Assembly: GCA_019237945.1 (NCBI GenBank)
Contig: JAFAOG010000158.1
Span: 1-35,250, forward strand
Length of the DNA stretch: 35,250 nt
Direction: 5' to 3'
Origin: Deltaproteobacteria bacterium
GTDB lineage: Bacteria > Myxococcota_A > Polyangia > Haliangiales > Haliangiaceae
In this document: positions 1 to 35,250 of the stretch, in pieces
How the letters are laid out: each line of letters begins with the position of its first letter
Numbering within the stretch: position 1 is the first letter of the stretch
Translations under genes and position numbers: made by a program
Notes under the pieces: generated by a model
Database searches by the model: none
What the model was told of the DNA's origin: nothing
Seen by the model: the letters and a program-made list of their open reading frames with translations, nothing else

Positions 1-638
1 ATGAACACGAGGTTCCAGATCTCCAACCACCCGCCCCACGTCGACGGATCGCTCGTCGGCCACTTGCCGTTCGCGTCGTAGTTGAAATGGATCTCGGTGC
101 ACGGGCCCATCGGGCCGGTGTCGCCCATCTGCCAGAAGTTGTCCTTCGCACCGAGGCCGATCACGCGGTCATCGCCAAAGCCGGTGACGCGCTTCCAGAT
201 CGTGCGCGCTTCGTCGTCGGCCGAGATGCCGGGCAGCGACGGATCCCCGCCGAACACGGTGACGACCATGCGGCTGGGATCGATGCCGTAGACCTTCGTC
301 AGCAGCTCCCAGGCGTACGCGATCGCGTCTTCCTTGAAGTAGTCGCCGAACGAGAAGTTGCCGAGCATCTCGAAGAACGTGTGATGGCGCGGCGTCTTGC
401 CGACCTCGTCGAGGTCGTTGTGCTTGCCGCCCGCGCGCACGCACTTCTGCGACGACGTGGCGCGCCTGTAGCCGCGCTGCTCGACGCCCGTGAACACGTC
501 TTTGAACTGGTTCATGCCCGCGTTCGTGAACAACAGCGTCGGGTCGTTCGCAGGCACGAGCGAGCTCGAGGCCACGACTTCGTGACCCTTGCTCTTGAAG
601 AATTCGAGGAACGTACGGCGAACGTCAGCGGCCTTCAT
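1..638 (-). CDS. alaS: Alanyl-tRNA synthetase, N-terminal part (runs off left edge)
   Basis: Cytoplasmic enzyme that charges tRNA-Ala with alanine using ATP. About 212 codons of the N-terminal class II catalytic core are present. The protein begins [19 protein letters not shown], the family's usual opening, followed by [19 protein letters not shown], the class II motif 2 region ([20 protein letters not shown]), [15 protein letters not shown] and, near the edge, [15 protein letters not shown]. The start ATG is at 636-638, in line with known AlaS N-termini. It lies only 21 bp after the stop of the envelope protein gene (660-2474) on the same strand, but has a possible -10 of its own (TAGAAC, 648-653), so it may be transcribed separately. 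The editing and C-Ala domains lie outside the window. Identification is essentially certain. Confidence 0.97.
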
Positions 639-647
639 GACCGCAAC

Positions 648-653
648 GTTCTA
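648..653 (-). promoter_or_regulatory. Candidate -10 hexamer for alaS
   Basis: Read on the minus strand this is TAGAAC, ending 9 bases before the alaS ATG, in the short gap after the upstream gene. It fits the TAnnnt-just-before-start pattern seen throughout the window, although the last base is C. No -35 is obvious. Confidence 0.35.
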
Positions 654-659
654 CCACCC

Positions 660-2474
660 TTAGTACGCGTAGCCGAGGGTAACCGCGCCGCCGAAGTAGG
701 TATCGCGGGCGCCCAGGACTTCCTGCGTGGCCGGGTCGTTATCGCGCGTGTTCGCGAGCGACATCGGGTCGCCCTTGAACGTCATCCCGATCGTCTGGAG
801 CATCGCCTCGCCGCGCAGGAAGATGTTCTTCGTCACGTTGTAGTCGATGCCGCCCGCAAATTCGAAGCCGGTGACGCTCGCCGCGCCGTACTCGGTTGGC
901 TTCTGCATGTCGCCGGTGTTCGTCACCGCGAGGAAGCCCGCGCTGACGTTGATGTTCATCTTCGGCGACGCCGGGTAGATCAGGAACGCCTCCGGCTCGA
1001 TCATCTTGTACGCGACGTTCGGGACGTCGGTCGGATCGCCGTTCGGCAGCGTCTGCAGGATCGAGAACGTCTTGGCCTGATAGCCGAGCTTGCCGCCGAC
1101 GACGGTCGCCTTCTCGCCCTTGCCCAGCGGATAGCGGAACACGGCGGCGATCTTGAGGCGCGACTCGCTGGTCGTCAGGTTCGCGACCTGGCCGGCGCCG
1201 TTGGTATCGAGGTAGCGCTTCTGCGAGTTGATCTTGAGCGCCTTGTCGTAGAGGACCTCGAGGCCGATGCCGCTCGTGATCTCGCGGTTCTTCTTGTTGA
1301 ACGCGAGCGGATAGAACGTCGCGTCGAACATGCCGCCCGCGACCGGAATCGCCTGCTTGTAGCCGGGCGGCGGCGTCGACAGCGTCGACTTGTACGTGAA
1401 GCCGAGGTTGCGGCCGGTGAACGACAGACCCGCCGCCACGTCGATCGCGCGGCGCGCCGGCGTCAGCGCATCGGACATGTCGACGTCGCCCTCGTCGGAG
1501 TCGCTCGACACCGAGCTGCTGTCCTCGTCGTCGTCCTTCTTGGCGACTTTCTTCTTCGGCTTGTCGTCGCTGCTGTCCTCGTCGTCCGACTTGTCCTTCT
1601 TCTTCTTGTCGGCCTTCGGCAGCGGGGTGTCGTCCTCGTCGTGCTTCGTGCTCAGCGCCGCCTTGGTGTCGGCGTCGTCATCGTCCGACTTCTTCTTCTT
1701 GTCGGCCTTCTTGGGCTTCGCGTCGGCGTCTTCGTCGTCGTCCTTCTTCGCCTTCTTGTCCGCCTTCTTCGGCTTGTCCTCGTCGTCGACCTTGTCGCTG
1801 CCCTTCATGTCGTGCTGCTTGGAGAACGCCGAGTGCTTCGACGACGAGTCGTCGCTGCTGTCCTCGTCGTCGGACTTGTCGGCGCCCTTCTTCTTCTTCA
1901 CCGGCTTCGTGTCGGCATCGGCCTCGTCGTCGTCGGCGTGCTTCTTCTTCTTCGACGCCTTGCTGTCCGCCTCGTCGTCGTCATCGCCGCCGCCGCCCTT
2001 GTTCGAGTCGAGCTCGTCGATCTGACCGACCAGCTCGTCCTTGAGATCGCTCTGCGCCTTGCCGTCGAGGCGCGGGCCTTCGGCCTTCGTGTCGATCGAG
2101 TTGCCGACGAGCTCGCCGCTCGTGCCGGCACGCAGCTTGAGCCGGATGATGTACTCGTCGCGGCGCTTCTCGATCTTTCCCGAGATCACGCCGTCGACCT
2201 TGAGCTTCTTCGCGACCTTCTTGACGTTCTTCTCGGTGACCTTCGCCGCGTCGAGCTCCTCGGCCGCGCCGTTCCACTTCTCCGTCGAGATCACGGTGTG
2301 GCTCTTCTTCAGCAGCTTGACGACATCGTCGTGAAACTTCTCCGCCTTCGGGCCCTCGAACTCGAGCACGACGAGTCGTTTGCGGCCCGCGACCGCGATC
2401 GACGACCACACCAGCAGCGCCGCGACGACGAGCCAGAAACTACTTTTCGAAATGCTCGATGTCGAACTCGTCAT
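660..2474 (-). CDS. Exported protein: TolB/CsgG-like N-domain, Lys/Asp linker, outer-membrane beta-barrel-like C-domain
   Basis: 604 residues, not a family I can name. Residues 1-29 form a signal peptide (hydrophobic FWLVVAALLVWSSIAVA, likely cleaved before Gly30). Residues 30-155 look like the small alpha/beta domain found at the front of TolB/CsgG-like envelope proteins (VVLEFEG, later LKVDGVISGKI). Residues 157-335 are a low-complexity polyelectrolyte of alternating KKADKKKK and DDDED/SSDD blocks. Residues 343-604 alternate hydrophobic and polar residues and end in VTLGYAY, an aromatic-terminated strand typical of outer-membrane barrels. The ATG lies inside the 3' end of pilT (35-base overlap), so translation is probably coupled to pilT. 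This implies envelope work linked to the type IV pilus, which is inference. The linker could bind metal or surface polyanions, but nothing shows this directly. Confidence 0.8.
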   Translation of the reverse strand: MTSSTSSISKSSFWLVVAALLVWSSIAVAGRKRLVVLEFEGPKAEKFHDDVVKLLKKSHTVISTEKWNGAAEELDAAKVTEKNVKKVAKKLKVDGVISGKIEKRRDEYIIRLKLRAGTSGELVGNSIDTKAEGPRLDGKAQSDLKDELVGQIDELDSNKGGGGDDDDEADSKASKKKKHADDDEADADTKPVKKKKGADKSDDEDSSDDSSSKHSAFSKQHDMKGSDKVDDEDKPKKADKKAKKDDDEDADAKPKKADKKKKSDDDDADTKAALSTKHDEDDTPLPKADKKKKDKSDDEDSSDDKPKKKVAKKDDDEDSSSVSSDSDEGDVDMSDALTPARRAIDVAAGLSFTGRNLGFTYKSTLSTPPPGYKQAIPVAGGMFDATFYPLAFNKKNREITSGIGLEVLYDKALKINSQKRYLDTNGAGQVANLTTSESRLKIAAVFRYPLGKGEKATVVGGKLGYQAKTFSILQTLPNGDPTDVPNVAYKMIEPEAFLIYPASPKMNINVSAGFLAVTNTGDMQKPTEYGAASVTGFEFAGGIDYNVTKNIFLRGEAMLQTIGMTFKGDPMSLANTRDNDPATQEVLGARDTYFGGAVTLGYAY

Positions 2475-3594
2475 TGGGCGCTCCCTTGTCGTTCGGGGTC
2501 CAGCTGCGGTCGGCGCTACCCGACACGCCGCGGAACAGCAGGGCGAAGTCAGACGGGCTGGTCGAATGCTTGACGGCCTCCTCGTACGTGACGAGGCGCT
2601 GCTTCACCAGCGAGGCGAGGCTCTGGTCGAACGTGATCATGCCGTACGGATGGAGGCCCTCGGCGATCGCGGTGTGGATCTCGCGCGTGCGGTTCGGATC
2701 CTCGATCATCTCGCGCACGCGCTCGGTGTTGAGCATGATCTCGAGCGCGGGGACCATGCCCTTGCCGTCGGCGCGCGGCAGCAGGCGCTGCGAGATCACG
2801 CCGCGGAGCACGCTCGCGAGCGTCAGGCGCGCTTGCTGCTGCTGGTGCGTCGGGAACATCGAGATGATGCGGTTGATCGTCTCGGTCGCATCGACGGTGT
2901 GCAGCGTCGACAGCACGAGGTGGCCGGTCTCGGCCGCCGTCATCGCGATCTGTGCCGTCTCGAAGTCGCGCATCTCGCCGACGAGGATGACGTCGGGATC
3001 CTGGCGCAGCGCCGCACGCAGCGCGCGCGCGAACGACATCGTGTCGAACCCGATCTCGCGCTGGTTCAAGACGCTGCGCTTGTCGCGGAACGTGTACTCG
3101 ATCGGGTCCTCGATCGTGACGATGTGATAGGCCTGCTGCGTGTTGACCCAGTCGATCATCGCGGCGAGCGTGGTCGACTTGCCGGAGCCCGTCGCCCCGG
3201 TGACCAGCACGATGCCGCGATGAGCCTCGACCAGCTCGAGCACGGTCTTCGGGAGGTTGAGGCGGTCGAACGGCGGCACTTCGGGAGGGATCAAACGCAG
3301 GACCATCCCGACCGATCCACGCTGCTGGAACATGTTGACGCGATAGCGGACGCCATCGGGCGTGCCATACGCGAGGTCGATATCGAGGTTCTGCTCGAAG
3401 TCCGCGCGCTGCCTGTCGTTCATCATGTGGACCGCGAACTGCGCGATCGCCTCGCGGGTCAGCGCGGGCACGTCGCGGACGGTTCGCAGGTCGCCCTTGA
3501 TACGGAAGATCGGGGGTAGCCCGGCCTTTAGATGCACGTCCGAGGCCCCGAGCTGGCGCGCGGCGGTCAGGACGCGATCGAGGATCTGACTCAT
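2440..3594 (-). CDS. pilT: Type IV pilus retraction ATPase PilT
   Basis: Hexameric cytoplasmic ATPase that powers pilus retraction and twitching (social gliding in myxobacteria). 384 residues. The N-terminal PAS-like domain starts GASDVHLKAGLPPIFRIKG. The RecA-like domain has Walker A GATGSGKST (133-141), an aspartate box in the IEDPIE region (161-166), Walker B DVILVGEMRD (201-210) and the His box HLVLSTLHT (225-233), all intact. The length is slightly above the usual 345-370 because of a polar C-terminal tail ending EFDIEHFEK. PilU is the main alternative, and several PilT paralogues per genome are common in Myxococcota, so this need not be the principal retraction motor. No other pil genes lie nearby. 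It is the first gene of a minus-strand run, divergent from the zinc-ribbon gene at 3682. Confidence 0.92.
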   Translation of the reverse strand: MSQILDRVLTAARQLGASDVHLKAGLPPIFRIKGDLRTVRDVPALTREAIAQFAVHMMNDRQRADFEQNLDIDLAYGTPDGVRYRVNMFQQRGSVGMVLRLIPPEVPPFDRLNLPKTVLELVEAHRGIVLVTGATGSGKSTTLAAMIDWVNTQQAYHIVTIEDPIEYTFRDKRSVLNQREIGFDTMSFARALRAALRQDPDVILVGEMRDFETAQIAMTAAETGHLVLSTLHTVDATETINRIISMFPTHQQQQARLTLASVLRGVISQRLLPRADGKGMVPALEIMLNTERVREMIEDPNRTREIHTAIAEGLHPYGMITFDQSLASLVKQRLVTYEEAVKHSTSPSDFALLFRGVSGSADRSWTPNDKGAPNDEFDIEHFEK

Positions 3595-3605
3595 CGCCAG
3601 TATCT

Positions 3606-3611
3606 AGGGTA
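3606..3611 (-). promoter_or_regulatory. Candidate -10 hexamer for pilT
   Basis: Minus-strand TACCCT ends 11 bases before the pilT ATG. A second weaker candidate, GATACT at 3599-3604, ends 4 bases before it. There is no clear Shine-Dalgarno sequence, so a very short leader or leaderless transcript is likely. Confidence 0.4.
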
Positions 3612-3665
3612 ACACACGCGCTCCGTCGGATCCCACGTGAGGTAGGCCCGCGCCCGGCCTTGAGT

Positions 3666-3671
3666 TACGAT
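3666..3671 (+). promoter_or_regulatory. Candidate -10 hexamer for the zinc-ribbon/AgmX gene
   Basis: TACGAT ends 10 bases before the ATG at 3682. It overlaps the alternative ATG at 3670, which argues for 3682 as the true start. Confidence 0.45.
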
Positions 3672-3681
3672 GCTTCTCGGG

Positions 3682-4785
3682 ATGCGTTGCCCGAGCTGCG
3701 GGACCGAGAACGCGCCGGATTCCCGGTTCTGCGGCGGGTGCGGTGCGCGCCTCGAGCCCTCGCGCGTCGCGCCGACGGTCAAGCTGCACGACGACGCCCC
3801 GGCGAACGTACCTACACCGCCTCCTGGCTCGATGAACATCGGCCATTTGCCGACGCCCGCGCCCGGCTCGCTGAGCTACCGGCCGGCGAGCATGCCGCCG
3901 ACGAACAACCCCGCGAGCATCCCGCCGACGAACAACCCCGCAAGCATCCCGCCGACCAACAATCCCGCGAGCATCCCGCCGACGAACCATCGGCTTGCGA
4001 GCCAGCCCGGCTACGCGCCGCCGACCTCGCAGTCGCCAGGCTCGCAGCCGCCGGGCTCGCAACCACCGGGCCAGCGGCGCGCGAGCACGCCGGCGCCCTC
4101 GGCGATGTCGTCGCCGTCGCTGTCGATGATGCCGCCGCGGCGCAGCGGCGCGATGATCGCGATCGTCCTCGTGATCGATCTCGCGCTCGCCGCCGCCGGC
4201 GCGACGCTGCTTGTCAAGGGCCTCGCGAAGCCGAAGGCCGCCGACGCAAAACCTGCGAAGACCGAGGCGCAGAAGCCGACAACCGCAGCTCCTGCGCCGA
4301 CTGCGCTCGCCCAGGCGCCCGCCCCGGCCGCCGCGCCCGAGCCCATCGGATCCGCCGCGCCCGAGCCGCCCGCGCCGCCCGCGCCGCCGATCGACAAGAC
4401 GGTCGCGCGCGATCCGAAGAAGCACGGCGGCAAGCCCGACACCAAGAAGGTCACGGCGAACGGCCCGCTCGATCCGTACGGCGCGGGTGGCGCGGCGGCG
4501 CCCGCGGTCGATCTGACGGCCGAGATCGACGCGCACGCGAAGGGCTCGTTCGGCGCGTTCCGCGCGTGCTTCTCCGACGCGATCCACGCCGGGCCGGTGC
4601 ACGGCGACATCCGCATCGCGTTTGTCGTCGAGCCCGATGGCCGCGTCGATCATGCCGCGCCGGTCGTCAACACGACCGGTTCCGACGCGCTCGGGAGCTG
4701 TCTCGCGCAAACGATCGGCGGCTGGACGTTTGCTCCCCACTCTGGCGCGGCCGCGACGTACGAGCGTCCGTTCAACTACCCGTGA
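3682..4785 (+). CDS. Zinc-ribbon, single-TM protein with AgmX/PglI-like C-terminal domain
   Basis: 367 residues. It opens with a double-CxxC zinc ribbon (C3, C6, C17, C20; MRCPSCGTEN...FCGGCGARL). A Pro/Ser/Asn-rich region follows with four tandem 9-residue units (PASIPPTNN) and SPGSQPPGSQPPG. One membrane helix lies at about 158-178 (MIAIVLVIDLALAAAGATLL), then an Ala/Pro/Lys-rich spacer. The C-terminal domain (about 276-367) has a conserved-looking Cys pair (FRACF, LGSCLAQ) and ends GWTFAPHSG...YERPFNYP, resembling the TonB-like domain of myxobacterial AgmX/PglI gliding proteins. The topology implies a cytoplasmic ribbon and a periplasmic C-domain. An ATG at 3670 is in frame but overlaps the likely -10, so 3682 is preferred. 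The neighbour at 4793 starts 7 bases after the stop. The specific role is unknown. Confidence 0.82.
   Translation: MRCPSCGTENAPDSRFCGGCGARLEPSRVAPTVKLHDDAPANVPTPPPGSMNIGHLPTPAPGSLSYRPASMPPTNNPASIPPTNNPASIPPTNNPASIPPTNHRLASQPGYAPPTSQSPGSQPPGSQPPGQRRASTPAPSAMSSPSLSMMPPRRSGAMIAIVLVIDLALAAAGATLLVKGLAKPKAADAKPAKTEAQKPTTAAPAPTALAQAPAPAAAPEPIGSAAPEPPAPPAPPIDKTVARDPKKHGGKPDTKKVTANGPLDPYGAGGAAAPAVDLTAEIDAHAKGSFGAFRACFSDAIHAGPVHGDIRIAFVVEPDGRVDHAAPVVNTTGSDALGSCLAQTIGGWTFAPHSGAAATYERPFNYP
3883..3990 (+). repeat. Four 27-bp in-frame tandem repeats
   Basis: Units at 3883-3909, 3910-3936, 3937-3963 and 3964-3990 each encode PAS(I/M)PPTN(N/H). Unit differences are mostly silent (ccc/ccg, gcg/gca, acg/acc). 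The number of units could vary between strains by slippage, which would change the reach of the cytoplasmic linker. Confidence 0.9.
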
Positions 4786-4792
4786 AGGCCTC

Positions 4793-5845
4793 ATGACGAT
4801 CGACTCCGGCTCGTTCCGCAGTGTCTCCGGCTCGAACAACGCGCTCGTCGGCGTGGAGGTGCTCGTGCTCGACGGTGACGAGCGCGTGCACGCCGGCATC
4901 GAGCAGCTGCTGTCGGAGGCGAGCCTGCACGTCACGTGCACGGCCGATCCGGCGCGCGCGGCGCAGCTCGTCGAGCGGCAGTTCTTCTCGGTGGCGCTGA
5001 TCGACATCGACACGCCGACGCCGCGCGCCGGCATCCCGACGATCGCGCGCGTCAAGCAGATCTCGCCGACGACGATGGTGATCGCGATGACGCCGCGCCG
5101 CAGCTACGACGACGCGGTCGATGCGGTGCGCAGCGGCGCCGTCGATCTGATCCTCAAGGCGCCCGAGTCGGTCGCGTATCTCAAGGATCGCGTGCTCGAT
5201 GCGGCGGGCCGCTCCGTCGGCCGGCGCGAGGTCGACACGGTGCTCGACGATATCAAGCGCGTCCACGACGAGTTCCTCCAGCGCTTCATGGACGCCGAGA
5301 AGCGCGCGCTCGATCTCGCGGATCAAGCGGCGGGCAAGGATGTCTCGCGGATGTCGCTGATCGACGAGCTGCGCGTGCTCGTGATCGACGAGGTCGACGA
5401 CTTCTACGACGCGATGGTCGAGGCCAAGCCGAAGGGCTACGCGTTCACGCACGCGACGAGCGGCGGCGAAGGTCTCGATCGCGCGAGCTCGGGCGCGTTC
5501 CACTACGCGATGATCGCGGAGGACGTCACCGACCTGCCCGCGCGCACGGTCGCGCGCACGATCCGCAACCAGCAGCCGGATACGGTCGTGCTGACGTTCC
5601 TCGGCCCCGCCGACAACGGGCACGTCGATCTCGTCGAGACGCACGGCACGCGCACGATCGTCAAGCCGTTCGACGAGGCCGGCAAGCTGGTCGCCCGCCT
5701 CGACGAGCTCGCCGAAGCGTGGCGCGCGAAGGCCCGCGAGCGTCGCTACACGCAGGCGTTCCGCGAGCGCCACTACGACTTCTTGCGCCGCTACGTCGAG
5801 ATCAAGACGAAGATCGATCGCGCCATGAACGAAGGGCCCGGCTGA
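4793..5845 (+). CDS. Two-receiver response regulator without an output domain
   Basis: 350 residues with two CheY-like receiver domains. REC1 spans about 20-138 ([10 protein letters not shown] acid pocket at 27-30, candidate phosphoacceptor D71 in LIDIDTP, MTP at 99-101, K122). A helical stretch at 140-185 follows. REC2 spans about 192-310 ([11 protein letters not shown], candidate D244, KPF with K291), with a basic helical tail to 350. REC2's acceptor region (IAEDVTD) is unusual, so it may not be phosphorylated. No DNA-binding or enzymatic domain is present, so it probably acts by protein contact. Translation should start at ATG 4793, 7 bases after the previous stop, preceded by gaagg. The frame is open further upstream, but that part overlaps the preceding gene and is not receiver-like. 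The 3' end overlaps the convergent gene by 44 bases. Confidence 0.85.
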
Positions 5846-6839
5846 GCGCGGCTTCGATCGCGAACTGAGGTCGCCGGCGCTGCACGCGAAACGTCACGAG
5901 GCGCGTCGCGGCGGTCGCGAGGCTTCCCTTGTAGCGCGCATCGCCGCCGAGCAGGTCATAGATCGCGTGGCCCTCGCGTGCGCTGTGCTCGATCAACCGC
6001 GCGTGACACAGGTAGCCCGGCTTGTCGTGCGCGTGCGCCGGCGCCGGGATGCCGCTCTGATAGAACAGCACGCGGCCTGCGCACACGAAGTTGTAGAGGC
6101 AGCCGAGCGTCGCGCCGCCCGCGTGCACGCGCGCGAGCTGGATCTCGCCGTGCGCGAACCGCCGCGTGATCAGCCGCCGATGAAATCGATCGAACCACGG
6201 GTCGGCGAATGCGCCGGGCTGACCGCGCGCGCGCCAGCGACGCTGGTGATGCGCGACGAGCTCGTCGTAACAGGCGAGCGCGCCGGCGACGTCGTTCGGG
6301 ATGTCGAGCGCGAGCGTGCCGGCGCGGCGCTGGGCGCGTCGCAGCTGCGTGCGCGTCGAGCGGCCGATCAGCGCCTCGTAGCCATGCGCGCGCACCAGCG
6401 CGAGATCGACGTAGTACGAAGCGACCTCGCGGTCGACGCGCACGTGGAACGCGGGCGGTACGCGCGGCACGGCGTCGGCGAGCGGCACGACGAGCTCGTC
6501 GCACGAGCCCGGCAGCGCCTCGATCAGATCGCCGAGCTCCCCGCCGACCGCCGCGTTGTGCTCGATCACGAGGTTGTCGAAGCGGTCGATGCCCGTCGTG
6601 TTGAGAAACCATGCGCGACTCGCCCGGCGCAATAGCGCACGCTGGCCGACGAACGCGGCGCTGACCGGCGAGCCATCGCGCACGACCACCGCGAGCTTCG
6701 GCAGCGCCGCGCGCGGCAGGCACGCGAGCCAGTTCTCCACCCACGGCCACCGCAAGAAGTAGCTGGACGTCGAGCCTTCGAGCGCGCGCCAGATCGGCGC
6801 GACCTCCGGCGACAACGCGTCGTACAGCTCGAGTCGCAC
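5802..6839 (-). CDS. CelD/BcsL-like GNAT-fold acyltransferase (Acetyltransf_6 type)
   Basis: 345 residues. The pattern matches the double-GNAT 'cellulose biosynthesis protein CelD' family. The N-terminal half includes WPWVENWLACL and NTTGIDRFDNLVI. The C-terminal half has HHQRRWRARGQPGAF, FHRRLITRRFAHGEIQLARV, LYNFVCAGRVLFYQSGI and, near the end, ARLIEHSAREGHAIYDLLGG followed by YKGSLA. Family members transfer acyl or aminoacyl groups during surface polysaccharide or lipid modification, but the substrate is unknown here. Start chosen: GTG at 6837-6839, because CATAAT (minus strand, 6846-6851) ends exactly 6 bases before it. The open frame continues upstream, but that part is arginine-rich and is the antisense of the neighbouring lipoprotein gene. 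It is divergent from that gene and convergent with the regulator, overlapping its last 44 bases. Confidence 0.82.
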   Translation of the reverse strand: MRLELYDALSPEVAPIWRALEGSTSSYFLRWPWVENWLACLPRAALPKLAVVVRDGSPVSAAFVGQRALLRRASRAWFLNTTGIDRFDNLVIEHNAAVGGELGDLIEALPGSCDELVVPLADAVPRVPPAFHVRVDREVASYYVDLALVRAHGYEALIGRSTRTQLRRAQRRAGTLALDIPNDVAGALACYDELVAHHQRRWRARGQPGAFADPWFDRFHRRLITRRFAHGEIQLARVHAGGATLGCLYNFVCAGRVLFYQSGIPAPAHAHDKPGYLCHARLIEHSAREGHAIYDLLGGDARYKGSLATAATRLVTFRVQRRRPQFAIEAALSRALRSWRDRSSS

Positions 6840-6845
6840 CGTGGC

Positions 6846-6851
6846 ATTATG
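6846..6851 (-). promoter_or_regulatory. -10 hexamer CATAAT for the CelD-like gene
   Basis: A five-of-six match to TATAAT on the minus strand, 6 bases before the GTG start. Together with the plus-strand -10 at 6886 it makes a compact 60-bp divergent promoter. Confidence 0.55.
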
Positions 6852-6885
6852 CCTCGAGGCCGCCGTCGCTGTCGGAGCCGCGCCG

Positions 6886-6891
6886 TAGATT
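6886..6891 (+). promoter_or_regulatory. -10 hexamer TAGATT for the lipoprotein at 6900
   Basis: Ends 8 bases before the GTG start and leaves no room for a ribosome binding site, which points to a leaderless transcript. Confidence 0.5.
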
Positions 6892-6899
6892 CGCGCGCG

Positions 6900-7709
6900 G
6901 TGAAACATTCCTTCGCAATCGTGCTGCTCGCCGTCGGGTGTCGCAGCGGGAGTCATCCGGGGGAAGGCTCTGCGACGCGTCCGGCCTGCTCGCCGCAGCT
7001 GACCGAGCTCGCGAAGTTCTACGAAGCTGTCGCAGCCGAGAACGCGGTGCCGTCGATCTCGGCACGGATCGAGACGTCGCGCGTCCGCCACGTGCCCGAG
7101 CTCGGCAGCGGCGCCGCGGTCGATACATCGCATGCGACGTTGCTGCTCGTCGACCCGAGCGGATCGACCCTCGTGACCGGGGATTCTGGCGCGGTCGTGC
7201 TCGTGATCGATGCCGCCACGCCGTGGAGCCACGTCGAGGACGTGCTGCGCACGGTCGCGCCGTCGGCGTCGGTCTCCGTCGCGTACCGCGTGAAGGGCGC
7301 ATTCGCCGACCGCAAGCCGCCGAAGGCTCTCGACACCGCCCAGCTCGACCTGCCGACGATCGCCGACAGCCTCGCCAAGACGACCGCGACGCACTGCCCC
7401 GCGTACGCGGCGCAGCTCGCAGGACTCAAGACCGGCACGGTCGCGATCACCGATCCCGCATTCCTGCGAGGGCTCGCGGCTTCACTCCCGTCGTGTGACT
7501 GCGACGTCGACCTCGCGCTGCTCGAGGTGATGCCGTGGCTCACCGCGACGATGCAGGTGACGACGGTTCCGCTCGCCGCGACCGCGCCGGCGCATGACCC
7601 CGGCCAGACCTGGGGAGACCTCGTAGCTGCCGCCAAGGGGCCGGTGCCGCTGGCGCTGCCTGCCGCGCCGCCGCCACCGCCACCGCCGCCGCTGCCGCAT
7701 CACCGCTGA
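6900..7709 (+). CDS. Lipoprotein of unknown function with polyproline C-terminus
   Basis: 269 residues from GTG 6900. The N-terminus VKHSFAIVLLAVGCRSGS is a lipoprotein signal peptide with lipobox LAVGC, and lipidation of that Cys is expected. The body has no family I recognise. It has alternating strands and helices, two Cys near TATHCPAY and PSCDCDVD, and a duplicated feel: VRHVPELGSGAAVDTSHATLLLVDPSG resembles a sequestered beta-sheet region. The protein ends in a run of about nine prolines and PHHR. The GTG start is favoured over the in-frame ATG at 6849 because it yields the signal peptide and sits 8 bases after a -10. It is followed 31 bp later by the lipid-kinase gene, which has its own -10. 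Confidence 0.75.
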   Translation: MKHSFAIVLLAVGCRSGSHPGEGSATRPACSPQLTELAKFYEAVAAENAVPSISARIETSRVRHVPELGSGAAVDTSHATLLLVDPSGSTLVTGDSGAVVLVIDAATPWSHVEDVLRTVAPSASVSVAYRVKGAFADRKPPKALDTAQLDLPTIADSLAKTTATHCPAYAAQLAGLKTGTVAITDPAFLRGLAASLPSCDCDVDLALLEVMPWLTATMQVTTVPLAATAPAHDPGQTWGDLVAAAKGPVPLALPAAPPPPPPPPLPHHR

Positions 7710-7728
7710 GGCTGTCGGACCGGGCGGT

Positions 7729-7734
7729 TATAGT
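7729..7734 (+). promoter_or_regulatory. -10 hexamer TATAGT for the lipid kinase-recCBD operon
   Basis: Ends exactly 6 bases before the GTG at 7741. A poor -35 (ctgagg) lies 17 bp upstream. It is the best -10 match ahead of the recCBD block and probably drives the whole overlapping run. Confidence 0.55.
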
Positions 7735-7740
7735 CGGTGC

Positions 7741-8682
7741 GTGCTCGGGCCTCGCACCACGGTCATCGTCAATCCGAAGTCGCAAGGCGGGCGGCTCGGC
7801 AAGCGCTGGTCCGAGCTCGCCGATACGATCGGTCGCGCGTTCCCGTTCGACGAGGCGCGCACGACGGGCCCGGGCGATGCCACGCGACTGGCGCGCGAAG
7901 CGTTGCGCGGCGGCGCCGAGCGCATCGTCGCGATCGGAGGCGACGGCACGGTCAACGAGGTCGTCAACGGCTTCTTCGACGAGGCGGGCGCGCCGATCAA
8001 CCCCGAGGCGAGCTTCGCGCTGATCCCGTTCGGCACCGGCGGCGATTTCCGCCGCACGTTCGAGCTGCCGACCGATCTCGCCGCGGCCGCCGCCGTGATC
8101 GCGAAGAACCACCGGCGCCGCATCGATGTCGGCAAGCTCGAGCTGACCACCCCCGAGGGCGGCAAGACGATGCGGATGTTCGCGAACATCGCGTCGTTCG
8201 GCGTGTCGGGCGTCGTCGATCGGTTGGTCAACGAGTCGGGCAAGAAGCTCGGCCGGCTGTCGTTCGCGCTCGCCACCGCGCGCGCCACGTGGTCGTACAA
8301 GAACCAGCGCGTGCAGCTGATCTTCGACGGCACCGAGCGCGCCGAGCTGACGATCAGCACGGTCGCGGTCGCGAACGGCCGCTACTTCGGCGGCGCGATG
8401 ATGGTCGCTCCGAATGCCGAGGTCGACGACGGCGTGTTCGACGTCGTCGCGATGGGCGACTTCACGTTCGGCGATCTGGTCAAGAGCGGGCAGCGGCTCT
8501 ACAAGGGCACGCACCTATCGATGGACAAGGTGAGCGTGCGCCGCGCGAAGGTGGTCGAGGCGCTGCCGATCGAGCCGGGCGCGGTCGTCGAGCTCGATGT
8601 CGATGGCGAGTCACCCGGGAAGCTGCCGGCGCGGTTCGAGATCGTGCCCGCGGCCCTGTGGATGGTGGTACCGGGGGCCTGA
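7741..8682 (+). CDS. Diacylglycerol/sphingosine kinase-like lipid kinase (YegS/DagK family)
   Basis: 313 residues, near the usual 300. Members phosphorylate diacylglycerol or related lipids with ATP at the membrane. Signature motifs are present in order: VIVNPKSQGG (nucleotide-binding strand, residues 9-18), GGDGTVNEVVNGF from 66 (the catalytic GGDGT), LIPFGTGGDFRRTF (the GTGNDF-like motif with Gly for Asn), and a C-terminal beta-sandwich with VAVANGRYFGGAMMVAPNAEVDDG, typical of YegS-type enzymes. The start is GTG 7741, directly after a -10. The stop TGA shares its A with the recC ATG (8682), so the two are translationally coupled. A DNA-repair operon headed by a lipid kinase is odd, and co-transcription need not mean shared function. 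Substrate cannot be told from sequence. Confidence 0.88.
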   Translation: MLGPRTTVIVNPKSQGGRLGKRWSELADTIGRAFPFDEARTTGPGDATRLAREALRGGAERIVAIGGDGTVNEVVNGFFDEAGAPINPEASFALIPFGTGGDFRRTFELPTDLAAAAAVIAKNHRRRIDVGKLELTTPEGGKTMRMFANIASFGVSGVVDRLVNESGKKLGRLSFALATARATWSYKNQRVQLIFDGTERAELTISTVAVANGRYFGGAMMVAPNAEVDDGVFDVVAMGDFTFGDLVKSGQRLYKGTHLSMDKVSVRRAKVVEALPIEPGAVVELDVDGESPGKLPARFEIVPAALWMVVPGA

Positions 8683-11600
8683 TGCTTCGCGCGGTGCACG
8701 GCAATCGCACCGAGGCGCTGCTCGGTGCGCTGCTCGAGGCATTGCCTCCAGCGGACCCGTTCTCGCCCACGACGATCGTCGTCGGCAGCCACCTCGTCGC
8801 GCGCTGGTTGTCGCGCGAGATCGCGATGGCGCGCGGCGTCGCGGCGGGCCTCGAGCTGATCACGTTCGATCGGTTCCTCGAGCGCACCTGGGACATGCCC
8901 GCGCTCGACAAGCGTCAGCTCGCGGCCGCGATCGCGAGCGTGCTCGCCGATGGCGCGTTCGTCGCGCGGCTGCCGGCGGTCGCTCATTATCTGGCGGCCG
9001 CGCCGGATGCAGGCGACCGCGCGGGCCCGCGCCGCGTGCAGCTTGCCGAGCACGTCGCGGATCTCGCTTGGCAGTACATGCAGTCGCGGCCGGAGTGGCT
9101 GGGCTCGCTGCTCGACGCGCGCGTGCCGAAGGATCTCGCCGGCGCCGAGCGGGCGCGCTGGCAGATCGTGCTCGTCGCGGAGGCGATCCGGCGCGCGGGC
9201 GATCGCGTGCCGGTGCCGATGCTGCCGTGGGCGCGCAAGCGGGCGAAGCAGCCGGCGCCCGTCGTCGCGCGGCCGGTGTTCGTGTTCGGCGTGTCGTTTC
9301 TGCAGAAGGCGCAGCTCGAGGCGCTGAGCGATCTCGCGAGCGGCACCGATGTCACGGTGTTCGTGCTCGATCCGTGCGCCGAGCTCTGGGACGACCTCAC
9401 GACGGCCGATCCGCTGGTGCTGACGCAGTGGGGACGCGCGGTCCGCGGCACGCTGAGCGCGCTCGTCGAGCGGACCGGTGGTGATATCGATGATGCGTTC
9501 GTCGAGACCGAGCCGCGTAGTGCGCGCGAGCTGCTGCTGTCGGATGTGCTGCATCGCCGCCCGCCGCAGGCCATCGCGGAGGCGTCGCACGGTGTGACCG
9601 TGCTCGCGTGCTCCGATCCGCGCCGCGAGATCGAGGTCGTTGCCGCGAAGATCCGCCACCACCTCGACGAGGATCCGACGCTGTCGGCGCACGAGGTCGC
9701 GGTGTGGATCGCGAGCGATGCCGACCGTTATCTCGCGCAGGCGCCCGCCGCGTTCGAGGCCGTCGGCGTGCCGCATCATCTGATCGACGCGCCGCTCGAC
9801 GATCGCGGGCGCATCGCGGAGGCCGTGCTCGCGCTGCTCGAGCTACCGACCGGCACGCTGGCGCGGCGCGAGCTGCTGCGCGTGATGACGCACCCGGCGG
9901 TGCTCGCGGCGCACCCGCACGTCGACCCGGACGACTGGGTGCGGTGGACGGAGCGGCTGGGCATCGTGCACGGCGCCGATCGCGGCGCGCACACCGAGAC
10001 GTACCTCGCCGAGCATCCGGGCCGCTTTCACTGGGACCAGGGCGTACGGCGGCTCGCGCTCGGCGCGTTCATGCGCGGCGATGGGCCGGTGACGATCGGC
10101 GAGTACACGGTGATGCCCGAGGAGGTCCGGCCCGAGCAGCACGCGAGCGCCGCGACGTACGCGCTGCTCGTCCGGTCGCTGTGCAATGACACGGCGTGGC
10201 TCGCGAAGCACGAGGCGACGCTCACCGCGTGGGCCGATGTGTTCGTCGCGCTCGTCGACAGCTACATCGCGCGCGCGAGCGACGAGGCAAAGCGCGATGT
10301 CGAGCGTGTGCGGTCGATGCTCGCGGGCATCGCGCACGTCGATCTCGATGGGCGGCGCGTCGGATTTCGCGAGGCGCGCGAGCACGCGGTGCGCCGGCTC
10401 GCCGACACGAAGGGCAACCGCGGCGAGCCGCTCGCGGCCGGTGTCATGGTCGCGCCGATCGCGGCGATGCGCGCGATCCCGTTCCGCGTCGTGTGCATCG
10501 TCGGGCTCGCCGAGGGCGCGTTCCCGGCCGGCGATCAGCCGAGCGCGCTCGACGTGCGCGAGCCGAAGCCCGGCGACATCTCGCCGCGCGACCGCGATCG
10601 CCACGCATTTCTCGAGGTCGTGCTCGGCGCGCGCGATGCGCTGTACCTCAGCTATGTCGCGGCGGAGCCGAAGAGCGGCCAGGCGCTCGGGCCGTCGTCG
10701 GTCGTGCTCGAGCTTGCCGATGCGCTCGCCCCGTACGTCGGGGCGCCGTCGAGCAAGGAGGCGCTCGAGCTGATCACGCAGCGCCAGCCGCTCCACCGCT
10801 GGACGCAGGCTGCGAGCGACGCGACGCTGCCCGCCGGCGTCGCGAGCGAGCAGTGGGCGGTGCGCGTGCGCGATGCGATGCGCGCGCATCTGCGCGGCCA
10901 CGGCTGGGCGATCCCCGACGAAGACGGCATCCACGCGCTGCTCGATGCGCAACCGCCGCTGCGCGCGGCGCTCGGGCTGCTCGATGCACCGCCGGCGCCT
11001 CCGCCGGTGACGGCGCGGCCGATCGGGTTGACCACGCTGCGCGGCTTCCTCGAGTCGCCGGTGCAGGCGTGGGCGCAGGCGGTGCTCGGCCTCGACGAGC
11101 TTCCCGACGACGAGACGATCGAGCACAGCGACGAGCCGTTCGATGTCGATGCGCCGGCGCGCGCGCTCGTGCTGCGCGAGGTGCTCGCGAGCCACCTGCG
11201 GGCGCCCGAGCAAGACCTCGAGGCGGTGTACGACGCGGTCGTCGCGGATCTCGAGTTGCGCGGTCAGTTCCCGGTCGGCGTGTTCGGCAGCGCGGCGCGC
11301 GGCAAGGACATCGACACGCTGCGCGCGTGGCGCGAGAAGCTCGGTCCGATCGAGGTCGGCGCGGCGACGCGGCTCGCGTTCGGCCGCTCGACGTCCAAGG
11401 TCGCCGACCTGCGCGCCGCGATCCCGCTCGACCTCGGTGGCGGCCGCAGCGTGCGGCTCGTCGGGCAGACCGAGCTGCTGCTCGCGAGCGATGGCCGCTA
11501 CACGTCGGTCGTGCCGCTCGTCGGCGACGGCGGCAAGAAGGACCACCGTCACCTGCGCGGCGCGTTCGATCACGTCGTGCTCGCCGCCGCCGAGCTCGCG

Positions 11601-11945
11601 ACGCAGGGCCACGCGCACGTGCTGCTCGATCGCGACGGCAAGGCGTGGCGGGTCGAGCACGCGCCGTGGCGCCCCGACGACGCGCGCGCCTTCCTCGCCG
11701 AGCTCGTCCGCGAGCTGATCGATCAACCACACGGCTATGCGCTTCCGTTCGACCAGCTCGTGCGGGCGCTCGAAGGAAAGTCGCTCGAGCTCCACCGCGA
11801 TCCGAAGAAGTCGGTGCGGTTCGGGCCGATCCAGCGCCTCGATGGCCTCGCGCTGCCCGACGACGCGGTCGTGATCGCGGAGCGCCGCCTGCGCCCGCTG
11901 ATCGAGCGGATGACCGGCGATCACTCGATCGGAGAGGTCAAGTGA
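8682..11945 (+). CDS. recC: Exodeoxyribonuclease V gamma subunit
   Basis: 1087 residues, close to the 1122 of E. coli RecC. RecC is the inactivated helicase/nuclease scaffold of the RecBCD end-processing machine and reads Chi in enterobacteria. Visible family traits are the N-terminal VVGSHLVARWLSREIA, the FGVSFLQKAQLEAL region, GVTVLACSDPRREIEVVAAK (RecC-type 'SPxRExE' block), APIAAMRAIPFRVVCIVGL followed by AEGAFPA (helicase-like domain 2), and a degenerate C-terminal nuclease-like domain. No Walker A is seen, as expected. The start ATG 8682 overlaps the upstream stop by one base, and the next gene's GTG overlaps this stop by three bases. Identification rests on these motifs plus the adjacent recB and recD. 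Chi recognition residues cannot be predicted. Confidence 0.92.
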   Translation: MLRAVHGNRTEALLGALLEALPPADPFSPTTIVVGSHLVARWLSREIAMARGVAAGLELITFDRFLERTWDMPALDKRQLAAAIASVLADGAFVARLPAVAHYLAAAPDAGDRAGPRRVQLAEHVADLAWQYMQSRPEWLGSLLDARVPKDLAGAERARWQIVLVAEAIRRAGDRVPVPMLPWARKRAKQPAPVVARPVFVFGVSFLQKAQLEALSDLASGTDVTVFVLDPCAELWDDLTTADPLVLTQWGRAVRGTLSALVERTGGDIDDAFVETEPRSARELLLSDVLHRRPPQAIAEASHGVTVLACSDPRREIEVVAAKIRHHLDEDPTLSAHEVAVWIASDADRYLAQAPAAFEAVGVPHHLIDAPLDDRGRIAEAVLALLELPTGTLARRELLRVMTHPAVLAAHPHVDPDDWVRWTERLGIVHGADRGAHTETYLAEHPGRFHWDQGVRRLALGAFMRGDGPVTIGEYTVMPEEVRPEQHASAATYALLVRSLCNDTAWLAKHEATLTAWADVFVALVDSYIARASDEAKRDVERVRSMLAGIAHVDLDGRRVGFREAREHAVRRLADTKGNRGEPLAAGVMVAPIAAMRAIPFRVVCIVGLAEGAFPAGDQPSALDVREPKPGDISPRDRDRHAFLEVVLGARDALYLSYVAAEPKSGQALGPSSVVLELADALAPYVGAPSSKEALELITQRQPLHRWTQAASDATLPAGVASEQWAVRVRDAMRAHLRGHGWAIPDEDGIHALLDAQPPLRAALGLLDAPPAPPPVTARPIGLTTLRGFLESPVQAWAQAVLGLDELPDDETIEHSDEPFDVDAPARALVLREVLASHLRAPEQDLEAVYDAVVADLELRGQFPVGVFGSAARGKDIDTLRAWREKLGPIEVGAATRLAFGRSTSKVADLRAAIPLDLGGGRSVRLVGQTELLLASDGRYTSVVPLVGDGGKKDHRHLRGAFDHVVLAAAELATQGHAHVLLDRDGKAWRVEHAPWRPDDARAFLAELVRELIDQPHGYALPFDQLVRALEGKSLELHRDPKKSVRFGPIQRLDGLALPDDAVVIAERRLRPLIERMTGDHSIGEVK

Positions 11946-14900
11946 TCGTCCGCGCGGCGCGTCCGCCATCGCTGCCCGTCGCGGGAGAGCGGTTCGTCGT
12001 CGTCGAGGCGTCGGCCGGTACGGGCAAGACGTACTTCCTCGAGCACCGCGTCGCGGATCTCGTGATCGGCGGCGCCGAGCTGTCGCAGATCCTGCTCGTC
12101 ACGTTCACCGACAAGGCGGTCGCCGAGCTGCGCATGCGCATCCGCGACCTGCTCGACCGGCTGTCGCGCCTCGACGTCTCGACGGACAGCGAGCCCGCGT
12201 GGGAGCTCGACGATGCGGCGCGCGCGCGCCTGCGGGCGGCCGTGATCGCATTCGATCATGCGCCGATCTTCACGATCCACGGCTTCTGCCACCGCGTGCT
12301 GATCGAGGACGCATTCGCGGCGCGCCGGCTGTTCCAGCAGGAGCAGGTCGCCGACGAGGTCGCGTTCGATTCGGCGTTCTCCGCGCTGCTGCGCGAGCGG
12401 TTCTCGATCGCATCCCCGGACCGAGAGCTCCTCGCCGCGTACCTGCGCTACAAGGGCACGACCGAGCAGCTGCGCAAGGTGCTGCTCGACTGCTCGCGCA
12501 AGGACGCGCGCGCGCGCCGCCGCTTCGATCCCGAGGCCGCCCTCGCCCTCGGTCAGCGGTTGCGCGACGAGCTCGGCTCGCCGGAGCGCCGCGCCGCGAT
12601 CCTGCAGACGTGCGAGTGGGGCAACCAGTCGAAGAAGGCGCCGGGCTGGCTCGACGAGCTTGCGGCCGGGCTCGAGCGGTGGGACGGCACGGCGATCGGC
12701 GTGCTCGCGCTGTGCGACGACATCGGCGAGCGCGCCGACGCGCTGACGAAGCGCTACACGAGCAAGCGGCCGGTGCTCCACGAGGCGCTGCTGGCGGTGA
12801 AGCGGATGATGTCGCTCGAGGAAGCGATCGCGATCGAGCTGCTGCCTCACGTGATGACGCGAATCGCCGCCGACAAGGCCGAGCGCGGCATGTTCGACTA
12901 CAAGGACATGCTCGAGCTCGTGCGCGACGCGCTGCGCGGCGAACGCGGGCCCGAGCTGGCGCACCGCCTCCGCGAGCGCACGCCGTGGGTGATGATCGAC
13001 GAGTTCCAGGACACCGACGAGATCCAGTGGGAGATCTTCAAGACGGTGTGGCTGCACGAGGAAGCGCGCGGCCTGACGATCGTCGGCGATCCGAAGCAGG
13101 CGATCTACGGCTTCCGCGGCGCGGACGTCGCGACGTACATGGATGCGCGCGATCAGCTGCTCGGGCTCGGCGCGCATCGCGTGTCGCTCGAGGAGAACCG
13201 GCGATCGGTCGCGCCGCTCGTCGAGGCGGTCAACACGCTGATCAACCAGCCGCTCAACGAGCTGCTCGATCAGGACATCCGTTACGAGCATCCGGTGCGC
13301 GCCGCCGGCGACATCGCGTGCGAAGGGTCGCGCCCGCCGATCACGGTGTTCCAGCTCGTCGAGACGGCGGCCGAGGACGACCTCGCCGCCGCGATCGGCG
13401 AGGAGATCGAGCGGCTGCGCGCGCGCCCGCCGGCGTGGCGTCACCGCGGGACGTCGCCCGCGTTCTCGCTAGGTCAGGTGATGGTGCTGACGCGCTCGAA
13501 CAAGGAGAGCAGCGAGGTCGCGGCGTCGCTGCGCGCGCGCGGGCTCGCGTGTGCGGTCGTCGAGAGCGAGAAGCTGTTCAAGACGCGCGAGGCCGCCGAG
13601 CTGGCAGCCGTGCTCGCCGCGATCGCCGCGCCGCGTGACCGGAGCGCCCGGCTGCGCGCCCTGCGCACGCGGTTCTTCGACGTCAAGTGGACGGAGCTGA
13701 TGCGCGTCGTCGATGCGCCCGATCACCACCCGGCGATCGCGCGGCTGTTCGACTGGGCGGCGCTCGCGGCCAAGCGCGAGTACGAGGCGCTGTTCCGCCG
13801 CCTGATCGACGACAGCCGCTTCGCGGCGCGCACGCTCGTGTGCGGCGGCGGCGAACGCGCGGTGATCAACACGTGGCACGTGATCGAGCTGCTGCTCGAG
13901 GAGGTGTCGCGCTCGCGCGGCGATCTCAACGAGCTCGTCACGCAGCTGCGGCGCTGGATCGATCAGCACGATCCCGTCGAGGAGGATCGCGACATCCAGC
14001 GCGCCGAGACCGATGCCGACGCGGTCCGCGTGCTCACGATCCACAAGGCGAAGGGCCTCGAGGCGCCGTACGTGTTCCTCTACGGTGCGGCGAGCAAGCC
14101 GGGGCTGCAGCGCGTCCACACGCTGCACGACAGCGCCGGCCGCGCGCTCGTCGTGACGACGAAGATGACGCCGGAGCTCGAGGCGGAGGAGGCGGCCGAG
14201 AACGAGCGGCTCGCGTACGTCGCGCTGACGCGCGCGCAGGTGCGGATGTACTTGCCGCTGTACGGCGAGCGCGTCGACAAGCGGTCGACGTATCACCACG
14301 TGCAGCGCTGCCTCGCGCCGCTCGTCAACACCGGCCACGGGCGGTTCGAGGTGATCGCGGTCGCCGCCGAGAACGATCCGCAGCCGCCCGCGGACGCGCT
14401 CGCGAGCTTCGACGTGCCGCCGCCTCCCGCGCTCGCCGAGATCGCGCCCGTCACGCGCGCCGGCCTCGCGATGTGGTCGTACACGCGCCTCGCTCATGAC
14501 CTCGCGATCGCGCGGAGCGCGGACCTCAGCGCCGCCGAGATCGAGCGCGCCGAGCTCGATGCCGATGCGGATGCGGCGGCGCCCGACGCGCGCGACGAGC
14601 TCCCGGCCGACGAGCTGCCTCCGGGCAGCGACAGCGGTCTGTTCCTGCACGACCTGTTCGAGCACGTCGACCTGCGCGTCGCCGAGGCCACCGCCGAGCA
14701 GCTCGCCGACTTCGGCCGCCAGCGCGGCATCGCGCCGGCCTACCACGCCCATGCGGCCCGCCTCGTGCGCGAGACGCTCGTGCAGCCGCTCGGCGACCTC
14801 CCGCCGCTCGTCGAGGCGACCGCGCTCGCGCGCGAGGTCGAGTTCGCGTACCCGATTCCGGGCGCGCCGGGGCGCGGGCTCGTCAAGGGCTTCATCGACG

Positions 14901-15163
14901 CGCTCGTCGTGTACGGCGATGACCTGTGGGTGCTCGACTACAAGAGCGACCGCCTCGCGAATCCGGCGCGCGCGAAGGAGCACGCGTTCGAGCACTACGG
15001 CGTGCAGGCGCGCCTGTACTCGCTCGCGGCCGACAAGCTGCGCGGCTCGCGCGCGCTGCGCGGCGTGCTGTTCGCGTTCGTGAGGCACGGCGTCGTCGTG
15101 CCGATCACCGTCGACGGCGACGCGCTCGCCACCTACGCGAGCTGGCTGGAGGGGCTGCGATGA
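11942..15163 (+). CDS. recB: Exodeoxyribonuclease V beta subunit (helicase-nuclease)
   Basis: 1073 residues (E. coli 1180). A 3'-5' SF1 helicase fused to a nuclease, it unwinds and degrades DNA ends and loads RecA. Helicase motifs: Walker A EASAGTGKT (22-30), VTFTDKAVAELRMRI, MIDEFQDTDEIQWE (motif II), VGDPKQAIYGFRGADV (motif III), VRVLTIHKAKGLEAPYVFL (motif V), and LAYVALTRAQVRMY (motif VI). All four nuclease residues are in place: H903 (FLHDLFEH), D986 (KGFIDAL), and D999 and K1001 in LDYKSD. These correspond to H956, D1067, D1080 and K1082 of E. coli. The start GTG 11942 overlaps the recC stop (GTGA), which fits the N-terminus shortly before Walker A. The open frame extends far upstream inside recC, but that part is shadow sequence. 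Confidence 0.96.
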   Translation: MIVRAARPPSLPVAGERFVVVEASAGTGKTYFLEHRVADLVIGGAELSQILLVTFTDKAVAELRMRIRDLLDRLSRLDVSTDSEPAWELDDAARARLRAAVIAFDHAPIFTIHGFCHRVLIEDAFAARRLFQQEQVADEVAFDSAFSALLRERFSIASPDRELLAAYLRYKGTTEQLRKVLLDCSRKDARARRRFDPEAALALGQRLRDELGSPERRAAILQTCEWGNQSKKAPGWLDELAAGLERWDGTAIGVLALCDDIGERADALTKRYTSKRPVLHEALLAVKRMMSLEEAIAIELLPHVMTRIAADKAERGMFDYKDMLELVRDALRGERGPELAHRLRERTPWVMIDEFQDTDEIQWEIFKTVWLHEEARGLTIVGDPKQAIYGFRGADVATYMDARDQLLGLGAHRVSLEENRRSVAPLVEAVNTLINQPLNELLDQDIRYEHPVRAAGDIACEGSRPPITVFQLVETAAEDDLAAAIGEEIERLRARPPAWRHRGTSPAFSLGQVMVLTRSNKESSEVAASLRARGLACAVVESEKLFKTREAAELAAVLAAIAAPRDRSARLRALRTRFFDVKWTELMRVVDAPDHHPAIARLFDWAALAAKREYEALFRRLIDDSRFAARTLVCGGGERAVINTWHVIELLLEEVSRSRGDLNELVTQLRRWIDQHDPVEEDRDIQRAETDADAVRVLTIHKAKGLEAPYVFLYGAASKPGLQRVHTLHDSAGRALVVTTKMTPELEAEEAAENERLAYVALTRAQVRMYLPLYGERVDKRSTYHHVQRCLAPLVNTGHGRFEVIAVAAENDPQPPADALASFDVPPPPALAEIAPVTRAGLAMWSYTRLAHDLAIARSADLSAAEIERAELDADADAAAPDARDELPADELPPGSDSGLFLHDLFEHVDLRVAEATAEQLADFGRQRGIAPAYHAHAARLVRETLVQPLGDLPPLVEATALAREVEFAYPIPGAPGRGLVKGFIDALVVYGDDLWVLDYKSDRLANPARAKEHAFEHYGVQARLYSLAADKLRGSRALRGVLFAFVRHGVVVPITVDGDALATYASWLEGLR

Positions 15164-17025
15164 TCCATCCGAAGGGCACGCTACGCGTCCGCTTCGAGCC
15201 GGCGCCCACCGACGACATCTTCCGCCGGCTCGGCATCGGCGCGCGCCGCTGCGACCTCGGCGACGAGGGCCTCTACCTCGCCGAGGAGATCGTCGCGGCG
15301 GACCGCTGGCTGGGCGGCTCCGATCCCGAGGCGCTCGGCATCATGGTGCTCGCGCTGATGATCGCGCAGCGCCAGGGCTCGAGCCGGCTCCCGCTCGACC
15401 CGAAGGGCCGGCTCAAGACGCTGGTCGGCGAGATCCTGCGCGTCGCCGGGCACGAAGGCGATGCGGGTCGCATCGTCAAGCGGATCGCCGCGCTCGCCGG
15501 CGCGCCGGGATTTCACTCCGTGATCGGCAGCGGCGATGCGCGCTCGCCGCTCGTCGTCGAAGCGGGCTGCCTGTACACCGAGCGCTCGCGCCACCTCGAG
15601 AAGCGCGTCGCCGAGAAGCTCGCGGCCCGCGTGCGCGCGACCATGCCGGCGAATGTCGCCGACGCGCCGGGACTGTCCGCGGAGCAGAATGCGGCCGTGA
15701 AGCTCGCGGCGACCGGCGCGCTCACCGTGGTCACCGGCGGCCCGGGCACGGGCAAGACGCTGGTCGCGTCCGCGATCGTCCGCGCGTTCACACAGCTCGG
15801 CATCGGCCCGATCGCGCTCGCCGCGCAGACCGGCAAGGCCGCGAACCGGCTGACCGAGGTGATGGTGCAGCAGCTCGGCCCCAACCCGCCCCCGCCGGCC
15901 GGCCAGACACTGCACCGCCTGCTCGGCTACCGCGGCGACGGCTTCGCGCATCACGCGCAGAGCCCGCTCCCCGTCGGCGCCGTGATCGTCGACGAGGCGT
16001 CGATGATCGATCTCGAGCTGATGGACGCGCTGCTCGACGCGCTGCCGAAGACGGTACCGCTCGTCCTGATCGGCGACGCGCACCAGCTCCCCGCGATCGA
16101 TGCCGGCCAGATCCTCGCGGACCTCGTCGATGCAAATGCCCGCGTCGCGACGCTCGCTCACTCGTACCGCATGGATGCGAGCGATCCGCGCGGCCGCGCC
16201 GTGCTCGCCGCCGCGAATGCGATCCATGCCGGCGAGGCCGAGAAGCTGACGGCGAAGGCGGGCCTCGCGACGCAGCGGACGCCGGGCACACTCGCGTGGT
16301 CGGGTTGCGAGTGGGTCGACGCCGCAACCGGCGATGCGCCGCGCGCGATCGCGACCGCGATGTGGCACCACTTCGACGGCCAGCGCGCGCAGCAGCTCGC
16401 GAACGACACCGTGTTCCGATTCATCGACGGCCACATCGATCCGGCGCAGGCCGCACCGCTCGAGGAGCTGTGGGCCCTGCTCGGTCGCGCGCGCCTGCTC
16501 GCGGTCACGCGCGGCTTGCCGACCGGCTCGCAGGCGCTCAACGCCGTCGTCCATCAGCTCGCGCTCGAACGGATGACGGCGTCGATGCGGCCGGACTTCG
16601 TGCCAGGCGAGCCAGTGATGATCACGGCGAACGACTACACGCGCGGCCTGTTCAACGGCGACCAGGGCATCATCGTCCGCGCCGACGACGCCGGAGGCGG
16701 CTCGCATCGCTATCGCGCGGTGTTCCGCGTCGCGGGCCAGCTCGTGCCGTTCGCGATCGAGGCGCTGCGCGACCGGCTCGAGCTCGCGTGGGCGCTCACC
16801 GTGCACAAGGCGCAGGGCAGCGAGCTCGACGCGATCGCGCTCGTGCTGCCCGAGGACGAGCACCAGCCGCTACTGACCCGCGAGCTGCTCTACACCGGCC
16901 TCACGCGCGCCCGCCACGCCGCGGTGCTATGTGGCTCGAAGGCCGCGATCCACGCCGCCGGCAAGCGCCGCGCGCTGCGCGAGTCCGGGCTCGCCGACCG
17001 CCTCCGCGCGACGCTCGCACCCTGA
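15160..17025 (+). CDS. recD: Exodeoxyribonuclease V alpha subunit (5'-3' helicase)
   Basis: 621 residues (E. coli 608). The second motor of RecBCD, moving 5' to 3'. An N-terminal helical domain that contacts RecC is followed by Walker A GGPGTGKT (193-200), AQTGKAANRL, VIVDEASMIDLELM (Walker B), LIGDAHQLPAIDAG (motif III), the C-terminal ALTVHKAQGSELDAI (motif V) and ELLYTGLTRAR (motif VI). It lacks the longer N-terminus of stand-alone RecD2, and it sits with recC and recB, so it belongs to a true RecBCD. The ATG overlaps the recB stop in the four-base ATGA. No terminator hairpin is evident after the stop. The next small gene has its own -10. Confidence 0.96.
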   Translation: MIHPKGTLRVRFEPAPTDDIFRRLGIGARRCDLGDEGLYLAEEIVAADRWLGGSDPEALGIMVLALMIAQRQGSSRLPLDPKGRLKTLVGEILRVAGHEGDAGRIVKRIAALAGAPGFHSVIGSGDARSPLVVEAGCLYTERSRHLEKRVAEKLAARVRATMPANVADAPGLSAEQNAAVKLAATGALTVVTGGPGTGKTLVASAIVRAFTQLGIGPIALAAQTGKAANRLTEVMVQQLGPNPPPPAGQTLHRLLGYRGDGFAHHAQSPLPVGAVIVDEASMIDLELMDALLDALPKTVPLVLIGDAHQLPAIDAGQILADLVDANARVATLAHSYRMDASDPRGRAVLAAANAIHAGEAEKLTAKAGLATQRTPGTLAWSGCEWVDAATGDAPRAIATAMWHHFDGQRAQQLANDTVFRFIDGHIDPAQAAPLEELWALLGRARLLAVTRGLPTGSQALNAVVHQLALERMTASMRPDFVPGEPVMITANDYTRGLFNGDQGIIVRADDAGGGSHRYRAVFRVAGQLVPFAIEALRDRLELAWALTVHKAQGSELDAIALVLPEDEHQPLLTRELLYTGLTRARHAAVLCGSKAAIHAAGKRRALRESGLADRLRATLAP

Positions 17026-17047
17026 TGCGCACGCCACGCGCGCCGGG

Positions 17048-17053
17048 TACGCT
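17048..17053 (+). promoter_or_regulatory. -10 hexamer TACGCT for the small zinc-ribbon gene
   Basis: Ends exactly 6 bases before the GTG at 17060. The same hexamer at the same distance recurs at 21058 and 25344. Confidence 0.5.
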
Positions 17054-17059
17054 GACGCC

Positions 17060-17242
17060 GTGACCGACTGCCCGCACACCGAACGCCGCGAGGGCCGCTG
17101 CGTCGCGTGTGGCGACTGCCTGCACGAGATCGTGCTCAACGGTGCGTGCTTCATCTGCGGCACGACCGACCTCGATCCGATCGCGATGTCCCCGAAGAAG
17201 GACGGCCTCGTACCGCCTGACAAGCTCGTCCGCAAGAAGTGA
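17060..17242 (+). CDS. Small six-cysteine zinc-ribbon-like protein
   Basis: 60 residues from GTG 17060, 34 bp after recD. Cysteines are at 4, 14, 17, 20, 30 and 33, giving a CxxCxxC cluster and a CxxC; four of them, with H6 or H22, could hold one zinc or more. The C-terminal third is basic (SPKKDGLVPPDKLVRKK). No family is recognised. It resembles small zinc-ribbon nucleic-acid or protein adaptors, but this is only a guess. The start is set by TACGCT ending 6 bases upstream. The longer reading from 16931 would overlap recD and is arginine-rich shadow. Its stop TGA (17240-17242) abuts the convergent lipoprotein stop so that the two form TGATCA. Codon use is like the neighbours. Confidence 0.68.
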   Translation: MTDCPHTERREGRCVACGDCLHEIVLNGACFICGTTDLDPIAMSPKKDGLVPPDKLVRKK

Positions 17243-17968
17243 TCAGGGCGCCTGGAACGTGACGATCGTGCCCGTGTACTTCGCAGCCAGGCTGCTCGTC
17301 GCCGTCGCCGTGATCTTCGCCTTGGGCTCGCCGGTCTGATACTCGGCCATCATCGACGGCAGCGCCGCGCTGCGTGCGATCTGCCCGAGCGCATTCCATC
17401 CGGCACCCGCCGCGTACGTCGGCATCGTCGTGTCCTGGCAGAAGCTCGCGATCGCGAGGTCGCCTGCGGCGCTGTCGGCTGTGAACGTCGAGACCGACAG
17501 CGAGGTGCTCGCGGTGCCGGATGCGAACCCGCCGTTGTCGACGTTCGCGAGGCCCCGCCACTCGGTGACCTGCACATCGCACGGCGTGTTGATCGTGAAC
17601 GTGATCGTACTCTGGCCGGCGGGTGCATTCTGCTCGGTCACGATCGCCGAGGCGCACGCGCCCGACGTCGAGCCGCTCGCATTGTTCTGCCAGCCACTCG
17701 GCGCCATGAACGTCGACAGGTCGTTGCCCGCGATCGTCGCGACGAGGAACGTGCCGCCGAGCGTCGGCTGCGGCAGCGCGACCATCACGCTGCCGTTGCC
17801 ACTCACCACACCCGATTGCTGCACCAGCATCGCGTTGCTCGAGCTGGCGCCGTCGCCCTGCTGCACGCCGTCGCCGAGCGGCCCGTCCCCGGTGACGCCC
17901 GCGATGTGCTCGTCGAACCCGAGGCGCCCGCACGCGGAGAGCGTCACGAGCAGGACTACCGGGCGCAT
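17243..17968 (-). CDS. Secreted lipoprotein with beta-sandwich-like domain
   Basis: 241 residues. The signal peptide MRPVVLLVTLSAC has lipobox LSAC, so mature C13 would be lipidated and begin CGRLGFDE. A Gly/Asp/Ser-rich linker (about 24-48) follows. The rest is all-beta in character, with GGTFLVATIAGNDLS, APSGW, QSTITFTINTPCDVQVTEWRGL and AAGDLAIASFCQ, resembling a secreted beta-sandwich module common in actinobacteria and myxobacteria (pattern GDLLVA...PPSGW...YTFT...W.G). No catalytic residues are evident. Two Cys in the body (GACAS and TPCDV) could pair. It is convergent with the small zinc-ribbon gene and ends right beside it. TACACT lies exactly 6 bases before the ATG. Function unknown. 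Confidence 0.8.
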   Translation of the reverse strand: MRPVVLLVTLSACGRLGFDEHIAGVTGDGPLGDGVQQGDGASSSNAMLVQQSGVVSGNGSVMVALPQPTLGGTFLVATIAGNDLSTFMAPSGWQNNASGSTSGACASAIVTEQNAPAGQSTITFTINTPCDVQVTEWRGLANVDNGGFASGTASTSLSVSTFTADSAAGDLAIASFCQDTTMPTYAAGAGWNALGQIARSAALPSMMAEYQTGEPKAKITATATSSLAAKYTGTIVTFQAP

Positions 17969-17974
17969 TGCCCC

Positions 17975-17980
17975 AGTGTA
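17975..17980 (-). promoter_or_regulatory. -10 hexamer TACACT for the lipoprotein at 17968
   Basis: Minus strand, ends 6 bases before the ATG. It lies just upstream of the peptidase stop codon (17981) in a 12-bp gap, so the lipoprotein can be transcribed independently of the peptidase. Confidence 0.5.
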
Positions 17981-19258
17981 CTAGAACTTGTGCCGCAACC
18001 GCGACTGGACGAGCGCCGACGTGTCGAACCCGGTCTCCTGCTCGATCAGGTCGATCATGTCCTGCATGCCGGCGGCGCGGCCGCGGTGCGCTGCGTAGAA
18101 GTCGTGGAGGACCTGGTCGAGCTTGTCGGCGCCGACCGCATCCGCCACGTCCTTGTAGAAGAATGCACCCTCCATGTAGGGAAGGTTCGTGAACAGCTTG
18201 TCCTTGAGGATGTCGATCTGGTTGCAGCCCTGCGGCCACGCGGGCGCGCCGCCGGTGGCGATCGCGTCGTCGAGCTCCTGCTGATACTCGTGCCACTGCG
18301 CGGCCTCGAGCGTCGGGCTGCCGACCTGACCGAGCACGTGCGCCGCGAGGTAGCTGACCGTGCCTTCGCTGAGCACGAAGTCCTCCCAGCAGCGCAGCCG
18401 GATGCCGTCGCCGAACCAGCCGTGCGCGGCCTCGTGGACGTGCGTGTTCTCGTCGTTCATCGCGTCCTTCGCGACGTGCCAGAACGGATGGTGCTCCATG
18501 CCGCCGTAGAGCCCCGAGCCCCACACGACCGACACGCTCGCGACGTCGCTGCCGAACGAATACGGACCGATGTGCTTCTCGTACCAGTCGAACGCGTCGC
18601 GCAGGTGCTTCGTGCCCTTCGTCGCGTCGGCGTCGCCGCCGGGCAAGTAGTAGACGCTGACGTGCGTGCCGGCGTCGGTCGTGCCGAGATCCTTCTGCGC
18701 GTACGCCCCGACGGCCCACGCGAGCATGTACGGCGGCGCCTCGCGGTCGATGCGCGCGGGATACACGGCCTGCTTGCCGCTCGGGACGCCGTCGATCGCG
18801 AGCTCGAACGTCTCGCCGTCGGCGGGCTGCGAGTGACACGGAAACAGGTTGCCGCAGAAGTACGGCCAGATCACCGTCGAGCCGCCGGGCAACAGACCAT
18901 CGGCGGAGTGCTGCACGCGGAAGCCGTACTCGACGACGAGCGAGCCCTGCACGTTCGCGACGAGCAGCTTGCCGCCGACGACGCGATAGTGCCGCTTGCC
19001 GCGCGCATCGCTGACGCGCGTGATCGTCAGGCCGCCGGCCTCGAGCGCGACGTTGCCCGCCTTCTCGAGCGCGATCGTCGCGACCGCAGTGTGATCGGCG
19101 AGGTGCACGTCGAGGTGCGTCGATGCGACGTTGACCGCGCTCGCGCCATCGGCCTTGCCGCCGTCGAGCCAGCCGGCATCGCCCGGGTCGTCGACGACGT
19201 CGTCGGCCGCGCACGCGCTCGCGCCCAGCGCCAACACCAGTAGCCAGCTGCACCGCAT
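17981..19258 (-). CDS. M1-family-like zinc aminopeptidase, lipoprotein
   Basis: 425 residues from ATG 19258. The signal peptide MRCSWLLVLALGASAC has its lipobox ending at C16, so the enzyme should be anchored in the envelope. The zinc site is complete: H275-E276-A-A-H279 with E298 exactly 18 residues after H279, the M1 (HExxH-x18-E) spacing. The substrate-binding GxMEN motif appears as GGMEH (His for Asn). A Tyr in LPYMEGAFFYKD could be the transition-state Tyr. The N-terminal domain has the M1 beta-saddle look. At 425 residues it lacks the long C-terminal helical domain of PepN, and the C-terminal part is a short helical tail. Likely role: periplasmic or surface peptide trimming in a predatory or proteolytic lifestyle (inference). 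No clear -10 or ribosome site is seen upstream. Confidence 0.85.
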   Translation of the reverse strand: MRCSWLLVLALGASACAADDVVDDPGDAGWLDGGKADGASAVNVASTHLDVHLADHTAVATIALEKAGNVALEAGGLTITRVSDARGKRHYRVVGGKLLVANVQGSLVVEYGFRVQHSADGLLPGGSTVIWPYFCGNLFPCHSQPADGETFELAIDGVPSGKQAVYPARIDREAPPYMLAWAVGAYAQKDLGTTDAGTHVSVYYLPGGDADATKGTKHLRDAFDWYEKHIGPYSFGSDVASVSVVWGSGLYGGMEHHPFWHVAKDAMNDENTHVHEAAHGWFGDGIRLRCWEDFVLSEGTVSYLAAHVLGQVGSPTLEAAQWHEYQQELDDAIATGGAPAWPQGCNQIDILKDKLFTNLPYMEGAFFYKDVADAVGADKLDQVLHDFYAAHRGRAAGMQDMIDLIEQETGFDTSALVQSRLRHKF

Positions 19259-19382
19259 CCCGCGCGCATGCAGCAAGGCGCGTGCCGCTCGCGATCTCGC
19301 GCGGTTACGGCAGAGGTGGCAACTCGATCCGTCAGGCGTCAGGCGTCGGGCGCGAGCGATGGCCGCGTGTCGAGGCGATCGG

Positions 19383-19799
19383 TCAGGCGCGCGCGATGTG
19401 TCGTGTGTCGAGGCCGTTGAGCGCGCGGTAGGCGATCTCGAGGAAGTCAGTGCTCGTGACGATGCCCACCGGCTTGCCCGCCTCATCGACGACCGGCAGC
19501 GCGCTGTACTTGCCGCGCAGCATGCGTTCGACCGCCCACGAGGCGGGCGTCGCGGGGCCGACGAACAGCACGTCGCGGTTCATGATCGTGCTGATCGCGA
19601 CATCGCTATCGCCGCGCTCGCGCGCACGAAGGACGTCGCGATCCGACACGATGCCGAGCAGCTTGCCGGCGACATCGACGACGAGCAGGTGACGGATCTC
19701 GTCGAGCGTCATCTCCCAGTCGGCCGCGCGGATCGAATCGTCCTCGTGCACGACGCGGAGGTTCGTCTTCATCAGGTCGGAGACCGTGAGGTTCGACAT
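19383..19799 (-). CDS. Two-CBS-domain protein
   Basis: 138 residues made of two CBS domains and little else. CBS1 spans about 6-65 (TVSDLMKTNLRVVHEDDSIR, LLVVDVAGKLLGIVSDRDVL). CBS2 spans about 72-130 (TIMNRDVLFVGPATPASWAV, ALPVVDEAGKPVGIVTSTDFL). The G(I/V)VS/T-x-x-D signatures at the end of each domain match the ribose-phosphate-binding motif, so it probably binds adenine nucleotides as a dimer. Stand-alone CBS pairs usually sense energy charge and regulate a partner, which is not identifiable here. The ATG is 8 bases after AACAAT, a weak -10. It lies between the peptidase (124 bp gap with several GTCAGGC direct repeats at about 19330-19385) and the cupin-GST gene, all on the minus strand. 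Confidence 0.92.
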   Translation of the reverse strand: MSNLTVSDLMKTNLRVVHEDDSIRAADWEMTLDEIRHLLVVDVAGKLLGIVSDRDVLRARERGDSDVAISTIMNRDVLFVGPATPASWAVERMLRGKYSALPVVDEAGKPVGIVTSTDFLEIAYRALNGLDTRHIARA

Positions 19800-19862
19800 G
19801 CTGCGGCATTGTTCACGGCGCGTGCCTGAGATTTCCGTCGGTTTTCGCGCAAGCGGTGCGCA

Positions 19863-20972
19863 TCACGCGAAATTCGCAGCCCACACGTGCGCGAGGCGCG
19901 GGTCCTTCTCGACGGCGGCTGCGATCGCGGCGAGCTTCGGCGTCATCTCGCGGAACCACGGCGGGTTCGGGCGCCAGTTCGTCATCACCGCGACGTAGAG
20001 GTCGAGCACGCTCCATCGCGCCCCGAGAAACCACGGCCCACGCGCGACGCTCTCCATGTGCTTCCACAGTGCCTCGCGATGCGCGTTCGTCGCCGCGCGC
20101 AGCGGCTCGCCGCCACCCCACCGCGCGACGTTGTCGCCATACGTGAACGTCGGGTAGATCGCCGCGACGATGAACACGAGGTGGCGCAGCGCCTCGCGCC
20201 GCAGCGGATCGCCGACGGCGGGCAACAGGCCCACGCCGGGCACGAGCTCGTCGACGTGCAGCGCGATCGCGGCGCTCTCGGTCATCACGGCACCGTCGGG
20301 CGCGATGACCGTCGGCACCTGCGCGAGCGGATTGTGCTCGAGCAACCGCGCGCGGCCCGCCGGCTCCTCGTAGTTCACCTCTTCCCGCTCGTACGGTAGC
20401 TCCGCGAGCGCGAGCACGGCCTCCGCGATCGCCGAGCCACAGCCCTTCGTCGCGAGCACGCGCCACGGCTGCGGCGGCTTCGCATTCGCGCGACCGAACG
20501 GATACTCCGCCGGCCCGAGCTCGTGAAACGCCGTGCGCGTCGGCTCGCGGAGCAGTACGTAGCGCTTGCCGAGCTCGGGATACTCGAGGACGTCGGGCGA
20601 TGCCGTGCGCTCGCCGCCCATCAGGTAGACGCACTCGGCGGAATACGGATTCGCGAGCAGGTGCGGGGCCTGCGGCGCCGGAAACGCTGCGAAGTCCCCG
20701 GCGGCGAGCTCGATCTCCTCGCCGTCGACGCGCAGGCGTGCGCGCCCGTCGACGATGTAGATCCACTCCTCCTCGCGCTCGTGCGCGTGGTACGCGAACG
20801 CCTCGCCGCCCGGCGGGATCCGCCCGCGGCTGACGCCAACGCGCTCGAACCCCGCGATCCGCGACAACGGCGAACCGGAGAACTGCGAGCGCGGGTTGAG
20901 GCGCTGCACCCACGGCAGCTCGTGGCGCGCGATATCCGCCGCACGCAAGATGACGGCCTTGCGATGAATCAT
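19863..20972 (-). CDS. Cupin-glutathione S-transferase fusion protein
   Basis: 369 residues with two domains. The cupin (about 30-150) has motif 1 with H62, H64 and E69 seven residues before G76, and motif 2 from G92 with P98, H104 and N108, so the metal site looks intact. The GST-like part (about 168-369) has a thioredoxin-like start WRVLATKGCGSAIAEAVLAL, cis-Pro P220 in LAQVPTV, and the gamma-Glu binding pair E232-S233 (MTESAAIALH). A helical domain then ends in RLAHVWAANFA. The catalytic Ser/Cys of bacterial GSTs would be C178 or S180. Start ATG 20972 has TAGGGT 6 bases upstream. It is divergent from an AraC regulator, which may control it. Detoxification or thiol-dependent ring or dioxygen chemistry is plausible; the substrate is unknown. 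I do not know a characterised protein with this fusion. Confidence 0.85.
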   Translation of the reverse strand: MIHRKAVILRAADIARHELPWVQRLNPRSQFSGSPLSRIAGFERVGVSRGRIPPGGEAFAYHAHEREEEWIYIVDGRARLRVDGEEIELAAGDFAAFPAPQAPHLLANPYSAECVYLMGGERTASPDVLEYPELGKRYVLLREPTRTAFHELGPAEYPFGRANAKPPQPWRVLATKGCGSAIAEAVLALAELPYEREEVNYEEPAGRARLLEHNPLAQVPTVIAPDGAVMTESAAIALHVDELVPGVGLLPAVGDPLRREALRHLVFIVAAIYPTFTYGDNVARWGGGEPLRAATNAHREALWKHMESVARGPWFLGARWSVLDLYVAVMTNWRPNPPWFREMTPKLAAIAAAVEKDPRLAHVWAANFA

Positions 20973-20978
20973 GGCGCC

Positions 20979-20984
20979 ACCCTA
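20979..20984 (-). promoter_or_regulatory. -10 hexamer TAGGGT for the cupin-GST gene
   Basis: Minus strand, exactly 6 bases before the ATG. With the plus-strand -10 at 21058 it defines a 97-bp divergent promoter region. Confidence 0.5.
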
Positions 20985-21057
20985 CGCACGATGCCGCCGA
21001 CCGTCTTGCACGGGATTGCTCTGCCGATCTCGCACCCCGCCCGCCGCGCGACCGCGC

Positions 21058-21063
21058 TACGCT
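21058..21063 (+). promoter_or_regulatory. -10 hexamer TACGCT for the AraC regulator
   Basis: Ends exactly 6 bases before GTG 21070, supporting that start and a leaderless transcript. Confidence 0.5.
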
Positions 21064-21069
21064 TCCACC

Positions 21070-21810
21070 GTGCCGACGTTCCGCTCCTCGTGGCCGATCC
21101 AGTCGCGCGACGTCCGCGTGCTGCGCGCGGTGTGCGACGGCTGCGACGGCCCGCGTCCGTGCGACGAGCACACGCCCGCCGCCCACCTGTGGCTCGTCAC
21201 GCACGGCGCGTTCGAGCTGCGCAATGCGCGCGGCCGTCATGTCGTCGATCCGCTGCGCGCGCTCGTGCTCGCGCCCGGGGATCCGTTCTCGATCCGCCAT
21301 CCCGCGGGACCGGATACGTGTCTGTCGATCCGCGGCCCGCTCGTCGACGAGCTCGCACGCGCCGGCTCGCACCAGATCACGCTCACGGCCGAGCAGCACG
21401 CCCGCATCACCGCCGCGTGCCGCGCACGCGACGCGTTCGCGCTCGCCGAGACGCTGACCGAGCTCGCGCCGGAAGCGGCGGCCGACGACCGCGACCTCGC
21501 GCACGCGCTCGCCCACGAGCTGCGCCTGCGGTTCGCCGACGCCACGCCCCTCTCCGAGATCGCCGGCGCGGCGCACACCACCGTCTTTCACGCATGCCGC
21601 GTGTTCCGCCGCGCGTTCGGCACCACCCTCCACGCGTATCGCCGCGAGCTCCGCCTCCGCCACGCGCTCGCCCAGCTGATCGACGGCGATGCGCCGCTCG
21701 CTGCGATCGCGGCCGGGGCCGGCTTCGCGTCGCAGTCGCACCTGACGAACCTGTTCCGCACGCGCTTCGCGAAGACGCCGGGCGCAGTCCGCGCCGCCCG
21801 CGCTCTGTGA
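21070..21810 (+). CDS. AraC-family transcriptional regulator
   Basis: 246 residues from GTG 21070. The N-terminal domain (1-110) is a small cupin-like ligand domain with a cysteine cluster C22-x2-C25-x5-C31 plus H34, and LRALVLAPGDPFSIRHPAG. The C-terminal domain (about 145-246) has two helix-turn-helix units: LSEIAGAAHTTVFHACRVFRRAFG and, after YRRELRLRHA, AAIAAGAGFASQSHLTNLFR, the second being the classic AraC signature followed by FAKTPGAVR. It is divergent from the cupin-GST gene, which makes that gene the most likely target. The Cys cluster could make it redox or metal responsive (inference). The start is fixed by the -10 at 21058. A longer in-frame reading from 20971 would cover both promoters. 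Confidence 0.9.
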   Translation: MPTFRSSWPIQSRDVRVLRAVCDGCDGPRPCDEHTPAAHLWLVTHGAFELRNARGRHVVDPLRALVLAPGDPFSIRHPAGPDTCLSIRGPLVDELARAGSHQITLTAEQHARITAACRARDAFALAETLTELAPEAAADDRDLAHALAHELRLRFADATPLSEIAGAAHTTVFHACRVFRRAFGTTLHAYRRELRLRHALAQLIDGDAPLAAIAAGAGFASQSHLTNLFRTRFAKTPGAVRAARAL

Positions 21811-21958
21811 CTAGTCGGACGCAGAAAGAATTACCGCCAAGGAGCCAAGGGGCAGAGAGCCAGCCACCAGACCTCTGGTCTGATCGCTTCCCTCTCTAGT
21901 CGCTCCGCTTTCTCGGCAACTCTGCTTCTTGGCGGTAATTCTGGTTCTGGGACGCGCG
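21811..21958. repeat. Convergent-gene spacer element with 15-bp inverted ends
   Basis: The 148-bp gap between the convergent araC-like and fabI genes. Perfect 15-bp inverted arms lie at 21827-21841 (AGAATTACCGCCAAG) and 21928-21942 (CTTGGCGGTAATTCT). A further GCAGAG/CTCTGC pair lies just inside (21852-21857 and 21920-21925). The left arm carries GCCAAGG units in tandem (ccgccaaggagccaagg). A separate hairpin is nested in the middle (21868-21882). It is probably a bidirectional terminator or a dispersed REP-like element. The A/T-rich arm centres stand out against the GC-rich surroundings. Confidence 0.8.
21868..21882. terminator. Hairpin in the convergent spacer, possible terminator
   Basis: CAGACC-TCT-GGTCTG, a perfect 6-bp stem with a 3-base loop, followed on the plus strand by atcgcttccctctct. 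It has no long U-run, so a classical intrinsic terminator is not assured. The symmetric position suggests it may serve both flanking genes. Confidence 0.45.
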
Positions 21959-22864
21959 TCAGGCGCCGCCGGCGCTTCGGTCCGCCGCGATGCCCATCGC
22001 CTGGTAGCCCTTGTCGACGTACACCGTCGTGCCGGTGATGCCGCTCGCGAGCGGCGAGCACAGGAAGGCGGCGGTGTTGCCGACCTCCTCGGCCGTGATC
22101 GGCTCGGGCAGCGGCGTGTTGCGCTTCGCGTACTCGATCATCTCCTGGATGAAGCCGATCGCGCTCGCCGCGCGCGACGCGTAGGGGCCCGCCGAGATCA
22201 CGTTGATGCGGTGGCCCCACTTGCGGCCGGCCTCGAACGCGAGGATGCGCGTGTCGGACTCGAGCGCGGCCTTCGCCGACGACATGCCGCCGCCGTAACC
22301 GGGCACCGCGCGCTCGGCCGCCATGTACGACAGCGACAGGAACGCACCGCCGCGGCGCATCAGCGGGCCCATGTGCTGGACCATCGACACCATCGAGTAT
22401 GCGGACGCGCTGATCGCACCGAGGTAGCCCTTGCGCGAGACCTCGAGCATCGGCTTCTTCACCTCGGGGCCGTTCGCGAGCGAGTGGACGACGATGTCGA
22501 GGCCCTGCTCGCCGACGTCGGCCTTGACGGCCGCGGCGAGGCCCGCGATCGAGAAGTCGCCCGCGTCGCGGTAGCGGCGGTTGTCGCGGATCTCGGCCGG
22601 CGCGTCCTCGAGGCGATCGAACTCGGCATCGAGCGGGTAGATCTTCGCGAACTGGAGCTTCTTGCCGCTCGAGAGCTGGAGCGAGGCGTCGAGCTTGCCC
22701 AGGTCGAGCAGCTTCGTGAAGATGCCCATCGCGGGCGGCCAGCTGCCGACCGAGACCGTGGCTCCTGCCTCGGCCAGGGCCTTGGCGATCGCGAACCCGA
22801 AGCCGCCGTCGTCGGCAACCCCCGCGACCAGCGCGTGCTTGCCGGTGAGATCGATGCTGAGCAT
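21959..22864 (-). CDS. fabI: Enoyl-[acyl-carrier-protein] reductase, plant/Chlamydia type
   Basis: 301 residues. It reduces trans-2-enoyl-ACP to acyl-ACP with NAD(P)H in fatty-acid elongation. The sequence follows the plastid and chlamydial ENRs rather than E. coli FabI (262 residues). It starts MLSIDLTGKHALVAGVADD, has a long insert after the first strand (about 42-105, with KIYPLDAEFDRLEDAP), then VVHSLANGPEV, SRKGYLGAISASAYS, and the active site Y180 and Y190 with K198. The Tyr-Lys spacing is 8, as in plant ENR, not 7 as in E. coli. ISAGPYASRAA and IGFIQEMIEY follow. The start at ATG 22864 matches chlamydial N-termini. An ATG at 22876 is the alternative. The frame stays open far upstream, which is an artefact of GC bias. 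Confidence 0.95.
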   Translation of the reverse strand: MLSIDLTGKHALVAGVADDGGFGFAIAKALAEAGATVSVGSWPPAMGIFTKLLDLGKLDASLQLSSGKKLQFAKIYPLDAEFDRLEDAPAEIRDNRRYRDAGDFSIAGLAAAVKADVGEQGLDIVVHSLANGPEVKKPMLEVSRKGYLGAISASAYSMVSMVQHMGPLMRRGGAFLSLSYMAAERAVPGYGGGMSSAKAALESDTRILAFEAGRKWGHRINVISAGPYASRAASAIGFIQEMIEYAKRNTPLPEPITAEEVGNTAAFLCSPLASGITGTTVYVDKGYQAMGIAADRSAGGA

Positions 22865-22984
22865 GGGCGGGTTCATCGCCCGAAACGCCACTGCGAGGCA
22901 AGTCACGCACCTGCTGATGCATCGGGGTCGCGGTCGGCCGGTGGTTGCCAGCAACCGGAGGCATTTCGCCGGCCTGCGCGCGGC

Positions 22985-22990
22985 TAGGTT
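22985..22990 (+). promoter_or_regulatory. -10 hexamer TAGGTT for the MYXO-CTERM gene
   Basis: Ends exactly 6 bases before GTG 22997. No -35 of note. Confidence 0.5.
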
Positions 22991-22996
22991 GCCGTC

Positions 22997-24343
22997 GTGC
23001 GCATTGCCCTCCTCGCCGCCCTGCTCGCCCCTGCCATCGCGTCTGCCGATGCGTCGCTGCCGCCGCTGCGCGACACCGTCGTTCACGGTGCGCGGCACGC
23101 GCCCGCGGGCGTGAAGCACTTCACGCAGGTCTCGCACCTGATCTATCTCAACAACTGCCTGCCGAACGGCTGCGATGTCTCGCCCGGCGACGACAACTCG
23201 CTGACGCAGCACTCGAGCATCCCGCAGTCGAACGCGCACCTCGCGGCGTGGGGCTACGGGCAGACGAACTGGAACGCGCTCGTGTCGTGCGTGAAGGACA
23301 TGTACGCGCCGTTCGACGTGCAGATCACGGACGTCGATCCGGGTCCGAGCGTGCCGCACTTCGAGCTGATCGTCGGCGGCAACTCGAGCGATGTCGGCGT
23401 GCCGGGGGCCGGTGGCGTCGCACCGTTCGTGCCGTGCGACGGCCAGCTCCAGGACAACGTGATCAGCTTCGTCTTCGCGAGCGAGACGAGCAACCTCGAC
23501 TACCTGTGCTGGGCATCGGCGCAGGAGACGAGCCACGTGTTCGGCCTCGATCACGAGCTCGACGCGAAGGATCCGATGACGTACCTGTCGCCGCCGGTGA
23601 AGAAGCCGGGGTTCCAGAACGAGGACGCGAACTGCGGCGAAGATCGCCCGCGCACCTGCTACTGCGGCGGTACGACCCAGAACAGCGCGCAGTACCTGAT
23701 GGACACGATGGGCCCCGCGCACCTCGACCCGGCGAGCCTCGCGATCACGTCGCCGGCCGACGGCGCGTGGGTCAAGCCCGGCTTCTCGATCAAGGCGACC
23801 GCGACCGATCAGCTGAGCGTCAAGGGCGCGAACCTGTCGATCGACGGCGCCAATGCGGACGCCGTCACCAAGCTGCCGCTCGTGTTCCACGCGCCCGCGA
23901 CGCTCGCCGGCGGTGATCACGTGGTGAAGGTCGACGCGAGCGATGCCGGCGCGCGGTCGCTGTCGGCGCAGGTCACCGTGCACGTCACACCGACGTGCGA
24001 CGCGACGACGAAGTGCGACAAGGGCCTGTCGTGCCTCGGCGGCTACTGCCTGCCCGGCGCGACGGTAGCGGGCGGCCTCGGCGGAACCTGCATGGGCAAC
24101 GACGACTGCATCACCGGCACGTGCGCGACCGACGGCTCGTCGTACTCGTGCACCGCCGCGTGCGATCCCGGCAACAAGTGCCCGAGCGGCTTTTCGTGCA
24201 TCGATGCGGGCGGCGGCTCTTCGCTGTGCTGGCCGTCGAAGGACAACGGCGGCGGCTGCTCGACGGGCGGCAGCGGCGGCGAGCCGGGCCTGTTGCTGCT
24301 CGGGCTGGGCGCGCTCGTGACGTTCGTGCGCCGCAAGCGGTAA
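22997..24343 (+). CDS. MYXO-CTERM secreted metalloprotease-like protein
   Basis: 448 residues. The signal peptide is MRIALLAALLAPAIASADA. The region to about 245 looks like a metzincin-type protease domain with the block Q176-E-T-S-H180-V-F-G183-L-D-H186. This is HExxHxxGxxH except that the first His is Gln. An Ig-like beta domain follows (about 250-330; ITSPADGAWVKPGFSIKATA). A Cys-rich stretch (about 333-412; CDKGLSCLGGYCLPG, CMGNDDCITGTC, CPSGFSC) resembles the short cysteine repeats common in myxobacterial secreted proteins. The C-terminal sorting tail is C421 in GGCSTGG, then GLLLLGLGALVTF and RRKR, i.e. MYXO-CTERM, normally processed by a myxosortase and retained on the cell surface. 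Catalytic competence is uncertain because of Q176. It starts a plus-strand run of four genes. Confidence 0.87.
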   Translation: MRIALLAALLAPAIASADASLPPLRDTVVHGARHAPAGVKHFTQVSHLIYLNNCLPNGCDVSPGDDNSLTQHSSIPQSNAHLAAWGYGQTNWNALVSCVKDMYAPFDVQITDVDPGPSVPHFELIVGGNSSDVGVPGAGGVAPFVPCDGQLQDNVISFVFASETSNLDYLCWASAQETSHVFGLDHELDAKDPMTYLSPPVKKPGFQNEDANCGEDRPRTCYCGGTTQNSAQYLMDTMGPAHLDPASLAITSPADGAWVKPGFSIKATATDQLSVKGANLSIDGANADAVTKLPLVFHAPATLAGGDHVVKVDASDAGARSLSAQVTVHVTPTCDATTKCDKGLSCLGGYCLPGATVAGGLGGTCMGNDDCITGTCATDGSSYSCTAACDPGNKCPSGFSCIDAGGGSSLCWPSKDNGGGCSTGGSGGEPGLLLLGLGALVTFVRRKR

Positions 24344-24346
24344 GCT
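24341..24346 (+). promoter_or_regulatory. -10 hexamer TAAGCT for the esterase gene
   Basis: Ends 9 bases before the ATG at 24356, and its first three bases are the stop codon of the MYXO-CTERM gene. A GTGACG-like -35 (4 of 6) lies 18 bp upstream inside that gene. Confidence 0.45.
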
Positions 24347-24355
24347 GCGGCCCGC

Positions 24356-25354
24356 ATGAAAGAGCGCTTGATGCGCGCGGCCGTCCGCGCGGCCCTCGGC
24401 CAGGACTGGTTCGTCAACCTCGCCTCGCGCAAGCGCACCGGCGGCGCCGACGCGCAGCTCGACCGCCAGATCGCGGCAGCGATCGAGCTGGCGCGGATCG
24501 CAAAGATCCCGCGGCTCGAGGACATGGATCCGGTGCGCGGGCGCGCGTTCGCTGCGGAGGGCTTGTCTCCGTTCGATCCGGATCCGGTGCCGATGGCGCA
24601 GATCATCGACACCCAGGTCGGCAAGATCGCGGTGCGCGTTTACGTCCCCGAGGGCGCGGGACCCGACTGGTGCGTCTACTTCCACGGCGGCGGCGGCGTG
24701 ATCGGATCGATCGCGAGCAGCGATGCGGCAACCCGCTACCTCGCGGCGCGCTCGCGCGTGACGTTCGCGTCGGTGCAGTACCGGCTCGGCCCCGAGGAGC
24801 CTCACCCGGCTGCGATCGACGATGCGTTCGCCGCGTACGAGGGCATGCTGGCGCGCGTGCCGAGCGGAGCGCGCGTCGCGGTCGGCGGCGACAGCTTCGG
24901 CGGCTTCCTGTGCGCGTGGGTCGATCGGCGCGCGCGCGAGCGCGGCGTGCGGCAGCCCGATGTGCAGCTGCTGATCTATCCGGTCGTCGACCTGACGCTG
25001 ACGTCGCCGTCGCTCGATCGGCTCGCCGAGGGCTACTTGCTGACGAAGAAGCTCGTGCACTGGTTCCGCAGCCACTACCTGAAGCCGTTCGACGATCCGA
25101 AGGAGTGCTCGCCGTGGTTCTGGACCGACCTGCGCGGCTCGGCTCCTGCGATCGTCGCGACGGCCGGCTACGACCCGCTCGTCGACGAGGGCGACGCGTG
25201 GGCAGAGCGGCTCGAGGCGGCCGGCGTGCCGGTCCACCACCACCGCTACGCGTCGCTGATCCACGGGTTCATCTCGATGACGGGCGCCGTCACGGCGGCG
25301 CGCGAAGCGGTCGACGAAATCTGCGCCGATCTCGCGCAGATGTTACGCTCGTGA
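24356..25354 (+). CDS. Alpha/beta-hydrolase-3 esterase/lipase (HSL family)
   Basis: 332 residues. A hormone-sensitive-lipase-type carboxylesterase: the oxyanion-hole motif HGGGG begins at H110 (CVYFHGGGGVIGS), the nucleophile S180 is in GGDSFGG (Phe replaces the usual Ala), the acid is D273 (AGYDPLVDEGD) and the base is H303 (SLIHGFISM). All spacings fit family IV. The first 60 residues form the helical cap. It has no signal peptide, so is cytoplasmic. It is unusual in being only 12 bp behind a secreted protease gene. The next gene's GTG follows one base after this stop. Likely substrates are short to medium acyl esters, and the natural one is unknown. Confidence 0.93.
   Translation: MKERLMRAAVRAALGQDWFVNLASRKRTGGADAQLDRQIAAAIELARIAKIPRLEDMDPVRGRAFAAEGLSPFDPDPVPMAQIIDTQVGKIAVRVYVPEGAGPDWCVYFHGGGGVIGSIASSDAATRYLAARSRVTFASVQYRLGPEEPHPAAIDDAFAAYEGMLARVPSGARVAVGGDSFGGFLCAWVDRRARERGVRQPDVQLLIYPVVDLTLTSPSLDRLAEGYLLTKKLVHWFRSHYLKPFDDPKECSPWFWTDLRGSAPAIVATAGYDPLVDEGDAWAERLEAAGVPVHHHRYASLIHGFISMTGAVTAAREAVDEICADLAQMLRS
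25344..25349 (+). promoter_or_regulatory. -10 hexamer TACGCT for the pseudo-receiver gene
   Basis: Lies inside the last codons of the esterase gene and ends exactly 6 bases before GTG 25356, so the gene can be transcribed independently although it directly follows the esterase. Confidence 0.45.
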
Positions 25355-25355
25355 C

Positions 25356-26786
25356 GTGCGCGTACTCGTTGCGGTGGCAGACGTCGGGTCGGGCGTCCAG
25401 CTCGAGGAGGCGCTCAATCGCATCGGCTTCGACGCGAAGTGGGACGGCTCGCAAGCCGACGGGCCGCGCGGTGCGGGCTCCGAGCTCGTCGTCCTCGATG
25501 CGGACCACCTCGGCAAGCGGCTCGCGAGCGTCGCGAATGCGTGGCGCGATCATCCGAGCGTGCCCGGGCTCGTCGCGATCGGCACGTCGGCGGCGGCCCG
25601 CGAGCAGGCGCCGCACGCGCGGGTGACGTTGCTGTCGCCGAGCGCATCGCCGTCGACGATCACGAACGCGCTGCGCGAGGCCGCGAAGCTGCGGCTGGCC
25701 GCGGGCGTGCGGTGGCCCGTGATGCGCGCGGCGCTCAAGCTGCCGCCCGCCGACAACGAGCCCAGCGCGTGGCCGGCGACGCTGCTGCACGCGCGCAACG
25801 TCGAGATCGATATCCCGCGCAGCGCGCTGCGCTGGCACGCGATGCACTACGTCACCGCGACCGACGTGCTCGAGCAGGTGCGCGAGGAGCGGATCCTGAC
25901 GGTGCCCGAGCTCGAGACGATCGAGTTCGCCGACGGCACGCTGACCGTGCAGTCGCTCGTCAGCTGCGGCACGCTCGACCCGGCCCAGAACGCTCGCCTC
26001 GTGTGGGCCCTCGCCTCGCTCGGCGCGCTCGACCTGACGCCGGAGGTCCGCGATGTCGCGACGGCGCCCCGCCGCGCGCTCGCCGAGATCCGCGCGAACC
26101 TGCGCGCGCGCACGAAGAAGCTCGCGAGCTCGACGCACTACGACGTCCTCGAGATCACGCCGCTCGCCGAGTACCCTGACATCGAGAACGCGTACCAGCT
26201 CGTCGGCGCGCGCTACTCGCCGCAGGTGCTCGCCAAGGTCGATCTCGCGGAGCTCGAGGCGCTCACCGGCCCGATCTGGCAGCAGATCGAGGACGCGCGC
26301 TCGACGCTCGTCGACGATGCCGCGCGCGGCAAGTACGGCGACTGGATGCGCGCGAACAAGGCCGCGCTCGACACCGTGTGGGTCATCGATCCGAACGCGG
26401 CGAAGGCGGCCGCCGACGCATTCGTTCGCGGCCAGCGCACGCTCGGCGAAGGCGATGCGCATCGCGCGATGAGCGACCTCGCGATGGCGTGCCGGCACCA
26501 GCCCGGGCATCCCGAATACGAGGCGAACCTCGCGTGGGCGCGCTTCCGCGTGCAGGTCGCGGCGGGCAAGGATCAGCGCGAGGCCGCTGCGCGCGAGCGG
26601 ACCGTCGTCGAGGACGTGCTCGCCGGGCGCCGCCCGTGGCCGCGCGCGCTCGTCGCGTTGGCGCTGCTGTGCGCCGCCGGCGGCGATGCCGATGCCGCGC
26701 GGTGGCACCTGCGCACGGCGCTGATCGTCGATCCGCAGCTGCCGGCGGCGGTCGCGCTCGCGCAGCGTCTCGGGATGCGACGTTGA
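25356..26786 (+). CDS. Pseudo-receiver / J-domain-like / TPR-like signalling protein
   Basis: 476 residues from GTG 25356. Residues 1-110 have a receiver-like alternation (MRVLVAVADVGSG, SELVVLDADH, VPGLVAIGTS, VTLLSPSASPSTITNAL) but lack the acidic pair of the phosphorylation pocket, so this is probably a pseudo-receiver. Residues about 145-240 resemble the helical DUF4388/GSPII-type module (ALRWHAMHYVTATDVLEQV, GTLDPAQNARLVWAL). Residues 258-330 start THYDVLEI and read like a J-domain without the HPD motif. The C-terminal 130 residues have TPR-like helical pairs (AFVRGQRTLGEGDAHRAMSD, PEYEANLAWARFRV, ALLCAAGGDADAARWHLRTA). Such mosaics are common in myxobacteria and act as protein-interaction hubs. 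It lies 3 bp ahead of the sigma-54 activator, so the two probably work together. Confidence 0.8.
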   Translation: MRVLVAVADVGSGVQLEEALNRIGFDAKWDGSQADGPRGAGSELVVLDADHLGKRLASVANAWRDHPSVPGLVAIGTSAAAREQAPHARVTLLSPSASPSTITNALREAAKLRLAAGVRWPVMRAALKLPPADNEPSAWPATLLHARNVEIDIPRSALRWHAMHYVTATDVLEQVREERILTVPELETIEFADGTLTVQSLVSCGTLDPAQNARLVWALASLGALDLTPEVRDVATAPRRALAEIRANLRARTKKLASSTHYDVLEITPLAEYPDIENAYQLVGARYSPQVLAKVDLAELEALTGPIWQQIEDARSTLVDDAARGKYGDWMRANKAALDTVWVIDPNAAKAAADAFVRGQRTLGEGDAHRAMSDLAMACRHQPGHPEYEANLAWARFRVQVAAGKDQREAAARERTVVEDVLAGRRPWPRALVALALLCAAGGDADAARWHLRTALIVDPQLPAAVALAQRLGMRR

Positions 26787-26789
26787 TCC

Positions 26790-28250
26790 ATGATCGAAGA
26801 TCGGCTGCATAACGCCACGCGGCTCGAGGCGGAGCTCGTCGCGGTCGCGCTCGAGGAGACCGCTGCCGATCATGGTGCGCTGTTCGTGTGGGACAAGGAC
26901 GCGGGCGGCCTCGTGCTCGTGCACCATGTCGTCGGCGGCGTCACGGTGACGCTGCCGCGCGTCGTCAAGCACGGCGAGAAGGCCGGCATCGCGCTGCACG
27001 TCTACGATACCGACGAGCCGTATCTCTCGGCGGACACCTCGCGCGATCCGCTCTACACGCGCTACCTCACCGACGTCGGCTGCATCGCGGCCGCGCCGAT
27101 TCGCTACCAGCGCCGGCCGATCGGCGTGTTGACCGTCTCGACGCGCGAGCCGCGCGGGCTGACGCAGAAGGACCTCGCCGCGATCGCCGCGATCGCCGAC
27201 GTCGCCGCGCCGCTGTTGCGCCGCGTCCAGGTCGACAAGCTGTCGCGCGCCGCGACCGGCCGCCCGCTGATGATCAAGGGCCTGTCGAGCGGGTGGCGGG
27301 AGGTCGAGCGCAAGCTGGAGCTCGCCGCGCCGACGAACGCGCCGATCCTGATTCGCGGCGAGAGCGGCACCGGCAAGGACCTCGTCGCGCGCGCGATCCA
27401 CTGGAACAGCCGCCGCGCCGAGCGCCCGTACGTCGTCGTCAACTGCGCCGCGATCCCCGAGACGCTGCTCGAGTCGATCCTGTTCGGTCACGTCAAGGGC
27501 GCGTTCACCGGCGCCGCATTTCACAAGGTCGGCGAGTTCCAGAAGGCGAACGGCGGCACGCTGTTCCTCGACGAGGTCGGCGAGCTGCCCGTGATGCTGC
27601 AAGCCAAGGTGCTGCGCGCCGTCGAGCAAGGCGAGGTCCAGCCGCTCGGCAGCAACGAGCCGCCGGATCGCGTCGACGTGCGCCTGATCTGCGCGACGAA
27701 CCGCGACCTCGAGGCGATGGCGAAGACCGGCGCGTTCCGCGACGACCTGTTCTACCGGCTCAGCGTGATGACGCTCGAGCTGCCGCCGCTGCGCAGCTAC
27801 AAGGACAACCTCGAGGTGCTCGCGAACGTCTTCCTCGAGCAGTCATCCGCCGCACACAACAAGCCGGCACCTCGCCTCGGCCCCGAGGTACTCGCGCGCC
27901 TCGCCGCATACGACTTCCCCGGTAACGTGCGCGAGCTCAAGAACACGATCGAGCACGCGGTGATCCTGTGCACGGGCGGCGACCTCCGCATCGAGGACCT
28001 GCCGAAGCCGCTGCAGGACCTCGCGCCGCAGAGAAAGCGTGCGCGCACCGAGCCCGCGATCCCGACGCTCGACGAGGCCCGCGAACGCTGGCTCGCCCCG
28101 CTCGAGCGCCAGTACCTGACCGAGCTGCTCGGCAAGCACGGCGGCAACGTCAAGGCAGCCGCGCGCGCCGCCGGGATCAACACCGTCACGCTTTACCGGC
28201 TGCTCAAGCGGCGCGGCCTGCACATGGGCCGCACCGTCAAGCAGGGATAG
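26790..28250 (+). CDS. GAF-domain sigma-54-dependent transcriptional activator
   Basis: 486 residues. An N-terminal GAF domain (about 12-150; HGALFVWDKDAGGLVL, VGCIAAAPIRYQRRPIGVLT) senses a small ligand. The AAA+ domain (about 165-400) has Walker A GESGTGKD (190-197), GAFTGA (237-242), which contacts sigma-54, Walker B GGTLFLDEVGE, and arginine-finger blocks (FRDDLFYRLSV). The C-terminal Fis-type HTH is at about 440-480 (GGNVKAAARAAGINTVTLYRLLKRRG). All motifs are intact. It starts with ATG 26790, 3 bases after the upstream stop, so is probably co-translated with the pseudo-receiver protein. Its targets are unknown, and no -24/-12 promoter (GG-N10-GC) convinced me in the flanks. Confidence 0.95.
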   Translation: MIEDRLHNATRLEAELVAVALEETAADHGALFVWDKDAGGLVLVHHVVGGVTVTLPRVVKHGEKAGIALHVYDTDEPYLSADTSRDPLYTRYLTDVGCIAAAPIRYQRRPIGVLTVSTREPRGLTQKDLAAIAAIADVAAPLLRRVQVDKLSRAATGRPLMIKGLSSGWREVERKLELAAPTNAPILIRGESGTGKDLVARAIHWNSRRAERPYVVVNCAAIPETLLESILFGHVKGAFTGAAFHKVGEFQKANGGTLFLDEVGELPVMLQAKVLRAVEQGEVQPLGSNEPPDRVDVRLICATNRDLEAMAKTGAFRDDLFYRLSVMTLELPPLRSYKDNLEVLANVFLEQSSAAHNKPAPRLGPEVLARLAAYDFPGNVRELKNTIEHAVILCTGGDLRIEDLPKPLQDLAPQRKRARTEPAIPTLDEARERWLAPLERQYLTELLGKHGGNVKAAARAAGINTVTLYRLLKRRGLHMGRTVKQG

Positions 28251-28471
28251 CCGCGCGGCAGACCAGAACCAGATAACGCGAAGGACACGAAGCCCGCGAA
28301 GGTCAGAGCGAAGGGAAGAACCAAGACGGGGTTCGAGCGCCCTGCATCGCGGTTCGAAAGCACGCGAAGACACGTGACACAACGCGAAACGTTGACCCGT
28401 GTCGACGAGTCTGTCGCCACAAGACTTCGCGTTTTCGCGTTTTCGCGCCAATCTGGGTCCGGGCCGCGTGG
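28251..28471. repeat. Convergent-gene spacer with GCGAAG repeats and inverted ends
   Basis: The 221-bp gap between the convergent sigma-54 activator and AlkZ-like genes holds no gene. It begins with three roughly 9-bp units (acgcgaagg, acacgaagc, ccgcgaagg at 28276-28302) and ends with their complement (cttcgcgttttcgcgttttcgcg, about 28425-28447). The strict inverted pair is AACGCGAAG (28275-28283) with CTTCGCGTT (28425-28433). CGCGTTTT is also repeated in tandem at the right end, and TTCGA occurs twice in the middle. The plan parallels the spacer at 21811-21958. Likely a dispersed repeat or bidirectional terminator. Confidence 0.7.
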
Positions 28472-29518
28472 TCAGCCAACGCGAAACGATGCGACCTCGC
28501 GGCCGACGAACGCCGCGAAGCGTACGGCCGCTTCCTCGACGAGCGCTTGCTCGCGCGGTGCGAGCTTACGCCACGGCGTCACGTGGATCTTCAGGGCGCC
28601 GGTCGTCGTGCGCGTCCACGTGCCGACGATCTCGCCCGCGACCTCGACCATCGTACCGAGCATCGACTTCGTCAGAAACGCCGCCTCGTGCGCCGGGGCG
28701 ACGCCGGCGAGATCGCGCGCCGCGTAGCTGACGAGGTACTCGTCGTACATCGGCAGCAGCCGTGCGCCCGCCGGCTTCGCCTTCGTCGTCGCGGCGCCGC
28801 GGATGTGGCCGGTCGCGTCGGCGTGCAGGCCGGCCTCGCCGATCGCGAGCTTGGCGTCGGCGGTCGTCAGCGTCGACCACCACACGAAGTCGCGCACCGT
28901 TGCCGGGCCGCGCGTCGTGAAGTAGCGCGTCGCGAGATCGGCGAGCGCCTCCGTGCGCGGCCGCGGCTTCTGCGCCGGCGCGCGGTCGTCGAGCAGCATG
29001 AACGTGATGTCCTTGCCGCGGCGCGGCCCGCTGCAGAGGAGGCTCGTGACCTCGCCGTGCATCAGGATGTGCGGCAGGCGCTGGCCTTCCGGCGAGATCT
29101 TCGCGCGCGTCAGCACGGCGCCGAGCTCGGCGCGCGTCTTCGCGTGGCCACCCTCGAGAGCGCGGGCGATCAGGTCGAGCGCCTTGGCGAGCGTCTTCGG
29201 ATCGAGGCCGAGCCGGCCGTGGCGCGGACCGGTGCGCACGAGCGTGCGCGGCAGCAGCAGGGCGAGCAGCCAGCGGACGTCGGCGGGCGCGACGAAGTGA
29301 TGCGTGCCGCGCATCGGGTGCGTGCGCAGGATCGCGCCGCCGGCGAATGCCTTCTCGATCGCGGCATCGCTGGCCCCGCTGCGCAGCGCGAGCGCCCACT
29401 TCGCCCAGCCGAATTCCTGCGCCTGGATCGCGACCATCGCCGAAACGACAGCGGCCGGCGACGAGGCCGGCCGGGTCAACAGCTGATTCGCGAGGCGTTC
29501 GCCGCGAAGGGACTCCAC
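28472..29518 (-). CDS. AlkZ/YcaQ-like winged-helix DNA glycosylase family protein
   Basis: 348 residues of the HTH_42/COG3214 type, whose characterised members (Streptomyces AlkZ, E. coli YcaQ) are monofunctional DNA glycosylases for interstrand crosslinks or bulky N-alkyl adducts. The catalytic QxQ motif is present as Q32-A-Q34 (MVAIQAQEFGWAKWAL). Downstream are RTHPMRGTHHFVAPADVRWL, ATRYFTTRGPATVRDFVWWS and LLPMYDEYLVSYAARDLAG, the usual family blocks, and a C-terminal beta barrel-like end (GEIVGTWTRT). The start is GTG 29516-29518, with TACTAA (29524-29529) about 5 bases upstream. Convergent with the sigma-54 activator. Which adduct it removes is unknown. Confidence 0.87.
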   Translation of the reverse strand: MESLRGERLANQLLTRPASSPAAVVSAMVAIQAQEFGWAKWALALRSGASDAAIEKAFAGGAILRTHPMRGTHHFVAPADVRWLLALLLPRTLVRTGPRHGRLGLDPKTLAKALDLIARALEGGHAKTRAELGAVLTRAKISPEGQRLPHILMHGEVTSLLCSGPRRGKDITFMLLDDRAPAQKPRPRTEALADLATRYFTTRGPATVRDFVWWSTLTTADAKLAIGEAGLHADATGHIRGAATTKAKPAGARLLPMYDEYLVSYAARDLAGVAPAHEAAFLTKSMLGTMVEVAGEIVGTWTRTTTGALKIHVTPWRKLAPREQALVEEAAVRFAAFVGREVASFRVG

Positions 29519-29523
29519 GCCCC

Positions 29524-29529
29524 TTAGTA
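29524..29529 (-). promoter_or_regulatory. Candidate -10 for the AlkZ-like gene
   Basis: Minus-strand TACTAA, 5 bases before the GTG, in the 13-bp gap after the YegP-repeat lipoprotein gene. Weaker than others because the sixth base is A. Confidence 0.35.
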
Positions 29530-29531
29530 CA

Positions 29532-30296
29532 TCAGATCAGGTCCATGCCGCGGAGCAGCGTCTGGACCGCGGCGATGCCGGTCTGCGCCGACTCGCGCGT
29601 CGTGTACATCTGGCTGACGCCGACGACCTGACCGTTCTCGGCCGTCAGCGTGAAGTAGAAGCGACCGTCGGTCGACGTCTTCACCGTGAAGTTCGTCGCG
29701 ATCTGTGCCGCGTCCTGCACCGCGAACGCGCCGTTCCACGCCGCCGCCTCGGTCGTGTACGACTCCGACGCCAGCACGACCTCGCCGTTCTTCGCGAACA
29801 GGTTCCAGTGGAACGTGCCGCCCGCGCCGACCTCGACCTGCACGCGCGCGCCGGTCTGGTTCGCCTGCACCTGGTCGAGGTAGCTCGTCACCGCGCGCAC
29901 GCAGGCGCCGATCGCACGCGTCGCGCTCGACTTCGTCGAGTACGTCTCGGTGAACCCGATGATCTCGTTGTTTGCAGCGACGAGATGCAGCAGGTAACCG
30001 TGAGCCGCGGGCGCGACTTGATAGCTCGCCGGGTCCACGCCGTTGTTCAGCGTCGAGAGCACCCCGTTTAGAGCGGCGGTGCGCGACGCGTAGGCCTCCG
30101 ACGCGAGCAAGATCCTCTTGTTGCCCGCGACGACGTGGAAGTGCCAGCCGTCCGTCGACTGCCAGAGATCGATCGAGCCAGGCAGGCTCGACTCCCCGTC
30201 GATCGAGGCGGTCGAATCATCGCTTCCCGACATGCAGCCGGTGAGCGTGGCGGTGGCAAGGGCGAGAGCAGTGACGAGCGAGTGGAGGCGACGCAT
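29532..30296 (-). CDS. Lipoprotein with four YegP (DUF1508) repeats
   Basis: 254 residues. The signal peptide MRRLHSLVTALALATATLTGC has lipobox LTGC (C21). Four YegP-like modules follow, each a beta-hairpin pair then a helix: near 46-90 (WHFHVVAGNKRILLASEAY, ASRTAALNGVLSTL), 95-135 (GYLLHLVAANNEIIGFTETY), 155-200 (FHWNLFAKNGEVVLASESYT) and 208-250 (FYFTLTAENGQVVGVSQMYT). YegP domains are usually paired in small cytoplasmic proteins, so four in tandem on a lipoprotein is unusual. No catalytic residues are visible, which suggests a binding or structural role at the envelope. The ATG at 30294-30296 is preceded 12 bases earlier by a TAATAG hexamer. A perfect inverted repeat lies further upstream at 30378-30395. 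Confidence 0.88.
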   Translation of the reverse strand: MRRLHSLVTALALATATLTGCMSGSDDSTASIDGESSLPGSIDLWQSTDGWHFHVVAGNKRILLASEAYASRTAALNGVLSTLNNGVDPASYQVAPAAHGYLLHLVAANNEIIGFTETYSTKSSATRAIGACVRAVTSYLDQVQANQTGARVQVEVGAGGTFHWNLFAKNGEVVLASESYTTEAAAWNGAFAVQDAAQIATNFTVKTSTDGRFYFTLTAENGQVVGVSQMYTTRESAQTGIAAVQTLLRGMDLI

Positions 30297-30377
30297 GATG
30301 GTCGCGCCCTATTACAAGAGGTGGACCAATGTAGGTGCAGGTAACCAGCTGGAATCACGCACGGCCGATCCCTTGGT

Positions 30378-30395
30378 AGTTGCATCTGTGCAACT
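30378..30395. promoter_or_regulatory. Inverted repeat AGTTGCA-tctg-TGCAACT
   Basis: A perfect 7-bp inverted repeat in the 116-bp gap between the Lol-type permease stop and the YegP lipoprotein start (both minus strand). A third half-site (TTGCA at 30400-30404) follows. It has no U-run, so it could be an operator for the lipoprotein gene or the stem of a terminator after the permease gene. Confidence 0.5.
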
Positions 30396-30412
30396 TTCGT
30401 TGCACCAGAGCA

Positions 30413-31900
30413 TCAATCGTAGCGAAGACCTTCAACCGGCGTCAGCGCGGCGGCGGCTTGCGCAGGGGCCCATGTCGCGCCCAGGCTGATCGCCATCGTG
30501 ATGCCGGCGACCGCGAGCACCTCGACCGGGCGCACGTCGATCGGCAAACGATCGATCAGATAGACCTTCGGATCGAGGTGGTAGCCGTACCGCTGCACGA
30601 CGTAGCAGGTGACCAGACCGATCGCGACGCCGAGCAGCGTGCCCACCCCGCCGATCGCGAAGCCAAGGAACTGAAAGACGCGCGCGGTTGAAGTGGAATC
30701 CGATCCCATCGACTTGAGGATCGCGATCTCGCGCGTCTTGTCGGTGACCATCATCGTCAGCGCCGAGATCATGTTCACGGCCGCGACCAGGATGATCAGC
30801 GTCAGGATGATCACGAGCGCGAGCTTCTGGAGGTTCAGCGCGGTGAACAGGTTGTGGTTGAGCTCGTACCAGTCCTGGACCTGGAACGGCGGGCCGCCGA
30901 GCGCGTGCTCGAGCTTCTCGGCGATCTCCTCCGCGCGATCGACATCGCGGACCTTCATCTCGACGCCCATCACCTGATCGCCGCGGCCGTCGAGGTCCTG
31001 GCTGTCGCGCAGCGACGTGTACATCAGGCGGCGGTCGTACTCGTCGAAGCCGCTGTAGAAGATGCCGGCGATCCGGAACTTCTTCGTGCGCGGTGCGCTC
31101 GCACTCGCCCGCCAGCTGTCCCAGTCGATGTTCGACAGCGGCACGACGACGGTGACCTCGTCGCCCATCTTGGCCTTGAGCTTGTGCGCGAGCTCCTTGC
31201 CCATGATGATCGGCGGCAGCTCGCCGGGCCCCGGATCCTGTTCGAGCGCCGAGACCTTGCCTTCAATCATGTGCTGGTCGAGGTCGAGCACGCCGCTGAC
31301 GAGCTGCGGATCGACGCCCTTGATCGCGACGCCCGAGAGCTCGCCCTTGCCGCGCGTCACCAGCATCTCGTTGAAGTTGAACGGCTGGACCGCCAGCACG
31401 TCGGGATCGATCGCCTTCGCCGTCTTCATGACGTCGCGGTACTCGGCGAACGTCGACTGCGACTTCATCACGATCACGTGCGCGTTGACGCCGAGCACCT
31501 TGTCGCGGAACTGCTGCTGGAACCCGGTCGTCACCGCGAGCACGATCGTCAACGCCGCGACGCCGAGCGCGACGCCGAGCACCGAGACGCTCGTGAACAC
31601 GGTGAACACGCTGAGCAGCAGGAACACGGCCGCCGAGATCAGCCCGATCAGCAGCGCCGCCACGCCGTACGGCGACCCGCCCTTCTGGATCAGCAGGTCG
31701 AGCCCGCCCGCGATGCAGATCACGAACGACCCGATCGCGAACTTGATCATCATCGAGTCGCGCTTGCCGCCGTAGAGGTAGCGCGTCGCGATCCGCCGCT
31801 CGAACTTGCGGCGATGCACCTCGTACGCGATCCAAACCGCGACCCCGACGCCGAGCGCCTGAGCGAGATACGGGAGCAGTGTTGCCAGCCAGTCAGGCAC
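30413..31900 (-). CDS. LolC/LolE-family ABC transporter permease with extra N-terminal helices
   Basis: 495 residues. LolC/E proteins work with the ATPase LolD to release lipoproteins from the inner membrane to LolA. The family opening FERRIATRYLYGGKR lies at 33-47. The expected TM1 block (VSVLGVALGVAALTIVLAVT, about 105-124) is followed by FQQQFRDKVLGVNAHVIVMK. A periplasmic domain spans about 127-365, and three more helices sit at about 368-392, 415-440 and 462-482 with MVTDKTREIAILKSMG, the coupling region. Two additional hydrophobic helices (52-71 and 78-100) are inserted between the family opening and TM1, and another precedes it (7-27). No lolD lies next to it. It follows the 219-residue exported protein by 8 bp, so the two form an operon. 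Confidence 0.87.
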   Translation of the reverse strand: MPDWLATLLPYLAQALGVGVAVWIAYEVHRRKFERRIATRYLYGGKRDSMMIKFAIGSFVICIAGGLDLLIQKGGSPYGVAALLIGLISAAVFLLLSVFTVFTSVSVLGVALGVAALTIVLAVTTGFQQQFRDKVLGVNAHVIVMKSQSTFAEYRDVMKTAKAIDPDVLAVQPFNFNEMLVTRGKGELSGVAIKGVDPQLVSGVLDLDQHMIEGKVSALEQDPGPGELPPIIMGKELAHKLKAKMGDEVTVVVPLSNIDWDSWRASASAPRTKKFRIAGIFYSGFDEYDRRLMYTSLRDSQDLDGRGDQVMGVEMKVRDVDRAEEIAEKLEHALGGPPFQVQDWYELNHNLFTALNLQKLALVIILTLIILVAAVNMISALTMMVTDKTREIAILKSMGSDSTSTARVFQFLGFAIGGVGTLLGVAIGLVTCYVVQRYGYHLDPKVYLIDRLPIDVRPVEVLAVAGITMAISLGATWAPAQAAAALTPVEGLRYD

Positions 31901-31908
31901 GAGCGACC

Positions 31909-32568
31909 TCAGCTTGCCTCGGCGGGCCGGTTCGCGCCAGCGCGCCGCCGCCGCACCACGAACGCCGCGATCGCGACGATCACGAGCGCCCCCGCTGCCA
32001 GCACGGCCTGGAACCAGCGTGCGTGGACGAGATCACCCGCGGCGGCCTGGAGCGGCGGCGTGATCACGGCCGGGCCCTCGAGCGATTCGTACGTGTCGGG
32101 CTTGTCGGCGCGCTTCGCCGGCACGAGCACGTACTGATAGACCGCATCGGGCTCGACCCGATCGATGAACGGCGCCGCAGGATCTCCATCTACAGAACCG
32201 ACAACGGTCCACACGCCGAGTTGCGTGCCGGCCGGAATCGGCTGCGTGCTGACGTCGATCGCCTTCTGGTACTCGGTCTTGAACGTATCCGGGTACATGA
32301 ACGCCGGGATGATCTGCGCCTTCTGATCGACGACGCGGATCGAGTTCGACGCCAGCTTCGTGCCCGGTTGCGCCTTGCGCCGGAAGATCACGACGGTCGT
32401 CGCCGGGCCCATGTCGCGCGTCCACGTCAGCCCGAGGTGGTGGCCGTCGCGCGGCACGCCCTCGTTCGTCCATTCGACCACCCAGTGCGTCTTCGCATCC
32501 GGCTGCTCGACCTGGGCGTGCGCGGTCGTCGCGAGCGCGAGGAGCAAGGCCAACGGCAACAGGCGCAT
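31909..32568 (-). CDS. Exported, C-terminally membrane-anchored protein (Lol-permease partner)
   Basis: 219 residues from ATG 32568. The signal peptide MRLLPLALLLALATTAHA is cleaved before Q19. A beta-rich, possibly fibronectin-III-like domain follows (WVVEWTNEGVPRD, HLGLTWTRDMGPATTVVIFRR, AGTQLGVWTVVGSVDG, AVYQYVLVPAKR). A membrane helix lies at about 185-206 (FQAVLAAGALVIVAIAAFVV), then a basic tail RRRRAGANRPAEAS. The predicted topology puts the beta domain in the periplasm. It directly precedes the LolC/E-like gene with an 8-bp gap, so it is probably an accessory subunit of that transporter (inference). The start is chosen because it gives a signal peptide and follows a TATGGT hexamer by 9 bases. 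The longer frame upstream overlaps tetR and is shadow sequence. Confidence 0.78.
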   Translation of the reverse strand: MRLLPLALLLALATTAHAQVEQPDAKTHWVVEWTNEGVPRDGHHLGLTWTRDMGPATTVVIFRRKAQPGTKLASNSIRVVDQKAQIIPAFMYPDTFKTEYQKAIDVSTQPIPAGTQLGVWTVVGSVDGDPAAPFIDRVEPDAVYQYVLVPAKRADKPDTYESLEGPAVITPPLQAAAGDLVHARWFQAVLAAGALVIVAIAAFVVRRRRAGANRPAEAS

Positions 32569-32577
32569 CGGGCGCGC

Positions 32578-32583
32578 ACCATA
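32578..32583 (-). promoter_or_regulatory. -10 hexamer TATGGT for the Lol-partner operon
   Basis: Minus strand, ends 9 bases before ATG 32568. The divergent tetR operator lies about 60 bp further upstream, so cross-regulation is possible but not shown. Confidence 0.45.
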
Positions 32584-32641
32584 CACGAAGCGGTGATGGC
32601 CCGGCCTCGCTCGCAACCCTCGGGATCCCGCGGGAGTAAAC

Positions 32642-32663
32642 AAACAGTCTTGACTGACTGTTT
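32642..32663. promoter_or_regulatory. Perfect inverted repeat, probable TetR operator
   Basis: AAACAGTC-TTGACT-GACTGTTT: two perfect 8-bp arms around a 6-bp centre that is itself the -35 of the tetR promoter. The size and placement are those of an autoregulatory TetR operator, where a bound dimer would block RNA polymerase. Confidence 0.8.
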
Positions 32664-32678
32664 TTGCGGCGGTACACA
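32650..32678 (+). promoter_or_regulatory. Promoter of tetR and the MFE-2 gene (-35 TTGACT, 17 bp, -10 TACACA)
   Basis: The -35 TTGACT (32650-32655) and -10 TACACA (32673-32678) are separated by exactly 17 bp. The -10 ends 7 bases before ATG 32686, so the first transcribed base should fall at or within two bases of the start codon. The best sigma-70-type promoter in the window. Confidence 0.8.
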
Positions 32679-32685
32679 CCCGGGG

Positions 32686-33324
32686 ATGCCCGAGCCGGCG
32701 CGTGCTCCCCGTACGCAACAGCAACGGCGCGACGAGACCCGTCGTGCGCTGCTGGACGCGGCGGTGGAGTCGCTGATCCAGGTGGGCTTTGCGCGCACGA
32801 CCACGCTCGAGGTCCAGCGCCGCGCCGATGCATCGCGCGGGGCCCTGCTCCACCACTTCCCGTCGAAGATCGAGCTGCTGGTCGCCGCCGTCGATCACCT
32901 CGCCGAGATGCGCGCCCGCGAGCTCAAGATGCTCGCCGCCCAGCTGCCGGAGGGACGCGCGCGCACCGATGCCGTGCTCGAGCTGCTCTGGCAGTGCTTC
33001 ACCGGCACGTTCTTCCAGGTCGCGATGGAGCTGCGCACGGCCGCGCGCACGGATCCCGAGCTGCGCCCGGTGCTGATCACGGCCGAGCGCGCGCTTCGCG
33101 ATCGCATCGTCGCGCAGGCGCGCACGCTGTTCGGCAAGGACGTCGCCGAGCACCCGGGCCTCGAGCGTGCGCTCGACTTCACGCTTCAGTTCATGATCGG
33201 CGCCGCGATGACGACGGTGCTGCACGAGGACCCGCGCTTGCGTGACCTCATCGAAGATTTCAAGCAGCTGTTTCCAACGGTGTTGACCACTGCAACAACC
33301 AAGCGACGCAAGGTGACGAAATGA
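32686..33324 (+). CDS. TetR/AcrR-family repressor of the MFE-2 gene
   Basis: 212 residues. The N-terminal HTH is at about 18-62 (RRALLDAAVESLIQVGFART, TTLEVQRRADASRGALLHHF, PSKIELLVAAVDHL), typical of TetR with GALLHHFPSK as the recognition-helix end. The C-terminal ligand and dimerisation domain includes LELLWQCFTGTFFQVAMEL and LQFMIGAAMTTV, hydrophobic helices suited to a fatty or acyl-CoA ligand. A perfect inverted repeat sits on its own promoter, so autorepression is likely. The stop overlaps the next ATG (ATGA at 33321-33324), so repressor and enzyme are co-translated. Given the neighbour, acyl-CoA or sterol-like metabolites are the likely inducers (inference). The ATG at 32686 is 7 bases after the -10. 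Confidence 0.93.
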   Translation: MPEPARAPRTQQQRRDETRRALLDAAVESLIQVGFARTTTLEVQRRADASRGALLHHFPSKIELLVAAVDHLAEMRARELKMLAAQLPEGRARTDAVLELLWQCFTGTFFQVAMELRTAARTDPELRPVLITAERALRDRIVAQARTLFGKDVAEHPGLERALDFTLQFMIGAAMTTVLHEDPRLRDLIEDFKQLFPTVLTTATTKRRKVTK

Positions 33325-35250
33325 GCAAAGAGCTACGCTTTGACGGAAAAGTCGCGATCGTGACGGGAGCCGGTGGCGGCCTCGGGCGATCGCATGCACT
33401 GCTGCTCGCGAGCCGCGGCGCGAAGGTCGTCGTCAACGACCTCGGCGGCAGCCACACCGGCGAGGGCAAGAGCGCGTCGGCGGCCGACAAGGTCGTCGCG
33501 GAGATCAAAGAGAAGGGTGGCGAGGCGGTCGCGAACTACAGCTCCGTCGAGGACGGCGACGCGATCATCAAGACCGCGACCGACACCTGGGGCCGCGTCG
33601 ACATCGTCATCAACAACGCGGGCATCCTGCGCGATGTCTCGTTCCAGAAGATGACGCAGGCCGACTGGGACCTCGTCTACAAGGTCCACGTCTTCGGCAC
33701 GTACAAGGTCACCGCCGCCGCGTGGAACCTGATGCGCGACCAGGGCTATGGCCGCATCATCAACACGTCGAGCGCCGCCGGCATCTACGGCAACTTCGGC
33801 CAGGCCAACTACTCGATGGCCAAGCTCGGCATCCACGGCTTCACGCAGACGCTCGCGGCCGAGGGTCGCAAGCGCAACATCATCGTCAACACGATCGCGC
33901 CGATCGCCGGCTCGCGCATGACCGAGACGGTCCTGCCGAAGGAGCTGCTCGACGCGCTCAAGCCCGAGTACGTGTCGGCGCTCGTCGCCAAGCTCGCGCA
34001 CGAGTCGATGGAAGACACCGGCGGCCTCTACGAGGTCGGCGGCGGCTTCTACAGCAAGCTCCGCTGGGAGCGCACGAAGGGCAAGACGTTCCGCCTCGGC
34101 CGCGCGATCACGCCCGAGGACATCGACAGCTCGTGGAAAGAGGTCACCAGCTTCGAGGGCGCCGAGCACCCGGCCTCGGTCGCCGAGTCGATGCAGCCGA
34201 TCATGGCGAACGTCGAGGCGGGCCCGAGCAAGGGCGGCAACCAGTTCATCGACGTCGACGCCGCGCTCGGCTTCAAGTACCCCGAGCAGAGCTGGACGTA
34301 CGACACGCGTGACGTCGCGCTCTACGCGCTCGGCGTCGGCGCCGCGAAGGATCCGACGAACGAGGCCGACCTCGCGCTCGTCTACGAGATGAGCGGCAAG
34401 GGCATGAAGGTGTTGCCGTCGTTCGGCGTGCTGCCGGCGATCAACATGGTGTTCGACCAGGCCAAGCGCGGCATCACGGCGCCCGGCCTCAACTTCGGTC
34501 TCGACCGCGTGCTCCACGGCGAGCAGTACACCGAGCTCAAGCGTCCGCTGCCGACGACCGGCAAGCTGACGACGAAGGCGAAGGTCAGCAACATCTACGA
34601 CAAGGGCAAGAACGCGCTCGTCGTCACCGAGTTCATCACGTACGACGAGAACGGCGACGAGCTGATCAAGAACGAGCTGACGACGTTCGTGCGCGGCGCG
34701 GGCGGCTGGGGCGGCGATCGCGGACCGTCCGCGGACGTGAACGTCCCGCCGGATCGCGCGCCCGACAAGACGATCGAGGACCGTACGACCGACAACCAGG
34801 CCCTGCTCTATCGCCTCTCCGGCGACTGGAACCCGCTGCACGCGGATCCGGGCTTCGCGAAGGCGTTCGGCTTCCAGAAGCCGATCCTCCACGGCCTGTG
34901 CTCGTTCGGCTTCGCGACGCGCGCGGTGGCGCAGGCGTTCGCGCCCGACGGCGATCCTCGCTACATCAAGAGCATCAAGGCGCGGTTCGCGTCGACGGTG
35001 CTTCCCGGCGAGACGCTGATCACCGAGATGTGGAAGGACGGCGACAAGGTCCTGTTCCGCACGAAGATCAAGGAGCGCGGCGAGGTGTGCATCTCCAACG
35101 CAGCCGTCGAGCTGTGGAAGGAGCTGCCTCAGCCGAAGCCGAAGGCCGCCCCGAAGGCCGCTGCCTCCACGAGCGCTGCCCCGACGAGCGCCGACTACTT
35201 CCGTGCGATCGAGACGTTCGTCAAGGCGAACCCCGCGACCGCCGAAAAGG
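33321..35250 (+). CDS. MFE-2-type multifunctional beta-oxidation enzyme (dehydrogenase + hydratase 2 + SCP2 start), runs off right edge
   Basis: 643 codons with no stop. Order of domains: (1) short-chain (3R)-hydroxyacyl-CoA dehydrogenase, residues 1-300, with TGAGGGLG (15-22), NNAG (98-101) and the catalytic S151, Y164 and K168 (QANYSMAK). (2) MaoC-type enoyl-CoA hydratase 2, about 310-600, with YRLSGDWNPLH and KPILHGLCSFGFA, the hydratase-2 signature carrying catalytic Asp and His. (3) An Ala/Pro/Lys linker and ADYFRAIETFVKAN, which looks like the start of an SCP2 lipid-carrier domain. This is the layout of eukaryotic peroxisomal MFE-2 (HSD17B4). The enzyme hydrates trans-2-enoyl-CoA to (3R)-hydroxyacyl-CoA and oxidises it to 3-ketoacyl-CoA. 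Its ATG overlaps the tetR stop. No signal peptide, so cytoplasmic. Substrates (branched, very-long-chain or steroid side chains) are inferred from the family. Confidence 0.95.
   Translation, partial: MSKELRFDGKVAIVTGAGGGLGRSHALLLASRGAKVVVNDLGGSHTGEGKSASAADKVVAEIKEKGGEAVANYSSVEDGDAIIKTATDTWGRVDIVINNAGILRDVSFQKMTQADWDLVYKVHVFGTYKVTAAAWNLMRDQGYGRIINTSSAAGIYGNFGQANYSMAKLGIHGFTQTLAAEGRKRNIIVNTIAPIAGSRMTETVLPKELLDALKPEYVSALVAKLAHESMEDTGGLYEVGGGFYSKLRWERTKGKTFRLGRAITPEDIDSSWKEVTSFEGAEHPASVAESMQPIMANVEAGPSKGGNQFIDVDAALGFKYPEQSWTYDTRDVALYALGVGAAKDPTNEADLALVYEMSGKGMKVLPSFGVLPAINMVFDQAKRGITAPGLNFGLDRVLHGEQYTELKRPLPTTGKLTTKAKVSNIYDKGKNALVVTEFITYDENGDELIKNELTTFVRGAGGWGGDRGPSADVNVPPDRAPDKTIEDRTTDNQALLYRLSGDWNPLHADPGFAKAFGFQKPILHGLCSFGFATRAVAQAFAPDGDPRYIKSIKARFASTVLPGETLITEMWKDGDKVLFRTKIKERGEVCISNAAVELWKELPQPKPKAAPKAAASTSAAPTSADYFRAIETFVKANPATAEK

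Follow-up and report, generated by a model that had tools for sequence, protein, structure and literature searches.

Genes at the end of the contig

The window, by which we mean the whole stretch of DNA analysed here, is 35,250 bases long and corresponds to one entire contig (C120) of a source assembly of 632 contigs with 4.92% contamination. Two overlapping genes lie on the forward strand at its far end. The upstream one (32686..33324) encodes a TetR-family regulator of 212 residues (TetR_N, 49.6 bits), and shares 4 nt (ATGA) with the second gene, the stop of the one running into the start codon of the other. The latter (33321..35249), which resembles genes for the peroxisomal multifunctional enzyme type 2 (MFE-2), begins with an ATG and is cut off by the contig end after 643 visible codons; as the window is the whole contig, the frame ends there and could not be extended directly past position 35250.

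A preliminary description of this DNA had proposed that the protein joins an SDR and a hydratase 2 in one chain. This is borne out by three Pfam domains, all scoring well above cut-off: an SDR (3R-hydroxyacyl-CoA dehydrogenase) core (adh_short, 142 bits; residues 10-195, 33348..33905), a hydratase 2 N-terminal domain (MFE-2_hydrat-2_N, 130 bits; residues 325-459, 34293..34697), and a hydratase 2 C-terminal domain (MaoC, 102 bits; residues 476-588, 34746..35084). All four sequence blocks quoted in that description are found in the window protein. The last visible residues (622-643, TSADYFRAIETFVKANPATAEK, 35184..35249) form the first part of an SCP2 domain: they align with the beginning of SCP2 domain 1 in the related locus L018 and its relatives, and the matching residues are a helix in the predicted structure of the L018 tail. 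With about 22 SCP2 residues inside it, the window alone could not settle the presence of this module.

Conservation of the active sites

The best relative in the PDB is 3oml, annotated as Peroxisomal Multifunctional Enzyme Type 2, CG3415 (E = 1e-160, residues 4-599). The SDR half is 59% identical to 1gz6 over 298 residues, and the hydratase 2 half 47% identical to 1s9c over 273 residues. Catalytic Ser151 (33771..33773), Tyr164 (33810-33812) and Lys168 (33822-33824) sit at exactly the positions previously proposed for them, the alignment with 1gz6, which we take to be the rat enzyme, being ungapped and one-to-one through all three; they are kept in 37/37 fused rows of our alignment. The SDR core also has G16, D40 and N99. 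Further along the same chain, the hydratase 2 motif GDWNPLH (GDxNPLH type) provides D502, N504 and H507, kept in 39/39 fused rows. The motif RWER (residues 248-251, 34062..34073) is nearly invariant across 37 fused rows (R in 37, W in 36, E in 36, R in 37) and occurs in 1gz6 and the first Candida SDR; it is rarer among 47 other bacterial SDRs sampled, and the fly sequence reads HMVR.

Judged from its sequence, the window protein is predicted to have 3R-specific hydratase and dehydrogenase activity. By rule, an aspartate at a site of the position-40 type predicts NAD over NADP. Asp40 is kept in the eukaryotic rows of the alignment, and the dehydrogenase would accordingly be expected to prefer NAD.

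The C-terminal end of the protein

There is little doubt that the missing end of the gene lies on another contig of this genome, C180 (complement of 4343-5326), where a frame that runs off the contig end carries three SCP2 matches and then a stop. As the two contigs share no overlap, we join them by inference. The coordinates of L018, whose core is 88% identical, suggest a gap of about 36 nt. The full protein would then have about 983 residues, of which 643 are visible in the window, about 13 fall in the gap and 327 lie on C180. Compared with L018, identity is 66% for the C180 tail and 88% for the core; the tails of L019, L021 and L026 are likewise 65-67% identical to that of L018. Long frames with SCP2 were found in 9 of 11 same-genus genome cases.

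That the window gene truly lacks SCP2, C180 holding the tail of another gene, is very improbable. The lack of sequence overlap between the contigs and the existence of fusions without SCP2 (L108 and L119) would fit such an arrangement, but a search of the source genome turned up neither another SDR-hydratase fusion nor another SCP2 array, the gene order on both sides of the gap is that of L018, L019 and L021, and the last 22 window residues align with the beginning of SCP2 domain 1. Moreover, the window protein falls inside a clade in which SCP2 is present in 37/37 loci with a complete C-terminus. The SCP2 module and stop anticipated past the linker were located on C180, across a short assembly gap and by the inferred join; the module is settled by C180 and its relatives, but it probably comprises three SCP2 domains rather than one.

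In sequence, the C180 tail is closest to the SCP2-like domain of human MFE-2. The top fold matches of the L018 tail model (mean pLDDT 72.8, pTM 0.36) are to this domain as well, with a TM of 0.83 when scaled by target length, the search leaving unspecified which of the three domains matches. A full-length AlphaFold model of L018 was too weak to be used for domain packing (mean pLDDT 64.4, pTM 0.36, nine sequences). The C180 frame ends in LGFLKGVI, without an SKL-like peroxisomal targeting signal; this is unsurprising in a bacterium, the signal being a feature of address and not of the enzyme family.

Distribution and gene neighbourhood

In the phylum this form of MFE-2 is common, being carried by at least 30 of the 282 sampled genomes, and it also occurs in a few Gammaproteobacteria. 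Three SCP2 domains are present in 29/37 clade loci with a complete end and two in 8/37; L020 and L091, cut by contig ends, are labelled as three-SCP2 forms in the trees and were left out of these counts.

A thiolase gene follows MFE-2 in 33 of the 35 loci with enough downstream DNA. On C180 it is a frame of 392 residues, thiolase throughout, and nearest to 6hsj (SCP2-thiolase type 1, presumably from zebrafish), with E = 5e-157 and 526 bits, where the second-best kind reaches 9e-59 and 203 bits. The C180 thiolase also matches the NCBIfam lipid-transfer protein PRK08256 (671 bits, cut-off 436). The order TetR, MFE-2, thiolase recurs in L018, L019, L021, L026, L052 and L058, and the window TetR is 83% identical to its counterpart in L021. 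As a TetR match lies directly upstream in 7/41 loci only (at E 1e-12), the TetR position is a local feature.

Two genomes from a different class of the phylum (L120 and L121) encode TetR, SDR, hydratase 2 and an SCPx-type thiolase, in this order, as unfused genes. Thiolases of these unfused operons are 70% identical to 6hsj, versus 52-62% for those of the fused operons. The whole fused operon is therefore disfavoured as the eukaryotic source, which counts against a simple single-donor story. The root of a thiolase tree built from 29 of the 33 loci and C180 was not usable because two outgroup branch lengths were at the limit and the bootstrap was unsettled.

Phylogenetic analyses

Trees were built from the SDR half, the hydratase half and the two joined, after removal of rows with less than 38% identity or fewer than 200 (SDR) or 240 (hydratase) residues; L076 was left out of the SDR tree, and L076-L080 and L132 out of the joined tree. 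The single-half trees comprise six eukaryotic chains, with alphaproteobacteria and actinobacteria represented from plasmid records alone. The joined tree has one fly row and one rat-plus-human row as its only eukaryotes, since Candida, Arabidopsis and Phytophthora were represented by one half only.

In the joined tree, the 35 SCP2-bearing fused rows form one clade without animals (100/99). Together with animal MFE-2 and the fused L108 they form a larger clade, apart from the split pairs (100/99), and the same group was recovered from the SDR alone (98) and from the hydratase alone (87), there including 7mku. Both halves thus group with animal MFE-2 and not with separately encoded bacterial pairs, as the preliminary description would have it; of the two outcomes which that description named as refuting, neither was observed. 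Solo SDRs were found inside the MFE-2 group in the SDR tree. L119 is a second fusion placed inside the split-gene clade, so that fusion recurs.

A tree test did not reject topologies grouping animals with part of the bacterial clade (p = 0.251 and 0.222). The Candida and Phytophthora rows have long branches and fell outside the group in quick free single-half trees; when the four eukaryotic rows were constrained to form one group, the likelihood rose in every case and the tree was not rejected. For SCP2, the SCP2-like domain of human MFE-2 stands next to those of the bacterial MFE-2 proteins in the free tree (88). The likelihood was higher in trees constrained to unite the three eukaryotic domains, or the human domain and copies 1 and 2, and neither constraint was rejected (p = 0.889 and 0.761); SCP2 kinship was dropped as evidence on the order of gain, either way. 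The suggestion that this gene bears on the origin of the peroxisomal enzyme holds as regards kinship with animal MFE-2, but the trees give no direction of gene passage between bacteria and eukaryotes.

Discussion

We consider it highly probable (roughly 0.83) that the locus encodes a bacterial MFE-2 of about 983 residues, consisting of an SDR, a hydratase 2 and three SCP2 domains, with TetR upstream and an SCPx-type thiolase downstream. The genes are presumably co-transcribed, and their products most likely constitute a beta-oxidation module of D specificity, putatively working on bulky or long acyl-CoAs and in the direction of breakdown. Hydratase 2 would hydrate trans-2-enoyl-CoA to 3R-hydroxyacyl-CoA, which the dehydrogenase would oxidise with NAD to 3-ketoacyl-CoA, the substrate to be cleaved by the thiolase. 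The SCP2 array may keep acyl-CoAs that are bulky, long or branched close to the active sites, or shuttle them to and from membranes; it could also serve structure or assembly instead of transport. Sterol or branched substrates are conceivable; as a check on sterol synthesis, the squalene epoxidase family PF08491 had no match in the source genome. It is improbable that the same enzyme works in the building direction, as ketoreductase and dehydratase in the synthesis or elongation of acyl chains. In its favour, the weaker SDR matches include FabG-type reductases, and an SCP2-type thiolase of Trypanosoma brucei is reported to have worked both ways (PMC9512073); on the other side, Asp40 points to NAD rather than NADP, and the identified neighbours are a TetR regulator and a thiolase.

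As for the history of the gene, one possibility, which we hold only tentatively, is that the eukaryotic pair of MFE-2 and SCPx descends from bacterial TetR, SDR, hydratase 2 and SCPx-type thiolase genes, with fusion and SCP2 gain having occurred in bacteria; the Myxococcota would then keep unfused and fused stages, with an SCP2 array that is still duplicating. We give equal, similarly limited credence to independent SDR-hydratase fusions, or SCP2 gains, in bacteria and eukaryotes: L119 is such a second fusion and SCP2 kinship is indecisive, whereas the SDR and hydratase trees agree in uniting animals, L108 and the bacterial fused proteins. Rather less likely is a eukaryotic gene that moved into bacteria, the bacterial form with its extra SCP2 copies being derived. 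Topologies that place animals with part of the bacterial clade, which the test did not reject, would accommodate such a transfer, but the SCP2-bearing proteins form one clade without animals, and bacteria display the wider range of states, with split genes in the same order, a fusion without SCP2, solo SDRs inside the group, and two to three SCP2 domains.

Among the literature matches listed, in which subscription journals are mostly not covered, no paper described a bacterial MFE-2 with SCP2. Edqvist and Blomqvist have reportedly worked on SCP-2 fusions. A 2006 survey labelled Fox2/MFE-2 alpha-proteobacterial and left the origin of SCP2 unassigned (PMC1472686). In 2011 another study made the case for a myxococcal contribution to mitochondrial beta-oxidation; when its text was searched by term, HSD17B, D-bifunctional, SCP2 and sterol carrier were all absent (PMC3131387). 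A gut-microbiome survey gives counts of 0 and 1 for human MFE-2 (DHB4), which we read as no full-length and one split homolog (PMC11580864). Three findings make the origin of peroxisomal beta-oxidation testable by trees and enzymology: the complete domain order in a bacterial clade, the occurrence within the phylum of unfused genes arranged the same way, and the neighbouring thiolase of SCPx type. The locus offers a testable bacterial counterpart of the peroxisomal MFE-2 pathway, including a thiolase of the kind that acts after MFE-2 in human peroxisomes; and, as there are versions that have no SCP2 domain (L108), two or three, it also provides a bacterial system for the role of SCP2 in MFE-2.

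Comparison with known systems

Animal MFE-2 (HSD17B4, D-bifunctional protein) has in common with the bacterial protein the domain order SDR, hydratase 2, SCP2 and the catalytic residues, and its human SCP2-like domain is the nearest to the bacterial SCP2 by sequence and fold. However, the animal layout has a single SCP2 domain and the bacterial one probably three, and the animal enzyme resides in an organelle, whereas the bacterial form has none and stands in the gene order TetR, MFE-2, thiolase. The fungal Fox2 type (2et6, 1pn2) has homologous SDR and hydratase 2 parts (SDRs 49% and 44% identical), but it has two SDRs per chain, as seen in the match, unlike the one of the bacterial form, and is not known to carry SCP2. 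Separate bacterial SDR and MaoC pairs, presumably of the Hsd4A/Hsd4B kind (L103, L106, L110, L111, L113-L118, L120-L124, L132), comprise the same two families as adjacent genes, but these are unfused, no SCP2 was found in them, and the joined tree, which did not include L132, places them apart from the MFE-2 clade. Finally, SCPx combines thiolase and SCP2 in one chain; the neighbouring thiolase is nearest to SCP2-thiolase type 1, but in this system it is the MFE-2 protein that carries the SCP2 domains.

Two catalytic halves of an MFE-2-like protein

The ORF at the 3' edge of the window (33321-35249, plus strand) opens with ATG and runs for 643 codons with no stop before the window edge. Because the window is one entire contig (C120; genome of 8,125,654 bases in 632 contigs, 94% complete, 4.9% contamination), the ORF is cut by an assembly edge. 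Pfam identified a short-chain dehydrogenase (SDR) domain at residues 10-195, an MFE-2 hydratase 2 N-terminal domain at residues 325-459, and a MaoC domain at residues 476-588. The top solved relative was 3oml, Peroxisomal Multifunctional Enzyme Type 2 (E = 1.1e-160, residues 4-599 aligned), which we take to be the fly enzyme. High-ranking PDB matches included, each as its own chain, 1gz6 (SDR, presumably rat; 59.1% identity over 298 residues) and 1s9c (hydratase 2, presumably human; 46.9% over 273 residues). Ser151, Tyr164 and Lys168 lie at exactly the numbers claimed in the preliminary description, and the catalytic S, Y and K are conserved in all 37 fused rows of the alignment, that is, those in which a single chain carries both SDR and hydratase 2. 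The hydratase motif GDWNPLH includes D502 and H507, which along with N504 are conserved in 39/39 fused rows.

A probable C-terminal end with three SCP2 domains

A Pfam SCP2 search of the same genome (E up to 10) gave five matches, three of which share one frame running off the edge of another contig, C180. The reverse complement of C180 starts with a 327-codon frame followed by a stop, carrying three SCP2 stretches (140.8 bits). Since C120 and C180 have no overlap, we infer rather than observe that the window gene continues there. Mapped on the gene of an 88% identical relative (L018), the window ends at base 1930 and C180 restarts at about 1966, leaving a gap of about 36 nt, or 13 residues. 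The join is favoured because no second SDR-hydratase fusion occurs among 25 matches in this genome, the SCP2 search found no second array, the last 22 residues of the window ORF align to the start of SCP2 domain 1, and the flanking genes on both sides agree with L018, L019 and L021. SCP2 matches lie in frames of at least 752 codons in nine of 11 other same-genus genomes; in G1009 every such match falls in a short frame, and G1016 has no match at E 1e-5. Short separate SCP2 frames occur in other same-genus genomes.

The SCP2 module expected from the sequence alone was thus found, given the join, as three stretches on C180, and the 37 loci with a complete C-terminus carry three copies (29/37) or two (8/37). 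The last copy forms a separate group in the SCP2 tree (37 rows, support 98). In many cases the partner of copy 1 is copy 2 from that genome (e.g. L053, L057, L059, L065, L069). This suggests that the inner copies have repeatedly been duplicated or have undergone gene conversion; in L059 and L065 they are near-identical within each genome, as if by a recent event of this kind. The top fold matches of a model of the L018 tail were human MFE-2 SCP2-like domains (TM 0.83 by target length, 39% identity). At L051 (contig C457), the end of an SCP2 gene (3-194), cut by the contig start, overlaps an ORF (191-1339) that reads from its sequence as a CaiB-like CoA-transferase.

Distribution

A scan of genome contigs gave 32 loci, nine of which (L018-L026) match the window protein over its full or nearly full length; they come from Kofleriaceae, Polyangiaceae, further MAGs labelled Myxococcota or Deltaproteobacteria, and two MAGs of Moraxellaceae. 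Surveys scored two to five candidates per genome, so that the following counts are lower bounds. In the window's phylum the gene is present in at least 30 of 282 sampled genomes, counting its own, whose SCP2 part depends on the C120-C180 join, and four loci cut on the N-terminal side by a contig edge (L076-L079; no SDR is visible on the same stretch in L078 and L079); L080 in this sample was read as two overlapping frames. At least two of 369 genomes carry it in the class to which the Moraxellaceae MAG L025 belongs. In the phylum of L029 it was found in 0/198, with 11 matching in the SDR part only, and in that of L028 in 0/151 with SCP2, one (L108) being a fused SDR-hydratase 2 without SCP2.

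Phylogeny and descent

A quick SDR-only tree (87 rows) had a group (support 98) that united 1gz6 and 3oml with L108, 36 fused rows and six solo SDRs. In the corresponding hydratase-only tree (62 rows, also quick), support was 87 for a group made up of 1s9c, 3oml, 7mku (presumably Arabidopsis), L108, a single solo hydratase and 39 fused rows. A more careful joined tree (54 rows) recovered 35 SCP2-bearing fused rows as one clade (100/99), and these with animals and L108 as another (100/99). The comparison proposed in the preliminary description, MFE-2 against separate bacterial families, therefore places both halves with animal MFE-2 and the split pairs outside; the assignment as an MFE-2-like SDR plus hydratase 2 holds by Pfam domains, the 3oml match and trees alike.

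Within the MFE-2 group animals branched outermost, with support of 77/20. A constrained tree joining animals to the bacterial clade excluding L108 was slightly better (p = 0.554), and groupings of animals with L108 (p = 0.343), with the main myxobacterial rows (p = 0.251) or with the Moraxellaceae-side rows (p = 0.222) were not rejected. The rows we take to be Candida (2et6, 1pn2) and Phytophthora (3kh8) had long branches and fell outside the group in free single-half trees; trees forcing eukaryotes together were not rejected. Descent between bacteria and eukaryotes may have run in either direction, and the thiolase comparison speaks against a simple single-donor story.

L119 (genome G016; 1195-3285, minus strand), an SDR and hydratase 2 in one 697-codon frame, branched among the split pairs in the joined tree and by this placement is an independent fusion; upstream of it, at the edge of the stretch examined, lies a partial SCPx-type thiolase (67% identical). 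A solo SDR on Porphyrobacter plasmid pYT40 (L109, 4001-4903), placed inside the MFE-2 group and adjoining acyl-CoA dehydrogenase, thiolase and enoyl-CoA hydratase genes, may be a fission product. A solo hydratase 2 inside the fused clade (L125, genome G089; 2007-2897, minus strand), in a frame without SDR or SCP2, is followed by an SCPx-type thiolase (769-1947, minus strand).

Neighbouring genes and proposed function

A TetR gene (32686-33324, plus strand) overlaps the MFE-2 start by 4 bases. A directly upstream TetR (E 1e-12) was found in 7/41 loci (L018-L021, L026, L052, L058), so that this arrangement is common mainly to near relatives. Further upstream, an ORF at 30413-31900 (minus strand) resembles, from its translation, an FtsX/LolC-type lipoprotein-release permease. 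After the stop of the SCP2 frame on C180 lies a thiolase assigned to NCBIfam lipid-transfer protein PRK08256 (671 bits, cut-off 436), whose closest solved structure is 6hsj, SCP2-thiolase type 1, presumably from zebrafish (E = 5.3e-157, against 9.3e-59 for the next kind). A same-strand thiolase of this kind follows MFE-2 in 33 loci; it is absent in L057 and L069 despite enough downstream DNA, and L075 and L080 end too early to be scored. Two of the 16 split-pair loci examined (L120, L121), from genomes of the same phylum as the window and a different class, have separate genes ordered TetR, SDR, hydratase 2, thiolase, with a TetR-SDR overlap in L120 also of 4 bases; the other 14 had no such thiolase within the stretch examined, bar a weak 29% match in L132.

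In MFE-2, hydratase 2 yields 3R-hydroxyacyl-CoA, which the SDR oxidises with NAD before a thiolase cleaves the product. Judging from gene order, the fused operon would provide all three steps following the first oxidation. In mammals, pristanoyl-CoA and bile-acid precursors are handled first by MFE-2 and then by SCPx; that MFE-2 and an SCPx-type thiolase adjoin in bacteria suggests, by analogy, bulky or branched substrates here too, and the SCP2 array would best be understood as carrying acyl-CoAs of this sort. The window gene is a new form within the known MFE-2 family. The preliminary description was right on the kind of protein and on SCP2, and the find goes beyond it: there are probably three SCP2 domains, the neighbouring thiolase is of SCPx type, and elsewhere in the phylum the genes occur unfused.
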